Shown here piece by piece: positions 1-64,000 of a DNA stretch of 64,000 bases (positions within the stretch are counted from its first letter, which is position 1; each line of letters starts with the position of its first letter). Source of the DNA: Candidatus Bathyarchaeota archaeon. Its GTDB lineage: Archaea; Thermoproteota; Bathyarchaeia; Bathyarchaeales; Bathyarchaeaceae. Under the pieces are notes generated by a model, which was given only the letters and a program-made list of their open reading frames with translations, was not told where the DNA came from and searched no databases. A program made the position numbers and the translations under genes. The stretch lies in NCBI GenBank assembly GCA_004376295.1, contig SOJZ01000039.1, positions 1 through 64,000 of the forward strand. The letters are read 5' to 3'.

Positions 1-274
1 TCATGTACCACGATCTTTGGGTAGTGTAATAAACGCTTAATGCAATTCCGCAGGCAAGTAATAGGTATGCAAGAATGGTGAAAGTTAGTGCGAAGAGGCT
101 GTACGGGTGAGACGTAATGTGATAAGGAATAATCAAGAACCACTCAGGGTCCGATACAGTGACGGCCGTTAGGAGTGTTCCCCCAATCAAGAATACTACA
201 CCTGCAAGGGTTATCATGTATCCAACGTTTTCGTTGTGTCTAGACTCCTCAGCCTTTTCATGCAGATATTCCAT
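1..274 (-). CDS. Small membrane protein, 3' end outside window
   Basis: The frame is open from an ATG at 274 down to base 1, so the C-terminus lies outside the window. The visible 91 residues begin MEYLHEKAEESRHNENVG and then form two hydrophobic segments (about residues 19-38 and 64-84) joined by a loop with DPEW and HPY. A GAGGTGA ribosome site lies about 12 bases before the ATG. It looks like a short two-helix integral membrane protein with a cytosolic N-terminus. I do not recognise the family. The call rests on the ribosome site, the continuous frame and the clean hydrophobic pattern. Confidence 0.6.
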   Translation of the reverse strand, partial: MEYLHEKAEESRHNENVGYMITLAGVVFLIGGTLLTAVTVSDPEWFLIIPYHITSHPYSLFALTFTILAYLLLACGIALSVYYTTQRSWYM

Positions 275-458
275 TACAGACAGTTGACTTCACCTCTTCT
301 GCAGATGAACCACCATGCTTACAAACATGATTTGTTCAGCGCTCTTTCTGACGTTCTTTTTCTATGGGTTTTGTTACTTAAAGCTTGTTTATTTTGAATA
401 CAGATTAAAATAAGGTAACTAGGGAATTCGGTGGATGCTTGATTGATTATTTTCGTGA

Positions 459-593
459 TTATTTCGGTTTTGCGATTTTTGGGACATAAATTGTTGGGGT
501 ACCACATACTGGACAATACCTAGGCTCTATCTTTTCCTCATGAATCCATTTGTGTCCACACTTCAAACATATCCATTCTGGCAAAATTTTCAC
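459..593 (-). CDS. 44-residue zinc-ribbon protein
   Basis: This tiny gene starts with GTG (593, or the in-frame GTG at 596) and encodes a compact rubredoxin-like zinc ribbon. The order is CLKCGHKW, a charged linker, then CPVCGTP, giving two CxxC knuckles about 15 residues apart. The pattern is typical of small archaeal zinc-ribbon proteins that sit alone or serve as modules in larger enzymes. The nearby AT-rich stretch TTTAAGTG, about 40 bases upstream, could be a TATA box, which would leave a very short leader. Its partner and role cannot be read from the sequence. Confidence 0.6.
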   Translation of the reverse strand: MKILPEWICLKCGHKWIHEEKIEPRYCPVCGTPTIYVPKIAKPK

Positions 594-1406
594 CACACTT
601 GCTTTCAGAACTTTGGTTAATAATTTTTAAGACACTTAAATCTTTACATGGAATTAACGTCTAGCATGCATGCATGAGAAAAAATCTGGGAATGCAAGTT
701 AGGCTTCAAAAATAAGCCCTAAAAGAGAAAGGAGAATTTTCTTCTTCTACACATTCCCTTCATCTTTTTCTCACATGCATTCGCTAATTGATACAAATCT
801 AACATATATAATTTATGCATTTGAAATATTCTGAATCTGTATCTGACTAATGCATGCATGACGGTGTTTCATCTAATAAATGGAGAGGTGGCTATGCATG
901 GTACATCCACCTGGCCTCTAGATCTTTGTACGGTTGACATGCTCTCTGATTTACCATTTGCAACATTTCTACTTGTTTGCATACATACACAACTCATAAC
1001 TTATGTTACTAGAGTTAACTTCCATAAAATTTATTGCATGCATGCAACATGGTTTCCTGACTACACGCATGCAAGCAAGTTGCATCAATCACCATAGCGG
1101 GGTTTTATTCCTTTCATTTCAGTTCTTTTTCCCATAGTCGGGGTTTAGAATTTTGCGTTGTTTATGCAAAGTAGAATGAAATATTGTATATTCGAATTAA
1201 ATCAGACCTAACATTATTAGAAGATTTGTATTCGATTCGTTTTGCCTCTTCTTCTGCCATTATATTGGACAACATTGTATTATGAATGCAAAATCGGCAT
1301 TATCAATGCAAACAATGGATAGAAAATACTTGCATAAAACTTTTTAAGCTCTAAAATCGCGTATTATACATGCACTAGCATATGATAGATTTCGCGTGGG
1401 GTTTAT
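594..1406. repeat. Gene-free stretch with TGCATGCA palindromes
   Basis: I see no convincing gene in these ~800 bases. The palindrome TGCATGCA and close variants recur at about 664-676, 773-780, 851-860, 891-900, 1035-1046 and 1067-1075. An 8-mer is expected about once per 65 kb by chance. The full 8-mer occurs only here and in the gap at 5.1-5.74 kb. The AT-rich 3' part (1330-1350, containing CTTTTTAAGC) is likely the promoter of the winged-helix gene at 1407. Confidence 0.6.
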
Positions 1407-1658
1407 TTGGTTCGTAGTCGTCGGGGGCAGATGGATATCATCATGGATATTCTAGCTGAGGCTTCGAAGGAGGTGAACAAGACCCGTATTGTTTATGGGG
1501 CGAACTTGAACTTCAATCTTGGTCAGAAATATTTGTCTCTGCTTATTGATAAGGAGCTTTTAATTAAGGTGGCTGGGGATGGAGGGACGCTCTATAAGAC
1601 TACGGAGAGGGGCATAGAGGTTTTGAATAATTATAGAAGGATTAAGCGGTTTGTTTAA
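1407..1658 (+). CDS. Winged-helix transcriptional regulator (HTH_45/ArnR-like)
   Basis: This 83-residue protein starts with TTG. It has the layout of the short archaeal winged-helix proteins of the HTH_45 type: an N-terminal SRRGQMDIIMDILAEA helix, the NKTRIVYGANLNF recognition region, a LSLLIDKELL helix, and a wing ending in TLYKTTERGIEVL. It very probably binds DNA as a dimer. It converges on the second winged-helix gene at 1722-1973. The same convergent arrangement, with a clear paralogue (NKTRIMYRANLNF), recurs at 18149-18829. No target is visible, although the surface-protein locus starts 650 bases downstream. Confidence 0.85.
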   Translation: MVRSRRGQMDIIMDILAEASKEVNKTRIVYGANLNFNLGQKYLSLLIDKELLIKVAGDGGTLYKTTERGIEVLNNYRRIKRFV

Positions 1659-1721
1659 GGGAGATGAAAGGGTTAGGATGGTTCCCTTTTTTCTTCTGGT
1701 GATGTTGGGTTAGTTAGCTTT

Positions 1722-1973
1722 TCAATGGTTGTTATTCTTTTTGTCAGTAGCTGTGACAATTACTTGTTCTTCTAGTAGCAAGAGTTCTTTTAGTTCTGGG
1801 TCAATTATGGCTTTATTGCTTTTCTGGTCGAAAGTGGCGAAGTCGTATTCTGCGAGGAACTGAAGGATTTCCCCTGCTTTTTTCTGTGTCAGCTTCAGTC
1901 TCTCAGCTATTTCGCTGAGGCTGTGTCTCTTGCCGTCTTTGAGAATATCCATGACTTCGTCAACAGTGGACAT
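1722..1973 (-). CDS. Small winged-helix protein
   Basis: An 83-residue protein. Residues 1-50 form a helix-turn-helix (EVMDILKDGKRHSLSEIAER, then LTQKKAGEILQFLAEYDF) followed by a wing (TFDQKSNKAIIDPELKEL). The C-terminus is a short acidic then asparagine-rich tail. It is convergent with the HTH_45 gene at 1407. A longer protein of the same build lies at 18431-18829, also convergent with an HTH_45 gene, so the two form a duplicated pair of gene pairs. It is probably a DNA-binding regulator; the target is unknown. Confidence 0.75.
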   Translation of the reverse strand: MSTVDEVMDILKDGKRHSLSEIAERLKLTQKKAGEILQFLAEYDFATFDQKSNKAIIDPELKELLLLEEQVIVTATDKKNNNH

Positions 1974-2105
1974 GTCTTATCTAATTCGTTTCAATTGGTG
2001 GCTGATGCTTTTAAAAGGTTAGAAACCATGTTCAGAAACTGTCATAAGAAACTATCTTATGTAATAATCTTCCTAAACTATGCTTCTGAACAGTGTTTCT
2101 GTAAC

Positions 2106-2301
2106 GTTAAATACAGAATATATGACATCATCAACCTTGTGAAGCTGCGCGTATAGCAATGTGTATGAAAGCTTTCATGGTGCCGAGGGAGGGGCACGTT
2201 AAAGATTCCTTTCAGGGGGACTAAACTTGGGAGCCCCCTTTAAAGGGTTAGACGTGGAAGCGCCTGGCCTGATGATAGCCCAAACAGAGAAAGGAGGATG
2301 A
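2106..2301 (+). promoter_or_regulatory. Promoter and structured leader RNA, copy 1
   Basis: A TATA-like GTTAAATAC (2106-2114) is followed by a ~140-base leader that is repeated before the second surface locus (27553-27773). Elements in order: a 14-base palindrome (2164-2177); GTGCC/GGCAC stem (2180-2184 with 2193-2197) followed by GTTAAA; a GGGGG/CCCCC hairpin (2215-2238) whose 24 bases are identical in both copies, loop core ACTAAACTTGGGAG; a second TTAAA; a GGGTT/AGCCC stem (2245-2249 with 2277-2281) containing CCTGAT; then GGAGG and GATAAAA directly before the start codon. The pattern of conserved stems with diverged loops suggests a cis-acting RNA. I do not recognise a known riboswitch class. 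Confidence 0.65.
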
Positions 2302-2305
2302 TAAA

Positions 2306-2962
2306 ATGAGAATGGATAAAGGAGCTGTACTGGCTAGCATGGTAGTTATTGCTTTGGCAAGCGTCTTCGCCGGAGCAGGAACAATGGCATACTTCAGTGG
2401 TGTCACGAATAAAAGTGGGTCATTCGCGACGGGGACTCTTACGCTAGACGAAGTGGCTTCAAATGGCTGGATCTTAAGCGATCTTAGTCCTGGAGATGAA
2501 TGGACGACTCAGATAGAACTGGAGAACACTGGATCACTTGATGCAATGTACGTCTATATGGGATTCTATATTTCAGCGGGTGCAGACCTTGCAGATAAAA
2601 TAGTGCTGGAAGAGATGGAAGAGTGGTGCTATCTGAATGGATGGTGCATAACTACATTTGACGAGACTACATCTAATTCTTGGCTTACTTTCTGGGGTGG
2701 CACTGCGGATGGTTCAATCAGCTTGTATGACTTAGCGACTGTTGCTATGACAGGGGGATCAAGCACGACGACGAGCATAAAATTGCATACAGGAGATCCA
2801 CCGGCTAGTGGTCCATACCTGCCCGCTACAAGACATTGCATTATAAAGTTGAAGTTCAAACTGCTTGAGGACACCAACAACCCTTACCAAGGAAAAACTT
2901 GTAGCTTCACAATCAAGTTCATAGCGACCAACGCCGTAGGTAGTGACGTAGACAATCTCTGA
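2306..2962 (+). CDS. Secreted camelysin/TasA-like surface protein
   Basis: This 218-residue protein opens with a SipW-type signal sequence: a charged N-terminus, the hydrophobic MVVIALASVFAGAGTMAYFS, then FATGTLTLD, as in camelysin, CalY and TasA precursors. The remainder is a beta-rich ectodomain with DLSPGDEWTTQIELENTGSL and paired cysteines (EEWCYLNGWC), with no second membrane helix. It should be exported and processed by the signal peptidase encoded next to it, and may form surface fibres or matrix. The ATG is fixed by GGAGG 8 bases upstream. It is the first gene of its locus and lies directly behind the structured leader. Confidence 0.8.
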   Translation: MRMDKGAVLASMVVIALASVFAGAGTMAYFSGVTNKSGSFATGTLTLDEVASNGWILSDLSPGDEWTTQIELENTGSLDAMYVYMGFYISAGADLADKIVLEEMEEWCYLNGWCITTFDETTSNSWLTFWGGTADGSISLYDLATVAMTGGSSTTTSIKLHTGDPPASGPYLPATRHCIIKLKFKLLEDTNNPYQGKTCSFTIKFIATNAVGSDVDNL

Positions 2963-2980
2963 GGAAATTAAGGAAGTAGT

Positions 2981-3008
2981 CTTCCATTCCCCATTTTTTT
3001 ATTAAACA
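2981..3008 (+). terminator. T-tract terminator between surface-protein gene and signal peptidase gene
   Basis: The run CTTCCATTCCCCATTTTTTT followed by ATTAAACAC lies 18 bases after the camelysin-like gene. Almost the same string (CTTCCATCCCCTTTTTTAAA) lies at 28511-28530, after the first gene of the second surface locus. Archaeal termination commonly uses T-tracts. Conservation at the same place in both loci suggests partial termination, so that the abundant secreted protein is made in excess of the downstream genes. Confidence 0.5.
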
Positions 3009-3028
3009 CGGATCGAGGACGAATCAAC

Positions 3029-4027
3029 ATGAAATTAAAAATAATTGGAACTGTGGCTTTGACCGCGATATGCTTACTGTTAGTTATTCCTACCCTTATC
3101 CATGCTTTTCCGTTCCTTGCGGGAGCCAATAGCTCCTACACCGTTATGAGCGGAAGCATGAGTCCCACTCTGAAACCCGGCGACTTAATATTGGTGAAAC
3201 AAACCGATCCAGCAACCGTTGACGTGAATGATATAGTAACTGTGAAATATGAAACAGGAGTTTTCACGCATCGAGTTTTCGAGAAGAAGTTTGAGGAGGG
3301 CATATACTTGTTCAAGACGAAGGGAGACGCCAACGAAGAGCCAGATCTAGGCTGGTGGAACGCCTCTCAGATCATGGGAAAAACGGTTTTCGTCATCCCC
3401 CTTGGACATTTGTACTCTCCTTACGGTTACACCTTATCCTTCCTAGTTCCCTGCGTTCTGCTGGTGGGGAAACAGATGAAACATGTTTTTTCTCTGTTTA
3501 AGCGCCGGAGCAAACGGGAGTTCAGAAGGTGGAGAAGGCAAAAGCATCCTGTTTTGGACACGACAAGCGTGCTTCTACTTTTTATCTTGGTGATTAGTGG
3601 CAGTTGGCTTGTGGCTCCCTACTTCCAACTGGGCTCTTTCAGCTACTTCTCCGACTCAGAGTGGGCAGAAGCCACTTTCACCGCTGGCCAATGGGTTGTA
3701 GAAGTTGAGATAGATATAGACCCGGACACGCTTAACCTGGGAAGCCAAGGCACATGGACAACCATATATGCCTACATCAAGCCATCCGGAGATTACAACG
3801 CGAGTGATGTGGACGTGAGCACCATTCTCTTGGAGATCATCCCGGCGGATTGGGGCGATGTGCAAGGAGAGAACTGCTTTATGGCTAAGTTTAATAGAAC
3901 TTCCGTGATAAACTACTTGTTTGATGCAGGATACGGAGACGGTGACGTGGTGATGTTAACGGTGACCGGACAGTTTACAGAAGGAATGTCTTTCCAAGGC
4001 AGTGACACCATCAATCTGATAGAGTGA
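3029..4027 (+). CDS. Signal peptidase I fused to a camelysin-like ectodomain
   Basis: A 332-residue two-part protein. Residues 1-145 are an archaeal/ER-type signal peptidase: an N-terminal helix, the catalytic serine in VMSGSMSPTLKPGDL, the catalytic histidine in FTHRVFEK, and KTKGDANEEPD, followed by a second membrane helix (LSFLVPCVLLVG). After a basic cytosolic linker (KRRSKREFRRWRRQK) a third helix leads into FSYFSDSEWAEATFTAGQWVVEVEIDID. This resembles a camelysin/SipW-dependent N-terminus followed by a beta-rich extracellular domain. It is probably the dedicated peptidase for the preceding protein. Its end overlaps the next gene by 4 bases. The signal peptidase at 31889 lacks the C-terminal half. 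Confidence 0.85.
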   Translation: MKLKIIGTVALTAICLLLVIPTLIHAFPFLAGANSSYTVMSGSMSPTLKPGDLILVKQTDPATVDVNDIVTVKYETGVFTHRVFEKKFEEGIYLFKTKGDANEEPDLGWWNASQIMGKTVFVIPLGHLYSPYGYTLSFLVPCVLLVGKQMKHVFSLFKRRSKREFRRWRRQKHPVLDTTSVLLLFILVISGSWLVAPYFQLGSFSYFSDSEWAEATFTAGQWVVEVEIDIDPDTLNLGSQGTWTTIYAYIKPSGDYNASDVDVSTILLEIIPADWGDVQGENCFMAKFNRTSVINYLFDAGYGDGDVVMLTVTGQFTEGMSFQGSDTINLIE

Positions 4028-5085
4028 ACGTTCAAATGCAGAGATACGTTCGCAACAAAGTAAAACTTGCACTCGCTGTTTTAATCATCTTATTAGCTTT
4101 CTCAGGCTACCTCATCTATTTTTTTCACAATAAACCTCTCACACACAGCAGATATGTGGCAAACTGTGAGTATCAACAGCAAGTCGACTACAATTACGTA
4201 GCATCCATCAAGCCTTCCATGCTCTACGAAAACAGAACCAAGCTTTTACCCGGCGAAACAGCCTACAGATCCCTAATCAAAAGCCTCAACATCTCATTAA
4301 CCTACAACTTCAGCAGCAACCCATCACCAGAACATGTTGAATTAACCTATGGCGTTTCAGCGGTGTTGGAGGCGGAAAAACAGTGGAGCAAGGAGTTTGT
4401 TTTAACCTCGGAGAAAACCCAGAACACGCCGGATATCAAGGAAACATATGAATTGAATTTGACGGAAATCGAAGAGTTAATCAAAACCATAGAGAAAGAA
4501 ACCGACACCCGCGCATCCACGTATTACTATAAAATTGTTCCAAAAATACGCTTAAACTCGTCCACAGCCGTAGAATCCATAATAGAGGAGTACACTCCCA
4601 CCCTCCAGATAAAGTTGGCACCCACAATTCTCGAGTTCACAGGGCTATCACACACAAAACTAGGATCAATTGGAAACCAAGAAACGTATGAAACCAGTTG
4701 GAGCCTCGCTGGCTTCACTACAACCATTAAGAACATGCGGTACTTCTCCTACGCTTTAGTTCTCTTGTTCTCAGGTTGCTTAATGCTCATGGTTTGGCGA
4801 ACACAAAAAATACCGCCTCCCCCCTTCATGGAAACGATAAAAAAGGAATACCGAGAGAAAATCATCGAAGCCAAGGAACCGCTAACCAAGAAAGTAGAAA
4901 AGGCCACCATAAAAGTGGAATCCGTGGAAGACCTCATGAAGGTATCCGAAGAAACCTTCAAACCCATCATACACGAAACTTCCACCATGAAAAAAAGAAA
5001 AGTGAAACGGCACACCCTCTACGTCCTGGACGCGGACATAAAATACGAGCTGGTGATGGAGGAACCCATAGAATCAACGCGTTGA
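4024..5085 (+). CDS. DUF5305-family membrane protein
   Basis: This 353-residue protein has an N-terminal signal-anchor helix (LALAVLIILLAFSGYLIYFF), a ~220-residue beta-rich extracellular domain with YNYVASIKPSMLYENRTKLL, a second helix (about 240-258), and a charged cytosolic tail containing VEDLMKVSEETFKPIIHE and the terminal TLYVLDADIKYEL motif. This matches DUF5305 proteins, which are found beside signal peptidases in archaeal surface loci; function unknown. It overlaps the signal peptidase gene by 4 bases. A paralogue is at 29966-31063, and remnants of the same tail motif are scattered from 32.4 to 39.4 kb. Confidence 0.8.
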   Translation: MNVQMQRYVRNKVKLALAVLIILLAFSGYLIYFFHNKPLTHSRYVANCEYQQQVDYNYVASIKPSMLYENRTKLLPGETAYRSLIKSLNISLTYNFSSNPSPEHVELTYGVSAVLEAEKQWSKEFVLTSEKTQNTPDIKETYELNLTEIEELIKTIEKETDTRASTYYYKIVPKIRLNSSTAVESIIEEYTPTLQIKLAPTILEFTGLSHTKLGSIGNQETYETSWSLAGFTTTIKNMRYFSYALVLLFSGCLMLMVWRTQKIPPPPFMETIKKEYREKIIEAKEPLTKKVEKATIKVESVEDLMKVSEETFKPIIHETSTMKKRKVKRHTLYVLDADIKYELVMEEPIESTR

Positions 5086-5761
5086 TGTTGGAAAAGCTCT
5101 CCTTCTTGTTGATTGCATGTATGCAGAAAGACAATTCCAAGAAGACCTAAGACACCTGTATATTCATGCATGCATATCCCCCAGCCGCAACATGTGAAGG
5201 GTCATCAAGGGGGGTCTTATGAACCTCTACTATGAACCTTCATGAGAGTCTGGATGTTCCAACAGATTAGGAAAGTGGAACTAGCGAAAAGACTGTTCTT
5301 ATCGTCAGTCCTACAGGTTAGGAAAACTAGCGAATACACTATATGCATGCATCGAAAAATCTAAACATGGAGTCAGGTGTAAAGATGTTTTCCTTTAGGG
5401 AACAAAATGGAATTCCCAAAACTCGAACTAATCCTTGTCGTGTGTGTTCTTGCACTAATCATATAGAGTTGCGCTAAGACATATTCGCTCTAATGTTTCA
5501 GTCTCTCAACAGAAACCTAATTATAAAATTTCTTATTAGGTTTTTGTACAAGAGTTTATTCATTAGTTTGGTTTTACATGCATGCAACGGTTTCGTGGTT
5601 GTAGATGAACCAACACCTTAACGGGTTCCTCATAAGAAATTTTCTTATGATAAAATTGTTAAGAAGTGGATTCTATATGTTTGTGACATTTATAGGGGAC
5701 AAATATTTCACCGAAAGTTTGCGTGTATGCATGCATAAGTAATGATAAAAAGGTTAATGTC
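5086..5761. repeat. Gene-free stretch with TGCATGCA palindromes and a short repeat
   Basis: No gene is supported here. TGCATGCA-type palindromes occur at about 5115-5125, 5164-5174, 5343-5353, 5576-5587 and 5726-5737, mirroring the cluster at 594-1100 on the other side of the surface locus. There is also a short direct repeat: GATTAGGAAAGTGGAACTAG (5265-5284) followed by CGAAAA, against GGTTAGGAAAACTAGCGAAT (5317-5336). The 3' end lies behind the polymerase gene and may contain its terminator. Confidence 0.55.
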
Positions 5762-8443
5762 TTACATAAATCGTTCAAGTTTCGTTAACCCAATGATTTC
5801 GTCGAAGTCCAATCCCATTGCGTCAAGAACTTGAGCAAAAATTGAATGCATATGTCCCACATATTTGTCTACGTCTACTTCACTGTTGGAAGCCAGTTGA
5901 ACAGGTTTTACATGAGGCTCCTTCGTCACCTTCACAAAACTTATCAAATCTCCTGCTTTCAACTCATATCCCTTTTTCCGAAGGACTAACGCCGCCTTTA
6001 CGTGCTGTGGTATAGTCTTGGTGTATCCTTCAGGAACCTTTCCAAGCACGACGTGAAACGCTAGTTCCTCAGGGCTTTCTCCCCATTCACGTCGCTTCAG
6101 TATAAAATAACGTTCTCGAATAATTTGCTGAATATCTTTTTTTGCCTCTTCGAATTCTGTGGGAGATTTTACTCGACCTAACCGCTCTTCCATTTGGTTA
6201 AAGGCTTTCTTGATGAAGATTGGGATGTGCCTTTTCTTTCCCGTCATTCCCTTAACATCTACACTTCCATCGGGAAAAATCCCGAGATAATTCTTCTTTC
6301 TCGAACTAAAGACCGAGTAGCGGTAGATTTTGTCCACATCCAATTCCATTTCTAACTCATGTTCTGACCATTTCATCAAAGCGTTTATTTGCTCCTCAGA
6401 CGGTGCTCTCAAAAAAATGCTGTCCGTGTCTCCGTAAATAACCTCAATTCCCAACTCTCGAGCTTTATTTATCGTCTGCGTTATGACATGCCTACCAATG
6501 GCGGCTGTTGCTTCGGCCACGGGTGGACAATACAAATCAAACTTTTCTGCGCCGAACACTCCGTAGCTCGCGTTAAGTATAACCTTCAAAGCACTTTGTA
6601 TAACGTAATACCAACTTCGCAATTCGCGGGACAATGTCTTGTCTCTGGATTTCGGTTTATACCATTTAACTCGGAGGTCTCTGAGCGAGCCTATCAGCAA
6701 ACTTTCAATTGCCCTATACTTCTTACAAACCCAGTGAGGAGTGCCGGGAACTTTGTTATCCTTACATTCGCTGTGAGGACAACGAACAGACTGATAACCC
6801 AAGTTGTGAACCTTGATTATGGACGGGTACAGACTGGCGAAATCCATAACCTTCACGTTGAAATGTACACCAGGCACCGGCTTGACCACGATGGCGCCTT
6901 TATATTTTTTACCTTTTATCATGGCTTTGGTAGCAGTTGTTCCTTTCACAGCAAGTATGTCTTCAGCATTGGGAATCAGCATGTTTCGTCGGCGATGTTC
7001 ATGATGAAGAAAGTTTCGAATCCATCGAGAAACTCCCTGTCGACTGACGTCTTCCATGGGCATACGAGCAATCCTCGTAAGCGCCAGAATAAGTTTCATG
7101 ACCAGGTCGTCATCAAAGGTGCAAAGTTCAAGTGTGATTTCAGCGTCTCTCGCGCAGTATCGAGCTAGTTCCGTGTAGGTTAACTCAGATATAGGCTTAG
7201 TGCGTTCAAGCTTGGCGAGCCCTAATAACGCTTTGCCAACCTCATCTAGGGTTACGCGTCGGTATTTCTGGCTGAACGCGTAAATTTGGATGGATCTGTT
7301 ATAGAAGAATTTGTAGAGATCGATGTGAATGCCATATTTGAGCAAACATACTCTTCTTCTAACCTCTATGGGAATTTGGCTTTTCTTCAAACTCATGTTC
7401 AGAGCTCTTTGGTAAAGGTATCGGAAATCGAAGTCATCTCCGTTGAACGTTATAACGAAGGGGTAGTCCCAAAGCGCCTTAAAAATTTCCAGAATAAGCT
7501 TCTGTTCAGAATCATAATACTCAACCGTCACGTCAGGGGGCAACCTCTCGGAACCTTTCTCTAAGCCCTCACGTCTCAGAAGCAGAACCTTATTCTTTCC
7601 ATCAGATCCTAGAAGCGTCGCGCAAATAACGCGATACGCCGCTTCCTGGGGGTCTGGAACACGTGTAGGTATCGGTGAAAAAACCTCGATGTCGAGGGCT
7701 ACTCTTCGGAAATTAGGAACTGGGTACTCGAGAAGCCTTGCCCACAATTCTATGTTTCGCAGCGATTCCTCGCTCTCGTTCTGGGCTAGTCCACAAATTT
7801 GTTTAATTGTTTCTTCTGAAGGTTCGTGTCTAACTTGAATGAGTTTGTCATTCTCGATTTTGTAAATCATGCCTGGAGCTAAGTTTCTGTCATAAATGTA
7901 GCTTTGATAATATTTGATGGCGGCTTCCCAAACCTTTGCCTGTTGTTGCTCGCCAGCGATTTTAGGATATTCTTCAGGTATTATGTCTCTTATGCATCCT
8001 CTGGGGCGCCCTCCAATTGCTAAAGGGTCTTTAGCTACTACTTTTGTTACGGTTACCTGTCGGTCGAGCAAAGAATTATATTTCTCTAGAGTTTCGAAGT
8101 GGTCAAACCCAGCATGTGACGTTAAACCAGCGATTTTTTCAAGTTCACTTGGCGGAAGATTCGTGAGGCAATATGGTTTGTGCCCGGTTGTGTCATACCA
8201 AAAGTAAATTTTTCCAGATTCTGGTTCGTACAGTTTGATGCAAGCGCGTCTCTTGTTTCCATCGTAGGTGGCGGAAACGAAATATGAAGCGGATAAATTT
8301 CGAGGAGCTACGGTTGTAACGACAACTGTTTCTTTCTCTTTGGACAACCCTTCTTCAGGTGCAGAAGATTCTGTCTGTTTTTCTTTCACGGTTTCAGCTA
8401 CGGTAAAGAAGTCATCTAAACGTTTTTTCATCGTCGTATCCAT
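5762..8443 (-). CDS. polB: Family B DNA polymerase (PolB1 type)
   Basis: An 893-residue replicative polymerase with all active-site motifs intact. Proofreading exonuclease: Exo I DIEVFSP (251-257), Exo II FNGDDFD (333-339), Exo III YCARDAEI (429-436). Polymerase: motif A DFASLYPSII (534-543), motif B KVILNASYG (620-628), motif C YGDTDS (670-675). The segment WYDTTGHKPYCL (82-93) and the overall order resemble crenarchaeal PolB1. The N-terminus KKRLDDFF (6-13) looks like a PCNA-binding PIP box with Lys for the usual Gln. It should synthesise DNA during chromosome replication. It has no intein and stands alone; the divergent neighbour is an RNA methyltransferase. Confidence 0.95.
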   Translation of the reverse strand: MDTTMKKRLDDFFTVAETVKEKQTESSAPEEGLSKEKETVVVTTVAPRNLSASYFVSATYDGNKRRACIKLYEPESGKIYFWYDTTGHKPYCLTNLPPSELEKIAGLTSHAGFDHFETLEKYNSLLDRQVTVTKVVAKDPLAIGGRPRGCIRDIIPEEYPKIAGEQQQAKVWEAAIKYYQSYIYDRNLAPGMIYKIENDKLIQVRHEPSEETIKQICGLAQNESEESLRNIELWARLLEYPVPNFRRVALDIEVFSPIPTRVPDPQEAAYRVICATLLGSDGKNKVLLLRREGLEKGSERLPPDVTVEYYDSEQKLILEIFKALWDYPFVITFNGDDFDFRYLYQRALNMSLKKSQIPIEVRRRVCLLKYGIHIDLYKFFYNRSIQIYAFSQKYRRVTLDEVGKALLGLAKLERTKPISELTYTELARYCARDAEITLELCTFDDDLVMKLILALTRIARMPMEDVSRQGVSRWIRNFLHHEHRRRNMLIPNAEDILAVKGTTATKAMIKGKKYKGAIVVKPVPGVHFNVKVMDFASLYPSIIKVHNLGYQSVRCPHSECKDNKVPGTPHWVCKKYRAIESLLIGSLRDLRVKWYKPKSRDKTLSRELRSWYYVIQSALKVILNASYGVFGAEKFDLYCPPVAEATAAIGRHVITQTINKARELGIEVIYGDTDSIFLRAPSEEQINALMKWSEHELEMELDVDKIYRYSVFSSRKKNYLGIFPDGSVDVKGMTGKKRHIPIFIKKAFNQMEERLGRVKSPTEFEEAKKDIQQIIRERYFILKRREWGESPEELAFHVVLGKVPEGYTKTIPQHVKAALVLRKKGYELKAGDLISFVKVTKEPHVKPVQLASNSEVDVDKYVGHMHSIFAQVLDAMGLDFDEIIGLTKLERFM

Positions 8444-8595
8444 GACCCAGTATGTATACGGTCTATATGCTAAAAAACTCTCTGATTACAGATTATCTCT
8501 TTCATTTTTGAATTCTATAAATAAAAATAGGAAAAAGGTAACATAGATGGAGCAAGTTTTTATGAAGATTTCTTCACTGCTAACTGGGTATTGAA

Positions 8596-9936
8596 GTGTT
8601 ACGAGGCGCTTGGACGCTCGCTATCGAAACAATGAGTTGGATTGAACTGCAAAGGATAAGCGAGCGTACGGCTTTGGTCAAAGCAACAAAACAGCTGGGA
8701 ATAGATGACTCCAGTGCTGTCAGGTTGGCGCACAAACTGGTGTGTGAGACAGGTCGAAGGAAAAATCTCATTGATTTTCTCATAAACTCAGTTTTGCCAC
8801 CACAGTCGCTTAATGATTTTAAGCTTGGCCTACGAGCTTTTCTTCGCTTGTACACGTATGAGACAAAGATAGTGCACACCAGTTTTGAGAAGGCAGTGAG
8901 AATAGCGCGAATTGGACGTTCAATTTTAGGCTGGCGTGAACTACAAAGGGTCGAAGAAACGCTCGGGGAGATACTCAGCATTGGTATTGATGATGTTGTA
9001 AAAGGAATAAGGGATGAAGAGAAAGTGGGATTGTTAACCTGTCATCCTACATGGTTTGTAAAATATTGCTTTCGACTGCTTGGAAGAATGGAGGCGTTGA
9101 AATATTTAGAGAGCTCCATGGAAATTACGCCCACGTATATTAGAATAAACACGCTGAAAGCGTCGGAAGAAACCTTACTTAGTGAGATAGAGAAAGACGA
9201 CATTACTCTGGAAAAAGTGCCGAGACTAAAGCACACCTATAAGGTGATAAAAAACAAACAGCCACTCATAAGAACGCAAAGTTTTCATGACGGTTTTTTT
9301 TACATCCAAGATAAAGCCAGTTGCCTCGTTGCAGAAGTTGCAGATCCTCAATGTGGCATGACAGTGCTTGATGTTTGTGCTGCACCCGGGGCGAAAACAA
9401 CCTACTTAGCACAGCTAATGGAAAATGAGGGCACAATCTATTCTCTTGACTATTCAAAGCGGAGAATGAAAGTTTGGAAACGAGAAATGAAGCGTATGGG
9501 CGTCAAGATAGCTGTTCCTGTGCTTGCGGACATGCGCAAACCTCTATCGACGAAACTTCTCGCTGACCTAGTGATTTTGGACCCGCCATGTACTAGCACT
9601 GGCACTTTTAGCAGGATGCCCTCCGCTAAATGGAGGCTTACGAGACGTTCTATAGTGAGTATGGCTGGGATTCAGTGGGAGATGTTGAAGATATGTGGCA
9701 ACTATGTGGGTGAGGGGGGCTATCTCGTCTACTCAACGTGCAGCATTACGGTTGAGGAGAATGAAATGTTGGTTGAAAGATTTTTGAAGTGGCACCCAGA
9801 GTTTACACTGGTAGAGACTTCGCCGAGGATTGGCCTTCCCGGATTGAGAGGGCAAACTGCATGCCAAAGGCTTTACCCCCACATTCACGAGTGTAATGGG
9901 TTTTTCGTAGCAAAGCTTTTGAAAGAAACCACATAA
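8596..9936 (+). CDS. RsmB/Nop2-type RNA m5C methyltransferase
   Basis: This 446-residue protein has an N-terminal NusB-like helical region (about 1-140) and a C-terminal SAM-dependent fold. Motif I is VLDVCAAPGAKTTYLAQL. The two cysteines of the m5C mechanism sit in DPPCTSTG and YSTCSITVEEN. It should methylate cytosine C5 in rRNA or tRNA; the exact target cannot be told. The start is GTG (8596). The AT-rich divergent region 8444-8595 contains CTATAAATA, a likely TATA box. Confidence 0.9.
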   Translation: MLRGAWTLAIETMSWIELQRISERTALVKATKQLGIDDSSAVRLAHKLVCETGRRKNLIDFLINSVLPPQSLNDFKLGLRAFLRLYTYETKIVHTSFEKAVRIARIGRSILGWRELQRVEETLGEILSIGIDDVVKGIRDEEKVGLLTCHPTWFVKYCFRLLGRMEALKYLESSMEITPTYIRINTLKASEETLLSEIEKDDITLEKVPRLKHTYKVIKNKQPLIRTQSFHDGFFYIQDKASCLVAEVADPQCGMTVLDVCAAPGAKTTYLAQLMENEGTIYSLDYSKRRMKVWKREMKRMGVKIAVPVLADMRKPLSTKLLADLVILDPPCTSTGTFSRMPSAKWRLTRRSIVSMAGIQWEMLKICGNYVGEGGYLVYSTCSITVEENEMLVERFLKWHPEFTLVETSPRIGLPGLRGQTACQRLYPHIHECNGFFVAKLLKETT

Positions 9937-9964
9937 TGTGCCTTGGAGACGCAAATTTCGAAAA

Positions 9965-10855
9965 CTAGCTTTTTCGTGTCTTTTCTATGCAACATAACAC
10001 TTCAAACATTGTTTTTGCAGCCTGAATAGCAGTTACGCCATTATCATAGTGAGGTGCGACTTCAACCAAATCAAAGGCGATTACCCTATGGTCGCACACC
10101 TTACACAATATATCCAGAAGTGTGTGCATGTCCAGCCCATCAGGCTCTGGGTTTTGAACCGCTGGCGCGAAAGCAGGGTCCAGAACGTCCATGTCGATTG
10201 TTAGATAGATTTTTTCACAGTCAGCAAGAAGTTTCTTGGCAGTATGGACTGTCTTTTCGATGCCATCCTTCCTAATTTGTTGAACAGTCAAAAATTCGAT
10301 GTTAGATTTCTCTGCATATTCAAGTTCTTCCTTACACACCGCCCGAGTGCCAATTTCCAGAATTTTCGGTGGTCTGACCTGCTCGTTGAGCCTCCGCATA
10401 AATGTAGTATGAGACACAGTTCGACCCATGTATTCGTCGCGCAGATCCAAATGAGCATCAAAACTCACTACAGCGGCATCCTTGCCAACGCTTCGCATCA
10501 CGCCTAAGGTGATGGTATGTTCGCCACCAATGACGACAGGTGTTTTCTTGGCGTTCAAAAGCTCCTTCGCAACCAATTCTAATCGTTTTAGAGTTTCGTC
10601 AACCCTCCCGACGATGTTAAGGTCTCCCATGTCATGGATCTTTACGTCTTCAATGTCCATGTCTGTTCTGAAGCTGTAGGTCTCGATGTTGAGTGAGGCT
10701 TCTCTGATGGCTAATGGTGCAAATCTAGCTCCCGAGCGATACGTGCTGGTTGCGTCAAATGGAACCCCCAGAACGGCGTAGTCAGCTTCCTTAAATGCTT
10801 TCAGGCTGCCGCCGAAAACAGGAGATGGAGAAGTGAAAAGCTCGCGATAGCTCAT
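9965..10855 (-). CDS. speB: Agmatinase / ureohydrolase
   Basis: A 296-residue ureohydrolase with the manganese-binding motifs GGEHTITLG, SFDAHLDLRDEY and TIDMDVLDPAFAPAVQNPEP intact. The family hydrolyses agmatine to putrescine and urea (or arginine or guanidino acids). In archaea this type usually supplies putrescine for polyamine synthesis. GGAGG lies 11 bases before the ATG. It converges on the methyltransferase gene, with 28 bases between the stops. Agmatinase is preferred over arginase from the overall length and the PAVQNPEPDG segment. Confidence 0.88.
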   Translation of the reverse strand: MSYRELFTSPSPVFGGSLKAFKEADYAVLGVPFDATSTYRSGARFAPLAIREASLNIETYSFRTDMDIEDVKIHDMGDLNIVGRVDETLKRLELVAKELLNAKKTPVVIGGEHTITLGVMRSVGKDAAVVSFDAHLDLRDEYMGRTVSHTTFMRRLNEQVRPPKILEIGTRAVCKEELEYAEKSNIEFLTVQQIRKDGIEKTVHTAKKLLADCEKIYLTIDMDVLDPAFAPAVQNPEPDGLDMHTLLDILCKVCDHRVIAFDLVEVAPHYDNGVTAIQAAKTMFEVLCCIEKTRKS

Positions 10856-11155
10856 AGTTATGTTATCCTCCTGAAATTTTGTTATGTGAACCGTTGGCTG
10901 TAAATGTTTTTGCTTGTTTGTTGCGAAATTAATTTACTATATGGATTCATCTACAAAATCTACGAAGACTATCTGAACTAACTCCTATAGAAGTCTGGTT
11001 GAATGTGATTAGTAGGAACTATTCGGGAAGCGAATGAACACAAAAAGCGTGTAATCATGATTTAGAGAACCAATAATTGTGTGCAATGTTTTGGAATACA
11101 ATTATCAGAAATTTTTCCGTAAATTCTAAAAGCAAAGTGACCAATGATGTAAAGG
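10856..11155. other. Intergenic, divergent promoter region
   Basis: About 300 bases between agmatinase and the beta-helix gene. The left end holds the agmatinase ribosome site (GGAGG on the minus strand). The rest is AT-rich with no supported gene, no recognisable RNA and no strong repeat. Confidence 0.5.
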
Positions 11156-12424
11156 ATGATTGAAATGAATAAACATGCTTTAACCTCTTTCACGATTTTG
11201 TGTTTGTTATCCACAGTGTTTCTAATGGAATTAGTCATGAACATTCAGATAGTTGAGGCGGTGATCGATATTGTTTATATTAGGGCTGATGGTAGTGTTG
11301 ATCCTCCAAGCCCAGCAATCTCCACGATAGACAATGTTACCTACACATTTGCCGGCAATATTGCTGGGCGGGTTGTTATTCAGAGAGATAACATCATAAT
11401 TGATGGATCAGGCCACACGCTTTCGTGGATTGGCACTGGAGTTGGAATGAATTTAACAAGCGTAAGCAATGTAACAATCAAGAACATGGAAATCGAAGGA
11501 TTCCAATATGGTATACGGCTCGAGCAATCTTCCAACAACAATGTCTTCGGAAGTAACATAAAAGATAATTGGTGTGGCATCTGGATACAAAATTCTTTAA
11601 ACAACATCATATCTGAGGATACAGTTGAAAGCAATACGTATGGCGTGTGGATCTGGGCTTCCAATAATACTCTCTCCGAAAACATCATCGCAAATAGCAG
11701 TATTTCTGGGATCGTAATAGATGCTGACTCTTCTGACAACACTCTCTCTGGAAACGAGATAATGAACAACGCCCGTGGGATCTGGGTTATCAGTGCATCG
11801 GACAATAGATTCTACCACAACAGCTTCATAGAGAACACGCAGCAGGTGCATATCTCCATGTCCGTGTATGCTAATGTTTGGGATGATGGTTATCCTTCTG
11901 GAGGTAATTATTGGAGTGATTATGCTGGTGTAGATCTCTATAGTGGCGCATCTCAGAATGAGACTGGAAGTGATGGAATTGGCGATAATCCTTACTTTAT
12001 GGATGTTCACAATCAGGACAATTATCCGTTGATGACCCCGATTACTCCTTTGTATTATGAGTTGCTGGAAGCGTATAACGCTCTCTTGGCAGATTACCAA
12101 GACTTGAACTCAACTTATCATGAATTATTAAACGATTATTCGGAACTTCAATCCAACTACGATTCGCTCAACCTGGCTTACTATGAACTTGCCCAGAATC
12201 ACACCTTGCTTCAAAACAGTTTTGACTCTCTTACGACAAGCTACAATGAATTACAGGAGCAATATAGTAGTCTGAACTCTACGTATAACGAACTGCAATT
12301 GGAACAAGAACCTATCATGAATGAACTGAACAACGTCAGAAACCTAATGTACATTTTCATAACAACAACAATAATACTCATTGCAATAACAGTCTACTTC
12401 GCAACAAGAAAACCAAAAACATGA
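11156..12424 (+). CDS. NosD-like beta-helix surface protein with coiled coil
   Basis: A 422-residue exported protein. It has an N-terminal signal/anchor helix (about 8-30), then a right-handed parallel beta-helix (about 75-260) built of NNNVFGSNI, NNIISEDTV and NTLSENII type turns typical of NosD/pectate-lyase-like repeats, with NYWSDYAGVD near its end. A heptad coiled coil follows (about 300-385; repeated YNELQ, YHELL, YDSLN), then a C-terminal membrane helix (YIFITTTIILIAITVYFA) with a short basic tail. The architecture suggests a cell-surface protein lifted off the membrane by the coiled coil. The ligand is unknown; it need not bind copper as true NosD does. Confidence 0.8.
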   Translation: MIEMNKHALTSFTILCLLSTVFLMELVMNIQIVEAVIDIVYIRADGSVDPPSPAISTIDNVTYTFAGNIAGRVVIQRDNIIIDGSGHTLSWIGTGVGMNLTSVSNVTIKNMEIEGFQYGIRLEQSSNNNVFGSNIKDNWCGIWIQNSLNNIISEDTVESNTYGVWIWASNNTLSENIIANSSISGIVIDADSSDNTLSGNEIMNNARGIWVISASDNRFYHNSFIENTQQVHISMSVYANVWDDGYPSGGNYWSDYAGVDLYSGASQNETGSDGIGDNPYFMDVHNQDNYPLMTPITPLYYELLEAYNALLADYQDLNSTYHELLNDYSELQSNYDSLNLAYYELAQNHTLLQNSFDSLTTSYNELQEQYSSLNSTYNELQLEQEPIMNELNNVRNLMYIFITTTIILIAITVYFATRKPKT

Positions 12425-12603
12425 CCAAAGAGAAAAACAAAGAAAAAACCATAAACACACCATTAGTAAAAGTCTTCCTCCAAGACACCCTATAGTGTCC
12501 AAACCATGATCAACATTCGATAGACATATATTTGTCAGCTACACAATGGCAATTGATTTATCGCTCTAATAAGCCACAACGATAGTTTAAAGAGGTCTGC
12601 AAA

Positions 12604-12984
12604 ATGACGTTGAAATCGAAGCTTAAGGTGGAAAGTCTAGGAGTAGCAGTGTTTTCCATTTTCTACGCGATTGTAGGAGTAGCGATCATTTCCATGCTAG
12701 CGCTCTCTAACTTTACAATACCACACATGGTGGTTCTGGCATTTTTAAACCTGATAACAGCCTACGGTCTGTTTAAAATGAAAAAGTGGGCAGTTTTGCT
12801 TACGATTGTTCTTTTCTTTTTAGGAACGACCTTCGGCGCAACTACGCTTTACGGATCGATTATGATAGAACCGTTTTTTTCAAGTATAGAAACATCTCTA
12901 TTAAACCTAACATTGATCGCGTACATGATCGGATTGTTTGCCGCTTTAATATACGTGGCGGCTAAGAGGGAAAATTTTCAGTAG
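12604..12984 (+). CDS. Four-helix membrane protein
   Basis: A 126-residue protein with four hydrophobic segments (about 12-35, 42-56, 61-80, 97-120) separated by short loops; the positive GLFKMKKWAV loop suggests the topology. I recognise no catalytic motif. It resembles small integral membrane proteins of unknown function that are common in archaea. It stands alone, convergent with the moeA pair. Confidence 0.65.
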   Translation: MTLKSKLKVESLGVAVFSIFYAIVGVAIISMLALSNFTIPHMVVLAFLNLITAYGLFKMKKWAVLLTIVLFFLGTTFGATTLYGSIMIEPFFSSIETSLLNLTLIAYMIGLFAALIYVAAKRENFQ

Positions 12985-12997
12985 GCAAATGGCCAGA

Positions 12998-14254
12998 CTA
13001 CACACTTTCCAACCCATTTTTCGGCTTGAACAAATACACCGTAACTTCTTCTCCAGCGTCAATAAACTGCTTTTTCTCTTCTATTTCAACGAATCCGTCA
13101 GCCTTTGCCAAAGTTGTTATTGCACCAGACAGTCCTAAAGGAACCGGCGAAGCAAGCAGCTTACCCGATTTGTTGTAGGCGAGGCTCACCATAACAAATG
13201 TTCTACGGCCTCTTGCAGGAAACATTTTCGTTGCTGCTGTAGCTTTGAGAGTGAGGGGAGCTTTTTCGTGTTTTCCAGTCATCTGGAAGAGGATGGGGCG
13301 AACAATCAGGTAGAACATTAAGAGAGAGGCTGTGGGGTGCCCGGGCAGAGAGAAAACCAGTTTTTCGTTAATCATTGCGATGGTTGTGGGTTTTCCAGGC
13401 TTCACGGCTATTCCGCAAACGATGACGCCTGGCTCGCCTAACGTATCCAGCACTTTATGAACGATGTCCTTGGGTCCAACCGAAACTCCTCCAGAAGTGA
13501 CAACAACATCAGCCAAATCCAACGCTTTCTTAAGCGCCATTTTAAGCTGGTTCATATTATCTGGAATGATTCCTAGGTTGATGGGTTCTCCGCCACACTC
13601 TAGAACCGCGGCGCTCAGCGTATGAGCGTTAATGTCATAGATTTTTCCGGGGGGAAGAAGCTTTCCCGGTTCAATGATTTCTTCGCCAGTAGAGAGAATT
13701 GCGACTTTTGGCCGTTTATATACTTCAACTTGAGTCAAACCAAGTGCTGCTAGAACACCTATTTCACGAGAAGACAACGTTTGACCCTTCTTTAGAACGT
13801 TTTCTCCTCTCTCAATGTCGGAGCCCGCTTTCATCACGTTTTCCCCCTTTGAAACCGGGCGATGCATAGAAACGCTGTTTCCTCTTCGAATCACATACTC
13901 CAACATGACAACCGCGTCGGCGCCCTTCGGTAAAGGCGCCCCAGTAACAGTTTCAACTGTTGTGCCCTTTTCCACCACAACACTGGGAGGCGCACCTATG
14001 GCTACGTGTCCGCAAAGCTTCAGGGTTATAGGCTGATCCTCGTCTGCACCAAACGTATCTGCAGCTTTCACGGCATAACCATCAACCGTCGATCGGTCGA
14101 AAGGTGGAACATCTATTGGCGACAGAATGTCTTTAGCTAAAATACGGTTGTGCACCTTCGACAGAAAGACTTCCTCCACCCCAACTGGTTTAGGTGAAAA
14201 ACTTCGTTTGAGAATGCGTTTTGCTTCATGGAAAGAGACTAATTTTCTAAACAT
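12998..14254 (-). CDS. moeA: Molybdopterin molybdenumtransferase MoeA, copy 1
   Basis: MoeA inserts molybdate or tungstate into (adenylated) molybdopterin. The start is placed at ATG 14254 (MFRKLVSFHEAKRIL), where ATGTTTAG overlaps the stop of the upstream moeA by 8 bases; an upstream ATG at 14320 would add 22 residues inside that gene. From this start the protein is 418 residues. It contains PPFDRSTVDGYAV, the ALGLTQVEVYKRPKVAILSTG segment of the MoCF-binding domain, TSGGVSVGPKD and SLPGHPTAS. With its neighbour it forms a two-gene operon. Confidence 0.9.
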   Translation of the reverse strand: MFRKLVSFHEAKRILKRSFSPKPVGVEEVFLSKVHNRILAKDILSPIDVPPFDRSTVDGYAVKAADTFGADEDQPITLKLCGHVAIGAPPSVVVEKGTTVETVTGAPLPKGADAVVMLEYVIRRGNSVSMHRPVSKGENVMKAGSDIERGENVLKKGQTLSSREIGVLAALGLTQVEVYKRPKVAILSTGEEIIEPGKLLPPGKIYDINAHTLSAAVLECGGEPINLGIIPDNMNQLKMALKKALDLADVVVTSGGVSVGPKDIVHKVLDTLGEPGVIVCGIAVKPGKPTTIAMINEKLVFSLPGHPTASLLMFYLIVRPILFQMTGKHEKAPLTLKATAATKMFPARGRRTFVMVSLAYNKSGKLLASPVPLGLSGAITTLAKADGFVEIEEKKQFIDAGEEVTVYLFKPKNGLESV

Positions 14255-15491
14255 GTTGAGCTTCTCCAATTTTGTCAAAAAGATGCACGGTAACGGATTC
14301 GCCCTCATCGAGCCCCTCACGGTCTTCGGGAATTATCACGTATCCATTTGCCTTTGTCATGGTTGAAAGGATACCCGCACCTTTTATTCGTACAGGTTCT
14401 GCGAAAAACTTGCCCTCTCTTTCAAAAACGTGGACTCTCAGGAAGACCTGTCTTCCCAGTGCTGAGGGAACTTTTTGGGTTAACTCTGCTTCAAGCATGG
14501 GCCTGGGTTCATATTCGATTCCTAACAGTTTGAGGATGAGCGGTCGGGCGAATACTTCAAAGCCGATCATAGCCGCCACCGGGTTTCCAGATAATATGAT
14601 AACAGGCTTGCTGCAGAGAACAGCTAAGGCCGTTGGCATACCCGGGCGCATGGCTATCCCATGCGCGATGACTCCAGGGGCTTCTATTTGATTTACAGCG
14701 GCGGGAACGACATCTGCATATCCGACGCTTGTTCCTCCGGTGGTAAGGAGTATGTCTGCTTTTTCTATTCCTTCACGAATTTTAGCATCAATCTCGTTTA
14801 TGTTGTCTTTTGCTATGCCGAGGTCTAGGGGTTCTGCGCCGAGTTCTTGGCACATGCATGAAAGAATTAGGCGGTTTGCATCTATTACTTGGTTCAGTTC
14901 GGGTTTGCGGCCTAACTCCGCGAGTTCGTTTCCAGTGGAGAGAAGGGCAACTTTAGGTTTTTTTACAACACTAACATGCGTTATTCCCAGAGCTGCTAGC
15001 AAACCCATGTGGTGAGGTTTTAATCGTGTTCCTGATTTAATTGCAACGTCTTCTTTTTTTACGTCTTCTCCCTTTTTAGAAACATTTTCGCCCGGGGTAA
15101 CAGGTATCCACACTTCGATTTTATTCTGCCTTGTCTTCGTGTACTCCAACATAACTATCGCATCGGCGCCTTTTGGAAGCGGGTTTCCAGTCCATATCTC
15201 TCTTGCTTCGTTTTCACCGAGTTTATCGTTTTTAGTAAGCTTGAGGGTCCTTGGGCTAAACTGGGATGCCTCAAAAGTGTCTCTGCCTCTCACAGCGTAG
15301 CCATCTACGGCGGAGCGATCGAATGGAGGTAGGTCGTTCTCAGCCACAATGTTTTCAGCCGTGACGCGTCCCAGAGCCATACTAGTGGGAATCTGTACAG
15401 ACCGCAACTTTTCCAACTTGAGTTGCTTTAGAAGGGTAGAACGTGCCTTGTCGATGCTTGTGAGTTTTTTAAATCCTTTGAGCCGAGCCAA
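14247..15491 (-). CDS. moeA: Molybdopterin molybdenumtransferase MoeA, copy 2
   Basis: A 414-residue MoeA paralogue and the first gene of the pair, with a TTG start. It contains PPFDRSAVDGYAV, ALGITHVSVVKKPKVALLSTG, TTGGTSVGYAD and LSGNPVAAM. Many archaea carry two moeA genes; one view is that they separate molybdenum from tungsten use, but that cannot be decided here. No other molybdopterin biosynthesis gene is in the window. Confidence 0.9.
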   Translation of the reverse strand: MARLKGFKKLTSIDKARSTLLKQLKLEKLRSVQIPTSMALGRVTAENIVAENDLPPFDRSAVDGYAVRGRDTFEASQFSPRTLKLTKNDKLGENEAREIWTGNPLPKGADAIVMLEYTKTRQNKIEVWIPVTPGENVSKKGEDVKKEDVAIKSGTRLKPHHMGLLAALGITHVSVVKKPKVALLSTGNELAELGRKPELNQVIDANRLILSCMCQELGAEPLDLGIAKDNINEIDAKIREGIEKADILLTTGGTSVGYADVVPAAVNQIEAPGVIAHGIAMRPGMPTALAVLCSKPVIILSGNPVAAMIGFEVFARPLILKLLGIEYEPRPMLEAELTQKVPSALGRQVFLRVHVFEREGKFFAEPVRIKGAGILSTMTKANGYVIIPEDREGLDEGESVTVHLFDKIGEAQHV

Positions 15492-15601
15492 AGTTTAGTT
15501 CACCAAACGTACGATAAGATGTTAGCCACTCTTAGATTTAAATAGAGATTTCCTGTCGGTTGAGAGATCACTTGTCTCCAAGGCTGAAAATCAAAACTGG
15601 G

Positions 15602-16093
15602 TCATCTGTTCCTTCTTATTCTGTAGACGTATAAAATGAATCCTGCGAGAAAGGACAAAATGCAGAGTAGGTATATAGAGGACGCTGAAATCGTCCGGTA
15701 CATTGGATTAAAATCTAATGGATAAAACGGCTTAATCTCTTGGTATAATGGTGAATCTAGAAAAATATGGGAGTACACGCCGAATAGAGAGGTAAAGGAA
15801 ATCTTTGTAAACGATGAATTTTGCTGAAGCTTGAATGCAGACATGATCCTCTGGATGCCTTTTCTTACAGCAAACATGGCAAAAGCAACAGCCACCGTTG
15901 CGATAGTTCCGCCTAAATAAGAGTGAAAGAAACCATGCGTGGGATAATCCAGTTTAAAAAGCAAAACGAGAAAAGGTTCTATATCAACGATGACGCTGGA
16001 CACCAGTAAGGTTGGCAGATCAAAAAATGAAAACAGAAGCAAGCCTATAAACAACGCAGGCCCCAAATGAAACGGAGTAAACGGCATGTTCAT
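15602..16093 (-). CDS. YdjM/DUF457-like membrane protein
   Basis: A 163-residue protein with four hydrophobic segments. The N-terminal PFTPFHLGPALFIGLL, with conserved His and Gly, and the later PTHGFFHSYLGG and YSHIFLDS segments match the layout of inner-membrane proteins of the YdjM (putative metal-dependent hydrolase) type. The histidines sit at helix ends as in that family. Enzyme activity is not established for most members. Confidence 0.6.
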   Translation of the reverse strand: MNMPFTPFHLGPALFIGLLLFSFFDLPTLLVSSVIVDIEPFLVLLFKLDYPTHGFFHSYLGGTIATVAVAFAMFAVRKGIQRIMSAFKLQQNSSFTKISFTSLFGVYSHIFLDSPLYQEIKPFYPLDFNPMYRTISASSIYLLCILSFLAGFILYVYRIRRNR

Positions 16094-16142
16094 TCACGAC
16101 GATAATTTAACCATTATACTATTTTATGTTTTAGACTGTATG

Positions 16143-17012
16143 TCAACAAACTTTTTGCAACTCTTCTAACGCGATGTCTCGCATTTTTTGAGAGTCTACG
16201 TCCAAAATCGGGCTTTCACTGATGACCACAGGTCTCAGACCAAGCTCCGCTATGAGAGATGCCAAACACTTGAAATCAGGTCCGTACCCAACTTCGTCCA
16301 TTGTGTGATGACGTTTTTCTCCTTTTTCCGTAAATTCGACAGGTGTGTAATGGCAATGTAGGTTTCTCATCGTGTCGGTTCCTAGGCGTTTTTCAATCTC
16401 GTCTAGCACTTTTCTAAAGTCATCTGTTGTTTTCAGTTTGCCTCTTTCTCTCGCGTACATATGAGCCCAGTCGATCGTCGGCTCTGTCAAATCCACTTCG
16501 TCGCACAACGTTAATATTTCATCTAAGTTTCCAAACTGGGATAGTTTACCCATGGTCTCGGGTCCAAGCTTTACCCCGGTTATCCCCAATGCTTTGGTGC
16601 GTTCTACAACTGCCTTCATCGCTTCTATACATATGTCAAGAGCTTTTTTAGGCGATTTTTTTCCGTAAAATCCAGGGTGGAAGACCACCGTATGCGCTCC
16701 CATCCAATCCGCAGCGGTGACACATGCAATTAGGCGGTTTTTGCTTTTCTCTATGGTTTCCTCGACGCCGCAAAAGTTGATGAAATAAGACCCGTGAACC
16801 GTCAGCCACACATCATGTGTTTCGGCGTTAGCCCTAAGTTTCTCAGCGTTTTCCTTTTTCATCTGGGGTTTAGGCCCCCAACGAGTAGCTTGATATTCAA
16901 AAGCGTAAAGTCCTTCGTCGTGAAGAAACCGTGGCATATCCTCGATTGGACTTTTAAGTTTCTTGAACGCTAAGGGAGTTCCTGCTGGACCGAATCTGGG
17001 TCGATCAGCCAT
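16143..17012 (-). CDS. nfo: Endonuclease IV-like TIM-barrel protein
   Basis: A 289-residue AP endonuclease family 2 protein. Candidate metal ligands are in place around the barrel: VHGSYF, VVFHPGFYG, KLGPETMG, DWAHMYARERG, LHCHYT and ISESP. Endonuclease IV cuts DNA 5' to abasic sites in base-excision repair. The family also includes sugar isomerase-like barrels, but these motifs fit the endonuclease side. The ATG start is clear. It lies 68 bases after the membrane-protein gene upstream in the same direction. Confidence 0.85.
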   Translation of the reverse strand: MADRPRFGPAGTPLAFKKLKSPIEDMPRFLHDEGLYAFEYQATRWGPKPQMKKENAEKLRANAETHDVWLTVHGSYFINFCGVEETIEKSKNRLIACVTAADWMGAHTVVFHPGFYGKKSPKKALDICIEAMKAVVERTKALGITGVKLGPETMGKLSQFGNLDEILTLCDEVDLTEPTIDWAHMYARERGKLKTTDDFRKVLDEIEKRLGTDTMRNLHCHYTPVEFTEKGEKRHHTMDEVGYGPDFKCLASLIAELGLRPVVISESPILDVDSQKMRDIALEELQKVC

Positions 17013-17080
17013 TTAATCACCGGCGATTCTGTTGACCTTTGACAGCGCACATGTTGATAACTGCTCGGTTAAGAAAGTGT

Positions 17081-17929
17081 TTATCGTCTCTTGTAGCGAC
17101 GATACGGGTGGGATGTGTACTGTCCATACGTTAATGCTGTCAAGGCGGAAGCCCATGCTGCAATGTTTTGGCAAATGGCATACTTCCACACGAGGTCAAG
17201 TGTGGCCATTGGCCCTGTTATGGATGTTCCGAAGCCTTCGAGAGCGTTTCTGAAACTTGGAGCCATTGCCAGCAACGCGTTATTTATGGCTGATCCGAGC
17301 CATCCTAATGGAACTAAGGTTTGCCCTATTCCTTGTGTTATCTCGAATGTTTTTAGCACAAATCCGTGGAATGAGGGGTTTGCCTTGTAGAATCCAGTGA
17401 CGATTTCGTAGATGAAGCTTGGAGATCCTATAGTATACAATGTAAGAATAGTGACTAGAAATACTCCGATAATGGTTGCTGTGCTTTTGACGGTTGCTTT
17501 TGCGAAATGGAGTTGATAGAAAGATTCGATTGGTCGACTTATCCATCCGAATTTTTTGCTTATCCTTCTGAAAAAACGTTTAATCGACCTGAACCGCACT
17601 TTCCGAGGTCTTAGGCGCTGTCTTTTAGGTTTGGTTGGCAACTTTTTTTGAGGCACTACGGCTATGTATTTTGTGAGATACATCCAGCTTGAGACGAGAA
17701 CAACGATTACACCTAGCGGTAGGAGATGGAACAGTGGGCTGATAGGCATAGTGAAAAGGAAGCCAGTGAATAGGAACGTATCCGTTAAACCGAAGGATAT
17801 GAAAAGATAAACTACAAGATACTCGATGAAGAGAGCTAGTACAAGGAATAACAATGTTGCTGTGAGCCCCTTCCGCGCGGTCCATCTGAAGAGTAGGCGT
17901 TTCCAAGGTTTCTCAGATGACATTTTCAT
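17081..17929 (-). CDS. Multi-helix membrane protein with basic cytosolic loop
   Basis: A 282-residue membrane protein. Two or three hydrophobic segments at about 22-45, 50-62 and 70-90 are followed by a very basic region (about 97-135, KPKRQRLRPRKVRFRSIKRF). Further hydrophobic stretches lie at 150-170 and 200-265, and the tail is YRRYKRR. I do not recognise the family. It could be a membrane scaffold or the anchor of a complex. It is in the same direction as the endonuclease gene, 68 bases away, so the two may share a transcript. Confidence 0.6.
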   Translation of the reverse strand: MKMSSEKPWKRLLFRWTARKGLTATLLFLVLALFIEYLVVYLFISFGLTDTFLFTGFLFTMPISPLFHLLPLGVIVVLVSSWMYLTKYIAVVPQKKLPTKPKRQRLRPRKVRFRSIKRFFRRISKKFGWISRPIESFYQLHFAKATVKSTATIIGVFLVTILTLYTIGSPSFIYEIVTGFYKANPSFHGFVLKTFEITQGIGQTLVPLGWLGSAINNALLAMAPSFRNALEGFGTSITGPMATLDLVWKYAICQNIAAWASALTALTYGQYTSHPYRRYKRR

Positions 17930-18148
17930 TCACCAGACCGCTTTTCTTACTTACTAGGCTGTCCATGTTCTTATTAACGTTGCTTTTTTCGTCTGATTCC
18001 GTATTCAGTTTAAGATTTTAAACGCTTTCTGGAACTGTGGATATCAAAAAATGCTTTGAGATCGCTGTGTGGCTGAAGTTTTTGGTATGCAAAGTTTTAT
18101 AACATAATAGAAAGATATAGCTTAAACTAATATTTTGGCGGGAGACAG

Positions 18149-18415
18149 ATGGGAAGGCGGAGCCGAACAGGGGTAATCATCGATATTTTGAGTGAGGCTT
18201 TGGGCGGGGCTAATAAAACGAGGATTATGTATCGTGCGAATTTGAATTTTTTGAGGTTTAGTCGGTATTTTGGTGAGTTGTTGGATGCTGGTTTGGTTGA
18301 GGTTTTTGATAATCCTGGTTCTGAGTTTAGTGGTGGTGTGGTGTATCGGACGACTGAGAAGGGTCGGGAGTTGTTGAAGGTTTTGGAGAAGGCTCAGCGG
18401 TTTATTGAATTGTAG
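18149..18415 (+). CDS. Winged-helix regulator (HTH_45), paralogue of 1407
   Basis: An 88-residue winged-helix protein with GRRSRTGVIIDILSEAL, NKTRIMYRANLNF and VVYRTTEKGRELL. It is clearly related to the gene at 1407-1658. It converges on the helix-turn-helix gene at 18431-18829, exactly as at the first locus. The ATG follows GGGAGA by a few bases. It is a DNA-binding regulator of unknown target. Confidence 0.85.
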   Translation: MGRRSRTGVIIDILSEALGGANKTRIMYRANLNFLRFSRYFGELLDAGLVEVFDNPGSEFSGGVVYRTTEKGRELLKVLEKAQRFIEL

Positions 18416-18430
18416 TTGTTTTTTGTGTTT

Positions 18431-18829
18431 CTAGTCTATTTTGTTTATTGCTAGTTCTGTTTGTTTGTGGAGTATTCTGATGCAGAGTTCTAGTGGTGTT
18501 TCTTTTGTGGCGTTTGTGATTTGGAGGTTTTGTATGGTTACGGTTTTTTGTGGTGGTATGACTAGTGTGGCTACGGGTGGTTTCTGTTCTTCGTCTGTTG
18601 TTTCTTCTATGTTTGTGTCTTGTTTGTTTTGGGAGGTGAGGAATAGCCAGTTTGGGTTTATTTTTAGTTGTTTTGCTTCGGGTTTGTAGCGGAGTATGCC
18701 TTGTTTTGTGAGGGTTTTTGCGGTTTTTGCTAGTTGGTCTGGTGGTATGTTTAGTGTTTGGGCTATTTGGTTTAGGTTGTGCCATGTTCCGTTTTGGATG
18801 AGTTCTAATAATTGGTCTAGTTTGTTCAA
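18431..18829 (-). CDS. Winged-helix protein with extended C-terminus
   Basis: A 132-residue protein. Residues 1-50 form a winged helix (LLELIQNGTWHNLNQIAQTL, then PPDQLAKTAKTLTKQGIL). A low-complexity polar linker follows (about 65-90, DTNIEETTDEEQKPP), then TVTIQNLQITNATKETPLEL and a helical end. The coding strand is extremely rich in A and C, unlike the genes of the adjacent mobile element. It is the counterpart of 1722-1973. The C-terminal region is unknown to me. Confidence 0.7.
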   Translation of the reverse strand: MNKLDQLLELIQNGTWHNLNQIAQTLNIPPDQLAKTAKTLTKQGILRYKPEAKQLKINPNWLFLTSQNKQDTNIEETTDEEQKPPVATLVIPPQKTVTIQNLQITNATKETPLELCIRILHKQTELAINKID

Positions 18830-18914
18830 CGGGAGTAGCCGTAGATTGGTTGGGTTATTGTCTATTTAGGGTTTGAGAACTTCTGGTATAGACGTTTAGT
18901 CTGGTCTTCTGGTC

Positions 18915-19358
18915 TTACTCGAGTTTTTTGATTTTTTGTACGAGTGTGTTTATTGTTTTTTCTGGGATTTCGGTTATTTCTTTTCCGATTTTGGAGAGTT
19001 CTTGTGGAATTTCTGATTTTTTCTCCTATTGTTGATACTTCTTCTCGGCCCTTGGTTAGTTGTTCGAGGGCTAGGAAGTTGAGGTATCTGTCTATGGTTG
19101 GTATTGGGATTTTGTTGTTGTATTGTTCTTTTTTTATGTGGTTGACTGTGGCTTGTTTTGGTTTTTCTTTTTTTATTGTTTCGTAGAATCTGTTGATTTT
19201 TGTTCGTTCGTCGCTGAGTAGGGGTTCGATTTTGTTTGTGTTTATGTTTCGGGTGTAGAATTTTTGTATGCCGTTTTCTAGGGCTTTTTGTAGTAGGAAT
19301 AGTCTGTAGCCTACTCCTTGGACTTTTTTCCTTCGATTAGGATTCTTGCGTTGGGCAC
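18915..19358 (-). pseudogene. Frameshifted acylphosphatase
   Basis: From a GTG at 19358 (GGAG 7 bases upstream) the frame reads VPNARILIEGKK and then breaks. One base out of phase it continues VQGVGYRLFLLQKALENG, the acylphosphatase signature (VQGVGYR with the catalytic Arg), and runs to TIGEKI. A second shift restores EIPQELSKIGKEITEI to a TAA at 18915. Both shifts lie at runs of A (around 19330 and 19035). A normal acylphosphatase is ~90 residues; this one had a ~50-residue helical extension. It is either a real pseudogene or two homopolymer sequencing errors. Confidence 0.7.
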
Positions 19359-19415
19359 GTTGTTTCTCCTTTGTTACGTTTGTTTTGTTTCGTTGATTTA
19401 TGTGCTTGGTTTTAG

Positions 19416-19439
19416 CGATACTGTTAACTTATTTGTCAT
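19416..19439 (+). repeat. Left terminal inverted repeat of the 7.1 kb element
   Basis: These 24 bases (core GATACTGTTAACTTATTTG) are the exact reverse complement of 26511-26534. The bases immediately outside, GGTTTTAGC (19408-19416), match GGGTTTAGC (26534-26542) at 8 of 9 positions, as an aged target-site duplication would. Confidence 0.85.
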
Positions 19440-19714
19440 GGCGTTCTGTTGCGTCTTCTGGTGTTCGTTTTCGGTGTTGCAAACTCGGTGTTAAGGGTTT
19501 TTCCTTGTTGTAAAGTCTTGTTTAAAAGAATAACTCGGTCAAAAAAGGGTAAGAGTGAAGACACAATAATAAGAACTTTACCCTTTAATTCGAGAGGTTC
19601 ATCTCCGACATTTTCGATTTCAATCCACTCTTGATTTAGCTTTATGTTTTGGTTTCTTATTCGATCAGGTCCAAGAGGGTCGGGATGTACATCTGATATA
19701 GAAATAGCAATCAA
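19436..19714 (-). CDS. Lamin-tail-domain-like short protein
   Basis: A 92-residue product with a TTG start. Residues 1-55 (IAISISDVHPDPLGPDR, then NQEWIEIENVGDEPLELKGK) match the start of a lamin-tail domain, an immunoglobulin-like fold common in secreted archaeal and bacterial proteins. The C-terminus becomes basic and ends inside the left inverted repeat, so the domain is probably truncated or recently joined to the element's end. No signal peptide is visible. It may be a remnant rather than a working gene. Confidence 0.45.
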   Translation of the reverse strand: MIAISISDVHPDPLGPDRIRNQNIKLNQEWIEIENVGDEPLELKGKVLIIVSSLLPFFDRVILLNKTLQQGKTLNTEFATPKTNTRRRNRTP

Positions 19715-19892
19715 AGTTAACCCCTGAGTATTATTCTTTTTCTTTGAAGATAAATTTTATGCGAAATGTTGCCATAATTCCTAACATTTTATTTCCTCTT
19801 TCAATATTTTTGCGAAGCACATTGCAGGCGCAAAACGAGGCTTAACGATTAATCTTTTATTTCATCAACGAGGTAATAAATCATCATTAAAG

Positions 19893-21521
19893 GTGGAAAA
19901 TACGACTATTGTAGCAATCGAGGAACAGAAGAGATTCGGCAAGTTTGAGACCCCGAAAAACATAGCAGAGTTCATCGCAAAATGGGCGATTAGAAAAGGT
20001 GACGACCTGATACTGGAACCATGTGTCGGTTCAGGCATTCTGTTATCTGAGGCTATTCAGCAACTTAAGCGATTTCATGCTTCTAACGAAGCTTTCAAAA
20101 ATGTTTACGGAGTCGACATTGATTCAGTAGCAGTTAGAAGAGTAGTGGAAAAACTAGAGTTAGACCAAAGCATGAGCTCCAACATAATATGCATGGATTT
20201 TTTGAGGACGATTCCAAACAAAGAAATACCCCTAGTCGATGTTATTCTCTGCAATCCACCTTATACAAGGCATCACTATTTGGAGAAAGACTACAAAAGA
20301 GAAATAGCGAAAGAAATCGAGGAAAAATCTGGATTAGAGCTTTCAAGACAATCTAGCATTTATGTGCACTTCTTGATACACGCCAGTCGATTTCTGAAAG
20401 AGAAAGGTCGAATGGCTTTCATCTTGCCCTCAAATTTTCTCGATGTAAACTATGGTGTTGCTCTGAAAAATTTTCTGATTGATAATTTTAGAATTGCTGC
20501 AATAATATTATTTTCAAAAGCCGAAACACTGTTCCTCAATGTTCTTACGACGACTTGTATTGTCTTGTTGGAAAAAAAGAAGAACAAAAATGGCGGAGTG
20601 AGATTTTTTAAGCTTAGCTTGTCGTCATTAAGCCCCCAAAATCTACTGAGTGTAACCAAGAATCCGAGATTGTTAGTTAACAAAAGCTGGGGTACTATGA
20701 ATGAAATTCGACAAACTTCACTCGACCCAGTGAAAAAGTGGAATTGTTATTTTGAACCACAAATCGAAGCAGCTAAAGGGTTGATACCCTTGGGGACCAT
20801 TGCAAAAGTCAAGCGTGGGATTGCTACAGGTGCTAATAGCTTCTTCACATTATCTAACGATGAGATTCAGAATTTTGGAATTGAACGGAGGTTTTTGAAG
20901 TCTGTTTTGGTGAGAGCAAGGAATGCTCCATTTCTTGATTTTAATAGTGAGGACTTTCAGAAGCTTCAAGATAAGGGTAAGAAGGTTTGGCTCGTGTCTT
21001 CTGATTTATCAAAGGATGCACTCTATGACACAAACCTTTTGAGATACATTAAACGAGGAGAAACAAAGGGGCTCCACCGCAGATATCTAACCAGTTCTAG
21101 ACAGCCGTGGTATTCATCTGAAAAGCGAAACTCTTCTCCCATAATTTTCACTTATATGAGCAGAAAACAACCAAGATTTATTTCCAATGAAGCGAAAATT
21201 CTTGTACTTAACACATTTCATTTCGTATACCCAGAGGAAAAAGTGATAAAGACTCGAATGCAACTAAAGGCATTCCTAGCTTGTCTAAATTCAAACCAAA
21301 CTTTTAGCCTACTCAAACAAGTTGGACGTATTTACAGTGGGGGGCTTCTCAAAGTTGAACCTAGAGAACTCGAAAGGCTTCCTGTTACAGATTTTGCAAG
21401 CCTTGTAAAAAGTGATATTGAAGCACTTGCCAATCTTTTTGAGCAACTATGTCTTGTAATTAGGATGGGAAGCTGTGATAGGGAAATCCGAAAGGAGATA
21501 GACCGCATTGCCTGTCGCTAA
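19893..21521 (+). CDS. N6-adenine DNA methyltransferase (M.TaqI-like)
   Basis: A 542-residue protein starting at GTG. Residues 14-150 carry the gamma-type amino-methyltransferase motifs: KFETPKNIAEFIAKW, motif I LEPCVGSGILLSEA, and motif IV NPPYTRHHYLE. FILPSNFLDVNYG follows, and a C-terminal part (about 290-540) resembles the TaqI-type target-recognition domain (PLGTIAKVKRGIATGANSFF). It should transfer a methyl group from SAM to adenine N6 at a specific DNA site. No restriction nuclease is recognisable next to it. The convergent 245-residue protein is the only candidate partner. Single-chain methylation plus specificity domains also occur in solitary and BREX/DISARM-type methylases. Confidence 0.9.
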   Translation: MENTTIVAIEEQKRFGKFETPKNIAEFIAKWAIRKGDDLILEPCVGSGILLSEAIQQLKRFHASNEAFKNVYGVDIDSVAVRRVVEKLELDQSMSSNIICMDFLRTIPNKEIPLVDVILCNPPYTRHHYLEKDYKREIAKEIEEKSGLELSRQSSIYVHFLIHASRFLKEKGRMAFILPSNFLDVNYGVALKNFLIDNFRIAAIILFSKAETLFLNVLTTTCIVLLEKKKNKNGGVRFFKLSLSSLSPQNLLSVTKNPRLLVNKSWGTMNEIRQTSLDPVKKWNCYFEPQIEAAKGLIPLGTIAKVKRGIATGANSFFTLSNDEIQNFGIERRFLKSVLVRARNAPFLDFNSEDFQKLQDKGKKVWLVSSDLSKDALYDTNLLRYIKRGETKGLHRRYLTSSRQPWYSSEKRNSSPIIFTYMSRKQPRFISNEAKILVLNTFHFVYPEEKVIKTRMQLKAFLACLNSNQTFSLLKQVGRIYSGGLLKVEPRELERLPVTDFASLVKSDIEALANLFEQLCLVIRMGSCDREIRKEIDRIACR

Positions 21522-21559
21522 GATGGAACTTTAGAAGCAAACAAAGAAAAGGGTAGGTC

Positions 21560-22297
21560 TTAGAACGAATTTCTCGTCCATTGCACAACGGGCACAATAT
21601 TTGTGACAACTTTAGGGGCTTCTGGGAACACTAACCTAGCATTAGCGGACGGTTGACCATGTGCTGTCATTAAGACAGGTCGTATGTAATCGTAGACGTA
21701 ATCCCAACTATGAGCATTCATGACTGCGGTTTCTAGGTCTTCATCACTTAGCTTTATATCGCTTACAGCATATATGTCGAAGCTGAATCTTTCTTCAAAA
21801 TGGTCTTTTGCAAGGTTTTTCAGTGCTTGAAGGTCTTCATCTGAGATAGCAAGGCTGCGTTTGAACGAGTGACTGTAACGCCAGAGCATGTATAAGGGTG
21901 GCTTACCACGCTTAATGTATATGTAGTGGACTACAGGGTTCTTTACATGGCGAAGTCGGAATTGATGTCTAAAGTTTTTGATACTAAATATAGGCTCGTC
22001 CAGTATTGAGTATTTCTTCCAGTAGTGGTTTCTTGTTTCACGTTGTCCATCGATATATCCCACTAATGATCCCCAATGTTCCGTAAATGAAGTGTGTTTT
22101 CCCTTAGAACCGTATGCCTCCATTTGGAAGATGTGGCTTGGTCTGGAAAAGAGGCATGATTGAACGAGACCATTAAGTCTATGCGTTTGGAGACCAACCC
22201 ATATCTTTTGGATACCCCACGGACATAATATTCTGGCCTTGCTCTTTATCGCTTCGACATCAATCCAATCTTTCTCTAATTCTATAATCCTTCTCAC
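21560..22297 (-). CDS. Unknown 245-residue protein, last gene of ParB operon
   Basis: I do not recognise this protein. It is soluble in appearance, rich in aromatic residues and histidines (HSWDYVYDYIRPVLMTAHGQ, NPVVHYIYIKRGKPP, LWRYSHSF), with a mixed alpha/beta pattern and no membrane segment. The N-terminus (LEKDWIDVEAIKSKARILCP) and the near-invariant look of the WDYVYDYIRP stretch suggest a structured domain. It follows ParB by 6 bases on the same strand and is convergent with the methyltransferase. An effector or nuclease role is possible but unproven; I see no PD-(D/E)xK, HNH or GIY-YIG motif that I would trust. Confidence 0.7.
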   Translation of the reverse strand: MRRIIELEKDWIDVEAIKSKARILCPWGIQKIWVGLQTHRLNGLVQSCLFSRPSHIFQMEAYGSKGKHTSFTEHWGSLVGYIDGQRETRNHYWKKYSILDEPIFSIKNFRHQFRLRHVKNPVVHYIYIKRGKPPLYMLWRYSHSFKRSLAISDEDLQALKNLAKDHFEERFSFDIYAVSDIKLSDEDLETAVMNAHSWDYVYDYIRPVLMTAHGQPSANARLVFPEAPKVVTNIVPVVQWTRNSF

Positions 22298-22303
22298 CTC
22301 CCT

Positions 22304-23452
22304 CTATTCCAGTATTCTTGACTCTCCAAACCTCTGCTCAAGGATCATCAGAACTGCCTCCTTAATGAAAACTCTCTGAGAGTTTGCATAGGCTTCAAGA
22401 GCACCATATAACTTTGGTGAAATTTCCAATACCACAATCTGTGGTCTTATCTGTTTTTTGACCATCTCCACAACTTCTTTAGGTGAAAGTGTAGGGTTTG
22501 CTTTGTCCAACTTTGATAAGCGTTTCACTTCATCGACTGAAAACTTCTCCTTTTCCGCAAGCTTCGCCAACTCGGTTTCTCTTACCTTTTTGATGGAAGG
22601 TAACTCGACAGGAATTTCAAGTGATTCCAGTTGAGCACTTTCTAATTTATTAGGTTCAGTTGGAACTATGGCTTGCCGTTTAGTCCTTTCTCTTAGGTGT
22701 CTCTTAAGTTTCTTTTCTGCTTTCTTCTCTTTCTTTCTCACTTCTTTGGATCTTTTGAGAATCCTGTCAGCTTCTTCGACAGGCAATGTTACCTCAATAG
22801 TTTTAACCTGTTCTTTCACTTTTCTCACAAGAGTGTCAAGGTCTGCATCAGGATTGTTCTCAAAGAGTATCACAAATCGTCTAACATGATCCACCGTAAG
22901 GTTGTTAGCAGTTATTTTCTCGGCAAGTTTCTCTTGGGTTTCGAAATTATACTTTGAAATTTCCATGAGCTTTTGCGTGCCGAGCTTACGTACAAAATTG
23001 TCGACAATTTTGATTTTAGGTGATGTCGCTTCTGCCAGACGTATCCAACTTCTCACAGTTTCTACTCTCTTGCCTAATTCCTCCGCAATTTCATCAATAG
23101 TTCGTCCGAATTTCTCCCTGTGCGCCTCAATTCCATTAACCTTCTCAAAGACATTCAAGTCCTTGCGATTGATATTTTCAACAAGTCGCAGTCTTGACGC
23201 TTCTTCATCAGATATATCTCCTCGAATGATTGCAGGTAACCTCGGAATATTCGCACGGATCGCTGCTCGCACTCGCCTTTCTCCAATAATGAGTTCATAC
23301 CTTAGACCCTTAGGTCTTACAACAATAGGCTCAATGATGCCATCTCGCTTTAGACTCGCACTAAGCTCATCTAATGTTTCATCAGCAAATGTAAATCTTG
23401 GATTATCGTGTCTCAACTCAATATCTTCTATAGAGATTGTTTTCACGTCCAT
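22304..23452 (-). CDS. parB: ParB-like CTPase/DNA-binding protein
   Basis: A 382-residue ParB-family protein. The N-terminal domain has DGIIEPIVVRPKGLRYELIIG, then GERRVRAA (the GERR CTP-binding box), then ENINRKDLNVFEKVNG. A helix-turn-helix (about 105-135) has RTIDEIAEELGKRVETVRSW. A long charged helical region with KKEKKAEKKLKRHLRERTK follows, and the end (VVLEISPKLYGALEAYANSQ) looks like a ribbon-helix-helix. ParB normally loads on parS and works with ParA. No ParA is present, so the role may be plasmid-like maintenance, regulation or defence. The ATG overlaps the upstream stop (TGATG). ParB-type proteins are less usual in archaea and support a mobile origin. Confidence 0.85.
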   Translation of the reverse strand: MDVKTISIEDIELRHDNPRFTFADETLDELSASLKRDGIIEPIVVRPKGLRYELIIGERRVRAAIRANIPRLPAIIRGDISDEEASRLRLVENINRKDLNVFEKVNGIEAHREKFGRTIDEIAEELGKRVETVRSWIRLAEATSPKIKIVDNFVRKLGTQKLMEISKYNFETQEKLAEKITANNLTVDHVRRFVILFENNPDADLDTLVRKVKEQVKTIEVTLPVEEADRILKRSKEVRKKEKKAEKKLKRHLRERTKRQAIVPTEPNKLESAQLESLEIPVELPSIKKVRETELAKLAEKEKFSVDEVKRLSKLDKANPTLSPKEVVEMVKKQIRPQIVVLEISPKLYGALEAYANSQRVFIKEAVLMILEQRFGESRILE

Positions 23453-23607
23453 CAGGCACGTGCCTCCAATTTAGTATCTTCCTTCAGTTTTTCTTTTAGC
23501 AATTGTTCGAGAAGTTCACCAAGTGTTATACCGTTCTGAATGCAGTAGATCTTTGCCTCTCGCCAAAGTTCATCATCCACTTTTATGCTCGTGACCATCT
23601 TTGCCAT
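23452..23607 (-). CDS. 51-residue ribbon-helix-helix protein
   Basis: A short gene starting MAKMVTSIKVDDELWREAKI and continuing with GITLGELLEQLLKEKL: one beta strand and two helices, the CopG/Arc/MetJ ribbon-helix-helix plan. The stop TGA shares one base with the ParB start, so the two are translationally coupled. Such proteins act as dimeric repressors and often control their own partition operon. The divergent promoter region just upstream holds TAGTA/TACTA boxes that could be its operators. Confidence 0.8.
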   Translation of the reverse strand: MAKMVTSIKVDDELWREAKIYCIQNGITLGELLEQLLKEKLKEDTKLEARA

Positions 23608-23721
23608 ACTACCACCAAACTCAACAGTAAGTAAGGTAGCATATAAGTCTTTATCTTTGTCTTTGTGGTAGTAAAGTTTAAATACGAGTATTATTATATA
23701 ATACTAGTAGCAAATACTACT
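23607..23721. promoter_or_regulatory. Divergent promoter with TACTA/TAGTA boxes
   Basis: This region lies between the ribbon-helix-helix gene (-) and the transposase gene (+). TACTACCACCAAA (23607-23619) is matched in inverted orientation by TTTGTGGTAGTA (23662-23673). TACTAGTA (23702-23709) and an AGTAG-N7-CTACT palindrome (23706-23721) follow. GTTTAAATA (23676-23684) is a likely TATA box for the transposase. The layout suits a ribbon-helix-helix repressor controlling both directions. Confidence 0.55.
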
Positions 23722-23733
23722 GGGGATGGAATA

Positions 23734-24879
23734 ATGGCGACAACTCAACCTCGTATAATGCGTGCTTACGCAATTTTGGCTAAGGGCGATCAACCGAAAC
23801 CTTTGGGAAATGACAGTTACTTAGTTAAAAGTCAGTCTGGAAATGGAAGCTATATTGTAGCCCTTGTTAAAGGTCAATGGGCTTGTGAATGCCCAGACTA
23901 TAAGTTTCGCAACGTTGAGTGCAAACATATCAATGCGACACGGTATTGGTTGGCTCTAAGAAAGAAAATGGAAAAATCAAGTATATTCAGTTTTGAAGAG
24001 GAGGTTCTGGAAGCTAAGCGTTGTCGGTTCTGTGGTTCTCCAGCCATCATCAAAAGAGGAAAGAGAAAATGTAGATTTGCGTTCAAGCAAGTCTATTATT
24101 GTAAGGATTGTAGAAGGAAGTTTGTTCCAGAAGATGCTTTTCAGAGAATGCGTTATGATCCCAGAGTGATAACTGTTACTTTGGATTTATACATGAAGGG
24201 TTGCTCTCTCCGAAAGATTTCCGACCATCTCGACCAATTCTATGGAATTAAAATCAATCACACTACTATTCTGAGATGGATAAGGAAGTTTGGCAAGCTC
24301 ATAGAGAAATACGCAGATAGTCTTGAACCAACTCTTTCAGATCAATGGCACACAGATGAGCAGATGATTAAAGTCAAAGGCAAGTGGATGTGGCTCTGGA
24401 ACACAATAGACCGAGACACTCGTTACATGCTAACCTCAATGATCACAGAGAAAAGAAGAGTGGAAGACGCAAGAAGAGTATTCCAGAAGGCTAAGGCCAT
24501 CGGAAGATCAAAGCCTATGACAGTTGTTACCGATGGCTTGCATGCGTATCACAGAGCTTTCAACAAGGAGTTTTTCACACTAAAGAATCCCCGAACCAAG
24601 CATGTCTCAATGCCAAGATTCGTAGATAGAGTGAACAACAACTTAGTGGAAAGATTGAACGGAACGGTCAGGGAAAGAGACAAAGTCATGAGAGGCTTCA
24701 AAACAGAAGAATCCGCACAACAAATCATTGAAGGCTTCAGAGCATACTACAACTTCATACGAAAACATCAAAGTCTCAAAGGAAAAACTCCAGCAGAAAT
24801 GGCAAACATCGACTTGAATCTCGAAGGAAACAAATGGCTAAGTCTCATACAGAAGGCTTCAAAATCTCCACAATGTTAA
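23734..24879 (+). CDS. IS6-like DDE transposase with SWIM zinc finger
   Basis: The start is placed at ATG 23734 (MATTQPRIMRAY), with GGGGATGG just upstream; a frame from 23665 is possible but overlaps the promoter. A SWIM finger (WACECPDYKF, then VECKHI) is followed by a zinc ribbon (CRFCGSP, YYCKDCRRKF) and a DDE catalytic domain. The domain shows WHTDEQMIKVKGKWMWLW (first Asp), VVTDGLHAY (second Asp), and NNLVERLNGTVRERDKVMRG (Glu), as in the IS6/IS240 group. It has no frameshift and looks functional. It probably moves the element that contains it. Confidence 0.88.
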   Translation: MATTQPRIMRAYAILAKGDQPKPLGNDSYLVKSQSGNGSYIVALVKGQWACECPDYKFRNVECKHINATRYWLALRKKMEKSSIFSFEEEVLEAKRCRFCGSPAIIKRGKRKCRFAFKQVYYCKDCRRKFVPEDAFQRMRYDPRVITVTLDLYMKGCSLRKISDHLDQFYGIKINHTTILRWIRKFGKLIEKYADSLEPTLSDQWHTDEQMIKVKGKWMWLWNTIDRDTRYMLTSMITEKRRVEDARRVFQKAKAIGRSKPMTVVTDGLHAYHRAFNKEFFTLKNPRTKHVSMPRFVDRVNNNLVERLNGTVRERDKVMRGFKTEESAQQIIEGFRAYYNFIRKHQSLKGKTPAEMANIDLNLEGNKWLSLIQKASKSPQC

Positions 24880-24977
24880 AACATGGAAGAAAACACCATA
24901 AACGAAATATACTGCAAGTTTACTCTTATCATATTGGCGGAAAAGAGGTGTAGTTTGTTTTCTCTGTTGGGAAAAAA

Positions 24978-25619
24978 ATGAGCGAAATGGGCATCCGTGA
25001 AAGAGTTACAAACGTATTGTTACTCTTATATTTGATTGAGAGAACAAACACTATGGGCAAAGTTGAAGATGAATTAAAACTTCAAAAACTGATTTTCTTG
25101 GCTCAGAAAAAACTTATAGAAAGGAAATTGAAAGCATTTGGTTACAATTTCTTCAGATGGCGTAAAGGACCTTTTAGCAAAAATCTGCGAATTGACCTCA
25201 TCACTATGAGTGATCAAAAGTTTTTGAAGACAACAAGAGAAGGAATCCAACTCACTTCTAAGGGAAAGGAACTAATCGAAGATTCAAGAGATATTTTCAA
25301 TGGGAATAGAACGTTTCTACGTTATATCGATCAGATAATAGAAAAATACGCAGAGCTTTCTCCAGACGAGATCAAAGAAGAAGTCTATTCACTTAAGGTT
25401 ATGGTCCCAATAATTAGAGAGTTTATGAGCATAAAAGAAGTCCCGTTACGACGGCTTATTTTGTTCAAAACTTCTGACAAGAAGGCTCAAGGCATATTTC
25501 ACATTCCGAGTTCATGGTTAGCCACATTTGAAATCATGTTTGACAAGGAAGCAACCTCCTCTCTTGAGAGAGCGGTAGATGATGCCATTGAAGGCAGAGC
25601 CAAAGAACTCACCTTATGA
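24978..25619 (+). CDS. Panacea-domain antitoxin (SocA/DUF4065-like)
   Basis: A 213-residue protein. The first ~110 residues have the Panacea pattern: LKLQKLIFLAQKKL, GYNFFRWRKGPFSKNL, then LTSKGKEL as a winged end. Panacea domains serve as antitoxins that neutralise diverse toxins, often by direct contact. The C-terminal ~100 residues are helical and ungapped. Its 3' end overlaps the next gene by 41 bases, the usual sign of a coupled toxin-antitoxin pair. Confidence 0.7.
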   Translation: MSEMGIRERVTNVLLLLYLIERTNTMGKVEDELKLQKLIFLAQKKLIERKLKAFGYNFFRWRKGPFSKNLRIDLITMSDQKFLKTTREGIQLTSKGKELIEDSRDIFNGNRTFLRYIDQIIEKYAELSPDEIKEEVYSLKVMVPIIREFMSIKEVPLRRLILFKTSDKKAQGIFHIPSSWLATFEIMFDKEATSSLERAVDDAIEGRAKELTL

Positions 25620-25971
25620 GTTCATCCAGCTTGACGCCTTTAGTAAAGACCTCAAAGATTTTAACAGAAGCGATCAGCAAAAAATACTCATAAGAATCCG
25701 TGATTGGTTAAGTGTAAAACCAGAAAGCTATCCTATGCTTAGTGGAGCTATCGTTGTTTCAGGGAAGAAAATATTTGGATTGAGACACATCAAGATTGGA
25801 GTTAAGGGACATCGGGGCGGAGCATATGTTCTCTACAGAATTTGTTGTGATTGTATAGAATATGAATATTGGAAAAAAAGCAAGGTAAAGTGTCAGTTTT
25901 GTGACCCAGATAGAGAAAATCGCATAGTTCTTTTTGATGTTCAGCCAAGAGGTTTTGACTACGGAAGATAG
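25579..25971 (+). CDS. RelE/ParE-like toxin candidate
   Basis: A 130-residue protein starting within the previous gene. It has the RelE-fold plan: an N-terminal strand and helical hairpin (FIQLDAFSKDLKDFNRSDQQ), LSGAIVVSGKKIFGLRHIKI, then GAYVLYRICCDCIEYEYW and a closing strand (NRIVLFDVQPRGF). Unusually it carries CCDC and CQFC pairs that could bind zinc. By position and fold it is the toxin partner of the Panacea protein. The exact start is uncertain because of the overlap. Confidence 0.6.
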   Translation: MMPLKAEPKNSPYEFIQLDAFSKDLKDFNRSDQQKILIRIRDWLSVKPESYPMLSGAIVVSGKKIFGLRHIKIGVKGHRGGAYVLYRICCDCIEYEYWKKSKVKCQFCDPDRENRIVLFDVQPRGFDYGR

Positions 25972-25989
25972 CCTGAGCAGAGTAATTTA

Positions 25990-26271
25990 TTATTCAAGTA
26001 AATCATCGATTGCTTTTCGCATTTGTTTCCATGAGTTCCTAAAGGCTTGAATCCTTTCTATACTATATTTCTCATCTTTTTCTAATCGTTCAAGCCAAAA
26101 TTGTGACGCCATAGTCATCAGAACGCTTAGTTTCACCATTTCATTGAGGGAAAGCCAAATGGGTTGTGGCTTTTGTTTTTGACCAGTTTCTTTCTCAGTG
26201 GATTCCATTCTCAGATAGAAAATGGCGTTTGGGTATGGATCAGGAGGCTCAGGAATTATCCCAGCGATCAA
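25990..26271 (-). CDS. Hypothetical 93-residue protein
   Basis: From a TTG at 26271 the product reads MIAGIIPEPPDPYPNAIFYL, then helices to AIDDLLE. The same frame continues upstream without a stop to 26328 (ISRKIVEKFHKDTQDYEIDL), which reads like coding sequence. A GGTGATGAG ribosome site lies just before an ATT at 26328, so the true start may be that rare codon or an ATA. It is the rightmost gene of the mobile element. Function unknown. Confidence 0.55.
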   Translation of the reverse strand: MIAGIIPEPPDPYPNAIFYLRMESTEKETGQKQKPQPIWLSLNEMVKLSVLMTMASQFWLERLEKDEKYSIERIQAFRNSWKQMRKAIDDLLE

Positions 26272-26334
26272 ATCTATCTCGTAATCTTGTGTGTCTTTAT
26301 GAAATTTTTCAACTATTTTTCTGCTAATCTCTCA

Positions 26335-26510
26335 TCACCTTTATAGATTAGCTATCAATACACTCCGCATAAAAGCCTTAGAATGCAACAGTCCAGAAAC
26401 CTGAAGCCTTAATCTGCAACACAAGTCCTAATTAATGCACCAGAACCCGGTTCAAGATGTACCTTTTGTGAATTTTAGTTATAGATTTTTATTCCGTATG
26501 AACTTTTTCT
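26335..26510. other. Non-coding right end of the mobile element
   Basis: AT-rich sequence between the last gene and the right inverted repeat. I see no gene, hairpin or internal repeat here. Confidence 0.4.
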
Positions 26511-26534
26511 ATGACAAATAAGTTAACAGTATCG
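26511..26534 (-). repeat. Right terminal inverted repeat of the 7.1 kb element
   Basis: An exact reverse complement of 19416-19439. It is followed by GGGTTTAGC, the right half of the imperfect 9-base target duplication. Confidence 0.85.
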
Positions 26535-26554
26535 GGTTTAGCTTTTTATTATTG

Positions 26555-26599
26555 TTTCTGTGTGTTTGTTATATATTTTTGTCTTGTCTTTTGGTCTTG
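26555..26599. repeat. Direct repeat, copy A, flanking UPF0175/PIN pair
   Basis: About 45 bases with the core GTGTGTTTGTTATA(T/G)ATTTTTG and a trailing TCTTGTC/TCTGGTC motif. They recur in the same orientation at 27505-27550, on the other side of the toxin-antitoxin operon. A shorter relative (TCTGGTCTTCTGGTCTTACT) lies at 18900-18919. Confidence 0.6.
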
Positions 26600-26601
26600 T
26601 T

Positions 26602-27117
26602 TTATATTTCTTCTATTGCTTTGAGGGTGTCGCGGTAGATTTTTGTGTTTAGGTAGAAGTTTGCTTCTATTAGTTTGTTGAGCATGTCTTTGGCTGTTGC
26701 TTTTGTTATGTGTTTTTTCTTGGTTGCGTTTAGGATTATGAAGATTGTGCCTTTTGGGTGGAGTCCGAGGTGTTTTGCGATTTGTCTGGCGTTGGTTTCG
26801 TCTATTAGGATTTGTTTTTCGTTTTTTTGTTTTGCTAGGATGATGGCTTGGGCTTCGCCGATGTCTATTCCTGTCATTTCTGCTATGGCTTTGGATTTTT
26901 TTAGGTTTTCTTCTGAGATTGTGTGTATGGTTATCCATTTGTTGGTGATTGCCTGTTCTATGGTGTATGCGTCTGGGTGTCCTTTTGCTTTGCCTTGGTT
27001 GACGGTTTCTTTTGCGACTTCTGGTGGGATCTGTATTTGGTTGAACAGAGTTTTTAGAAGGTGAAGTTTTTGTATGCTTGCGAGGTAGATGAGTGGTGTG
27101 GCGTTGCTGATGGGCAT
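26602..27117 (-). CDS. DUF3368-type PIN-domain toxin
   Basis: A 171-residue PIN-fold protein: NATPLIYLASI at the N-terminus, IPPEVAKETVNQG, the acidic GIDIGEAQAIILAK, and ILIDETNARQIAKHLGL. This is the DUF3368 pattern (a predicted nucleic-acid-cleaving PIN relative). It is transcribed from the upstream UPF0175 gene, 7 bases away. The pair is a known toxin-antitoxin combination. The codons are strongly A/C-biased, like other resident genes of this zone. Confidence 0.85.
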   Translation of the reverse strand: MPISNATPLIYLASIQKLHLLKTLFNQIQIPPEVAKETVNQGKAKGHPDAYTIEQAITNKWITIHTISEENLKKSKAIAEMTGIDIGEAQAIILAKQKNEKQILIDETNARQIAKHLGLHPKGTIFIILNATKKKHITKATAKDMLNKLIEANFYLNTKIYRDTLKAIEEI

Positions 27118-27124
27118 GGGTGTT

Positions 27125-27442
27125 TTACTCCGTTGTGGCGGCTTTGATGTCTTCTTCGAGGTCTTTTTTGGTGTATTTGAATGGGATTCCTTGGTCTGTG
27201 GCTAGTTGCATCATTTCTCTGAGTGTTGTTTCGGCTGTTCTTGCTGCTCGCCATAGTGTTATTTTTCCTTTTCGGTATTGTTGTAGGGCGTGTTCTTTTT
27301 TCCATTCTTGAATGGCTTTTGCTAGAAGTTTTCTTATTGTTGTCGCTCGGTCGGTTTTTTCTCTTTTTTCGATTTCTTTTAGTGCTTCAGCCATTTCGTT
27401 TGGGATGCGTGTGGATATGACTTCAGTCATGGTGTTTTCCAC
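27125..27442 (-). CDS. UPF0175-family antitoxin
   Basis: A 105-residue protein with an N-terminal ribbon-helix-helix (TEVISTRIPNEMAEALKEIE, then RATTIRKLLAKAI) and the UPF0175 core (ALQQYRKGKITLWRAARTA, then ATTLREMMQLATDQGIPF). It should bind DNA to autoregulate and neutralise the PIN protein encoded downstream. It may start at the first ATG (MENTMTEV) or the second, 12 bases later. Confidence 0.85.
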   Translation of the reverse strand: MENTMTEVISTRIPNEMAEALKEIEKREKTDRATTIRKLLAKAIQEWKKEHALQQYRKGKITLWRAARTAETTLREMMQLATDQGIPFKYTKKDLEEDIKAATTE

Positions 27443-27504
27443 CGTTTACATTTACTTGTTTACGATACATATAAACGTTTACGGCTCGGGCCTTGTCGTG
27501 TGGT

Positions 27505-27550
27505 TTCCGTGTGTTTGTTATAGATTTTTGGTCTGGTCTTATGGTTCTTA
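27505..27550. repeat. Direct repeat, copy B, flanking UPF0175/PIN pair
   Basis: Matches 26555-26599 over ~45 bases with a few substitutions and two single-base gaps. It lies upstream of the toxin-antitoxin operon and just before the TATA box of the next locus. Confidence 0.6.
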
Positions 27551-27552
27551 CC

Positions 27553-27773
27553 GTTTTAAATAGTCTGTGCGCAGAAAACAAGGGTTTGGTTGACGCATAG
27601 CGCTATGCTATAAGGAGGAGCTATGGCGATGAAGACCCTTCGGTGCCGTAATCAGAGGTGCACGTTAAATATGGTCTGGTTCGGGGGACTAAACTTGGGA
27701 GCCCCCGTTAAACGGCTAGGCTCTACGTCTAAGCCTGATAGCCCGTAAAGAAAAAGGAGAGTGATAAAAGAAA
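27553..27773 (+). promoter_or_regulatory. Promoter and structured leader RNA, copy 2
   Basis: GTTTTAAATA (27553-27562) is a likely TATA box. A perfect 14-base palindrome GCATAGCGCTATGC (27595-27608) follows. The conserved leader then runs: GAAG/CTTC hairpin (27631-27641), GTGC/GCAC stem (27643-27646 with 27660-27663) plus GTTAAA, the GGGGG/CCCCC hairpin (27683-27706; 24 bases identical to copy 1), GTTAAA again, and a bulged hairpin GGCT-AGGCT/AGCCT-GAT-AGCC (27714-27743). GGAG and GATAAAA precede the start codon at 27774. The order and spacing match copy 1 at 2164-2301. Confidence 0.65.
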
Positions 27774-28484
27774 ATGAATAAGAAATTCCTTGTTGCGTTG
27801 ATATTACCACTGTTGCTGATACCACTTGCTTCATTTGCTTACGCTCACAACTATGATTACGTTGAGAAGAAATACAAGTTGCATGTTGGAACGATGTGGG
27901 CAAACATCACTTATTTCCATGTAGATTATGCAAAGGTCATGGACCAAGACAATGATGGCGAGATTTTCGATGATGAGCTTAACATAACGGTCTTTGAAGA
28001 CAATTGCATATGGAAAGTGCACATCGAGGTTGATCCTGTCTCCGGAGGCTTTGTGCTAAACACCACTATGGAGATTACAAACCTTGGAGACCTGCCTTGG
28101 ACAGTCACTTGGGCGAGGGGGGCTGGCGGATTTTGGCCACGATGGGGCAATTCCACTGAAGATTTATGCTGGGATGAAGAGCCCACTAAGAGCTTCCCAA
28201 TGTGGCCTTCGGAGCTATGGAGCTGGGAAATAAAATATTACAAAGACAACAGCACCAAGGGAGGGGCCGTATACCCCGCCGCAGTAACCGAGCACAAATA
28301 CAAACCAGGAGACGTCTTCCGAGTAGTACAGCACATCAACTTGATACAACCTGGCACTGACCTAGAAGCTGAATTGTACAAGGAGATAATGGGTTCATGG
28401 TTCTACATCTGGGAAATATTCATGTTCGAGAGCGAAGACCTTATCGAAGACAGCAGTTGGACATTTGGGACGCCGACCGGTTAG
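27774..28484 (+). CDS. Secreted surface protein A of second locus
   Basis: A 236-residue exported protein. Its signal peptide (KKFLVALILPLLLIPLASFAYAH) is followed by VEKKYKLHVGT, and the start of 29149-29805 is similar (LLPMLLAPLMSFSYAH, then VVKKYKLHI), so the two are paralogues. The body is beta-rich, tryptophan-rich and acidic, including DQDNDGEIFDDELN, a possible calcium-binding loop. No C-terminal anchor is seen. It is the first gene behind the conserved leader and so corresponds in position to the camelysin-like gene at 2306. It is probably a matrix or fibre subunit cleaved by the locus's signal peptidase. Confidence 0.75.
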   Translation: MNKKFLVALILPLLLIPLASFAYAHNYDYVEKKYKLHVGTMWANITYFHVDYAKVMDQDNDGEIFDDELNITVFEDNCIWKVHIEVDPVSGGFVLNTTMEITNLGDLPWTVTWARGAGGFWPRWGNSTEDLCWDEEPTKSFPMWPSELWSWEIKYYKDNSTKGGAVYPAAVTEHKYKPGDVFRVVQHINLIQPGTDLEAELYKEIMGSWFYIWEIFMFESEDLIEDSSWTFGTPTG

Positions 28485-28510
28485 GGTGAAACTTTCCGAA
28501 CTAGAAATCT

Positions 28511-28532
28511 CTTCCATCCCCTTTTTTAAACA
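28511..28532 (+). terminator. T-tract terminator after first gene of second locus
   Basis: CTTCCATCCCCTTTTTTAAA lies at 28511-28530 and matches the string at 2981-3005 in the first locus. In both cases it lies between the first secreted-protein gene and the rest of the cluster. Confidence 0.5.
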
Positions 28533-28576
28533 TGAATTCACATATTAACGTGGGACAAAGTTTGAGTCGTATAAAA

Positions 28577-29152
28577 ATGCAAAAAAGGAGCAGAAACCTG
28601 CGGCTTTCAACCGCATTGGTAGCCCCTATGCTATTCATAATGTTAGCCAGCGTAGCTTATGCTGCCTTCTCTGACAGCGTCGCCGTAACGTTGGGACTTG
28701 AATCGGGAGTCATGGACCCACGCATAAGTGATTATTGGGTCATAGGATACTGTGGTTACGGCTACAACATAGCCTTAATCAATGATAACAAGACCCTCAC
28801 AGTAACCGATGATCTCTTGTTCTCAGGATGGAACCTCAAACTCCTCATTGAGATTGAAAACAACTCAACCCAGCGTCTAACTCTGAACTACACGATAACA
28901 TATCTTAATGGCAGTGATTGGATCGTGATCAATTCGACGCGTCTTTTCGATCTTACTGGAATTGAGTATTTAGACGGTTTCTATGAAGACCAAACATGCG
29001 AGACGCCGATTGGTGAAAATTTCGTACTCGAACCTGGCAATGTAGTATACAAAAGAGAGTACCTATCCTTTAACGTCCAAGATCACTCGAAGTTTCAAGG
29101 ACAAGACTTTGAATTCCACGTAACCATAGACTTTTATATATATGCAGGGTGA
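28577..29152 (+). CDS. Secreted camelysin-like protein B of second locus
   Basis: The start is placed at ATG 28577 (MQKRSRNLRLST); an ATG at 28532 would add 15 residues next to the T-tract. The signal sequence ALVAPMLFIMLASVAYAAFS followed by DSVAVTLGLESG resembles camelysin/SipW-dependent precursors. The ~160-residue ectodomain is beta-rich with IEIENNSTQRLTLNYTITYL and several N-glycosylation-type sequons (NST, NYT, NGS). It is probably an exported surface subunit. Its stop overlaps the start of the next gene. Confidence 0.7.
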   Translation: MQKRSRNLRLSTALVAPMLFIMLASVAYAAFSDSVAVTLGLESGVMDPRISDYWVIGYCGYGYNIALINDNKTLTVTDDLLFSGWNLKLLIEIENNSTQRLTLNYTITYLNGSDWIVINSTRLFDLTGIEYLDGFYEDQTCETPIGENFVLEPGNVVYKREYLSFNVQDHSKFQGQDFEFHVTIDFYIYAG

Positions 29153-29805
29153 AAAAAATGTTAAACCGCAAAATATTAGCCCTAATTCTTCTCCCGATGC
29201 TTCTAGCGCCATTAATGAGCTTTTCCTACGCCCATGTTACAAGTTTCGTCGTGAAGAAATACAAGCTTCATATTCAATTCAGCTACCTCGACATAGAAAG
29301 CTACAAAATCTACAGCCCCTGGGGGTCTTCGGGAGACGACAACATAACCGATCAACTCTTCGACGACACTCTGTACATCAACACCACCGTATTCCCAAGC
29401 TGGCACGCATGGGTAGGTCTAGTCATAAAAAACAACGGCATCTTCAACATGAAATTGGAAGAACCCACCTATCAAATCATAATGACCCCAGAAGACAGTG
29501 CAACATGGAACGCAAACGAATTCTACTACGGACCCTACACAGAAGCAGGATTTAACCCCCTTGTCTGGGGCGACATAACTGGCGACAATTACCAAGACAA
29601 ACTGGACCCCGATGAGGGAGTGATAGGTGTGGAATCCGAAGACCCTCCTGTGTATCTTGAACCACCACCAGCCAGTCGCAACAAGTGCAAACTAATTATG
29701 TGGATATATCTTCACATCGTTGAGGGCCCAGATGATTTCATAATGGAATTATCTATTATCATAACTGGAATCATGACAGACGTCTCATGGGTAGAAGAGC
29801 CTTAA
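29149..29805 (+). CDS. Secreted surface protein C, paralogue of protein A
   Basis: A 218-residue exported protein with a GTG start at 29149 or ATG at 29158. The signal peptide (LALILLPMLLAPLMSFSYAH) and VVKKYKLHIQF match protein A. The body has repeated aromatic/acidic segments and a D-rich loop (DITGDNYQDKLDPDEG) that could bind calcium. It overlaps protein B's stop by 4 bases. It probably assembles with A and B at the cell surface. Confidence 0.7.
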   Translation: MKKMLNRKILALILLPMLLAPLMSFSYAHVTSFVVKKYKLHIQFSYLDIESYKIYSPWGSSGDDNITDQLFDDTLYINTTVFPSWHAWVGLVIKNNGIFNMKLEEPTYQIIMTPEDSATWNANEFYYGPYTEAGFNPLVWGDITGDNYQDKLDPDEGVIGVESEDPPVYLEPPPASRNKCKLIMWIYLHIVEGPDDFIMELSIIITGIMTDVSWVEEP

Positions 29806-29850
29806 AAAGACGAACAAATTCATCTAACAGTTGAAGAAAGACTCGCGTAA

Positions 29851-29893
29851 AGGCGCTACAAACGCCTCTGCAGTATTCGCAAGCTATTTATAC
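29851..29893 (+). promoter_or_regulatory. Hairpin and internal promoter before DUF5305 gene
   Basis: A short hairpin (AGGCG at 29851-29855 with CGCCT at 29863-29867) is followed by the TATA-like CTATTTATAC (29884-29893), about 75 bases before the DUF5305 start. This suggests that the membrane-machinery genes (DUF5305, CPBP-like, signal peptidase) are transcribed separately from the secreted proteins. Confidence 0.5.
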
Positions 29894-29965
29894 TGGATTT
29901 AAAACGGTTCATATGCCCGATCAAAAATAATCAAAAAGGAGCATTGTCAGACGGCAGGTACTAAG

Positions 29966-31063
29966 ATGACGAAAAAACCCAAAATTGCCACTATCTTGCT
30001 TATCTTTTTTATATTACTTACTCTGGTGTCGCTCCTATTCCTATACTATACTCACGCAATCCCTCTTGAAAAGACATCGGTGACCTCACTATACACTTAT
30101 GGATATCAGGGAACCTACAACTACATCGCTGCCCTTAAACCAAACACAATATATGACAACAAAACAACACTGAAACCCGGCGAAGGGCCCATTTACAGAA
30201 GAATAACAGATCATATTGACGTAAACTTCACATATGTTTTCGAAGGTAACCTACCGGCGAACTTCACGATCAAATACAGCGTTCATGAATACGTAGAAAC
30301 AGCTCATTGGAGAAAACAAATCAGTGAACTCCCTCAAAAGAACATAGAAACCACGGGAACTAGGTCAGACCTCTCTATCAACAATATTACGACCATAGAC
30401 CCCCCCTCAATTCAAGAATTTGTCAACGAGATCAATGAAGAAACTGGAATTCTTGCGAGTCAATACAGCTTAAACATTACAATAAAAATGTACATCGAAG
30501 CAAAAACCAGCGTAGGCACAGTTAACGAATCCTTCATGCCCACATTGAAAGCTGAATTCCAAAGCAGCGCAAGTGAAGGAGAAATTATATCCATAAGCGG
30601 TTTAGAACAAGGCAAAACAGGTGAAATCACGGAAACAGAAAAAATATACCAGCTAGGGGTACAACAGAACAGAAACATATCCTACGGTGTGTCCGTAGCA
30701 TCGTTCGCTGGTTTAGTCATAAGTGCATGGTTTTTCATAAGAACAAGACCTCCCAAGCCATCGAAACCCGAAAAACTGCTCGAAGATATCATTGGGCCTT
30801 ACGAGGAAATAATCGCGGAAGCAGCTCAAGAGGTAAGTGAAAAAGATCAGCTTTCTAAACCTGGTACTACATTAGCCATAAAGACATTAGAAGATCTTGT
30901 CAAAATCGCTGACACCTTGGAAAGGCCCATTCTCCACAGCTACAAACCACCAGAAACCCACATCTTCCGCATAATTGACGATGCTGCACAATATGAATTC
31001 ACTACGACCATTTCAACCTTAGCAAAAAGAAAAGCTATCATGGAAGAAGAGGAAAACGAATGA
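29966..31063 (+). CDS. DUF5305-family membrane protein, second locus
   Basis: A 365-residue protein with an N-terminal helix (IATILLIFFILLTLVSLLFLYY) and an extracellular beta-rich domain containing GTYNYIAALKPNTIYDNKTTL, the same signature as YNYVASIKPSMLYENRT in the first locus. A second helix follows (about 240-256), then a cytosolic tail IKTLEDLVKIADTLERPILH ending near RIIDDAAQYEF. It overlaps the CPBP-like gene by 4 bases. DUF5305 function is unknown; constant pairing with signal peptidase suggests a role in handling or anchoring the secreted subunits. Confidence 0.8.
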   Translation: MTKKPKIATILLIFFILLTLVSLLFLYYTHAIPLEKTSVTSLYTYGYQGTYNYIAALKPNTIYDNKTTLKPGEGPIYRRITDHIDVNFTYVFEGNLPANFTIKYSVHEYVETAHWRKQISELPQKNIETTGTRSDLSINNITTIDPPSIQEFVNEINEETGILASQYSLNITIKMYIEAKTSVGTVNESFMPTLKAEFQSSASEGEIISISGLEQGKTGEITETEKIYQLGVQQNRNISYGVSVASFAGLVISAWFFIRTRPPKPSKPEKLLEDIIGPYEEIIAEAAQEVSEKDQLSKPGTTLAIKTLEDLVKIADTLERPILHSYKPPETHIFRIIDDAAQYEFTTTISTLAKRKAIMEEEENE

Positions 31064-31872
31064 GCCTTCCATCAAAAACAATCAGCATAGTTACCTCCAT
31101 CATATTATTCTTGATAGCTCTCGCCTTAGAGCAAATATACGATGTTATTATCCTCTACGGCACAATACCCACATGGTTTTACCAAGTGCTCTTTCTATCC
31201 ATCCCGTGCATAAGCTTGATTGCTTTCGGCCTTCTCATCAAACTGACAAAATCCAACTTCAAAAAGCAAGGCTACAAAAAACCTGCAGGCATTAATACTC
31301 CAAGATGCATACTCCTCAGCATCTTCTTTGTGATAATATACCTCTCTATCATTTTAGCCCAAGGCTTCTTCGGAAACCTAGGATCGTTGAACTTACCCAC
31401 AACCCCTTACTTACTCATGCTTAGGATAGCTATTGCAATAGTCTACGGCTTCTTCAGCGAATCCGTGTTCAGAGGATACATCTTTAGGAATCTAACAAGA
31501 CACTACGGTTTGTTTACGTCTCTTTACGCTTCTTCCATTTTGTTCAGCTTGCACAAAATCTCCATAAGAGAGATCCCCTCTATAACCGCCGATCCAATCT
31601 TTTACATATTTACCCGCATTGTACCCCTCCTCGCCGCAGGCCTATTTCTCAGTTTCTTCTTCTACAAAATCAGATGGAGCCTTCTAGGACCATTAATATT
31701 CCGTATAGGCTTCCTACTCTTCTATGAACCTACACCTCTCATTAGCGCAACTTCACCATGGTGGATAGCCCTCGCATTCGAAATGGCAGCACTCGCAGTT
31801 CTCATTCTGCTAGTGGACACCATCATCAAAGAACCACGATACCGCCGAAAAAGATACGGCTTAGAAGAGTAA
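31060..31872 (+). CDS. CPBP-type intramembrane protease-like protein
   Basis: A 270-residue protein with about seven hydrophobic segments. FFSESVFRGYIFRNLTRHYG corresponds to motif 1 (EExxxR) of CPBP/Rce1-type proteases, and SSILFSLHKI to motif 2. The first glutamate is serine here, and the phenylalanine four residues before the histidine is leucine, so activity may be altered or lost. CPBP proteins cleave or chaperone membrane peptides. Lying between DUF5305 and the signal peptidase, it may process or protect the secreted proteins. The first locus has no equivalent. Confidence 0.65.
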   Translation: MSLPSKTISIVTSIILFLIALALEQIYDVIILYGTIPTWFYQVLFLSIPCISLIAFGLLIKLTKSNFKKQGYKKPAGINTPRCILLSIFFVIIYLSIILAQGFFGNLGSLNLPTTPYLLMLRIAIAIVYGFFSESVFRGYIFRNLTRHYGLFTSLYASSILFSLHKISIREIPSITADPIFYIFTRIVPLLAAGLFLSFFFYKIRWSLLGPLIFRIGFLLFYEPTPLISATSPWWIALAFEMAALAVLILLVDTIIKEPRYRRKRYGLEE

Positions 31873-31888
31873 AAAATAGGGCATCTCA

Positions 31889-32389
31889 ATGAAGCTTAAA
31901 AAAAAACAACGAAAACTTCTAATTGACATCTTAATAATAATCGCAATCCTCGCAGGAACCTACCTAGCCTACATGGGCCTCCAACTCTTTCTAACAACAG
32001 ACACTCCCCTCGTAGCGATAGCTTCTGGAAGCATGAGCCCTGCTCTTGAAGCCGGAGACCTCGTCATAATTCAAGGAGTCTCACCAACCAACATCCAAGT
32101 AGAAGACATCATAGTCTTCGACAAGCCACAAGGAAGCCGCACAATCCACAGAGTAACCCAAATACAAACCCTACCAAACGGAACAATACAGTTCAAAACA
32201 AAAGGAGACGCCAACGCACGCGAAGACCTTCAATGGATACCAGAACAAAATGTCCACGGACGAGTCATACACCGAATACCCTACATAGGCTGGCTAGCAC
32301 TAGACCCAACAATCCCAATAATAATCATATCAATCGTCGTTATCATCATAATCCTCTGGCCAGAAAAACGCAGAAAACTACGCCGCTAG
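31889..32389 (+). CDS. Signal peptidase I (archaeal SipW-like)
   Basis: A 166-residue archaeal/ER-type signal peptidase: an N-terminal helix (LLIDILIIIAILAGTYLAYM), the catalytic serine in ASGSMSPALEAGDLV, the catalytic histidine in RTIHRVTQI, TKGDANAREDL, and a C-terminal helix (TIPIIIISIVVIIIILWPE) with a basic end. It should remove signal peptides from the three proteins of this locus. Unlike the enzyme at 3029 it has no C-terminal ectodomain. Confidence 0.9.
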   Translation: MKLKKKQRKLLIDILIIIAILAGTYLAYMGLQLFLTTDTPLVAIASGSMSPALEAGDLVIIQGVSPTNIQVEDIIVFDKPQGSRTIHRVTQIQTLPNGTIQFKTKGDANAREDLQWIPEQNVHGRVIHRIPYIGWLALDPTIPIIIISIVVIIIILWPEKRRKLRR

Positions 32390-32448
32390 CTCCCCCTCTA
32401 TAGATTAGTCACACACGCGCACATCCACAGAGAAACGATAACAATAGA

Positions 32449-32600
32449 AACCCTAGAAGACCTAGCAAAAACATCAGAAAACCTAGTCAAACCAATCTTC
32501 CACACAAAAGGATCCACCACCCGCGAAACAACATAGACATTCTACATACTAGACAACAACACAAAATACCAATACACAACAGAAGAACCACCTCAGAAGC
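32449..32600 (+). pseudogene. DUF5305 3'-end remnant 1
   Basis: Translation gives IETLEDLAKTSENLVKPIFH, then TTRETT, a TAG, and TFYILDNNTKYQYTTEEP. This is the C-terminal tail of DUF5305 (compare IKTLEDLVKIADTLERPILH in the intact protein). The upstream part of the gene is missing. The TAG at the same place recurs in remnant 2, so those two copies share an already broken ancestor. Confidence 0.75.
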
Positions 32601-32645
32601 AAAGTATTTAAGTGTATTTCTCTACTTTTCTCTTGGTGTAGAGAA

Positions 32646-32921
32646 TTGACCGCAACTATAAAAATCGAACATGTGAAAAAAGAAAAGCTGGACAAGTTTC
32701 TTGCCTCCCTACTACTTCAACAAGGCGTGAAAATAACCCTCCAAGAAGCAGTCGGCTTGATGGTAGACTACGCCCTCGAAAACGAAGAAGACATCATCAA
32801 AAGACTTGAAGAGCTACCTCCTCTAGAAGATGATCCCGCGTGGAAAGCCCTTGAAAACCCCATGCACTGGGGAATAAAAGACTCCTCAAAGAGAATAGAC
32901 GAATTCCTCTACGGGAGATAA
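32646..32921 (+). CDS. VapB-like antitoxin
   Basis: A 91-residue protein with a TTG start directly upstream of a PIN toxin (4-base gap). The N-terminus TATIKIEHVKKEKLDKFLAS followed by GVKITLQEAVGLMVDYAL has a ribbon-helix-helix look. The acidic C-terminus (LPPLEDDPAWKALENPMHWG) is typical of the toxin-wrapping segment of VapB proteins. TATTTAAGTG at 32607-32616 may be its TATA box. Confidence 0.75.
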   Translation: MTATIKIEHVKKEKLDKFLASLLLQQGVKITLQEAVGLMVDYALENEEDIIKRLEELPPLEDDPAWKALENPMHWGIKDSSKRIDEFLYGR

Positions 32922-32925
32922 ACCT

Positions 32926-33333
32926 TTGGCCGTATTCATCGACACAGGCATCTTTGTCGCCCTAAGGAACGCTGACGACGAACACCACATAAGAAGCAAA
33001 CAACTAATAAAAAAAGCGTTGAAAGGCGAATTCGGCAGAGTATATACATCCGACTATGTCATAGACGAAGCAATAACAACAGCTCTTGTGAGAACGAGAA
33101 GACATGACTTGGCCGTAGACATCGGCAAATACATCATCGAATCACCAAGAATCACAAAATTGTGGACCACAAAAGACATCTTTGATACGGCATGGCAAAA
33201 ATTCAAAACCTTCAAGGATCAACCCCTAAGTTTCTCCGACTGCGTATCATTAGCCCTCACGGAAAAAAACCGGATCAAACAAATCATAAGCTTCGACTCA
33301 GGCTTCGACGGACTAATTCAGAGGATCTATTAA
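32926..33333 (+). CDS. vapC: VapC PIN-domain toxin
   Basis: A 135-residue PIN-domain ribonuclease with the conserved acidic residues in place: FIDTGIFVAL, YVIDEAITT, LSFSDCVSLAL and ISFDSGFDGL. VapC toxins cut tRNA or rRNA when freed from VapB. The TTG start follows the antitoxin stop by 4 bases. Confidence 0.88.
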   Translation: MAVFIDTGIFVALRNADDEHHIRSKQLIKKALKGEFGRVYTSDYVIDEAITTALVRTRRHDLAVDIGKYIIESPRITKLWTTKDIFDTAWQKFKTFKDQPLSFSDCVSLALTEKNRIKQIISFDSGFDGLIQRIY

Positions 33334-33334
33334 C

Positions 33335-33692
33335 CCGCACACCAATTATCTGATCATACTTCTCAGCATGAGCCAAAAAATTCTCAATATCCTTCGATCG
33401 TAAGTGCAATCCCGTCCATAACAAACATAAACGGACTCTTCACATTCTCAACAGCCGCTCAATACTCCACACTTACCCCTACTATGCTGAAAAACAACCA
33501 ACAACCATTGGACTCAGCAACCTTCACCGTTCTATCAATTGAATAACCATCAACAACAAGAACATTATGACAACCCGCCCGCCTCAACTCCTCAATAACC
33601 TGCCCACCACCCTCCCCCTCATTCAGAACATTAACCGTTAATTTCGCCTCAATTAAACACACAACGAAAAAAACTCTGTAACAATACACCAA
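33335..33692 (-). pseudogene. Decayed family 2 glycosyltransferase
   Basis: Three frames must be joined: KLTVNVLNEGEGGGQVIEEL and NVLVVDGYSIDRTVKVAESN, then VFQHSRGKCGVLSG, then AVENVKSPFMFVMDG, then SKDIENFLAHAEKYDQIIG. Together they match the N-terminal half of a dolichyl-phosphate mannosyl/glucosyltransferase-like GT2 enzyme (VLNE, VVDGxSxDxT and the VMDG segment before the metal site). The rest of the gene is gone where it meets the vapC 3' end. Confidence 0.7.
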
Positions 33693-33751
33693 GTCTTCTA
33701 GAACACAAATCAGGTATCAGCACGCTTAACCACAAAACATCAAAAACAATG

Positions 33752-34043
33752 ACGACCCCCCTAGGTAGGGGATCCTGCGGTTAAGGAGTACGTGCGCGTT
33801 TGCAACATCACATGAAAACTCGCGTCCTCCAATATAGCCGCCATCTTTTCCCATCTTTCTGCATCTATTCCTATCTTTTCCTATCTTTCTATATCTTTTT
33901 GTATCTTTTCCCATCTATTCCTATCGTGGGATAAACCGTTTTCAAGCTTATTTTCAAAAAACCAACGAAAAACAAGCTTTGTGAAGAACAAAAAAATTTT
34001 AGGGGGGGTCTATAAGAGAGAGAGACACACAAATAACATAACA
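33752..34043 (+). repeat. Dispersed element with 10-bp periodic repeat, copy 1
   Basis: This shares most of its ~290 bases with 39680-40042. Parts in order: a CCCCCTAGGTAGGGG palindrome (33755-33769); GGTTAAGGAG; ACGTGCGCGTTTGCA; CATCACATGA; eight units of the 10-mer (C)TATCTTTTC and variants in perfect 10-base register (33841-33925) closing in ATCGTGGGATAAACCG; then TTTTCAAGCTT and AAGCTTTGTGAAGAAC in a loose inverted arrangement; an A/T run; TTTTAGGGGGGG; and AGAGAGAGA. No gene is inside. The layout (iteron-like array beside an A/T-rich stretch) resembles a replication or partition site, but this is inference. Confidence 0.75.
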
Positions 34044-34064
34044 AAAAACCCATAAAAGACATAA

Positions 34065-34282
34065 TTGCACCATACAAAGAGATCATAGCAGAAACAACCG
34101 AAAAACCACCAGAAACAACACAAACAATAACCATGGAAACCCTAGAAGACCTAACAAAAATAGCAGAAAACCTAGTTAAGCCGATTCTACACAAAAAAGG
34201 ACCCAAAACCAACGGACAAACAACATAGACATTCTACATACTAGACAACAACACAAAATACCAATACAAAACAAAAGCATAA
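34065..34282 (+). pseudogene. DUF5305 3'-end remnant 2
   Basis: The largest remnant: PIKDIIAPYKEIIAETTEKP, then METLEDLTKIAENLVKPILH, then GQTT, a TAG, and TFYILDNNTKYQYKTKA with a TAA at the end. It aligns with the last ~100 residues of the intact DUF5305 protein at 29966 (DIIGPYEEIIAEAAQEV, then TLEDLVKIADTLERPILH). It lies directly after the 10-bp-periodic element. Confidence 0.75.
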
Positions 34283-34285
34283 CAA

Positions 34286-34538
34286 ACCAAACAAAGAAAG
34301 CCTACTTAAATCCCAGTTTTTCCCAAAACAGATAAACCTTCGTTTGAGCAAGAAAGCTAAGCCTTTTCAAAGCTTTCGCCAAATCTAAAAGACAATTTAT
34401 TATCAATGAAACAATACGCTTGGTGCTTGACGCCTTCTAGCATAACTTTAAACTCGTAAAGGCTAACACGCTTAAATGAGAATACATGACATAAACCTAA
34501 AATAACAACCCAGCCCATTATATCCGCAGGGTTCAAGA
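34286..34538. other. Non-coding or decayed stretch
   Basis: On the minus strand there is a broken frame (FKRVSLYEFKVMLEGVKHQA, then after a frame change ALKRLSFLAQTKVYLFWEKL to a TAG near 34302) that reads like the end of a lost gene. I cannot name it. Confidence 0.35.
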
Positions 34539-34751
34539 ATGGGCGAAGTCGTTTACCAAGCACCTGAAATAAGCATGGAAGAGTACAAAAAATACAGGGG
34601 AAAGCATGTTGCAATCTTTAAGGGCAAAATAGTCACTGCGGGAACCACAGCTAAAGAAGCTTTAACCAACGCCCTAAAGAAACATCCTAACGCAAAAACC
34701 AGCCAAATAGCCCTTCACTACATCTGCCCAGCTGAGGAACTCATACTTTGA
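34539..34751 (+). CDS. DUF5678-family small protein
   Basis: A 70-residue protein: EYKKYRGKHVAIFKGKIVTA, then GTTAKEALTNALKKHPNAKT and IALHYICPAEE. This is the DUF5678 pattern, a small alpha/beta protein usually found beside retropepsin-like aspartyl protease genes. It overlaps the following protease-like gene by 4 bases, as in other archaea and bacteria carrying this pair. Function is unknown; a toxin-antitoxin-like role has been considered only by analogy. Confidence 0.75.
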   Translation: MGEVVYQAPEISMEEYKKYRGKHVAIFKGKIVTAGTTAKEALTNALKKHPNAKTSQIALHYICPAEELIL

Positions 34752-35157
34752 AGCGATACGCATTCAAATACACCACGGAGCTTACAAGAAGGGGTGCCAT
34801 TCACAGACCCATAGCACATCTTTATCTTCAATCAAAAGGAGACGAATGGTTCCTTTTTTACCCCTATGTGGATTCAGGAGCAGATATTTCCCTATTCACA
34901 AGAAGCGATGCTGAATTGCTAAATCTCGAATTACGTGAAGGTGAGTATAGACCTATCATGGGTATAGGTAAAGTTATGTTACCAACATACATCCATAAGG
35001 CGCACATGAAAATAGGTGATTTGCAGTTTGACCAAACGTAGCATTCGCCAACTCTGACGAAGTACCACGCCTCATCGGAAGAGAAACAATATTCAGAAAG
35101 TTTAAAATAACATTTGACGAAGCAAATTTACAAACAGTTTTTGAAACATACGAATAA
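34748..35157 (+). pseudogene. Retropepsin-like aspartyl protease, frameshifted
   Basis: The first frame gives 97 residues with the aspartyl protease signature FYPYVDSGADISLFTR (DSGA in place of DTGA) and IMGIGKVMLPTYIHKAHMKI, ending at a TAG (35039-35041). One frame over, the protein continues VAFANSDEVPRLIGRETIFR and FKITFDEANLQ to a TAA at 35157, the expected second half of the domain. A single-base change near 35036 would restore a ~136-residue protein. It is either broken or a sequencing error. Confidence 0.75.
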
Positions 35158-35681
35158 AATAGCGGATTAACCGAATTTCCTTGGAAGTCGTTTTATAAAC
35201 CGTCTTTACATCTTTTTCCACCGAAACAAGACGCAAGTATTGATTAAGCTACTCAAAACTCAGGTTCGTCTCTAACACGCCATTATAAAATATTTCGTAG
35301 CATCAGGTTGTCAGCCAAACCCGAAACACTTGAAGACTTGCGAAAATAGCGGAAACCCCTTGCAAGACCAATACTACACACAACAAAAGACAAAACACAC
35401 ACATTCTACATACTAGGCAACAACACAAAATACCAATACAAAACCACAGCCCCAGCCAAAGCATAACCATCAGCATCAGGCCCTACGACCCAGGAAAAAA
35501 GATCAGAATGATATCAACCTCTCCACCATACTCGACAACTGTAGGCAGAAGACAGATACCCATAAATCACGGTATCCCCCTCAAAAACCGAAAAACCTTA
35601 CAACACCAGAATACACTTTTATGCGTATCAACAACCTTTCAGCCATTTGAAGTTTCAAAGTGAAGAATCTTAAATATTCGA
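35158..35681. repeat. Repeat-rich decayed stretch with DUF5305 remnant 3
   Basis: No intact gene. CTCTAACACGCCATT (35269-35283) recurs at 39247-39261. GCATCAGGTTGTCAGCCAAA (35298-35317), extending through CCCGAAACA, recurs at 36427-36446. From 35329 a DUF5305 tail remnant reads LEDL, then THTFYILGNNTKYQYKTTAP and AKA with a TAA at 35464; it keeps the His where remnants 1 and 2 have the stop. The remainder (35465-35681) shows nothing I can name apart from the promoter region of the next gene. Confidence 0.6.
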
Positions 35682-35957
35682 GTGAAGAAATACAACTTGT
35701 GGTGTAATGCTTTGACAACTGAAGAGAGCCTTCTAAACCGAATAGTCGTAAATCCTAAGGTTATGACTGGAAAACCCGTAATTAAAGGCATCAGAATCCC
35801 CGTGGAACAAGTCTTGAGGCTGCTGGCTCAGGGATTACCTTTCGATGAGATTTTAAAAGACTATTCCCACCTGAAAAAAGACGATATTATGGCAGCTTTG
35901 CTTTACGCGGCTAAGGTTATGGGCAAAGAGGAAGTTTATCCCGTAACACTGGAATGA
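35682..35957 (+). CDS. DUF433 antitoxin
   Basis: A 91-residue DUF433 protein: NRIVVNPKVMTGKPVIKGIR, IPVEQVLRLLAQGLPFDEIL, then LKKDDIMAALLYAA. The domain is a helix-turn-helix-like fold found as the antitoxin of DUF5615 PIN-like proteins, and the toxin follows after 7 bases. The GTG start gives a 12-residue extension; TTG at 35712 is an alternative. Confidence 0.85.
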   Translation: MKKYNLWCNALTTEESLLNRIVVNPKVMTGKPVIKGIRIPVEQVLRLLAQGLPFDEILKDYSHLKKDDIMAALLYAAKVMGKEEVYPVTLE

Positions 35958-35964
35958 GGCTGCT

Positions 35965-36312
35965 TTGCTGAGGTTTTTAGTCGACGAAAGCACAGGCATA
36001 AACGTTTCCGAAAAATTAAAGCAGACGGGCTTCGACCCCGTCTCGGTTATAAAAATCATGAGGGGCGCCGAAGACATAGATGTCATAAAGAGAGCTAAAA
36101 AGACAAATCGCATAATCGTCACTAACGACAAGGATTTCGGGTGGCTGGCAACAATCTACAAACCACCAGGCCTAATACTCCTCAGACTGAAAAAAGAAAC
36201 CATAGAAAGGAAGATTGGAGTAATACACAACATCATAAACAAACATCCAAACTCCATTTACGGCAGTATAATAATCGCGACGGAAAAGAAGATTAGAATT
36301 AGATCGCTATGA
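35965..36312 (+). CDS. DUF5615 PIN-like toxin
   Basis: A 115-residue Mut7-C/DUF5615-type PIN relative with a TTG start. Conserved acidic motifs are FLVDESTGINVSEKLKQTGF, RGAEDIDVIKRAK and IIVTNDKDFGWLA. RIRSL closes the C-terminus. It is the predicted ribonuclease toxin of the DUF433 pair. Confidence 0.85.
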   Translation: MLRFLVDESTGINVSEKLKQTGFDPVSVIKIMRGAEDIDVIKRAKKTNRIIVTNDKDFGWLATIYKPPGLILLRLKKETIERKIGVIHNIINKHPNSIYGSIIIATEKKIRIRSL

Positions 36313-36591
36313 AGACATTCTAACGCAGGAAAAAGGTTGCACACCCTTCATTCACACCTCACCAACGTCCCTTCAATGCCACACACCTTCCACCACTTCT
36401 CTGACAACCATTACAAAATGTTTTGCAGCATCAGGTTGTCAGCCAAACCCGAAACATATACAACATTAGAATATGCTTTTTATCTAACAAACAAAGCCCC
36501 TAGTAACGGCCTGCACACTAATTTATATGCCTCTGCTCAAACCTTCTCACCCATGCATCTCCTCCAGAATCTTTGAAAACCTCTGCTTAAA
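36313..36591. repeat. Intergenic stretch with dispersed repeat
   Basis: ATGTTTTGCAGCATCAGGTT and the following GTCAGCCAAACCCGAAACA (36418-36455) repeat the segment at 35290-35327. A relative of the ATGTTTTGC part lies at 39268. No gene is supported. Confidence 0.5.
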
Positions 36592-36720
36592 TCAGTCAAA
36601 TCCTTCAACAACAATCCAAACCCTTTCTAAATTCACACCAAAGTATCCGTGGATAAGAACATCCCTGATTCTGGCTATTTGACGCCAAGGCATATCTACG
36701 TATTTCTCCCGCAAACCCCC
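36592..36720 (-). pseudogene. Truncated DUF86/HepT-like HEPN fragment
   Basis: The frame GLREKYVDMPWRQIARIRDV continues as LIHGYFGVNLERVWIVVEGF and ends at a TGA (36592). This is the C-terminal part of a DUF86 HEPN toxin, including the RxxLIHGYF version of the Rx4HxY active-site motif. The N-terminal two thirds are absent. It marks a third HEPN/MNT locus lost from this zone. Confidence 0.7.
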
Positions 36721-36839
36721 TCTTTTTCAAAGTTTACGAGAGGATAAAGGATTGTTTTAGGATTCGATTGTAATGGTGAGATAAAGGTTTTTAGAACAAC
36801 TAGTAGTGATTCCCACAAACGCTTTTTTCTGCAGAAGAA

Positions 36840-37445
36840 TCAGACTTCAGACAAAAATTCTCTACCCATTCCTTCTTCTAGAATTTCTCTGATTCTTGCC
36901 ACAAATTCCCTTGCATCAGTTAAAGCTCTTTCAGCAAGTCCTTTTTGCGTTATGAAACTCGTATCATACGAAGCTTTCTCCCTTTCCCCCTTCTTCTCAA
37001 CAAGCTTTTGTACATCTTGCCTTGCCAAAGCTCCTATAATATCCAAGTAAATCAAGTACTCTTCGCCAAGTCTCTTCCTCTTATGCACATAATAGTAAAT
37101 CAACGCACAAACCGTTGCAGCATGAGTCTCGCCTTCCTTTCTCACAGCAGCTAACGAAGATAGTGAAGCCTGATACATTGCATAGTAACAAATAGTAATG
37201 ACCCAGTCGAAATAATTCTCCCTTTCATACCTAAAAGCTGCTTCGCCTTCATGCATAGCAAAAACTTTGTTTGCTAGGTCTAGATTGTGATATGCTTTCC
37301 TCAAATGCCCCAAAACATTATCTTGGGCAATCCTTATTGACAAGGTTTTGATGGCTGCGATTCTTGGCTTTTCAAAAAACTTCATGGACCTTTCGCAAAG
37401 CTTAGCACTTTGCAACCAGTCTTGCCATGTTGGTAGCCTTGTCAT
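36840..37445 (-). CDS. HEPN-domain protein (partner of MNT at 37442)
   Basis: A 201-residue, mostly helical protein with the HEPN layout: LGHLRKAYHNLDLANKVFAM, NYFDWVITICYYAMYQASLS, THAATVCALIYYYVHKRKRL, and a long C-terminal helix pair. It overlaps the upstream nucleotidyltransferase by 4 bases (ATGA). HEPN proteins paired with MNT enzymes are toxins or RNA-binding partners. I do not see a clean Rx4-6H motif, so this one may be a non-nucleolytic member. Confidence 0.75.
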   Translation of the reverse strand: MTRLPTWQDWLQSAKLCERSMKFFEKPRIAAIKTLSIRIAQDNVLGHLRKAYHNLDLANKVFAMHEGEAAFRYERENYFDWVITICYYAMYQASLSSLAAVRKEGETHAATVCALIYYYVHKRKRLGEEYLIYLDIIGALARQDVQKLVEKKGEREKASYDTSFITQKGLAERALTDAREFVARIREILEEGMGREFLSEV

Positions 37446-38089
37446 CGAATCACTCTCGACAACATATGATAGTGCCTCTCCTGTCCAAAGAGAACAATGC
37501 CATCTTCTAATATATCAGCAGCAAACCTTTTTTTGTCTTTGATGCTTTTCTCAAAATCCTTTGTCAATATAACAACTGGCGCTAGCTTGGCTGGATGTCT
37601 TCCACTGACTTCATCAGCTAACCTATCAACAGAATTCATCAACTTGTTGAACTGCTCTTCTGCAGAATTCGGTGCAATAACAAGAATATCTATGTCACTT
37701 CTTGGAGTGACCTCGCCTCGAGCCGCACTCCCAAACAATATTATCGATTGAACCTCAGGAGCAAAGTCAGAAACCCTTTTCGTAAAATCTTCCAAAACCC
37801 AAGCAAGCCTTCTTTTTTCTTTGTAAAGCTTTTCTCTCTTATCAATCTCAAAAAGTTCACACAATTTTCTTGTTCTTGGATTTGTCAAGTTAAGCTTGTA
37901 ATATTTCTCTTGGCCCCCAGTCTTTTGCTCCACCAAACCTTCCTTTGCGAGTTTACTAAATTCTGAAGAGACTGTTCCTACACCTACTCTTGACAGCCTA
38001 GCGAGCTCTCTAGTGTAATACCATCTGCTTAGATCCTTGCTCATGGTTTTTAGAATTAGAATAATCTTGGGAGTAAGCAATTCTGACAT
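37442..38089 (-). CDS. Winged-helix plus MNT nucleotidyltransferase
   Basis: A 215-residue fusion. Residues 1-75 are a winged helix (LSRWYYTRELARLSRVGVGT, then FSKLAKEGLVEQKTGGQEKY). Residues 105-200 are a minimal nucleotidyltransferase with IILFGSAARGEVTPRSDIDILV, the GSxxRGx-SDID metal/nucleotide motif. The winged helix suggests autoregulation. The enzyme probably modifies its HEPN partner encoded directly downstream. Confidence 0.85.
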   Translation of the reverse strand: MSELLTPKIILILKTMSKDLSRWYYTRELARLSRVGVGTVSSEFSKLAKEGLVEQKTGGQEKYYKLNLTNPRTRKLCELFEIDKREKLYKEKRRLAWVLEDFTKRVSDFAPEVQSIILFGSAARGEVTPRSDIDILVIAPNSAEEQFNKLMNSVDRLADEVSGRHPAKLAPVVILTKDFEKSIKDKKRFAADILEDGIVLFGQERHYHMLSRVIR

Positions 38090-38159
38090 AATTTGTACAT
38101 TATGAAAGCAAGTTTATAAACGTTCATTTTTTTGAACAGGCGTTCAGTTTTTTGAACGC

Positions 38160-38262
38160 TGCATACACGCATTAAACCGATTCTCCACAAAAAAAGGACC
38201 TAAAACAAAACACACATTCTATATACTAGACAACAACACAAAATACCAATACAAAACGTAAA
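38160..38262 (+). pseudogene. DUF5305 3'-end remnant 4
   Basis: A short remnant: PILHKK, then after a frame change KGPKTKHTFYILDNNTKYQY and KT with a TAA at 38262. The last ~45 bases are nearly identical to remnants 1-3. Confidence 0.7.
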
Positions 38263-38346
38263 CACAAATCGGAACCCAACAGGGCGAAAGAAAAGGACAT
38301 ACAGAACTAAAGCTGAAACAATATACAAGCTCAGGGATAATTTTCA

Positions 38347-38772
38347 TCATTTTCTGAGAAACGAACCTATTTCTTTCCTGAACTCTTTGAAATCTTTAAT
38401 ACTCCCCAAATTCTCAAATATAAGTTCATCGTCAACTTCAGCATATCTATGAACCAGAATGTTCCTAAAACCTCTCATCGATTTTAGCTTTCCCTTCATT
38501 TCTCTGGATATGATTTTTTCCTTCTCCAACTTTTCGAACAAATCTTCTTCCTCAGCTGGAAGCCCAAGCCTCAAACCCTTCACCATAAGAGCGCATATAT
38601 CTATCACACATTCTATCAGAATATGCAAAACTCTTTCGCAAGACCTCTTTTTTTCTATAGAGTTTACATATTCTTCATAGCTTTTCGGCATAACACTTTC
38701 AAGCTCACTTGTATAAGAATCTAATTCATCCAGCTTAGATAAAACTCTATTTTTATCGAGCATACAAAACAC
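38347..38772 (-). CDS. hepT: HepT-like HEPN toxin
   Basis: A 141-residue DUF86/HepT-type protein: LDELDSYTSELESVMPKSYE, VLHILIECVIDICALMVKGL, then MKGKLKSMRGFRNILVHRYA, which contains the complete Rx4HxY ribonuclease motif (R-NILV-H-R-Y). Its upstream gene, overlapping by 20 bases, is a MntA-type nucleotidyltransferase; in characterised pairs MntA adds AMP to the HepT tyrosine to neutralise it. Confidence 0.88.
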   Translation of the reverse strand: MFCMLDKNRVLSKLDELDSYTSELESVMPKSYEEYVNSIEKKRSCERVLHILIECVIDICALMVKGLRLGLPAEEEDLFEKLEKEKIISREMKGKLKSMRGFRNILVHRYAEVDDELIFENLGSIKDFKEFRKEIGSFLRK

Positions 38773-39133
38773 CTTCTAAATAAGAAAGATATCTAGGCTT
38801 GAAATATTCAAACTGCCTTATCGTGGAAAAACTCAAATCATACAATAAATCTTCATTCCTGCAGAAGATCGTCTTACCCTCTTTAAGAACCCTCATCTTT
38901 ATGTACAAAGGAAGCTGTTGAAATATCTGTATATCCATGTTTGGGAAGGCCGTCAGGTACTCTAACCTTTTCTTTGATAAAAATAAGCGATCAAATTTTC
39001 CTTGTTTCAAAACCACACAGACATCCATGTCAGAAAATTTTTCGTTTCTTGCATAACTTCCGAATAACATTACAGCTAGGACATCCCCGTCATTCCTTGC
39101 CTTTTCCGAAATTTTTTTAAGTTCTTTTAACAT
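38753..39133 (-). CDS. mntA: MntA-like nucleotidyltransferase antitoxin
   Basis: A 126-residue minimal nucleotidyltransferase: VMLFGSYARNEKFSDMDVCVVL carries the GSxARx-SDxD motif and LTAFPNMDIQIFQQLP follows. It overlaps hepT by 20 bases. It is expected to adenylylate and silence HepT. Confidence 0.88.
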   Translation of the reverse strand: MLKELKKISEKARNDGDVLAVMLFGSYARNEKFSDMDVCVVLKQGKFDRLFLSKKRLEYLTAFPNMDIQIFQQLPLYIKMRVLKEGKTIFCRNEDLLYDLSFSTIRQFEYFKPRYLSYLEGVLYAR

Positions 39134-39134
39134 G

Positions 39135-39679
39135 AAAAATATTCACCTCTTTTTCATATCAACACTTTTTGGTTCCGGGTCCGAAGAAAAATTTTGTTTC
39201 TTCAACATACCTCTTCATTGTTTACCACTCTAACTTCCATCGGATTCTCTAACACGCCATTTCATATAATGTTTTGCGTATGAAGTTGCCGAAGCATGAG
39301 ACGTACGCACAATCTACAGACCATCCCAAAACCCATAGAACACGTAATCAGGACTCAAAACAACACACACAAAATACGAATACACAGCCACTACCCCCGA
39401 ACAAAACCTAACAAACCCAGAGAAACGTGCCCACAACCTATACATAATTTTCATCACACTATCCCATCAACCACATCAGAAGTAGGAACAATCCCCGCAA
39501 CATCCAAGTTTTTTTTCTCCATTTCATTAATACGATTCTCCATCGAACCCCACTCTTGAAAAACCAGTATGACAAACCCCTAGGCATAAAAATAATATTC
39601 CTTGAAAAACAAACACGACATGCGGAACAAGGCCTCACCGATCTCCCTCAAACGGACCAATATCACCATTCAAAACCGA
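39135..39679. repeat. Decayed intergenic stretch with DUF5305 remnant 5
   Basis: No intact gene. CTCTAACACGCCATT (39247-39261) and ATGTTTTGC (39268-39276) are copies of the repeats at 35.27 and 36.42 kb. From about 39361 the frame THTKYEYTATTPEQN is a weak fifth copy of the DUF5305 C-terminus (compare NTKYQYKTTAP in remnant 3). The rest is C/A-rich sequence in which I recognise nothing. Confidence 0.5.
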
Positions 39680-40042
39680 CTACTCCCCTAGATAGGGAAA
39701 ACTGCTGTTAAGGAGCACGTGCGCGTTTGCACCATCACATGAACACCCGAATTCTCCAATACAGCCGCCGTCGATTCCCACCTTCTTGCATCTTTTCCCA
39801 TCTTTTAGTATCTTTTCCTATCTTTTTCCACCTTTTCCTATCTTTTCGTATCTTTTCCCATCTATTCCTATCGTGGGATAAACCGTTTTCAAGCTTAATT
39901 TCAAAAAACAAACCAAAAACAAGCTTTGTGAAGAACAAAAAATTTTAGGGGGGGGTCTAGAGAGAGACATATGAAACTATAAAAAAATTAGGGGGGGCTA
40001 TAGGGGGGTCTAAAGAGAGAGAAACACGCAGATAACGTAACA
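39680..40042 (+). repeat. Dispersed element with 10-bp periodic repeat, copy 2
   Basis: Second copy of the element at 33752-34043, with the same order of parts: TCCCCTAGATAGGGA; GTTAAGGAG; CACGTGCGCGTTTGCA; CATCACATGA; about ten 10-base units (39771-39870) with consensus TCTTTTCCYA; ATCGTGGGATAAACCG; the two AAGCTT sites; and AAAATTTTAGGGGGGGG. The 3' end differs: the (A)TTAGGGGGGG-TCTA-AGAGAGA unit is repeated, giving an extra ~60 bases. The periodic array has more units than copy 1, so it has expanded or contracted. Confidence 0.75.
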
Positions 40043-40082
40043 AACACAAGCACAAATAGTCGAAACATTCATAAACCTGATC

Positions 40083-40090
40083 TATATAAA
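40083..40090 (+). promoter_or_regulatory. TATA box of ribosomal protein operon
   Basis: TATATAAA lies 57 bases before the L7Ae start codon, with AGGGGTGA at about 40118-40125 in between. Confidence 0.5.
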
Positions 40091-40146
40091 AACTCAGACA
40101 CATAAAACTTAAAAAGGGGTGAAGGATCACGTCCAGACCATTTTAC

Positions 40147-40515
40147 ATGAAATTTGAAATACCAAAAGAAATAGCAGACGCAACATACGAAGCCCTACAA
40201 ATAGCTGCACAAACAGGCTCCACATGCAAAGGCACAAACGAAACAACCAAAGCAATAGAAAGAGGACAAGCAAAACTAGTAGTCATAGCCGAAGACGTAG
40301 ACCCACCAGAAGTCGTCGCTCATCTCCCCATACTCTGCGACGAACGCAAAATCCCATACGTCTTCGTACCAAACAAAGAAAAACTCGGAACCTCCGCAGG
40401 AATAGACGTACCCGCAGCCTCAGTATGCATAACCGAAGTCGGCGACGCAACAGAATTAGTCAAAGAAATCTCCAGCAAAATTGAAGAATTGAAAAAGAAG
40501 GGCCACAGCGAATGA
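40147..40515 (+). CDS. rpl7ae: Ribosomal protein L7Ae
   Basis: A 122-residue L7Ae protein: [60 protein letters not shown] and [10 protein letters not shown] are all typical. Besides its place in the large subunit, archaeal L7Ae binds kink-turns in C/D and H/ACA guide RNAs and RNase P RNA. It overlaps rps28e by 4 bases. An in-frame stop lies 27 bases upstream, which limits the start. Confidence 0.96.
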
Positions 40516-40730
40516 CCGCGGAAGCAGAAGGACTAATACCAGCCGAAGTCATTCAAATAATCGGCCGAACAGGAACAACAGGCCAAATCACACAAGTTAG
40601 AGTTCGCGTACTCGAAGGCAGAGACAGAGGCCGCATCATAACCAGAAACGTAAAAGGCCCAGTACGCACCAACGACATCCTCATGCTAAGAGAAACAGAC
40701 CGCGAAGCAAGGAAAATGAGACGACGATAA
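40512..40730 (+). CDS. rps28e: Ribosomal protein S28e
   Basis: A 72-residue S28e protein with [40 protein letters not shown] and the terminal [14 protein letters not shown]. It is a small-subunit protein specific to archaea and eukaryotes, co-transcribed with L7Ae and L24e. Confidence 0.96.
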
Positions 40731-40744
40731 CAGAGGTTTCGCTG

Positions 40745-40942
40745 ATGCCAAAGCCTCGACATTGCTCATTCTGCGGAAACGAGTTTCCACCTGGCACAGG
40801 CATCATGTACGTGAAAAACGATGGAACAACCCTTTGGTTTTGTTCAAGCAAATGCAGAAAAAGCTCAACAAAGCTGAAACGAGATTCACGCAAGGTTCGA
40901 TGGACAAAATATTTTGGAAAAGAAGAGAGAGGAAAGGCATAG
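40745..40942 (+). CDS. rpl24e: Ribosomal protein L24e
   Basis: A 65-residue zinc-binding L24e: [13 protein letters not shown], then [11 protein letters not shown] supplies the CxxC...CxxxC ligands, followed by [10 protein letters not shown]. It is third in the operon. In many archaea ndk follows before infB; here the 285 bases to infB contain no ndk. Confidence 0.95.
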
Positions 40943-41227
40943 TCAAGTATGCACATGTCTTTTCAAAATAGAACCCACCAAAAATAGTCATGAGTATGTT
41001 GTCAAAAGCAAAGCATTTTCAACGGACTCTAACTGCATAAATCTCCTTCCACACAATACTTGAGGTAAATACTTTTCCTTAAACGTCTGCTTGAGTGAAA
41101 TGTGTTACTAGTATCCCTCATGGGTTCACGGCATTAACTTGTTGGCGAAACAATTTATAACATTGATGCACTACTCATGATGAGACTGGTTGGTCACGGT
41201 TTCCAATGAGAAAAGAGGGTAAACCAA
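40943..41227 (+). promoter_or_regulatory. Gap before infB with TATA box
   Basis: No gene. ATTTATAA at 41153-41160, 68 bases before the infB start, is a likely TATA box, and GAGGGTA just before the ATG is a weak ribosome site. infB therefore appears to have its own promoter. Confidence 0.45.
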
Positions 41228-43006
41228 ATGCCTGTAAGGCAACCCATCGTGTGCGTGCTTGGTCACATCGACACAGGCAAGACCTTGCTACTGGACAGAA
41301 TCAGAAAAAGCAGTGTTCAAGCCCGTGAAGCCGGGGGCATAACCCAGCATATCGGAGCAAGCTTCTTCCCTTTTAAAACACTCGAGGAAATATGTGGGCC
41401 TCTCCTGAAAAAATTGAAAAGTAGAATACGGATTCCCGGATTGCTTGTAATTGACACACCGGGACATGAAGCTTTCGCCAACCTGAGAAAGAGAGGCGGC
41501 GGGGTAGCAGATATCGCAATCCTTGTTATCGACATCTTAAAGGGCTTTGAAGCTCAAACCAATGAATGTATCAACATTCTTAAGGCAAGAAAAACCCCAT
41601 TTCTCGTTGCAGCAAACAAAATCGACCGCATACCCGGCTGGAAGTCCAAGCCAAACGAGCCATTTTTAGCATCATATCGAACCCAAGACCCTTACGTTCG
41701 CCAAGACCTCGACAACCGCCTCTACACAATTCTGGGAACATTTTCTAGAATCGGTTTCCGAGCAGACCGCTTTGACAAAATATCCGATTTCACTCAAACG
41801 GCGGCCGTTGTTCCAGTAAGCGCTAAAACAGGCGAGGGCATACCCGAGCTTCTAGCAGTTCTAGTCGGCTTAACTCAACAATTCTTGCGAACTCGACTGA
41901 AAGTGACGAAAGGCCCAGCAAAAGGCACAGTCCTAGAAGTCAAGGAGGACCCTGGGCTTGGAATCACCATTAACGCTGTTATCTACGACGGCGTGCTCAA
42001 AAAAGGAGACATCATTGTCGTTGGAGGGAAAGAAAAGCCCCTCGTAACCAAGGTCCGCGCAGTCCTTCTACCCAAACCGCTTGACGAAATCCGAGACCCC
42101 CGAGACAAATTCTCCTCAGTAAACACGGTTTCAGCTGCGACTGGAATAAAAATAGCGGCGCCGGATCTTGAAGACGCCTTAGCCGGCGCACCGTTATACG
42201 TAGTTCCATCAGAAAACCAGCTTGAAAAATATGTTAAAGCCGTCTCTGAAGAGATAGAAAAAATCAGAATTGCTACCGAGATAGAAGGCATTGTGCTAAA
42301 AACTGATACATTAGGTTCCCTTGAGGCTATCGCTGAGAGTCTGAGGCGAGACAATGTTCCAATACGATTGGCAAATGTTGGCGATGTTTCTAAACGAGAT
42401 GTTATGGAGGCGGTCGTGGTTAAGGAACACGAACCACTTCACGGAGTTATCATAGCCTTTAACGTAAAAATACTACCAGACGCGGAAGAAGAAGCGAAAA
42501 ATCGAAGAGTCCCGATATTCCAGCACAACATTATTTATCATTTGATCGACGATTACACTAAATGGGTGAGAAGCAAGAGAGAAACGCGTCTTCAAGAAGA
42601 ATTCGACAGATTGATCAAGCCTGGTAAAATAAAGCTTCTTCCCGGCTATGTGTTTAGGCGAGCCAAGCCCGCTATAGTAGGAATAAAGGTTTTAGCTGGA
42701 CAGATCAAACCGAAATATACGCTTGCCAGAGAAGACGGAACCAATGTCGGCGAAATAATTCAAATTCAAGATCGTGGACAAGCCATCTCAGAAGCAAAAA
42801 CTGGAATGCAAGTAGCTATCTCACTAGACAAACCCATCGTGGGAAGACACATCTACGAGAAGGATATACTTTACGTCAAAGTTCCTGAAGAACACGCAAA
42901 AACGTTGCTAACAAAATTCCAAGATCGCTTATCCCCAGAAGGACTTGAGGTTTTAAATGAGTTTGTCGACGTGATGAGACACAAATCTCCTTTTTGGGCG
43001 GCTTAA
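41228..43006 (+). CDS. infB: Translation initiation factor aIF5B
   Basis: A 592-residue aIF5B. The GTPase domain has G1 GHIDTGKT (12-19), the switch region QHIGASFFP, G3 DTPGHEAF and G4 NKIDRIPGW. It continues with the beta-barrel domain II, the EIEGIVLKTDTLGSLEAIAE domain III and a second barrel (GVIAFNVKILPDAEEEA, then FRRAKPAIVGIKVLAGQIKP). It promotes subunit joining during initiation. Its length is normal for archaea and there is no intein. Confidence 0.96.
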   Translation: MPVRQPIVCVLGHIDTGKTLLLDRIRKSSVQAREAGGITQHIGASFFPFKTLEEICGPLLKKLKSRIRIPGLLVIDTPGHEAFANLRKRGGGVADIAILVIDILKGFEAQTNECINILKARKTPFLVAANKIDRIPGWKSKPNEPFLASYRTQDPYVRQDLDNRLYTILGTFSRIGFRADRFDKISDFTQTAAVVPVSAKTGEGIPELLAVLVGLTQQFLRTRLKVTKGPAKGTVLEVKEDPGLGITINAVIYDGVLKKGDIIVVGGKEKPLVTKVRAVLLPKPLDEIRDPRDKFSSVNTVSAATGIKIAAPDLEDALAGAPLYVVPSENQLEKYVKAVSEEIEKIRIATEIEGIVLKTDTLGSLEAIAESLRRDNVPIRLANVGDVSKRDVMEAVVVKEHEPLHGVIIAFNVKILPDAEEEAKNRRVPIFQHNIIYHLIDDYTKWVRSKRETRLQEEFDRLIKPGKIKLLPGYVFRRAKPAIVGIKVLAGQIKPKYTLAREDGTNVGEIIQIQDRGQAISEAKTGMQVAISLDKPIVGRHIYEKDILYVKVPEEHAKTLLTKFQDRLSPEGLEVLNEFVDVMRHKSPFWAA

Positions 43007-43031
43007 ACGTCTAATGTGGTGAACAAACTTT

Positions 43032-43694
43032 CTAGGCAGTTTTTCGAGCAACCGTTAATATCTTGACGTAGTCAGCAGTGTCAGCGCAGCTGTCTGCTAC
43101 TTCTTCCATGGACTCCAATAAATCTTTAAGTATCATTAACGTAGCAGGATTGACATCTTTACCGTGCTTAAGGAGTAAACTTTTAGTTTCTAAATATTTG
43201 TCGTCAACTTTTTTCTCTACTTGGTCAACTTTTTGTGAAAGAGCTCTGGCTTCATGCGGGGCGCTCCCCAATTTCTCAAGGCTTTTTCGTAAGATAGAGG
43301 CGCAATCCACTAGGTTGTCAGCTATGTCAACGTACATACCCCAAATCTCTTCAGGCACCTCAACCTCAATTAGGACAAAAACGCTTCTTGAAGAATCCTT
43401 CACGTGATCTGCCATCACATCGAGTCTTTTGACCAAATGCATGATGTCTTCGCGATCATTAGAGGGTAGACTTCCCCTCGTTAACTCCTCGAACACTGAT
43501 CTTCTAAGGTTGTCAATTTCCTCCTCTATAGGGAAGAGTCGTTCTATACACTTCTTCGCTTTTTCTTTGTTTCTCTTTGAAGCTGCAATGATAGATTTCT
43601 CAAGTTCAGTGACAGTGTCAATAGCAAGCGTCATCTGCCGATACGCAAGATCCAAAACCTTAGACTTACGGCGCTTCACAAACCATTTTTCCAT
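43032..43694 (-). CDS. PhoU-like DUF47 protein
   Basis: The start is placed at ATG 43694 (MEKWFVKRRKSKVLDLAYRQ), 8 bases after GAGGAGG, giving 220 residues; an upstream ATG at 43787 gives an unlikely extension. Helical repeats (AKKCIERLFPIEEEIDNLRR, LVKRLDVMADHVKDSSRSVF, LEKLGSAPHEARALSQKVDQ) match the DUF47/TIGR00153 family, PhoU-like helical-bundle proteins usually encoded with PiT phosphate transporters. No transporter is adjacent here. A second member is cut by the right edge of the window. Confidence 0.88.
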   Translation of the reverse strand: MEKWFVKRRKSKVLDLAYRQMTLAIDTVTELEKSIIAASKRNKEKAKKCIERLFPIEEEIDNLRRSVFEELTRGSLPSNDREDIMHLVKRLDVMADHVKDSSRSVFVLIEVEVPEEIWGMYVDIADNLVDCASILRKSLEKLGSAPHEARALSQKVDQVEKKVDDKYLETKSLLLKHGKDVNPATLMILKDLLESMEEVADSCADTADYVKILTVARKTA

Positions 43695-43787
43695 CTGACT
43701 TGCCTCCTCAAGGAAACATCTATATGTAAAGCGGGAACGCCTTAAAAAACATCTTATTGTTACCATTAGAAAAGGGATAAAAAACAT

Positions 43788-44044
43788 TTGCAGACGCTAT
43801 TTTCCAGAATCTCGAATGTCCACAAAATGTTGGTGTAGGTGGAAACGTAAGTGATTTAACGTTCATAGAGTTTATTAAGTCTTGTGACACACTATTCTCG
43901 TGAATGTACATTCGCCCATAGCAAAACGCATCCCTAAAAAAAATGAGATCGGCGAGAGTGAACGCTGAATGGTACATGAAGCAAAGGCAGTGAAAAAAAG
44001 CCTTCTATGTTTCAAGAAGTTTATCCCATAAATGAGCCCTACGC
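43788..44044. other. Intergenic stretch
   Basis: No supported gene. It may include the far 3' remains of the broken TackOD1 gene on the minus strand, but no motif is left. Confidence 0.35.
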
Positions 44045-44880
44045 CTACGCTACAGTTGTTGCTGCGAGATCGATCACGATTATGTTTCGAGACCCATCTC
44101 CACGGGAAGCCCTGATGTCAAACATGTGACTCGCACCAGATTTCCCCTTCAGGAAGCCGGGGCTTTCCACTTCAAATCCACGACCCTGTAAAAACTCCCG
44201 TGTTGGGACAATCAGAAACAAGCCAAGTCCCGTTTCCTGCATTACGTTCTGATTTAAGCGTAAGAATATGCGTCTTTAAATGGATTTTTCAAACGTGAAG
44301 ATTTGATGGCATTCACGACAGAAATGAGATGGAACCGGAATGTCAAAGCTCTTGTCACACTCGTTCAGGTGCACCACACACCTGCTTTTCTATAGTTCAC
44401 ATCAGGCTTGGTCAATTCTTTGTGGCATTTTGGACACGTGAGCTTTCCTTTTATTTGAAAGTGCTCTTCAGTGTCGATATATCCGCATGGAACATGTTCG
44501 ATTAACGAACTTTTCCTAATGTCAAATGACTTGCAGTGAGGGCAGCAGTAATGAACTGAGACGTTAGCTGAATTACAATGCGGACAGTAAACAATTTTGT
44601 CGTAGAGTTTTCTTTTCAGAACGCCGACTTCAAAGAGGTGCCTCAAAAACTCCTCCGTGATACGGGCTTCACCTACAATTGCTTCAACAGCTGGATACTT
44701 GTACCCATACTTGGGATCATAAACCGGGTTTAATTCACTAAGCTCCCCACTTACGAACTTGCTGAGAAACAATTGGACGCGGTGGTCTTTGTATACCTCA
44801 GTCCGCTCAGCTTTTGAAGTTTTAGACATTCTGTCTCCAACCGAACAATGAATAAACCTTGTTGCCAGTTTCACATTCAA
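44045..44880 (-). pseudogene. Frameshifted TackOD1 zinc-ribbon protein
   Basis: The first part (start at 44880 or ATG 44826) carries YPAVEAIVGEARITEEFLRH, IVYCPHCNSANVSVHYCCPH and EHVPCGYIDTEEHFQIKG, then LTCPKCHKEL and YRKAGVW, after which a stop appears. In other frames the protein goes on: LNECDKSFDIPVPSHFCREC, then LNQNVMQETGLGLFLIVPTR and SGASHMFDIRASRGDG to a stop at 44045. The zinc-ribbon array is the TackOD1 output domain described for Thaumarchaeota and relatives; the last part resembles the nuclease-like region that often follows it. At least two frameshifts break the gene. Confidence 0.75.
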
Positions 44881-45071
44881 ACGCTGATAGTTTATTACTT
44901 AATGTTCGTTTAAAACTTTCTTTTTCTAGCTCTCATAATTTGACTTGATGGGGCTCTTGATCTTCAACTACCTTTCAAGAAAGATTTTGAAACATAATAA
45001 TTGCATCGTAATATTTAAGATACTCTCTTCCTTATAATTTTCTGTGTATATATACACTGGAGAACTTTCAA

Positions 45072-45317
45072 GTGGAGCGACAAGGATTGAAACAAATTCA
45101 AGTACACACAATAGACCTGACAAAAATTGAGGGAAATGGAGATTTCTCTTGCCCCAATTGCAGGGTTACGATTTCTCCCGAAGATGAAACCGAAAGTGTT
45201 CACAGCGTCCTAGAAACTAATGTTCGAAATGTGTCTTTGGAAGAGTTGATAATCGTATCTACTGAATGCGGAAGCAACGTCTCTCTTGTAGGTTTTCTTT
45301 CCATTGAAAGGCGATGA
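45072..45317 (+). CDS. Hypothetical 81-residue protein with CPNC motif
   Basis: It starts at GTG (45072) close behind a TATATATAC box (45048-45056), so the real start may be slightly downstream (TTG 45087). Residues 25-45 contain GDFSCPNCRVTISPEDETES, half a zinc ribbon, and a later STECGSN supplies one more Cys. The rest has mixed alpha/beta character (SLEELIIVSTEC). I do not recognise the family. It is followed within 5 bases by a membrane-protein gene, and the two probably act together. Confidence 0.6.
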   Translation: MERQGLKQIQVHTIDLTKIEGNGDFSCPNCRVTISPEDETESVHSVLETNVRNVSLEELIIVSTECGSNVSLVGFLSIERR

Positions 45318-45321
45318 TCTC

Positions 45322-45819
45322 ATGGTGAGAGCAGCTTTAACGACTCCTCTTTACATATCTAGCATATGGGTCTTACTGATTACTTATCAGATGTTTACCA
45401 GTGTAGCTGTTATCAGCGTTGTCCAATCTATAGGTCCATTTTTTCCATCAATTCAAGAATTGCTGATGCCTCGTATAGATCGCATTGAATTTATGTACTC
45501 TTTTGCTTGGATTTGGGTGATGACTTCTCTCATTCCGTCACTTATCTTGAAAAGAAAGAGTGCCCTTTTACAATTTGTTGTAGTTTTGATGCTGACTTTT
45601 TTAGCCGTTGAATTTGGGAATATCTTATCTTTTGCGTTTGGGGGCGAGTTTGTAGAGCAGATTTTTGGGGTAACTGTCTTGCTTGGAAATCCATGGTTGG
45701 CTGCCTTGTACTTGTTCTCACCTTTCCTCATTATACTTTCTGTGGACTTCTATGAGAGAAGAAAGAAGAAGTTAGAGGAAAAGTCTCAACTGTCAAGTCA
45801 AACGTCTGAGTCTGAATGA
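45322..45819 (+). CDS. Four-helix membrane protein
   Basis: The start is placed at ATG 45322 (MVRAALTTPLYISSIWVLLI), 5 bases after the previous stop; TTG 45304 would overlap it. Of the 165 residues, about four hydrophobic segments (8-28, 50-68, 75-98, 115-140) precede a charged coiled-coil-like end (DFYERRKKKLEEKSQLSSQT). No motif is recognised. The gene order suggests coupling to the CPNC protein. Confidence 0.65.
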   Translation: MVRAALTTPLYISSIWVLLITYQMFTSVAVISVVQSIGPFFPSIQELLMPRIDRIEFMYSFAWIWVMTSLIPSLILKRKSALLQFVVVLMLTFLAVEFGNILSFAFGGEFVEQIFGVTVLLGNPWLAALYLFSPFLIILSVDFYERRKKKLEEKSQLSSQTSESE

Positions 45820-45986
45820 AACTGTCTTTTTCGTGTGGCAGAGGGGAGTCTGATGGTGGGTTGGACGCTGGTTTTGTTTTGGATTCTGTTTCTTGAACTA
45901 AGACTGAAATAGACTTTGTTGGTAAGCGCATAAACTTGCAGCGTAACACGACAAAGACTCAGCTACTGTTATCTGAAAATCTTCGA

Positions 45987-47738
45987 CTATCGATGGGCAA
46001 AATATACGGTTAACTTCTTATCCACATTGTCAATTCGAACAAAACCGAAACGTTCAAACTGAATAATGTCATCTGGACATAAACTCTTACAGGAATTTTC
46101 AGCGATGCCTTTAACCACAGAAGCATCTGGCATCACAACTTCGCATGGAATACCCGTACCAGATGGAAGCCAGTGAATCAAGGTAGCGCCAACTTTTTTT
46201 GCTTCCTCATGAGACTTGCTATGAAAAACCGCCTCAATACCATACTCTGCAACTTTTTCAACCTGAAAGTTAAACAATCCCATAAAACGTATTTTTGTGT
46301 GCTTCTCCATAAGTTTCAAATCGTCGTTGGAAACCCAGAAAGATGCGATGCCCTCTTTAGACATTATGTCAAAGCAACGAAAGCCCCTTTCCGCCTTGTC
46401 TGGATGCAGAGGGATCTTAGCGGTAAATGCGTGTGGAACTTTTTTTACTACCAGTTCTTTCGGGTCGCTTACAAAGAAGTATCGATTTGCGATGGGGTCA
46501 ATTATTTTTCGATTGTGAGCGTAGAGGTTCTCCCAGCTCAACGTCACATCAGCGGTCTTAGGGCCAACATCAATTATTAGACGCCTTATCGCTTCAGCCG
46601 TTATCCCCCTCCTCCTCAAAGCGACAAACGTGGCAAGCCTCGGGTCATCCCAACTCTTGAACAGGCCAGTCCTAAGTCCCTGTACAATCACAGATTTGCT
46701 GAGAGAAGCCCCTGTTATCTTAAGTCTGCCATAATGAATGGCCTCGGGATACTTCCATCCAAAGTGCTGATACATGTATTCCTGCCGTGTCTGATTGGTT
46801 AAATGCTCCTTTCCTCGTATGATGTGAGTTACGCCTATCAGATGATCGTCGACGCCGCAGGCAAAGTTGTAGAGAGGCCAGACACGGTATTTGCTGCCCA
46901 CCCTTGGATGGCTATACTTCTTTGTGTCGATGATTCTCAACGCTGGCCAGTCTCGAACTGCAGGATTCGGGTGGTCCACGTCAGTCTTGATTCTCACAAC
47001 GGCTTCTCCTTCGCCATAAGTTCCGTCTAGCATATGTTTCCAGCGTGCAACGTTTTCTTTCGGTGTTAGGTTTCTACATGGACACGGTTGCCTTGTCATT
47101 ACTTTTTTTCGAAACTCTTCGCGCTTGCAAGTGCAGACGTAGGCGTTGCCGTCCCTGAGGATTTTTTCTGTGTGTTCATAATATAGGGGGAGTCTGTCGC
47201 TTTGGATGAATTCGGCGTTCCATTTACATCCGAGCCACATTATATCCTCTCTTATGAGGTCGTAGAATTGCAGGGCAGATTTTTTCAGTCGCGGGTCTGT
47301 ATCTTCGAAACGGAGGTAGAACAAACCGTTGTACATTTTTGCATACTCGTAGCAGAGGATTATGGCTCTAGCCGACCCCAAATGTAAGAGACAATCTGGA
47401 TTTGGTGCAAAACGAGTGACAACCCGCTTGTAACTTTCAACGTTTGGCAACGGCGGGAGCATCTTTTCTACCACAGCTTTTTCCTTAACCAAAGCCGCCG
47501 GCCACTTCTCCTCAACCATCCTCCTCTGCTCATCTAGAGAAAGCTTGTTAACCTCTCGGACAACCCCAGTAATGATGGAGGTCACCTCTTTTACTCTCGT
47601 TTTAAGATGCGGGTCTTCTGCGAGTAATTTGCCGAGAACAGGCCCTGGTTGAGCTTTTCCTCCGTAGTTAAGTGCATTCAAAAGTGCAATCTTCCGAATG
47701 ATTTCCCTAAGTTTCACATTTGAAGTCAAGTTTGCCAC
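45987..47738 (-). CDS. gltX: Glutamyl-tRNA synthetase (archaeal)
   Basis: A 583-residue class I synthetase of the archaeal/eukaryotic GluRS type. The N-terminal ~100 residues are the archaeal extension (ALLNALNYGGKAQPGPVLGK). The HIGH box appears as HLGS (119-122, in FAPNPDCLLHLGSARA) and the KMSKS box as ASLSKS. A CTCKREEFRKK and CPC segment lies in the connecting region, and the C-terminus is the beta-barrel anticodon-binding type. It charges tRNA-Glu, and probably tRNA-Gln for later amidation. It is the last gene of the isoprenoid operon, 18 bases after the prenyl synthase. Confidence 0.95.
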   Translation of the reverse strand: MANLTSNVKLREIIRKIALLNALNYGGKAQPGPVLGKLLAEDPHLKTRVKEVTSIITGVVREVNKLSLDEQRRMVEEKWPAALVKEKAVVEKMLPPLPNVESYKRVVTRFAPNPDCLLHLGSARAIILCYEYAKMYNGLFYLRFEDTDPRLKKSALQFYDLIREDIMWLGCKWNAEFIQSDRLPLYYEHTEKILRDGNAYVCTCKREEFRKKVMTRQPCPCRNLTPKENVARWKHMLDGTYGEGEAVVRIKTDVDHPNPAVRDWPALRIIDTKKYSHPRVGSKYRVWPLYNFACGVDDHLIGVTHIIRGKEHLTNQTRQEYMYQHFGWKYPEAIHYGRLKITGASLSKSVIVQGLRTGLFKSWDDPRLATFVALRRRGITAEAIRRLIIDVGPKTADVTLSWENLYAHNRKIIDPIANRYFFVSDPKELVVKKVPHAFTAKIPLHPDKAERGFRCFDIMSKEGIASFWVSNDDLKLMEKHTKIRFMGLFNFQVEKVAEYGIEAVFHSKSHEEAKKVGATLIHWLPSGTGIPCEVVMPDASVVKGIAENSCKSLCPDDIIQFERFGFVRIDNVDKKLTVYFAHR

Positions 47739-47756
47739 TTGATTTTCCGTGCCTAA

Positions 47757-48833
47757 TCAGATTTTTCTTTCAACGAGATAACTAGCGAATGCCTTTAACT
47801 CTTCCTTTGCGTTTGATGGTGGTAGAAACTCGTCGATTTCTTTCCAGCTTTCTTTCATAATGTTTCGTGCATACTCTTTTGTGTATTCTATTGAACCATA
47901 TTTTCTGATGATGTTGATCGCTTCGTTTCTTATTTTTTGGTCGGTTGTGTGCATGTTGAGGATTTCTATCAACCTCTCTTTGTCTCCAGCCTCTGCTTTT
48001 TTTAGTGCGTGGATTACCATCAAGGTTCGTTTTCCCTCCGTAATGTCTCTGCCGAGTCCACCCTTTCCTTCGGCAAATTTTTCACTGACTAGGTCGAGGA
48101 TGTCGTCCTGTATCTGAAAGGCTACGGCGAGTGCCTCCGCGAATTTTCCTATTTTTTCAATCAAACCGTTATCAGCATCTGCTAGTACAGCAGCCATCTT
48201 CGCTGACATTCTTGCTAAGGTTCCAGTCTTGTATATGCACATCTGGAGATACTGGTTTTCTGTGATTTCGTCAGCGTTTACTAATCCTCTGTGCCATGCG
48301 ATGTCTGTTGCTTGTCCAAAGCTTATGTTGATCATTTCTTGCACGTAGATTTCGTAGAGTCTGGTCAGTTTTTTGTTAGAAAGTTTGTCCTTGTTTTTGA
48401 TTAAGGTTAACAATGGCAGATAGTACATTGTGTTTCCCGCGTTGACTGCGATGTCGAGGCCGAACAATTTGTACGTGCAGGGTTTGCCTCTCCGAAATTC
48501 CGACGAGTCTTCGATGTCGTCTATCATTATTGTTCCGTTGTGGATGACTTCTGGGATTATGGCGAAGTCTAAGAACTCGTTTGGGTTTTTGCCGAGAGCT
48601 TCGCAGACTAAAAGGAAAAGGATTGGTCTCCATCTTTTGCCACCTCTGTCTAAAAATTCCCATATAGGTTCTGCTATTGCTTTGCTTATAGCTTCAGAAC
48701 TGTATTCGTATGCTGGTGGACCAAGTGTAAAAACCAAGGATTCTTTGTCATATGTCCTTGGGATGTATTTTTCTATCATTTTATCAATTATTGAGGCTTT
48801 CTCTTTCAGAAGTTTTTCAACGTCTATTTTCAT
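47757..48833 (-). CDS. idsA: Geranylgeranyl/polyprenyl diphosphate synthase
   Basis: A 358-residue trans-prenyltransferase with the first aspartate-rich motif MIDDIEDSSEFRRGKP, the second FQIQDDILDLV, and GGKRWRPIL near the N-terminus. It condenses IPP onto allylic diphosphates to make the C20 (or C25) chains of archaeal lipids. The residue small enough to fix product length cannot be judged safely here. The start abuts the upstream fni stop (ATG at 48833, next base after 48834). Confidence 0.93.
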   Translation of the reverse strand: MKIDVEKLLKEKASIIDKMIEKYIPRTYDKESLVFTLGPPAYEYSSEAISKAIAEPIWEFLDRGGKRWRPILFLLVCEALGKNPNEFLDFAIIPEVIHNGTIMIDDIEDSSEFRRGKPCTYKLFGLDIAVNAGNTMYYLPLLTLIKNKDKLSNKKLTRLYEIYVQEMINISFGQATDIAWHRGLVNADEITENQYLQMCIYKTGTLARMSAKMAAVLADADNGLIEKIGKFAEALAVAFQIQDDILDLVSEKFAEGKGGLGRDITEGKRTLMVIHALKKAEAGDKERLIEILNMHTTDQKIRNEAINIIRKYGSIEYTKEYARNIMKESWKEIDEFLPPSNAKEELKAFASYLVERKI

Positions 48834-49949
48834 TTAACCACTTTCTCTTCTTCGCGCATACCGTTCAAGTTGGAAGCCTCGCATTCGCAACCATTCAGCC
48901 GTCTTTCCGGTTAACACAAGTGGAGCCTTCTTTAATTTTTGAGTGGATTCTGCTCCTACAAGGAACATGGTGTTTTTTAACTCTTCTATTATGAATAGAA
49001 GCGCTTTTTTAACCTTGTTTGAGTCTTTTGTGGCGTGGCGTAAGATTGGTGAGGCCATGCCAGCTAGACTTGCGCCTAGTGCTAAACTCTTTGCGACGTT
49101 TATTCCAGAGCGCACTCCACCTGAGGCTATGACTGGGAGATTTACGGACTGGACGACCTCGACGAGGCTTGCAACGGTGGGTATGCCCCAGTCCCAGAAG
49201 TCTTCGCCGAGCCTTTGACGGAATTTGTCTTGCATTTTTTTCGCTCGGTGATATTCGACTGCTGCCCAACTTGTTCCTCCGACCCCTGCTACATCTATTC
49301 CTGCTACGCCTGCGGCTTCAAGCATTTTTGCTTCTTCGGCTGCTACACCCGTACCCGTTTCCTTAGCTATGATTGGGATGTCAAGTGCCTGCGTGATTTC
49401 TCTGATTTTTTTGAGGACACCGACGTAGTTTGTTTCTCCTTCTGGTTGGATGACTTCTTGCAACGGGTTTAGGTGGATGGCTAATGCGTCGGCGTCTATC
49501 ATTTCCACAGCTTTTTTGGCTTGCTTGACATTGTATCCTCTGACGAGTTGGGGTGCTCCGATGTTGGCTATGAGAAAGGCTGTAGGCGCCCTCTTTCTGG
49601 CGACGGCAAAGGTTTTTTCTAGTTTTGGGTTCTCAATGGCGGCTCGTTGGCTTCCAACACCCATTCCTAAGTCTAGCTCCTCCACCGCTTCGGCTATGGC
49701 TACGTTGATTTTCGCCGTTTCTGTGGCTCCTCCAGTCATGGCTTCTACAATGAGTGGGGCGGAAAGTTTGTGGTTGAAAACTTTTGTTGAGAGGTTGATT
49801 TTGTCTCGTTCGATTTCTGGTAGGGCCCTGTGGATAAGGAAGACATCCTCGAATCCTGTCGTTGCCTGTCGGGCTTGGACGTTTTCTTCTATACATATGC
49901 GGATGTGGTTAGTCTTTCTTTTCTCGGTTGGGTTAGGCAGTTTTTTCAC
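48834..49949 (-). CDS. fni: Type 2 isopentenyl-diphosphate isomerase
   Basis: A 371-residue FMN-dependent IPP isomerase: FEDVFLIHRALPEIERDKIN, LIVEAMTGGATETAKIN, GVGSQRAAIENPKL, IIAKETGTGVAAEEA and IASGGVRSGINVAKSLALGA are all family motifs. It interconverts IPP and DMAPP. It overlaps the upstream kinase gene by 4 bases, so kinase, isomerase and prenyl synthase form a compact operon. Confidence 0.95.
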   Translation of the reverse strand: MKKLPNPTEKRKTNHIRICIEENVQARQATTGFEDVFLIHRALPEIERDKINLSTKVFNHKLSAPLIVEAMTGGATETAKINVAIAEAVEELDLGMGVGSQRAAIENPKLEKTFAVARKRAPTAFLIANIGAPQLVRGYNVKQAKKAVEMIDADALAIHLNPLQEVIQPEGETNYVGVLKKIREITQALDIPIIAKETGTGVAAEEAKMLEAAGVAGIDVAGVGGTSWAAVEYHRAKKMQDKFRQRLGEDFWDWGIPTVASLVEVVQSVNLPVIASGGVRSGINVAKSLALGASLAGMASPILRHATKDSNKVKKALLFIIEELKNTMFLVGAESTQKLKKAPLVLTGKTAEWLRMRGFQLERYARRRESG

Positions 49950-50764
49950 CCCTTTTCGATGAAGGTGCCGACAACTTCTTCTCCTTCAAGTGCGCGGTAA
50001 ACGTTGTCGGGTTTTAAAGCGTTCACGATTCTCACATTAACTCCATGTTCTAGTGCAGGTATTAGTTCAAGTATTTTTCCAAGCATGCCACCTGTGACAT
50101 CGGTTACATTTGTTTTTTCGATTTTGTTTTGTAGCTTTTTCAGTTGTTGTAGGGTGATGTGTTGGATGAGTTGGGCGGACGGGCTGGTTTTAGGGTCTGC
50201 GGTGTAGAGGCCGTCTACGTCTACGCCAATTATGAATCGTTCTGCGTTCAGTCGTATTGCGAGTTGGGAGACAAGTTGGTCGCCGGATAGGATGGCGAAT
50301 CCGATGTTTGAGTCTGGGACCGCGTCTCCGTAAAGAACTGGTGTGAATCCTAATTCAAGCAGTTTCGTTAATGGTCTTTCTTCCATGATGTGGATTCGAC
50401 CTGACTTTGTAATTATGATGGAGGCGGGTTGGATTTCTACCGCTGGAATGTTTTGGTTTATTAGGGAATCTATGACATGTTTGTTTAGTGTTGTCATTGC
50501 TTGATGTGTTTTTGCGAATCCTATGATCTGTGACGAATCTTTGTAGCCTTCATCTATCTTGTACTGTTTTGCAACTGGATGACCGAAAGAACCACCACCA
50601 TGAACTATGACAAGAGAGTTAACATCAGCTCGTTTGATCTCTTTTGCAAGTCTCGTGATTGCTCTCTTGTTTAGAGTAAAGGACTCATTCTTTATTGTAA
50701 TAACTGATCCTCCAAGCTTTAGAATAATCGGCTTTGGTACTTGCGTTATCGTCTTTTCCTCCAT
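49946..50764 (-). CDS. ipk: Isopentenyl phosphate kinase
   Basis: A 272-residue amino-acid-kinase-fold enzyme: ILKLGGSVITIKNE, VIVHGGGSFGHPVAKQY (with the catalytic His of IPK), FTPVLYGDAVPD, LSGDQLVSQLAIRL and DVTGGMLGKI. It phosphorylates isopentenyl phosphate to IPP in the archaeal mevalonate route. It is the first gene of the operon. Confidence 0.93.
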   Translation of the reverse strand: MEEKTITQVPKPIILKLGGSVITIKNESFTLNKRAITRLAKEIKRADVNSLVIVHGGGSFGHPVAKQYKIDEGYKDSSQIIGFAKTHQAMTTLNKHVIDSLINQNIPAVEIQPASIIITKSGRIHIMEERPLTKLLELGFTPVLYGDAVPDSNIGFAILSGDQLVSQLAIRLNAERFIIGVDVDGLYTADPKTSPSAQLIQHITLQQLKKLQNKIEKTNVTDVTGGMLGKILELIPALEHGVNVRIVNALKPDNVYRALEGEEVVGTFIEKG

Positions 50765-51004
50765 TTTTCATTGAACGTTATTCGGATATATCAGTTGTTC
50801 TTATTTCTCTGGAATAGAAGAACAGCAACGGTTACCTCAAATTTCTTTTTTTATCCTTCTATTTAATTCCTATTTGGTGCATATCTTAGACCAGGGCTAG
50901 AAGCGTCACACACTCACAAACCACTTCTAACCGTGAAAAGCCAGATTCATCGATACATTTATAGTCATCATTTCATGCACAATCTTGTCAAAGGAGAAAG
51001 GCTG

Positions 51005-51544
51005 ATGAGCGAACCCTGGTGGAAACGCCGAAGAAGGAAAAAAAGTCCACATACATGGTTCAACATCTTCGACGAGTTCGACAGACTCGAAGACATGATG
51101 GACGAAATGATGAGCAAAGCTTTTGAAACCCCGACCGAAAAAGCAAAAGCTTACAGACCCTACGTATACGGTTTCTCAATGTCTATCGGACCCAACGGAA
51201 AACCCGTGATCCGAGAATTCGGAAATGTTCAAAAAAGCCGTTTCGGTCCTCAAATTCGAGAAGAACGGGAACCCCTCGTTGACGTTATAGAGGAGGACAA
51301 AGACGTAGTCATCGTAACTGAACTCCCAGGCGTAGAAAAAAACGGTATACACCTCCACACAACCAAAGATCACCTAACAATTTCAGTTGACACACCCAAA
51401 CGAAAATACCACAAGGAACTAACGCTCCCCGCAAAAGTAGACCCCAAATCCGCTCAAGCCTCATACAAAAACGGAGTACTCGAAGTACGCCTGAAAAAAC
51501 TCGTAGAAAACCAATTCAAAGGCGAAAAAATCTTCGTAAAATAA
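51005..51544 (+). CDS. hsp20: Hsp20/alpha-crystallin small heat shock protein
   Basis: The start is placed at ATG 51005 (MSEPWWKRRRRKKSP) behind GGAGAAAGG, giving 179 residues; an upstream ATG at 50933 lacks support. The N-terminus is basic then acidic and Met-rich (FDRLEDMMDEMMSKAFE). The alpha-crystallin domain has EPLVDVIEEDKDVVIVTELP, GVEKNGIHLHTTKDHLTISV and ASYKNGVLEVRLKKL. It is an ATP-independent chaperone that holds unfolding proteins. It stands before the ribosomal cluster but with its own leader. Confidence 0.92.
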   Translation: MSEPWWKRRRRKKSPHTWFNIFDEFDRLEDMMDEMMSKAFETPTEKAKAYRPYVYGFSMSIGPNGKPVIREFGNVQKSRFGPQIREEREPLVDVIEEDKDVVIVTELPGVEKNGIHLHTTKDHLTISVDTPKRKYHKELTLPAKVDPKSAQASYKNGVLEVRLKKLVENQFKGEKIFVK

Positions 51545-51588
51545 TTAAAGAATCCCCAAACCTAAGCGCCTAAAACAAGGTTGATCAC

Positions 51589-52023
51589 ATGCCCCAAAAG
51601 CTTCGGAAAACCCGAAAGATGCGCGGCTCCAGAACCCACGGTTACGGCCAGATCGGGCAGCATAGAAAAACTGGAGGAAAAGGCGGACGAAAGGCAGGCC
51701 GCCACAAAGCAGGGTGGACGTGGGTGATAAAGCATGAACCCAACTATTATGGAAAAAGAGGATTCACGTCTCCGCAAAGTCTACACCACAAAATCTCTAT
51801 CATCAACGTAGGACAACTCGAGGAACTAGCTGACAGATTGGCTAAGGAACAACTAGAAAAAAAGAAGAGAAAAACCGTTTTAGACCTCAACAAGCTGGGA
51901 TATAACAAGCTCTTAGGAATGGGAAACATAACCAGACCCCTCCTCGTCAAGATCACATTTCACTCAGAAAACGCGGCTAAAAAAATAGAGAAGGCCGGCG
52001 GGCAGATCTTGGAAAAAACATGA
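51589..52023 (+). CDS. rpl15: Ribosomal protein L15
   Basis: A 144-residue L15 protein: QKLRKTRKMRGSRTHGYGQI, GQHRKTGGKGGRKAGRHKAG and WVIKHEPNYYGKRGFTSPQS mark the archaeal form. It opens the L15-secY cluster that normally ends the spc operon; the earlier spc genes are not in the window. Confidence 0.96.
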   Translation: MPQKLRKTRKMRGSRTHGYGQIGQHRKTGGKGGRKAGRHKAGWTWVIKHEPNYYGKRGFTSPQSLHHKISIINVGQLEELADRLAKEQLEKKKRKTVLDLNKLGYNKLLGMGNITRPLLVKITFHSENAAKKIEKAGGQILEKT

Positions 52024-52093
52024 TTAATTCATTGAGCTAAAAATTAATTACCAAGAATTGCAACCTGTTTTATGAACAAAGAAGGAAAAGCGC

Positions 52094-53506
52094 ATGGCCG
52101 GTAGATTCCTCAGAATGTTCCAGCCCCTTTCAAGGTTTGTACCCGAAATCAGTCCACCTCAGCGCAAGGTAGGATTTAACGAAAAGCTGTTCTGGACTGC
52201 CATGGCACTGGCATTATACCTTGTCATGTCCGAGGTGCCGCTATACCTGCCTCCTGGGGCGGGAGGAGGAGACCCCCTCCTATATCTCCGAGTAATTTTC
52301 GCCTCGAATCGAGGAACCTTGATGGAGCTTGGAATAGGCCCCATAGTAACTGCAGGCATCATTCTACAGCTTCTTGCGGGATCCAACATGATTCAATGCG
52401 ACATGTCCAACCCTGATGACCGAGCCCTTTTCACTACCGCTACCAAGGTCTTTTCCATAATCATGACTGGAGTTCAAGCTTCTGCATACCTAATTGGGGG
52501 AATGTACGGCAGTCTACTACCTGCGAGATCCATGGTCGTCTTTGTTCAACTCATGTTCGCCGGGATTTTGCTTATGCTTTTAGATGAATTGTTACAAAAG
52601 GGCTGGGGAATTGGGAGCGGAATCAGCCTGTTCATTATGGCAGGAGTGGCTCAAACTATTGCATGGTCTTGCTTGTCTCCTATACCCGTAGAGGCTGGAA
52701 AACTATCTGGGGCTCTGATCGCCTTCTTTCAAACAATCCTAAGTGGTCAATCGTTGAGTAGTGTCTTCTTTAGACCTGGAAATAACATGCTGGGTTTCAT
52801 CACGACAATAGTTGTTTTTCTCATAGTGATCTATGCAGAAGGCGTAAGGATCGAGCTTCCCATATCATACGCCCGTTATAGAGGATTTCGCGGCCGATAC
52901 CCAATCAAACTACTATACGTATCTAACCTACCCGTGATTTTCGCCTCTGCTCTTTTCGCAAATATATATTTCATATCCCAACTTCTTTGGAATCAACCCT
53001 GGGGCAGAAACAACTTTTGGGTTAGTCTCTTGGGCCAGTATGCAGAAGGAGAAGGAGGACAATCTCAACCCGTGGGTGGACTTGTATATTATGTAATTTC
53101 TCCTCAAAACCTGTCAGACGTTGCAAGTGATCCAATCCGAGCACTTGGATTCGTGGCCATCATGGTCGCATTTTGCGTCGTTTTTTCACTCACTTGGCTT
53201 GAAGTGGGGGGTTTAGGTCCAAAAATGGTTGCGAAACAACTTATTGACTCAGGGATGCAGATTCCAGGGTTTAGAAGGTCGAGTAAAACCATTGAATCAC
53301 TTCTCAATCGTTACATTCCCACAGTTGCTGTACTCGGCGGGGCTCTAGTGGGACTAATCGCTTCGGTTGCGAACTTCTTCGGAGTGTTTGGAACGGGTAT
53401 GGGCATTTTGCTGGCTGTCGGAATTCTATATCAATATTATCAGCTTCTGATGCAAGAACGCGTCACAGAAATGTATCCTGCCTTACGTCGCTTCTTAGGA
53501 GGCTGA
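52094..53506 (+). CDS. secY: Preprotein translocase subunit SecY
   Basis: A 470-residue channel protein with ten membrane helices. FLRMFQPLSRFVPEISPPQR at the N-terminus, the MELGIGPIVTAGIILQLLAG plug region, GWGIGSGISLFIMAG and the RFRGRYPIKLLYVSNLPVI-type cytosolic loop are all diagnostic of archaeal SecY. It exports the surface proteins of both SipW-type loci among others. Confidence 0.96.
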   Translation: MAGRFLRMFQPLSRFVPEISPPQRKVGFNEKLFWTAMALALYLVMSEVPLYLPPGAGGGDPLLYLRVIFASNRGTLMELGIGPIVTAGIILQLLAGSNMIQCDMSNPDDRALFTTATKVFSIIMTGVQASAYLIGGMYGSLLPARSMVVFVQLMFAGILLMLLDELLQKGWGIGSGISLFIMAGVAQTIAWSCLSPIPVEAGKLSGALIAFFQTILSGQSLSSVFFRPGNNMLGFITTIVVFLIVIYAEGVRIELPISYARYRGFRGRYPIKLLYVSNLPVIFASALFANIYFISQLLWNQPWGRNNFWVSLLGQYAEGEGGQSQPVGGLVYYVISPQNLSDVASDPIRALGFVAIMVAFCVVFSLTWLEVGGLGPKMVAKQLIDSGMQIPGFRRSSKTIESLLNRYIPTVAVLGGALVGLIASVANFFGVFGTGMGILLAVGILYQYYQLLMQERVTEMYPALRRFLGG

Positions 53507-53636
53507 TCATTGCTTTCAAGGTTCACAGCTGCTGCCTGCATGGTATTAACTTGCGCGTCGGTGAAAACGGTTAAAACCAAAAGGAAAAGGTTAAAACTAA
53601 AGAAGTCGTGAAACTGTTGGGTTAGGTGATATAAGA
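53507..53636 (+). other. Gap where adk is usually found
   Basis: 130 bases. A 33-codon frame from TTG 53510 (LLSRFTAAACMVLTCASVKT, then a Lys/Arg-rich end) lies 3 bases after secY but resembles nothing. Adenylate kinase, often present here in archaea, is absent. Confidence 0.35.
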
Positions 53637-54131
53637 TTGCTACCTGATTGGCTGTTGGCGCCTCCCGGCTCAACTATATTCATCCTATGCTTTTCTGCAA
53701 TTATTACACTTATTACATCTCTTGCCAACCGTATCCTTGTTGATAGAGAACAGATGAACACATGGCAACGTGAAATTCGCGCTTGGACAGCTGATTCTAA
53801 AAAGGCACAACGCGCTGGAGATAAGAAACTTCTTGCAAAGGTTCAAAAACAAAAGTCTCGAATTATGCAGTTGCAGGGTAAAGTTTTCAAGCAATCGCTT
53901 AAACCCATGCTTGTCTACTTTATTCCATTCATGCTCCTTTGGCAGCTTTTTCTAATACCCGAGTTTGGTGGAGGGATTATTGCTTATTTCCCAGCGGCCC
54001 CCGTATTGGGTTTCAGCGATCCCATTCCGTTGCCTCTTTTTATGTGGTATCTCATCTGTTCCTTTGCCTCAGGAACCTTCATTTCGCGAGCGTTGGGCAT
54101 ACCAATGGGGACGTCGGGAGCACCGAGCTAA
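53637..54131 (+). CDS. DUF106/EMC3-like membrane insertase
   Basis: A 164-residue protein with three membrane helices and a cytosolic coiled coil between the first two (MNTWQREIRAWTADSKKAQR, then KLLAKVQKQKSRIMQLQGKV). This is the DUF106 family, the archaeal member of the Oxa1/YidC/EMC3/GET1 insertase superfamily. It is placed beside secY as usual. It starts with TTG and ends one base before the L34e ATG. Confidence 0.9.
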   Translation: MLPDWLLAPPGSTIFILCFSAIITLITSLANRILVDREQMNTWQREIRAWTADSKKAQRAGDKKLLAKVQKQKSRIMQLQGKVFKQSLKPMLVYFIPFMLLWQLFLIPEFGGGIIAYFPAAPVLGFSDPIPLPLFMWYLICSFASGTFISRALGIPMGTSGAPS

Positions 54132-54401
54132 ATGCCCAAGCCTTCTCTACGGACAAGAAGCAGAAAACGTCGGCATCTCCGGTTGCCTGGAGGACGTATG
54201 GATACTCATTTCAAACGTGAGAAAATTGGTGCTTCATACTGCGCGCGATGTGGTCAAATGCTTTTAGGGGTTCCGCGTCTAACCTCGTCGAAGCTTCGTA
54301 AACTTTCTGCGAGTCAAAGAAGAGTTGAACGTATGTATGGTGGTCAGTTGTGCCACAGTTGTATTCGAAACTTGTTGAAGCAGGCTGTGAGGAACATTTA
54401 G
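54132..54401 (+). CDS. rpl34e: Ribosomal protein L34e
   Basis: An 89-residue L34e: RTRSRKRRHLRLPGGRMDTH, then ASYCARCGQMLLGVPRL and YGGQLCHSCIRNLLKQAVRN with the zinc-binding Cys pairs. It follows the DUF106 stop with no gap. Confidence 0.95.
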   Translation: MPKPSLRTRSRKRRHLRLPGGRMDTHFKREKIGASYCARCGQMLLGVPRLTSSKLRKLSASQRRVERMYGGQLCHSCIRNLLKQAVRNI

Positions 54402-54431
54402 TATTGTTCAGAAAGGACGGATTGGCTGAAC

Positions 54432-55031
54432 ATGAGACGCGGTAGTAAAGAGCGGAAATCGAAGATGGTGTTATGTGTATGTGGAATGACTGGGTGTGGA
54501 AAGAGTTCAGTAGCTAAAAGGTTGGTCGAGAAATATGGGCTTAAGTATCTTTCTGGTGGAGGTGCGTTGAAGGCTTTAGCTGTTGAAATGGGTTACAAAT
54601 CGATTGGGAGGGGTTGGTGGGAAAGTGACGAGGGAATGAGGTTTCTTCAACGAAGAGTTAAGGAGTCCAAGTTTGATAAGAAGGTTGATGAGAAACTTTT
54701 GGAGTGGGCGGGGCGCGGGAATGTTGTTTTTGACAGTTGGACGATGCCTTGGTTGTTGAAGGAGGGTTTCAAAGTCTGGTTGGACGCTTCTGTTAAGGTG
54801 AGGACAGGACGTGTTGCAAAGAGAGATGGAATAAGTTTTGAGAGTGCTTTGGCTGCTTTAACGGAGAAAGATGAGAAGACTAGGATTATCTACAAGAAGC
54901 TTTACGGGTTTGATTTAGGTGGGGATTTTTCTCCTTTTGATCTGATTTTGGATTCGAATGATTTGAGTGCAGACGAGGTTTTTAGGACGCTTTGTTTGGT
55001 TATGGATCGCGTTGTGTTGGGTATCGATTAG
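54432..55031 (+). CDS. cmk: Cytidylate kinase (archaeal)
   Basis: A 199-residue P-loop kinase: VLCVCGMTGCGKSSVAKRLV (Walker A GMTGCGKSS), KYLSGGGALKALAVEMGY, VFDSWTMPWLLKEGFKVWLD and AKRDGISFESALAALTEKDE. It phosphorylates CMP/dCMP. The position between L34e and L14e is the normal archaeal one. ATG 54465 (MVLCVCGM) is an alternative start close to the family's usual N-terminus. Confidence 0.88.
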   Translation: MRRGSKERKSKMVLCVCGMTGCGKSSVAKRLVEKYGLKYLSGGGALKALAVEMGYKSIGRGWWESDEGMRFLQRRVKESKFDKKVDEKLLEWAGRGNVVFDSWTMPWLLKEGFKVWLDASVKVRTGRVAKRDGISFESALAALTEKDEKTRIIYKKLYGFDLGGDFSPFDLILDSNDLSADEVFRTLCLVMDRVVLGID

Positions 55032-55087
55032 GTTATAAGTATGGATGTTTATGATGTTTTCACGTTTCAGATATAATGGAGGGCTTG

Positions 55088-55372
55088 ATGGTGCCTGCGA
55101 TTGAGGTTGGTAGGGTTTGTGTGAAGATTGTTGGTCGTGAGGCTGGCAAGCGTTGCGTTGTTGTGGATGTTGTGGACAAGAACTTTGTGCTTGTTACTGG
55201 TCCTATTAAGGTGAGTGGTGTTAAGCGGAGACGGGTTAACGTTGGTCACATTGAGCCTACGGAGATGAAGGTTAAGATTGGTAAGGGTGATGGTGACAAT
55301 GAGATTGTTGAAGCTTTGAAGGCTACTGGCTTGTTGGATAAGATGAAAGACATTGTGAAACCCAAGCTATAG
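55088..55372 (+). CDS. rpl14e: Ribosomal protein L14e
   Basis: The start is placed at ATG 55088 (MVPAIEVGRVCVKIVGREAG), directly behind GGAGGG; ATG 55076 would include that site in the gene. The 94 residues contain CVVVDVVDKNFVLVTGPIKV and KRRRVNVGHIEPTEMKVKI, the L14e/L6e KOW-type fold. It ends the ribosomal cluster; cbf5, which often follows, is absent. Confidence 0.93.
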   Translation: MVPAIEVGRVCVKIVGREAGKRCVVVDVVDKNFVLVTGPIKVSGVKRRRVNVGHIEPTEMKVKIGKGDGDNEIVEALKATGLLDKMKDIVKPKL

Positions 55373-55437
55373 TGTTCTATGTGTGACGGGGTCTACCCCG
55401 GTCTGAGATATGAATCGAATATGTTTCAAATAGAAAG

Positions 55438-55995
55438 TTATGTTTGGAATATTCTTGTTAATGTTTTGTAGATTTTTTCTGCACACTCTTCTGGACTTTG
55501 CTTGTTCGAGTCTACCGTGACTTCTGGGTTTTGTGGTTGTTCGTATGGAGCACCTATGCCTGGCACTGTGGTGCTTTTGCCTGTGAAGGCTTTCTTGTAG
55601 ATGTCTCTCGGCGCCATGAACGTTTTGCCTCGTTTGGCCTCTCTTTCTATGCAGAGTTCTAGTGGACAGCGGACGTAAGCTTCTATGAAGCGTGGAATCT
55701 GTTTTCTCGCGTGGTCTCGGTATCGTTGGCGGTTGGCAGTAGCGTCGATGATGACGTTGACGCCGTTCTGGGTGAGAAGCTTAGAGACAAAGACGATAGA
55801 GGCGTAAACCATGTCGCGCTCTTCTTCAGAATAAGTGGGTTTAGGAGTAACAACTTTACGTAGCATGTCAACAGAAACAAGTTGTGCAGAGATACCTTGT
55901 TGTTCCAAACGCCTCAGCAATGCTTGGGCAATAACTGACTTACCGCTTCCAGGAAGCCCGGTTATCCAAGCGCACCATCCAGCTAATTGAGTCAT
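55438..55995 (-). CDS. cysC: Adenylylsulfate (APS) kinase-like protein
   Basis: A 185-residue P-loop kinase: AWITGLPGSGKSVIAQALL (Walker A), VSVDMLRKVVTPKPTYSEEE, NVIIDATANRQRYRDHAR, FIEAYVRCPLELCIEREAKR and GIGAPYEQPQNPEVTVDSNK all follow the APS kinase order. APS kinase makes PAPS from APS. No ATP sulfurylase is nearby, so the substrate could be a related one. Confidence 0.85.
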   Translation of the reverse strand: MTQLAGWCAWITGLPGSGKSVIAQALLRRLEQQGISAQLVSVDMLRKVVTPKPTYSEEERDMVYASIVFVSKLLTQNGVNVIIDATANRQRYRDHARKQIPRFIEAYVRCPLELCIEREAKRGKTFMAPRDIYKKAFTGKSTTVPGIGAPYEQPQNPEVTVDSNKQSPEECAEKIYKTLTRIFQT

Positions 55996-56343
55996 AAGTA
56001 GCGGAGCTCCTTGATTTTAATCACTATTTCGGAATCGCAACTTAATGAGTGCAACGGAGCAACAAGCATTCTTGATCCACGGGGATAAAGATCAATCTAA
56101 GACGCTATATGTACCACTTTAGTATTTCTCGTATAGCCTTCTCCGAGTACCCCATTTCTCTAAGCATAGTCTTTATCGATTCTAACACTTCGTTAGCCAA
56201 AACTACTTAGCCTCTTGCTTTATAGTTCATAGTAGACCACAAAAAAGGAAAGCCTTCTTAAAACTCTTTCTCACTCGAACTTTCACTCAAAGCCCTCGCC
56301 AAATAACCTTTTGCCACACCCCCCGTAAAACCATGGAAATCCA
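55996..56343. other. Intergenic stretch with one small gene
   Basis: Apart from the 31-codon gene at 56105-56200 I see nothing: AT-rich sequence with a likely TATA-type TTTTAAGAAG (minus strand, around 56250-56260). Confidence 0.35.
56105..56200 (-). CDS. 31-residue helical protein (candidate)
   Basis: A TTG-started short frame reads ANEVLESIKTMLREMGYSEK and then AIREILKWYI: two amphipathic helices around a GYS turn. The composition looks coding rather than random, and a promoter-like AT stretch lies upstream. It may be a free small protein or a remnant. The evidence is limited to its sequence character. Confidence 0.4.
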   Translation of the reverse strand: MANEVLESIKTMLREMGYSEKAIREILKWYI

Positions 56344-57447
56344 TTAACTCTCAATGTAAGAGTTAACATCCTCCAAATCAAACCGCTCAGTCTCAAGCAC
56401 ATTTCTAATAAAATTAAACAACTTGGTCCGCACTTCCAAAGATAGATTCGGATACCAAACTGGCGAAGCTATCACCAGCCCTCTCCAAGCATAAAAAGGT
56501 TGCACTACCTCTAATATTTCCTCATCACCTATTTTATCCAGATAATTTCTCCAAAACCTGCTAAACAACGTTTCAAACGGACCCGCTAACCGTCCATATA
56601 CCTGCAACGAATAAAACAGATAGTTAATCGTCATAGCAGTCACATCATCAGCCGGTTCACCCCACTCGCCCCTGCTACGATCCAAAACCGTAAAATCCAC
56701 GCCTTTCCGAAACAGCACATTCCACGGGTGATAGTCCCCGTGAACCTGTGCTAAACGGTGCGTCTTATGCTTCAGCTTCCACCTCCACTCTACACAACGC
56801 TTCTCAACCTCACACAAACCCTCCTTACCAACATATTCCAACCCATCCGGATAGCTATCCGTCAAACCCATAATGCACTCCCCGTGTCCCAATAAATCCC
56901 GAACCCGTCTCACATACAATCCAACCTCGCTAGACTTCACTCCATGAATAGTAACCAAATAATCCGACAAAGCCTGACAGCGATCCAAATCCAACCGTGA
57001 CAACCGCCCACGCCCCCTAATCCTGTCCAAATCCCTGAAATAAGGCCAACCCCTCACCATATCCATAACAATGAAAAACTCCGTACAATCACCCAAAGAC
57101 TTCAACGAACCCTCCCTAGTAAAAGCGCCAACATCCACGGAGCGAGCATGTTTAGGCAACCTGTTAAAAACGGAGTGCTGCCACAACGAAACCTGAGCTC
57201 GATCAGAAAAATGGTTATGACCGAAGCCGCTAGACCGCATAGTCTCCAGAATCACACGTTTCAGTTTTCCATTCACCATAAACTCGACTCGATATGGAAC
57301 GCCGTAACCAAAACCCTTCAACTTCTTCCTAGGCTTCCTTGCTCCCACTTTTCGTTTACCCAACTCACCTACATACCGAATTTCCACATCCGCCCCATAA
57401 ACGCCACGAAGATACTCGCTCAACTTATCTAACTGCAACTCAGGCAT
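56344..57447 (-). CDS. Aminoglycoside phosphotransferase-fold kinase
   Basis: A 367-residue kinase-like protein. The N-terminal lobe has VEFMVNGKLKRVILETMRSS. The catalytic loop is AQVHGDYHPWNVLFRKGVDF, with HGDxHxxN, followed by TVLDRSRGEWGEPADDVTAM with the metal-binding Asp. APH-fold enzymes phosphorylate small molecules (sugars, choline, homoserine, antibiotics); the substrate here is not evident. Note DRSRGEWGEPADD where many family members have DxExxxxGDPxxD. It is divergent from the SAH hydrolase gene. Confidence 0.8.
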   Translation of the reverse strand: MPELQLDKLSEYLRGVYGADVEIRYVGELGKRKVGARKPRKKLKGFGYGVPYRVEFMVNGKLKRVILETMRSSGFGHNHFSDRAQVSLWQHSVFNRLPKHARSVDVGAFTREGSLKSLGDCTEFFIVMDMVRGWPYFRDLDRIRGRGRLSRLDLDRCQALSDYLVTIHGVKSSEVGLYVRRVRDLLGHGECIMGLTDSYPDGLEYVGKEGLCEVEKRCVEWRWKLKHKTHRLAQVHGDYHPWNVLFRKGVDFTVLDRSRGEWGEPADDVTAMTINYLFYSLQVYGRLAGPFETLFSRFWRNYLDKIGDEEILEVVQPFYAWRGLVIASPVWYPNLSLEVRTKLFNFIRNVLETERFDLEDVNSYIES

Positions 57448-57513
57448 TTTCTAGCCTCTCAACCCAACTCACAAGCCAAGCAGAAATAAAACTTTGCATC
57501 CAACCTATTCATC

Positions 57514-57523
57514 TTTTAAATAC
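57514..57523 (+). promoter_or_regulatory. TATA box of SAH hydrolase gene
   Basis: TTTTAAATAC lies 35-44 bases before the ATG at 57558. A start of transcription ~25 bases downstream would leave a very short leader containing GGAAGAGTGA. Confidence 0.55.
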
Positions 57524-57557
57524 AGGCGACTAAAAAGAATAGGAAGAGTGAACACCA

Positions 57558-58814
57558 ATGGCAAGCTTCAAAATTAAAAAAGCCAGCCTAGCCCCACAAG
57601 GAAGCCTACTTATCGAATGGGCCTCCATGCACATGCCAGTTTTAAACCAAGTCAAACAACGATTTCAACGAGAAAAACCGCTTGTAGACATTATGATGGG
57701 CGCATGTCTACACGTAACAAAAGAAACCGGAGTGCTCATAGAAACACTCGTGGCAGGAGGAGCGGACGTTGCGCTGTGCGGATCCAACCCGCTCTCAACC
57801 CAAGACGAGGTAGCCGCGGCTCTTGCAGAAAAAGGAATAAACGTGTACGCGTGGCGCGGCGAAACCACCAAAGAATACTACTGGTGCGTCAACCAAGTCA
57901 TCGACCGCACACCGCAAATCACGTTGGACGACGGCGCCGACCTCGTAAGCATGGTGCATATAAAAAGAAAAGAAGCCTTAAAAAACGTCAAAGGAGGCAC
58001 AGAGGAAACAACCACAGGGGTCATGCGGCTACGGGCCATGGAAAAAACAGGCGTCCTCAAATACCCAATTATGGCTGTAAACGACGCATACACGAAACAC
58101 TTGTTCGACAATCGCTACGGTACAGGACAGAGCACCATAGATGGAATACTCCGCGCCACAAACATCTTGTTGGCTGGGAAAAACTTTGTCGTATGCGGCT
58201 ACGGATGGTGCGGTCGAGGGCTAGCCTTCCGGGCTAGGGGCATGGGCGCAAACGTGATCGTCACCGAGGTGAATCCGACTAGAGCTCTTGAGGCGGTCAT
58301 GGATGGCTTCCGCGTAACAGCTATGGATGAGGCGTCTAAGATGGGTGCCATCTTCGTAACCGCCACGGGAGACCTCAACGTCATCAGAAAAGAACATATG
58401 CTCAAGATGAAAAATGGTGCCATCCTCGCCAACAGCGGACACTTCAACGTGGAAATCAACATATCAGACCTGGAAAGTATTTCATCTTCAAAACGAACCA
58501 TCCGCCCAAACCTCGAGGAATATGCCCTTCAAAACGGGCGGAGACTCTATCTACTAGCTGAAGGAAGACTCGTAAATCTCGCAGCGGCAGAAGGTCACCC
58601 ATCCGAAGTGATGGATATGTCTTTTGCAAACCAAGCCTTATGCGTTGAACATTTAGTGAAAAAGGGGAAGATGGAACCGAAGGTTTACATGGTGCCTAAA
58701 GAAATTGATGAACTCGTAGCCAGCCTTAAATTGAAAGCGATGAATGTGAAGATTGATGAACTTACAGAAGAACAAAAGAAGTATATCGCCGGTTGGGAAG
58801 CTGGAACCATCTGA
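57558..58814 (+). CDS. ahcY: S-adenosylhomocysteine hydrolase
   Basis: A 418-residue NAD-dependent enzyme that splits SAH to adenosine and homocysteine (in some archaea S-inosylhomocysteine is the substrate). Motifs: [38 protein letters not shown], the NAD-binding [32 protein letters not shown] and [20 protein letters not shown]. It supports the many SAM-dependent reactions of the cell, including the methyltransferases in this window. Confidence 0.96.
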
Positions 58815-58872
58815 AAGAGACATAAACTTTATAATAGGTTGCGTTCATAAAAAAGGCTAAATTGGTGGTCAC

Positions 58873-59157
58873 ATGGTTAGTAAGGATCAAACTATTGGTT
58901 GGCTAATTTGCCTAGTTTGCGTGGTCATTGCAGTCTTATATACCGTAACACTAGTCTGGCCAGTGTGGATATGGTGGGCAAGCGCTGAAGTAGTTCAAAT
59001 GTGGTTGGTTGGAGTTCCCGTCTATATAGCACTCGTTGCCGTACTAGTCATTGGCGCTTGGATCGGATGGACTATGGCTACAACACCGCCTCCTAAGCCT
59101 ATTGAGGAGATCGAAGTCGAAGAAAAGCCAGCTGAAGAAAAGGAAGAGAAGAAGTAG
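58873..59157 (+). CDS. Two-helix membrane protein with acidic tail
   Basis: A 94-residue protein with two membrane helices (about 9-33 and 42-68) and a Glu/Lys-rich end (PIEEIEVEEKPAEEKEEK). The fold is simple and the family is not recognised. It follows ahcY by 58 bases in the same direction with its own ATG. Confidence 0.65.
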   Translation: MVSKDQTIGWLICLVCVVIAVLYTVTLVWPVWIWWASAEVVQMWLVGVPVYIALVAVLVIGAWIGWTMATTPPPKPIEEIEVEEKPAEEKEEKK

Positions 59158-59238
59158 GCAGGCAAAACCTTTCCTTTTTTATTCGCTTTTTTAATTCTAC
59201 GGCTAACAGAGCAAACCATGAACACGTTTTTTCAACGT

Positions 59239-60300
59239 TTATCCAACAATGAATTTTTTAAACATTCGTTCAGCTTCTTCCAGCCGCATCATTTGTGGGG
59301 GATGCTTGAAGGCGTAAGCTGAAACGCTTAAGAGAGGGCCAGCCAATCCTCGGTCAAGGGCAATTTTGACTCCCCGAATGACATCGTACATTACAGAGCC
59401 AGCGTTAGGACCGTCAACAGTGTTAAGCCTCATGTCAAGTTGCATAGGAACTCTTCCAAAATATAATCCTTTAATCCAGAAATAGCTGTCTCGCCGATTC
59501 TGCAAGAAATCAACGTAGTCAGTAGACCCAGCTATGATAGAAGTCTTGTATGGCAAGGCTGTTTCAACCGCTTTAGTCTTCACAATCCTTTTTACTTCTC
59601 TTGTTCTTTCAAGCGTGTTAAGAGATTCTGTGCCTCCACCCACATCGAGCTGATAAGTTTCAGAGATTGAAACACCTCGGTCAGCCAACAATCTCAGGAG
59701 AGTCTTATGGAGCGCCGTGGCGCCCACCTGATCTACCAAGTCGTCGCCTACAAGGGGCAGTCCTGCTTCATCGAAGCGTTTACTCCACGCGGCGTCGCTG
59801 GCAATAAAAACAGGCGTAGCGTTTATGAAGGCGCATCCTGCCTCAAGTGCTTCCTCGGCATACCATCTTGAAGCTTTTATCGCCCCGCTTGGAAGGAGAC
59901 TAATGATCATCTCTGCATTGTTTTCCTTAAGCTTCTGGGCTACATCAACCTCTGGGGAGTCGGCTATCTTGATGATGTCTTTTACAGAATCGCCTACACC
60001 ATCCAAAACAGGACCTTTCAAAACTGGCACATCCAATTTTGGGACATCAACGAGTTTTAAGGTGTTGTTAGGTGGGGAAAAAATGGCTTCTGACAGGTCT
60101 TTTCCAATTTTTCTAGTTTCGATGTCGAATGCGGAGACGAACTCGATGTCTCGTGGGTGATAGCTTCCGAGAAAGAGGTTTTTCAGTCCTACAGCTTCTT
60201 CCTCTTTTTCAGCGTCTTTGTAGTAATGGACTCCTTGAACTATGGCTGACGCGCAGTTTCCAACTCCGACTAACGCAACCTTGATCTTAGACATGAACAT
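59239..60300 (-). CDS. ino1: Inositol-1-phosphate synthase
   Basis: A 353-residue MIPS: KVALVGVGNCASAIVQGVHY is the NAD-binding start, followed by IEFVSAFDIETRKIGKDLSE, FINATPVFIASDAAWSKRFD, GDDLVDQVGATALHKTLLRL and LDVGGGTESLNTLERTREVK. It converts glucose-6-phosphate to inositol-1-phosphate, needed for archaeal inositol phospholipids. A second ATG 6 bases in (MSKIKVAL) is the likelier start. Confidence 0.93.
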   Translation of the reverse strand: MFMSKIKVALVGVGNCASAIVQGVHYYKDAEKEEEAVGLKNLFLGSYHPRDIEFVSAFDIETRKIGKDLSEAIFSPPNNTLKLVDVPKLDVPVLKGPVLDGVGDSVKDIIKIADSPEVDVAQKLKENNAEMIISLLPSGAIKASRWYAEEALEAGCAFINATPVFIASDAAWSKRFDEAGLPLVGDDLVDQVGATALHKTLLRLLADRGVSISETYQLDVGGGTESLNTLERTREVKRIVKTKAVETALPYKTSIIAGSTDYVDFLQNRRDSYFWIKGLYFGRVPMQLDMRLNTVDGPNAGSVMYDVIRGVKIALDRGLAGPLLSVSAYAFKHPPQMMRLEEAERMFKKFIVG

Positions 60301-60397
60301 GCACCAACTATAGTGAGGTATACAACTGTGCTGAAAATATATGTGTTCTGTGTCTGCTTTATAACCGTGCTATCATTTGAAAAGGATAGGGTTTTTA

Positions 60398-60667
60398 ATG
60401 GATGCGACAGCTTGGTTGGACGTTTCAGTTTTTCGTTGCCCACAATGCGGGCGATACTACGCAGAAACGTCATGGTATGCTATTGAACTAAAATCTGATA
60501 TTGAATGTGGAAGTTGCCATGAAACCTTTAACACTAAGAACCATTTGACTGACCGCGTAATGTTAAGGTTCACTCTTGACGATAAAGGAAAGATGACGAA
60601 GGCGGAAATGGCAGAAAGGCTTTTATGTTTTTTTTTGGAGCTAAAATTACCGTTCGTGGTTTTATAA
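60398..60667 (+). CDS. Small zinc-ribbon protein
   Basis: The start is placed at ATG 60398 (MDATAWLDVSVFRCPQCGRY), giving 89 residues. Two CxxC pairs (FRCPQCGRYYAETSWYAIEL and IECGSCHETFNTKN) form a zinc ribbon. A positively charged helical end (KMTKAEMAERLLCFF) follows. It is immediately followed by the terpenoid-cyclase-like gene, whose ATG is 3 bases after the stop, so the pair is co-translated. Function unknown. Confidence 0.7.
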   Translation: MDATAWLDVSVFRCPQCGRYYAETSWYAIELKSDIECGSCHETFNTKNHLTDRVMLRFTLDDKGKMTKAEMAERLLCFFLELKLPFVVL

Positions 60668-60669
60668 AA

Positions 60670-61494
60670 ATGAACGTGTTAAATGGGTTGAAGGTCAACC
60701 CGCTGAATTACGTTGCAAATCTAGAGTCACCTATTGGCGTTTACCTTAGAAGAGAAATATTCGAAAAGGAAACTAAAGCTGATACAACCTTAAAGAAAAA
60801 ATTGTATGCGAAAACAGTTGCCGACCAGTCTGTGGATGGAAGTTGGGACCAGCTATTTGTTCGAACTGCTAACAATCTTTGGAACCTTGCTCTTCTAGGC
60901 TATGACGCGGAAGATGGAAGCGTCAAGAATGGGTTAGAGTGGCTTCTATCAATTCAGAGACACCAATATAGAGGCTATCCAGGTTTTTTCTATTCAAGCA
61001 ACAGAAAAGACCCGCGTGTGATGCGCTCAACATTTTATGGAGAGTTTGGACCAGGCTGTACGATTTTTTATCAAACAACCTATGCAATTCATTTATTCCA
61101 CATTTTCGGTTTTGACGACACCAAGCAAGTTCAAACAACTGTGAAATCATATCTTCAGTTTTGGAGACCCGACTGGTGCGGTACATGGTGCTCAATCAAT
61201 GTGTTACGTATGTTAATTGAACATCCGTTAAGCAGAAAATCCAAACATGTTGAGAGCGGTTTGAAATATTTAGATAAGCGACAGACCAAAACGGGAGCGT
61301 GGAAGGGTTTTCCTTTCTACCATACTTTTCACGCTTTATCCAGAGCCAATCGTGCTTTAGCAAAGAAGCAGTTTAAAAAGGCGTTTTCATCAGTTGTTAA
61401 GAGACAGAATAAGAATGGAAGCTGGGGCAGAAAAGAGCGGGAGACTGGAACGTTTTTGGTCTTAGACGCTCTGAAGAATGTTGGCACCATGTAA
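60670..61494 (+). CDS. Prenyltransferase/squalene-cyclase-like repeat protein
   Basis: The start is placed at ATG 60670 (MNVLNGLKVNPLNYVANLES). The ~274 residues form an alpha/alpha-toroid with repeated motifs: QSVDGSWDQLFVRTANNLWN, GLEWLLSIQRHQYRGYPGFF, and QNKNGSWGRKERETGTFLVL (QxxxGSW QW-type repeats). The family includes squalene cyclases and protein prenyltransferase beta subunits; this one is half their length and lacks a clear DxDD motif. It may bind a lipid or isoprenoid without cyclising it. Confidence 0.75.
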   Translation: MNVLNGLKVNPLNYVANLESPIGVYLRREIFEKETKADTTLKKKLYAKTVADQSVDGSWDQLFVRTANNLWNLALLGYDAEDGSVKNGLEWLLSIQRHQYRGYPGFFYSSNRKDPRVMRSTFYGEFGPGCTIFYQTTYAIHLFHIFGFDDTKQVQTTVKSYLQFWRPDWCGTWCSINVLRMLIEHPLSRKSKHVESGLKYLDKRQTKTGAWKGFPFYHTFHALSRANRALAKKQFKKAFSSVVKRQNKNGSWGRKERETGTFLVLDALKNVGTM

Positions 61495-61637
61495 CAGAAA
61501 CGTAACTATGACTATAAACGCAGAAAGGCATAACGCTGTTGTCTTCTTCTCTTATGTGTGTAGATAATTGTCTCAGCGTGTAGTGAAAACGTTTGCTTTA
61601 TTATTAACTAGCACACTAGTGGTTCATAAAAAGGTAC

Positions 61638-63410
61638 ATGAATAGAAGTGAACAGCGTATGCAAGCCCAAGACAAGTTTGAAAAGATCAGTGAACTGGCA
61701 AAGCGTCGAGGCTTTTTCTGGCCTTCCTGCGAAATCTACGGCGGAGTAAGCGGCTTCATAACGTTTGGTCCGCTGGGCTCCGTACTAAAAAGAAAGATCG
61801 AAGACAAGTTTCGTGGTTTCTTCATTCGTCCCTTTGGCCTTTACGAAATCGAATCGTCGGTGATTATGCCTAGTAAGGTGTTTGAAGCGTCTGGCCATGT
61901 GAATCACTTCAAGGAGCCTATGATTGAGTGTAGCAAGTGCAAACGAAGGTTTCGAGCTGATCACGTACTGCAAGAGTTTGCAGGGATGAGCGACACGGAA
62001 ACGGAAAAACTTAGCCTTCAAGAGTTGACAAACGAAATTAACAAGCGCAACATTAAGTGTCCAGAGTGTGGCGGCGACTTCGGTGAATCAAAGCAGTTCT
62101 TAACGATGTTCACCACTACCATTGGGCCTTATTCTGGGGCAGTTGGTTACGGTCGTCCTGAGGCTGCTCAGGGCATTTTCGTTGAATTTAAGCGTCTTTA
62201 CGAGTGTGCTCGAGGAAAGCTTCCATTCGGGGTTGTTCAGATCGGTCACGCGCTGAGGAATGAGATTTCGCCGAGGCAGGGTCCAATAAGGCTGCGGGAG
62301 TTCACCATCATAGACATCGAATTCTTTTTTGACCCCGAAGACCCGTGTTGTCCGTTGTTAAAAGATGTGGAAAACGAATCTTTACGGTTGATACTGGCGG
62401 AAAATAAGCTGAAAGGCATGAAAGAGCCAGTCGAAGTTACAGTTAAGGAAGCTTTGAATAAAGGATTTGTAAAGGCAGAGTGGCAGGCGTTTTTCATGGC
62501 CTTGTCTAAACACTTCTTGATGAAACTAGGCGTTCCTGAGGACAAGCAACGCTTCATCGAAAAACTGGATTGGGAGAGAGCGCATTATTCTGTTCAGGGG
62601 TTCGATCAGGAGATATTTCTGGAACGATGGGGTTGGGTGGAGGTCTCAGGCCACAATTATCGAACAAACTATGACTTGAAGCAACACATGGAATTCAGCG
62701 GCGTCGACATGAGAGCCTTTAAGGAACACGAAAAGCTGGTTGAGAGAGAAGAAGCAGTTGTCAGCCCTATCATGTCTAAGATCGGTCCATCCTTCAAAGA
62801 CAAGGCTTCAGAAGTTGCCGGATTAATTTCTAACGCAAATCCGAAGGTAGTGGAAGCAAGGTTCAAGAAACAAGGCTTCTATATGGCGGGCCGTTTCAAA
62901 GTTTTGCCGGAACATGTTGAAATCGTCCGTAAGGAGGTTGAGGAAAGAGGGAAGCATTTCATTCCTCATGTGGTTGAGCCAAGCTTTGGATCGGATCGAA
63001 TGGTCTACATCGCTTTGGAATACGCTTACAAAACAAAGGAAGATCGAGTAGTGTTAAGTTTTCCACGAGAACTCGCGCCCATAGAGATGGGTGTTTTTCC
63101 ATTGGTGAGCAAGGACGGCTTGCCTGAAAAGGCAAAGCAAGTGTATGAGATGCTGATCGATGAAGGTTTTTACGTGGAGTATGATGAATCAGGTTCCATT
63201 GGAAGACGATATGCAAGGGCCGATGAGGTGGGTACCCCTCTGGGAATAACCATTGATTATCAGACGTTGAAGGATGACACGGTGACTGTACGTGATCGCG
63301 ACACATGGAAACAGGTTAGAAGCGGGATTAAGGGGCTTCCTGGACTGCTCCATGCTTTTTTCCGTTATAAAGTAGAATTTAGAGACTTGGGGCAACTGAT
63401 TAAAGGTTAA
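61638..63410 (+). CDS. glyS: Glycyl-tRNA synthetase (dimeric type)
   Basis: A 590-residue class II synthetase: LAKRRGFFWPSCEIYGGVSG, GFITFGPLGSVLKRKIEDKF and ESSVIMPSKVFEASGHVNHF (motif 1), the zinc ribbon CSKCKRRF with CPECGGDF, ALRNEISPRQGPIRLREFTI (motif 2) and PSFGSDRMVYIALEYA (motif 3). The C-terminal anticodon-binding domain ends near LPGLLHAFFRYKVEFRDLGQ. It charges tRNA-Gly. Confidence 0.96.
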   Translation: MNRSEQRMQAQDKFEKISELAKRRGFFWPSCEIYGGVSGFITFGPLGSVLKRKIEDKFRGFFIRPFGLYEIESSVIMPSKVFEASGHVNHFKEPMIECSKCKRRFRADHVLQEFAGMSDTETEKLSLQELTNEINKRNIKCPECGGDFGESKQFLTMFTTTIGPYSGAVGYGRPEAAQGIFVEFKRLYECARGKLPFGVVQIGHALRNEISPRQGPIRLREFTIIDIEFFFDPEDPCCPLLKDVENESLRLILAENKLKGMKEPVEVTVKEALNKGFVKAEWQAFFMALSKHFLMKLGVPEDKQRFIEKLDWERAHYSVQGFDQEIFLERWGWVEVSGHNYRTNYDLKQHMEFSGVDMRAFKEHEKLVEREEAVVSPIMSKIGPSFKDKASEVAGLISNANPKVVEARFKKQGFYMAGRFKVLPEHVEIVRKEVEERGKHFIPHVVEPSFGSDRMVYIALEYAYKTKEDRVVLSFPRELAPIEMGVFPLVSKDGLPEKAKQVYEMLIDEGFYVEYDESGSIGRRYARADEVGTPLGITIDYQTLKDDTVTVRDRDTWKQVRSGIKGLPGLLHAFFRYKVEFRDLGQLIKG

Positions 63411-63495
63411 TTTCTTAATTTCTTTCGCTACATTTTTTAAGGCTTTCGCATATCATATGTCGAGTGTCGATGAAGACTTTTGAGAGGCGGAAGCA

Positions 63496-64000
63496 GTGGT
63501 TTTTCCGGTGGAAACAGAAGAACGAGTGAAACGAAGAGCTCTCACCGTTTGCCGAGATCATTTAAGAAAGGTAACGGAAGTTTCTCGTAAGGTTTCACAG
63601 ATGGTTGATTGCTTTGTAAAGGAAGACAAAAAGTCGGCTCGAATCTTGTTCACAGAGATCAAGAAGTCGAGGGAGGAGGTAGACGGAGCAAGGCGTATGG
63701 TTTCACGAGAGCTTGCTGAGATAGGGGCCATTCTGATGAGTCGAGAAGATTTTCTTCGCTTCACCAACCTGACAAGTGAAATCGCAGACTTTTCTGAGGG
63801 CATTGGGTTTCGACTGTTGGAGATCATGGAGAGAGGGTGGAAGGTGCCTCTAAAAGTTAAGAAGGGGTTGATGAAGCTTTCGGATGGAGTGTTTGAAACC
63901 GTCTCAAAGCTTCGGGAAACCGCCATGACGCTGAGCTACGGTTCGACGAAGACTCTTGAGAAAGCTAGGGAAGTTGAGATTGCTGAACATGTCGTTGACG
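63496..64000 (+). CDS. PhoU-like DUF47 protein, 3' end outside window
   Basis: From GTG 63496 the frame is open to the window edge (168 residues seen). Helical pattern: VKRRALTVCRDHLRKVTEVS, ARILFTEIKKSREEVDGARR, FTNLTSEIADFSEGIGFRLL and LSDGVFETVSKLRETAMTLS, the three-helix PhoU-like repeat of the DUF47 family. It is related in build to 43032-43694. An in-frame TGA at 63481 rules out a longer N-terminus. Confidence 0.75.
   Translation, partial: MVFPVETEERVKRRALTVCRDHLRKVTEVSRKVSQMVDCFVKEDKKSARILFTEIKKSREEVDGARRMVSRELAEIGAILMSREDFLRFTNLTSEIADFSEGIGFRLLEIMERGWKVPLKVKKGLMKLSDGVFETVSKLRETAMTLSYGSTKTLEKAREVEIAEHVVD

Follow-up and report, generated by a model that had tools for sequence, protein, structure and literature searches.

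To our knowledge, few riboswitch-type RNAs have been described in archaea. In the crcB fluoride riboswitch, a hairpin loop pairs with the 3′ tail, and an A-rich linker and a second hairpin lie in between. The preQ1-II riboswitch is an H-type pseudoknot with a hairpin inserted in its third loop and is located at the ribosome-binding site. The crcB riboswitch is one of the few riboswitch classes found in archaea (PMC2864571).

We analyzed a window of 64,000 nucleotides from a Candidatus Bathyarchaeota archaeon (contig SOJZ01000039.1). Two leader RNAs lie where the original prediction had placed them, each ahead of a surface-protein operon, and share the predicted identical 24-mer (GGGGGACTAAACTTGGGAGCCCCC; 2215–2238 in leader 1, 27683–27706 in leader 2) and (G/T)TTAAA linkers, together with a TGATAGCCC tail. 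The 24-mer has no further site in the host genome even with 3 mismatches (the reversed control likewise gave 0), and the loop 14-mer at up to 2 mismatches matched three times in the window against an expectation of 0.49, a count not attained in any of 100 shuffles. When the two window leaders were folded by nested MFE, no signal emerged (z-scores −1.25 and +0.55). Because the two copies fold no better than shuffles, the test had to come from relatives, and homologues in other archaea supplied the proof of the fold that two copies alone could not.

The homologues bear out a structured leader but redraw its stems as two pseudoknots, both missed by the original prediction, plus a hairpin, P4. What had been taken for a third, CCTGAT-containing stem is rather P4 together with a tail whose pairing partner is the identical hairpin's loop. 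An outer stem drawn earlier (GGGTTA/TAGCCC) can form in part of the family only, and the inner P4 with the loop–tail knot fits better. The elements of the two leaders are as follows.

2180–2213 (+): leader 1, unit 1, the H-type pseudoknot on the upstream side; 13 unit-1 homologues retain complementarity in P2
2180–2183 with 2194–2197 (+): leader 1, P1, GTGC/GCAC
2187–2193 with 2207–2213 (+): leader 1, P2
2198–2203 (+): leader 1, unit-1 linker GTTAAA
2214–2283 (+): leader 1, core (unit 2); R3 covariance-model match at 2213–2287, 70.5 bits, E 2.3e-15 in the window
2214–2219 with 2234–2239, plus CT/AG 2221–2222 with 2232–2233 (+): leader 1, P3, enclosing the conserved loop
2240–2244 (+): leader 1, unit-2 linker TTAAA
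2245–2270 (+): leader 1, P4 hairpin
2271–2278 (+): leader 1, string GATGATAG
2227–2231 (TTGGG) with 2279–2283 (CCCAA) (+): leader 1, PK2
2291–2297 (+): leader 1, Shine-Dalgarno AAGGAGG, start codon at 2306
27643–27681 (+): leader 2, unit 1
27643–27646 with 27660–27663 (+): leader 2, P1, GTGC/GCAC
27650–27656 with 27675–27681 (+): leader 2, P2, AATCAGA/TCTGGTT
27664–27669 (+): leader 2, unit-1 linker GTTAAA
27682–27745 (+): leader 2, core (unit 2); R3 match at 27681–27750, 62.4 bits, E 2e-13
27682–27687 with 27702–27707 (+): leader 2, P3
27708–27712 (+): leader 2, unit-2 linker TTAAA
27713–27735 (+): leader 2, P4 (GGCT/AGCC, 27714–27717 with 27732–27735)
27736–27741 (+): leader 2, TGATAG
27696–27699 (TGGG) with 27742–27745 (CCCG) (+): leader 2, PK2
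27754–27759 (+): leader 2, Shine-Dalgarno AAGGAG, start codon at 27774

Comparison among genomes gives good support for assigning the window leaders, with this structure, to an archaeal RNA family outside Rfam. A search of 100 relatives allowing 3 mismatches yielded four convincing sites among many chance matches. These four and the two window leaders went into a six-sequence covariance model that added four to five sites within the order. A second model widened the family to class and phylum, and a third, confined to the core, recovered the same members. The family as located by the covariance models comprises 30 sites, each ahead of a start codon, from 28 genomes; the weak matches L060 and L088 are left out of this set. 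Carriers are found among Bathyarchaeota, Hadesarchaea, Culexarchaeia, Methanomethylicia, Nitrososphaeria, and “Thermoprotei” MAGs, and the element is sparse, occurring in 14 of 257 genomes of the class. When 84,980 species genomes were scanned with an exact pattern, 17 places matched, 16 of them archaeal leaders; the remaining one (L067, a gammaproteobacterial contig) is without the P3 hairpin and was rejected as chance. A viral origin was likewise discarded: one pattern had 0 matches, and another had 7, at chance level and none confirmed by the covariance model. The whole window gave no match to Rfam 15 at the gathering threshold, and lax Rfam scans of leader 1 and three homologues gave chance-level scores only. 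Hence, no existing Rfam family covers the element, and the members collected by the covariance-model search are not mere sequence duplicates, as they carry compensatory changes. Comparative analysis demonstrates that the RNA family exists, which helices it forms, where it sits, and which genes it accompanies.

The core is an H-type pseudoknot comprising the P3 hairpin, a UUAAA linker, a variable P4 hairpin, the string GAUGAUAG, and a tail CCC that pairs back to the P3 loop, with the consensus CCGGGGG-ACUAA-n-GGG(GAU)-AG-CCCCCG-UUAAA-P4-GAUGAUAG-(C/GU)CCC(C). In alignment A8 (29 sequences; P3, P4, and PK2), 90.4% of cells are paired versus 34–58% when slid, 11 pairs show two-sided changes, and the covariation score of 0.258 (0.014–0.082 when slid) was reached by 0 of 500 shuffles. 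Pairing is therefore kept while the bases differ, as had been proposed for the two window copies, and each of the three helices is backed by compensatory changes. Four pairs are compensated in P3: its outer pair may be C-G, A-U, or U-A, one G-C is replaced by A-U, and two others are flipped to C-G. P4 differs almost wholly in sequence and length between homologues, with pairing kept beside UUAAA and GAUGAUAG. In PK2, loop GGG/GGGG stands opposite tail CCC/CCCC with flanking pairs U-A, U-G, or C-G; where the loop has the GAU insertion, the tail is longer by a U or GU, and in a single divergent PK2, UGGC stands opposite GUCA. PK2 is just 3 bp long in seven sequences, and loop–tail complementarity exceeds that of permuted loop/tail pairings (p 3e-4; these permutations ignore relatedness). 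The loop ACUAA and the single-stranded GAUGAUAG are highly conserved.

Unit 1 is present in 13 leaders, the two in the window and 11 others. It consists of P1 (CGUGC/GCACG), the loop of which pairs downstream as P2 (7–9 bp) past a (G)UUAAA-type linker. Being a second, upstream pseudoknot with its own linker, it turns these leaders into tandem pseudoknots, and since P2 adjoins P3, the two knots can stack. P2 sequences diverge strongly with complementarity kept (13 homologues, permutation p 1e-4); support for P1 is weaker (p 0.035). Over half of the homologues are missing unit 1. As judged by sequence inspection, leaders without it often carry a simple hairpin at that position, which makes unit 1 look like an exchangeable module, and the family shows a pseudoknot core gaining an upstream pseudoknot module in some lineages. 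The weak match L060 (1501–1569), ahead of a surface-protein gene, has a pseudoknot resembling unit 1 but no canonical unit 2.

The overall topology is of the fluoride and preQ1-II riboswitches' kind, but membership fails on the features tested. The leader shares with crcB (RF01734) a hairpin-loop/tail pseudoknot with an intervening hairpin, as seen from covariation. However, it gives no crcB match at gathering or with the E cut-off relaxed to 5 or 10, its conserved letters are different, and its genes encode exported fiber or surface proteins rather than fluoride/ion transport or stress functions. With preQ1-II (RF01054), it has in common an H-type knot with an inserted hairpin beside the ribosome-binding site. 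Whereas the Shine-Dalgarno strand itself forms the knot in preQ1-II, the leader's CCC tail ends 4–17 nt upstream of the Shine-Dalgarno, and there is no Rfam match. The SAM-II riboswitch (RF00521) was rejected at 11.4 bits versus 36 required (E 1.9, in L064 only). The general riboswitch feature of a conserved structured 5′ UTR with compensatory changes is present. No description of this RNA family was found in the literature searched, which left out most subscription papers and preprints; nor did the searched papers yield a structured leader RNA for TasA/camelysin–SipW or AbpX operons, or RNA-level control of archaeal fiber or biofilm operons.

At 30 of 30 sites, the knot ends 11–33 nt (median 24) before the start codon, with the Shine-Dalgarno, where one was called, 4–17 nt past the CCC tail. 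TATA-like boxes precede P3 by about 100–127 nt in most unit-1 leaders and by 43–60 nt in several compact leaders, so that the whole fold would be transcribed. The predicted unpaired probability of the Shine-Dalgarno ranges from 0.01 to 0.99 across homologues with no conserved fold hiding it, and therefore no ON/OFF platform is visible. Sequestration of the Shine-Dalgarno by P2 in leader 1 was dismissed, not being conserved among homologues, and an alternative pairing of a P4 strand with the tail (at least 4 bp) occurs in some sequences only. No reading frame across the element is conserved among homologues.

The genes behind the leaders form one functional class, exported fiber or surface proteins. 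In the window, these are the following.

2306–2962 (+): operon 1, first gene, camelysin/TasA-like fiber protein with SipW-type signal peptide (PF12389, 9.1e-13)
3029–4027 (+): operon 1, signal peptidase S26, SipW-like (PF10502, 1.9e-5)
4024–5085 (+): operon 1, DUF5305 protein (PF17231, 1.8e-17)
27774–28484 (+): operon 2, first gene, exported protein; profile A10 with leader-linked relatives matches AbpX
28532–29152 and 29149–29805 (+): operon 2, two further small exported-protein genes, no Pfam match
29966–31063 (+): operon 2, DUF5305 (Pfam)
31060–31872 (+): operon 2, Rce1-like protease
31889–32389 (+): operon 2, S26 signal peptidase

All first proteins with enough sequence begin with a hydrophobic, signal-peptide-like segment. 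Most leader-linked operons encode TasA/camelysin- or AbpX-like fiber proteins plus a signal peptidase, resembling TasA/camelysin–SipW and AbpX bundling-pilus operons in their fiber proteins and dedicated signal peptidase. The first protein of operon 1 also matches TIGR04088 above cut-off, NF046066 (4.9e-9), and TasA (8aur, E 2.8e-4). Profile A10, built from the leader-2 protein and its leader-linked relatives, matches AbpX (archaeal bundling protein; 9sj2, E 1.6e-13; 9rhp, 3.2e-9); searched alone, the leader-2 first protein gave no AbpX match. The AlphaFold model of the leader-2 protein was too poor to use, and that of a relative best matches TasA, weakly (E 0.01), so the fiber assignment rests on sequence profiles. 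The two first proteins, originally called non-homologous, are indeed dissimilar, at 17% in alignment A9, yet each has the look of a TasA/AbpX-type fiber protein. Because different protein genes stand behind the leaders, their likeness lies in the RNA and not in the coding sequence, as had been argued from the two copies. The operon plan recurs elsewhere with “...AHWSD...” proteins, and the exported proteins behind other leaders are unrelated: a squalene-cyclase-like repeat protein and Ig-like surface proteins. Leader and DUF5305 co-occur in 6 genomes of the class (Fisher p 4.8e-5). DUF5305 is found also without the leader, a search upstream of other DUF5305 genes turned up no divergent leader, and the TasA-type operon L126 is leaderless, which makes the leader optional. 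No metabolic gene or transporter hinting at a ligand is attached to the leaders.

A translation-level switch fits best with the site beside the ribosome-binding site, the conserved unpaired strings, and the unrelated exported proteins, and the leader probably switches the fiber genes on or off. That it is a cis-regulatory, riboswitch-like translation leader for surface fibers we regard as close to an even call, our confidence being lowered by the lack of both a conserved Shine-Dalgarno-hiding platform and a ligand-naming gene. That the leader regulates at all, that it acts on translation, that its ligand is small, and in which direction the effect goes are inferred. In this model, the conserved unpaired strings ACUAA, UUAAA, and GAUGAUAG, brought together by the fold, would bind a small molecule or ion; binding would stabilize loop–tail docking, and docking would alter ribosome access to the neighboring Shine-Dalgarno. 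The output would be the amount of TasA/AbpX-type surface fiber, signal peptidase, and related exported protein. More tentatively, the family may represent a new archaeal riboswitch class of one or two stacked (G)UUAAA-linker pseudoknots that senses a surface-attachment or envelope signal and controls bundling-pilus (TasA/AbpX-type) translation across several archaeal phyla. With its consensus defined, covariation shown, and a covariance model that works, the family makes it directly testable what uncultured archaea sense when building surface fibers, and the outcome includes an Rfam-ready alignment.

The conserved ACUAA loop and GAUGAUAG would also suit a trans-acting protein, either a fiber-assembly checkpoint or a general RNA-binding protein, that would repress or activate translation on recognizing the loop and pseudoknot. 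The one or two copies per genome before one functional class of genes, and small winged-helix genes near several leaders, point the same way. We nevertheless consider a protein-binding leader unlikely: no single neighbor gene is common to all sites, HTH_45-type proteins such as those nearby normally bind DNA, and the first proteins belong to several unrelated families, so that product autoregulation cannot explain all cases.

Slightly less likely again is a constitutive role, in which a rigid 5′ structure in the mRNA would shield the transcript from exonucleases or boost fiber-protein translation without switching. Tandem stacked pseudoknots near the predicted 5′ end, the high expression that structural proteins need, and the absence of a visible switch platform are consistent with such a role. 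Conservation of specific unpaired letters over several classes goes beyond a roadblock's need, however, the tight start-codon spacing suggests the ribosome, not the 5′ end, as the target, and related operons manage without a leader.

Self-cleavage or processing that trims the leader is highly improbable. Unit 1 (CGUGN...NCACGUUAAA, loop paired downstream) resembles the stem and pseudoknot of the pistol ribozyme (RF02679), with CACGUUAAA after the stem. Lax scans of three unit-1 leaders, however, gave no pistol match, no HDV or other ribozyme match appeared even in lax Rfam scans, no equivalent of the pistol-type cleavage-site hairpin was identified in the leader, and more than half of the family does without unit 1. 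Least probable of all, and rejected, is a conserved leader peptide, for although leader 2 and L053 share a frame that spells GGLNLGAPVK over the hairpin, loops of 11–18 nt put homologues out of frame with one another, none of the frames stays open in every homologue, and the changes are compensatory. The riboswitch-like translation leader remains our preferred reading.

Several further features were observed around the leaders. Leaders of the host genus open with an extra hairpin, CGCATAGC/GCTATGGCG (27594–27625 and the G001 copies L033 and L034), the loop of which contains AAGGAGGA, followed by a start-like codon; its stem appears to covary among the three copies. Small HTH_45 winged-helix genes are located near leader-bearing fiber operons in the window (1407–1655, +), and similar genes lie near L071, L072, L073, L075, and L078. 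Directly upstream of leader 2, on the opposite strand (26602–27442, −), lie DUF3368/PIN-type and UPF0175 proteins, a toxin–antitoxin-like arrangement. Behind operon 2, two degenerate copies of the DUF5305 3′ end (32420–32540 and 34037–34267, +), one of which carries a TAG in frame, lie on either side of a PIN-domain toxin-like pair (32646–33333), suggesting recombination or insertion at this position.

Follow-up and report, generated by a model that had tools for sequence, protein, structure and literature searches.

A phased 10-bp repeat array dispersed in Bathyarchaeia genomes as the probable gene-less operator of a small self-regulator gene

The window analysed here, that is, the whole stretch of 64,000 nucleotides taken from a contig of a Bathyarchaeia genome, carries two copies of an element built around a run of 10-base units (Table 1), and the question raised by this locus is what such a strictly phased repeat is for and where it came from. 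A first-pass annotation had described eight consecutive 10-mers in exact 10-base register in copy 1, and this was confirmed. The units read, in order, ATCTTTTCCC ATCTTTCTGC ATCTATTCCT ATCTTTTCCT ATCTTTCTAT ATCTTTTTGT ATCTTTTCCC ATCTATTCCT, and Tandem Repeats Finder reported for them both a period of 10 (8.3 copies) and a period of 30 (score 106). When 250 units were counted over 34 copies of the element, base 3 was a C in all 250, bases 1-6 were nearly fixed and bases 8-10 were free to vary; nearly all the copies had from 3 to 11 units, and the only departures from register were two shifts and one array that had decayed. The exact register supports the proposal that the motif is displayed on one face of the DNA, and the array of copy 1 can be regarded as a putative phased operator. 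A coding repeat was rejected, because the KDxxRYxKIx peptide encoded by the minus strand in some copies shifts frame with the number of units and stop codons are present. No Rfam family matched at its gathering score within the window, and no tRNA was found there.

The array had also been proposed as a site of DNA curvature. A dinucleotide wedge model, whose controls behaved as expected, gave bends of 79-114 degrees in most of the AT-rich arrays versus about 30 degrees in shuffled sequences, so that strong bending is predicted for most arrays of this class; for the GC-rich dialect of the sister species (G003) the bend was 52-66 degrees.

Table 1. Positions of the two element copies in the window and of the associated regulator genes.
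Feature	Position	Strand	Remarks
Palindromic hub of copy 1 (CCCCCTAGGTAGGGG), at its left end	33757..33771	.	also solo elsewhere, without the ~245-bp body
5' module type A, copy 1	33772..33842	minus	3' of the array on the minus strand; from module alignment
Array, copy 1	33843-33922	minus	eight 10-mers in exact register; minus-strand unit of the GGGAAAAGAT type
3' module type a, copy 1	33923..34001	minus	promoter-like; few indels, 79-83 bp in 25 copies
TATA-like GGTTTATCCC	33937-33928	minus	inside the 3' module of copy 1
AAGCTT pair	33944 and 33974		30 bp apart, 3' module of copy 1
G-run and tail TCTATAAGAGAGAGAGACACACAAATAACATAACAAA, copy 1	34002..34046	plus	
Copy 2, whole element	39679-40046		ten units
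Hub of copy 2 (CTCCCCTAGATAGGG)	39683..39697	.	
5' module type A, copy 2	39698..39769	minus	
Array, copy 2	39770..39869	minus	ten 10-mers
3' module type a, copy 2	39870..39947	minus	promoter-like
G-run and two tandem tail units, copy 2	39948..40046	plus	upstream of the L7Ae-like gene 40147-40515
Viral regulator ORF	L071 453-746	opposite to the strand presented	~95 aa
Host regulator gene	G000:C4:100638-100895		

On the strand presented, the element was organised as the hub CCCCCTAGGTAGGGG, a 5' module, the array, the motif TATCGTG, a 3' module, a G-run and a tail; read on the minus strand, this order became a promoter-like module followed by the array and by a truncated gene start. The hub had one match in the 64 kb versus 0.03 expected. 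By eye, the CCTTAAC motif in the 5' module of copy 1 appears to resemble the start region of a regulator gene (GCCCTTAACTCAAG in the virus described below), the remainder of which is missing. The 3' module comes in two forms, type a, with the two AAGCTT sites 30 bp apart, and type b. Small indels numbered 18 in 911 bp of the 5' module versus 16 in 2010 bp of the 3' module, where most of them fell in its A-run, to be compared with the two off-register shifts in the arrays. The type a module of the window had a modest similarity (z up to 3.5) to the promoters of regulator genes in other genomes. The flanking parts that had been named for copy 1, namely the hub, the two AAGCTT sites, the A/T run and the G-run, were found to be present. 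The tail (GGGGGGTCTATAAGAGAGAGACACACGCAAATAACGTGACAAAA; window 34002-34046 and 39956-40046) is a separate short repeat that often stands alone upstream of genes, for example at L034:7152-7189, L040:2169-2236 and L058:2597-2637, and it also occurs in G010, G014 and G017, which are genomes without the array element. Elsewhere in the window, between toxin-antitoxin-like genes, repeated fragments of 90-170 bp (32433-32604, 34122-34296, 35380-35468 and 38193-38281) resemble by eye the end of a 365-aa ORF (29966-31063), and this region looks like a decaying duplication zone.

A BLAST search of the source genome (G000, Bathyarchaeia, 1.89 Mb in 44 contigs) with the 292-bp element gave 41 matches, 18 of them of at least about 170 bp, with E-values down to 1e-98; the longer ones, the query itself excepted, were 75-90% identical, and the total came to about 20 copies, so that the two in the window are well beyond what chance would give. 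The sister species G003 had 16 matches, corresponding to about 15 copies, and no match was obtained in G001 or G002, two genomes of the same genus from which the regulator gene was also missing. A single copy in G012, a genome of another genus, was located on a contig (G012:C58, L054) 99.5% identical to G000 over 8 kb, and may be due to a binning error in that MAG. The named contigs bearing the motif belonged to the Bathyarchaeota MAGs CSMAG_2176 and CSMAG_2739 and to one Candidatus Bathyarchaeum MAG. The genome-wide search for further copies that the first-pass annotation had called for was thus positive both in the source genome and in its sister species, and since the layout is kept across the order (see below), the element is not one decayed duplication without conservation in relatives.

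Many copies adjoin housekeeping genes, those elsewhere in the genome lying near Alba, proteasome, rpl22 and RadA genes. In G000 the tail end was directed toward the start of the neighbouring gene in 16 of the 19 loci judged (one-sided p=0.002), and the genes faced in this way included rpl22, psmB, Alba, L7Ae, RadA and malic enzyme. A role as promoter of the downstream host gene was nevertheless rejected: for psmB and others, the probable TATA boxes were outside the element, G001 and G002 keep the promoter region of L7Ae, and G001 that of psmB, without the element, and the bias in tail orientation was absent in gene-less copies of two distant genomes (G074 and G075).

Among the viral contigs scanned for the pattern, one proved to be a true match, a 9.9-kb tailed-virus contig (L071/L160) carrying terminase and tail genes and 99.7% identical to a G026 contig; the other seven viral contigs with the pattern were discarded, as all of them contained unrelated 10-mer repeats. 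Of the link to plasmids or viruses that had been suspected, the viral side is supported by the related array in this one contig. The viral array has 11 units; a promoter-like module of type b, containing a TTTAAATA-like box, precedes it, and the start codon of an ORF of ~95 aa follows directly. On the host side, a broken remnant of the regulator ORF adjoined its array on G000:C41, and a damaged regulator gene was found on G003:C14 with an array ~5 kb distant. Given the viral ORF and these host remnants, the element can be read as the promoter and leader of the regulator gene minus the gene. A second virus, with a terminase 98% identical, diverges right after the CCCCCCGTATAGGG hub and the insert is absent from it. 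Immediately past the terminase gene, the contigs L160 and L161 become unrelated from a CCCCCC(G)TATAGG hub onward, and the hub may be a module-exchange point in viruses too.

The AlphaFold model of the viral protein (pLDDT 84.5) has a barrel fold, and the two halves of the chain are alike. Its best structural match was PhS018 (2glw), a RIFT barrel of Pyrococcus horikoshii (Foldseek E=1.7e-5, TM 0.72), which was also the top hit of VIA-align, with a Z of 12.1 over 84 residues, an rmsd of 2.2 and 23% identity. The AbrB domain TIGR01439 of NCBIfam was reached at E=1.9e-4 with 21.1 bits, below the curated cut-off of 28.3; no Pfam family was obtained at E up to 1, and there was no sequence match to the MraZ models. 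The structural match to the MraZ-promoter complex was far lower (Z 5.0), a value that proves nothing alone. The regulator is predicted from the model to have a PhS018-like (RIFT-barrel, AbrB-related) fold, a likeness which does not imply a function.

The regulator family was searched in 162 genomes of the order with a model built from seven relatives, and the gene was detected in 26 of them, with six copies per genome at most. In 34 non-redundant leaders (positions -90 to -15, virus excluded) the self-match at lag 10 had a mean of 0.432 versus 0.276 in shuffles (z=16.8); at lags 20 and 30 it was 0.402 (z=13.7) and 0.363 (z=8.4), respectively, and no other lag from 5 to 32 was over z=2. Control leaders from L7Ae and psmB homologues had z=1.1 at lag 10. 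Two leaders (G014 and G114) showed no 10-bp signal and it was weak in a few others. Across the family the 10-bp step was kept while the repeated word changed, even among the paralogues of one genome: the words were TTTGACATAA, AAAGTCTTGA, AAAAGTATGG and GCGTTTATCT in the G074 paralogues, of the CAAACGTTGN type in G024 and of the GGAATAGGCT type in the host's own gene. Because the relatives of this DNA-binding-type protein have 10-bp leader arrays in the equivalent position, ahead of their start codons, a protein-assembly site seems to be the best reading of the array, and it is in this form that the earlier suggestion of a protein-filament site survives.

When twelve leaders were searched in ten genomes, 36 matches were found in G074 and 10 in G075. 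Nineteen of the 20 loci read in these two genomes consisted of promoter and array with no regulator ORF; they were intergenic, belonged to several dialects, sometimes formed tandem pairs and had no orientation preference. Therefore, the phenomenon seen in the window is not limited to the source genome. In G074, G071, G075 and G082 several regulator genes contained stop codons and their leader array was still recognisable, as if regulator genes decayed faster than operators.

We propose that the element represents the control region of a small self-regulator gene, duplicated and lacking the gene itself, and that the array is the multi-site operator of that gene, a reading to which we assign a probability of about 0.68. 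Several subunits of the regulator would assemble along one face of the curved array DNA, and this assembly, being just downstream of its own transcription start, would probably block transcription, as in the case of MraZ. The copies in the window would have derived from the regulator gene by an internal deletion; seated in the palindromic hub, they would have been moved from hub to hub by recombination or gene conversion, with no transposase of their own. Near L7Ae they may act as ectopic sites, either regulon sites or decoys, and the copies near Alba, proteasome, rpl22, RadA and other genes may do the same elsewhere in the genome. A wider form of the proposal, in which a family of RIFT-barrel self-regulators uses a private 10-bp word for each paralogue and its operators have escaped and multiplied, either as regulon growth or as a decoy invasion, is put forward tentatively, at somewhat less than even odds.

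Comparison of the sister species is relevant to how the copies spread. Full and solo elements taken together, the exact CCCCCTAGGTAGGGG occurred 12 times in G000 and 13 times in G003, and was found in neither G001 nor G002; hub and tail also occurred without the ~245-bp body. The rpl22, Lrp-type regulator and malic enzyme sites had a full element in G000 and a solo one in G003, and the rRNA-linked site and the site at the DUF2096 gene were tail-only in G000 and full in G003. The element was present in both species at the L7Ae, psmB and Alba loci, but the number of units was not the same, and two of these loci, L7Ae and psmB, differed in module type as well. Because the adjoining coding DNA at the compared loci is ~95% identical between G000 and G003, the turnover of the elements is faster than that of the DNA around them, and it would fit recombination or gene conversion between dispersed hubs. 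No end inverted repeats were seen by eye, the body being bounded by G-runs at the palindromic hub, and the solo and full sites at rpl22 and the Lrp-type gene were compatible with either insertion or deletion. The idea that the M50 protease gene preserves a clean empty site with its target duplication was rejected because the upstream flanks were too divergent, and an IS200/IS605 or REP-associated transposase as the mover was also discarded, PF01797 (Y1 transposase) being absent from G000 and from the same-family genomes searched and present in one of 27 genomes. Several of the breaks in synteny between G000 and G003 are located at elements (L030 versus L045 and L047, L041 versus L049, and L040 versus L050), which points to recombination of one copy with another as a source of chromosome rearrangement. 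The host copies may be decayed and unbound, and unit number and type vary at the same locus between the sister species.

Such behaviour could also be that of a selfish or neutral repeat, a minisatellite inside a MITE-like element whose 10-base step is kept by slippage and which is now unread by any protein. The range of 3 to 11 units, the arrays that differ at orthologous loci, the synteny breaks between the sister species and the gene-less copies of G074 and G075 without orientation preference all agree with this explanation. However, the 10-bp phase was found in leaders of three families of the order whose words are unrelated, a recurrence for which a single ancestral minisatellite is inadequate, and base 3 is invariant throughout the units counted while bases 8-10 vary; we consider a selfish origin unlikely, at about one chance in four.

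Judging from the TATA-like motifs, the array would lie downstream of the start site and inside the leader, and control might then be exerted at the RNA level, with the repeats of the leader RNA (AAAGAUnnnn) bound by a ring-forming, TRAP-like protein that controls translation. Reconstructed RIFT-type barrels do bind both nucleic acids, RNA and DNA, in vitro (PMC11258233), but the 10-base step is close to the helical repeat of DNA and would have no such reason in single-stranded RNA, and MraZ, an AbrB-type relative with 10-bp repeats, acts on DNA (PMC5282649), which makes control through RNA improbable. A segregation or nucleoid-organising site similar to ParB-parS or omega-parS, with an autoregulatory role for the array linked to the gene and a centromere-like role for the dispersed ones, would agree with the contiguous phased arrays, the adjacent gene of DNA-binding type, the dispersed copies and the viral carrier. 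Nevertheless, no ParA-kind ATPase was seen beside the viral regulator gene, the copies are spread beyond one genome region and species of the same genus do not have the system, and a function in segregation appears very improbable. That the repeats are the iterons of an origin of replication, in a plasmid or a virus, is an idea favoured by the direct repeats, the A/T-rich surroundings and the one viral contig, but it has hardly any chance of being correct, given that the ~20 copies are dispersed in the chromosome, many beside housekeeping genes, that instead of a single site beside an initiator gene the viral array is a promoter leader, with a promoter-like module on one side, a small regulator-like gene for a RIFT-barrel-type protein on the other and no replication gene or initiator seen next to it, and that the near-relative virus (98% terminase) is without the array.

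The closest known design appears to be that of bacterial MraZ, a repressor encoded at the head of a division and cell-wall gene cluster, and the Bathyarchaeia regulator may work like it. The word repeated at MraZ sites varies among bacteria, that of E. coli being made of TGGGN repeats. MraZ is a bacterial self-repressor bound as an octamer to its site, (AAAGTGKN3)3 in Mollicutes, with a 10-bp step (PMC5282649, PMC8475190). In both systems a small protein with two similar halves, AbrB-related according to its predicted fold in the Bathyarchaeia case, is associated with direct repeats of 10-bp step in its own promoter or leader, as found here in the 34 leaders. In contrast to MraZ, the Bathyarchaeia protein has no detectable sequence match and a predicted single-barrel RIFT fold nearer PhS018, the arrays are longer (3-11 units), paralogues with different words coexist in one archaeal genome, and gene-less operators are dispersed through the chromosome. 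The structural match to PhS018 extends over nearly the whole regulator; no function for PhS018 was found in the literature covered, and a promoter array is described here for the Bathyarchaeia family only.

Other multicopy or self-regulatory systems share some of these features. MITEs and Correia-type elements are, like the copies described here, short, multicopy, intergenic, gene-less and non-coding, and some of them carry promoters or a site for a bending protein next to genes (PMC10969869); in our case no terminal inverted repeats were seen by eye and no parent transposase was found (a Y1 enzyme was looked for), and the copies seem to stem from a regulator gene together with its operator as the parent unit. 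AvtR of archaeal lipothrixviruses is a viral self-regulator with two DNA-binding halves per chain and several sites, protecting ~100 nt (PMC5569661). It resembles the putative archaeal viral self-regulator proposed here in having two halves and several sites, but AvtR is a ribbon-helix-helix protein acting on imperfect inverted repeats, whereas the present array is strictly direct with a 10-bp step. The direct repeats of the archaeal mobile elements named Borgs are reported to be fast-evolving and of independent origin in many places (PMC9879509); they differ from the single lineage and the conserved position relative to a gene seen in Bathyarchaeia. The literature searches turned up no paper describing either the element or such a regulator in Bathyarchaeia, and there is a chance that the combination of paralogue-specific words and escaped operators is something newer than the known designs.

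If our reading is correct, orphan PhS018-like RIFT barrels, so far treated mainly as relics of early barrel evolution, would be linked to a specific and testable candidate DNA target, and a MraZ-like operator design would be present in Archaea. The dispersed gene-less copies would offer a natural series for the growth of a regulon by copying of an autoregulatory operator, and also for the changing of protein and operator word together while the helical step remains fixed. The paralogues of G074, G071 and G075, which have different words side by side, make this co-change directly testable.
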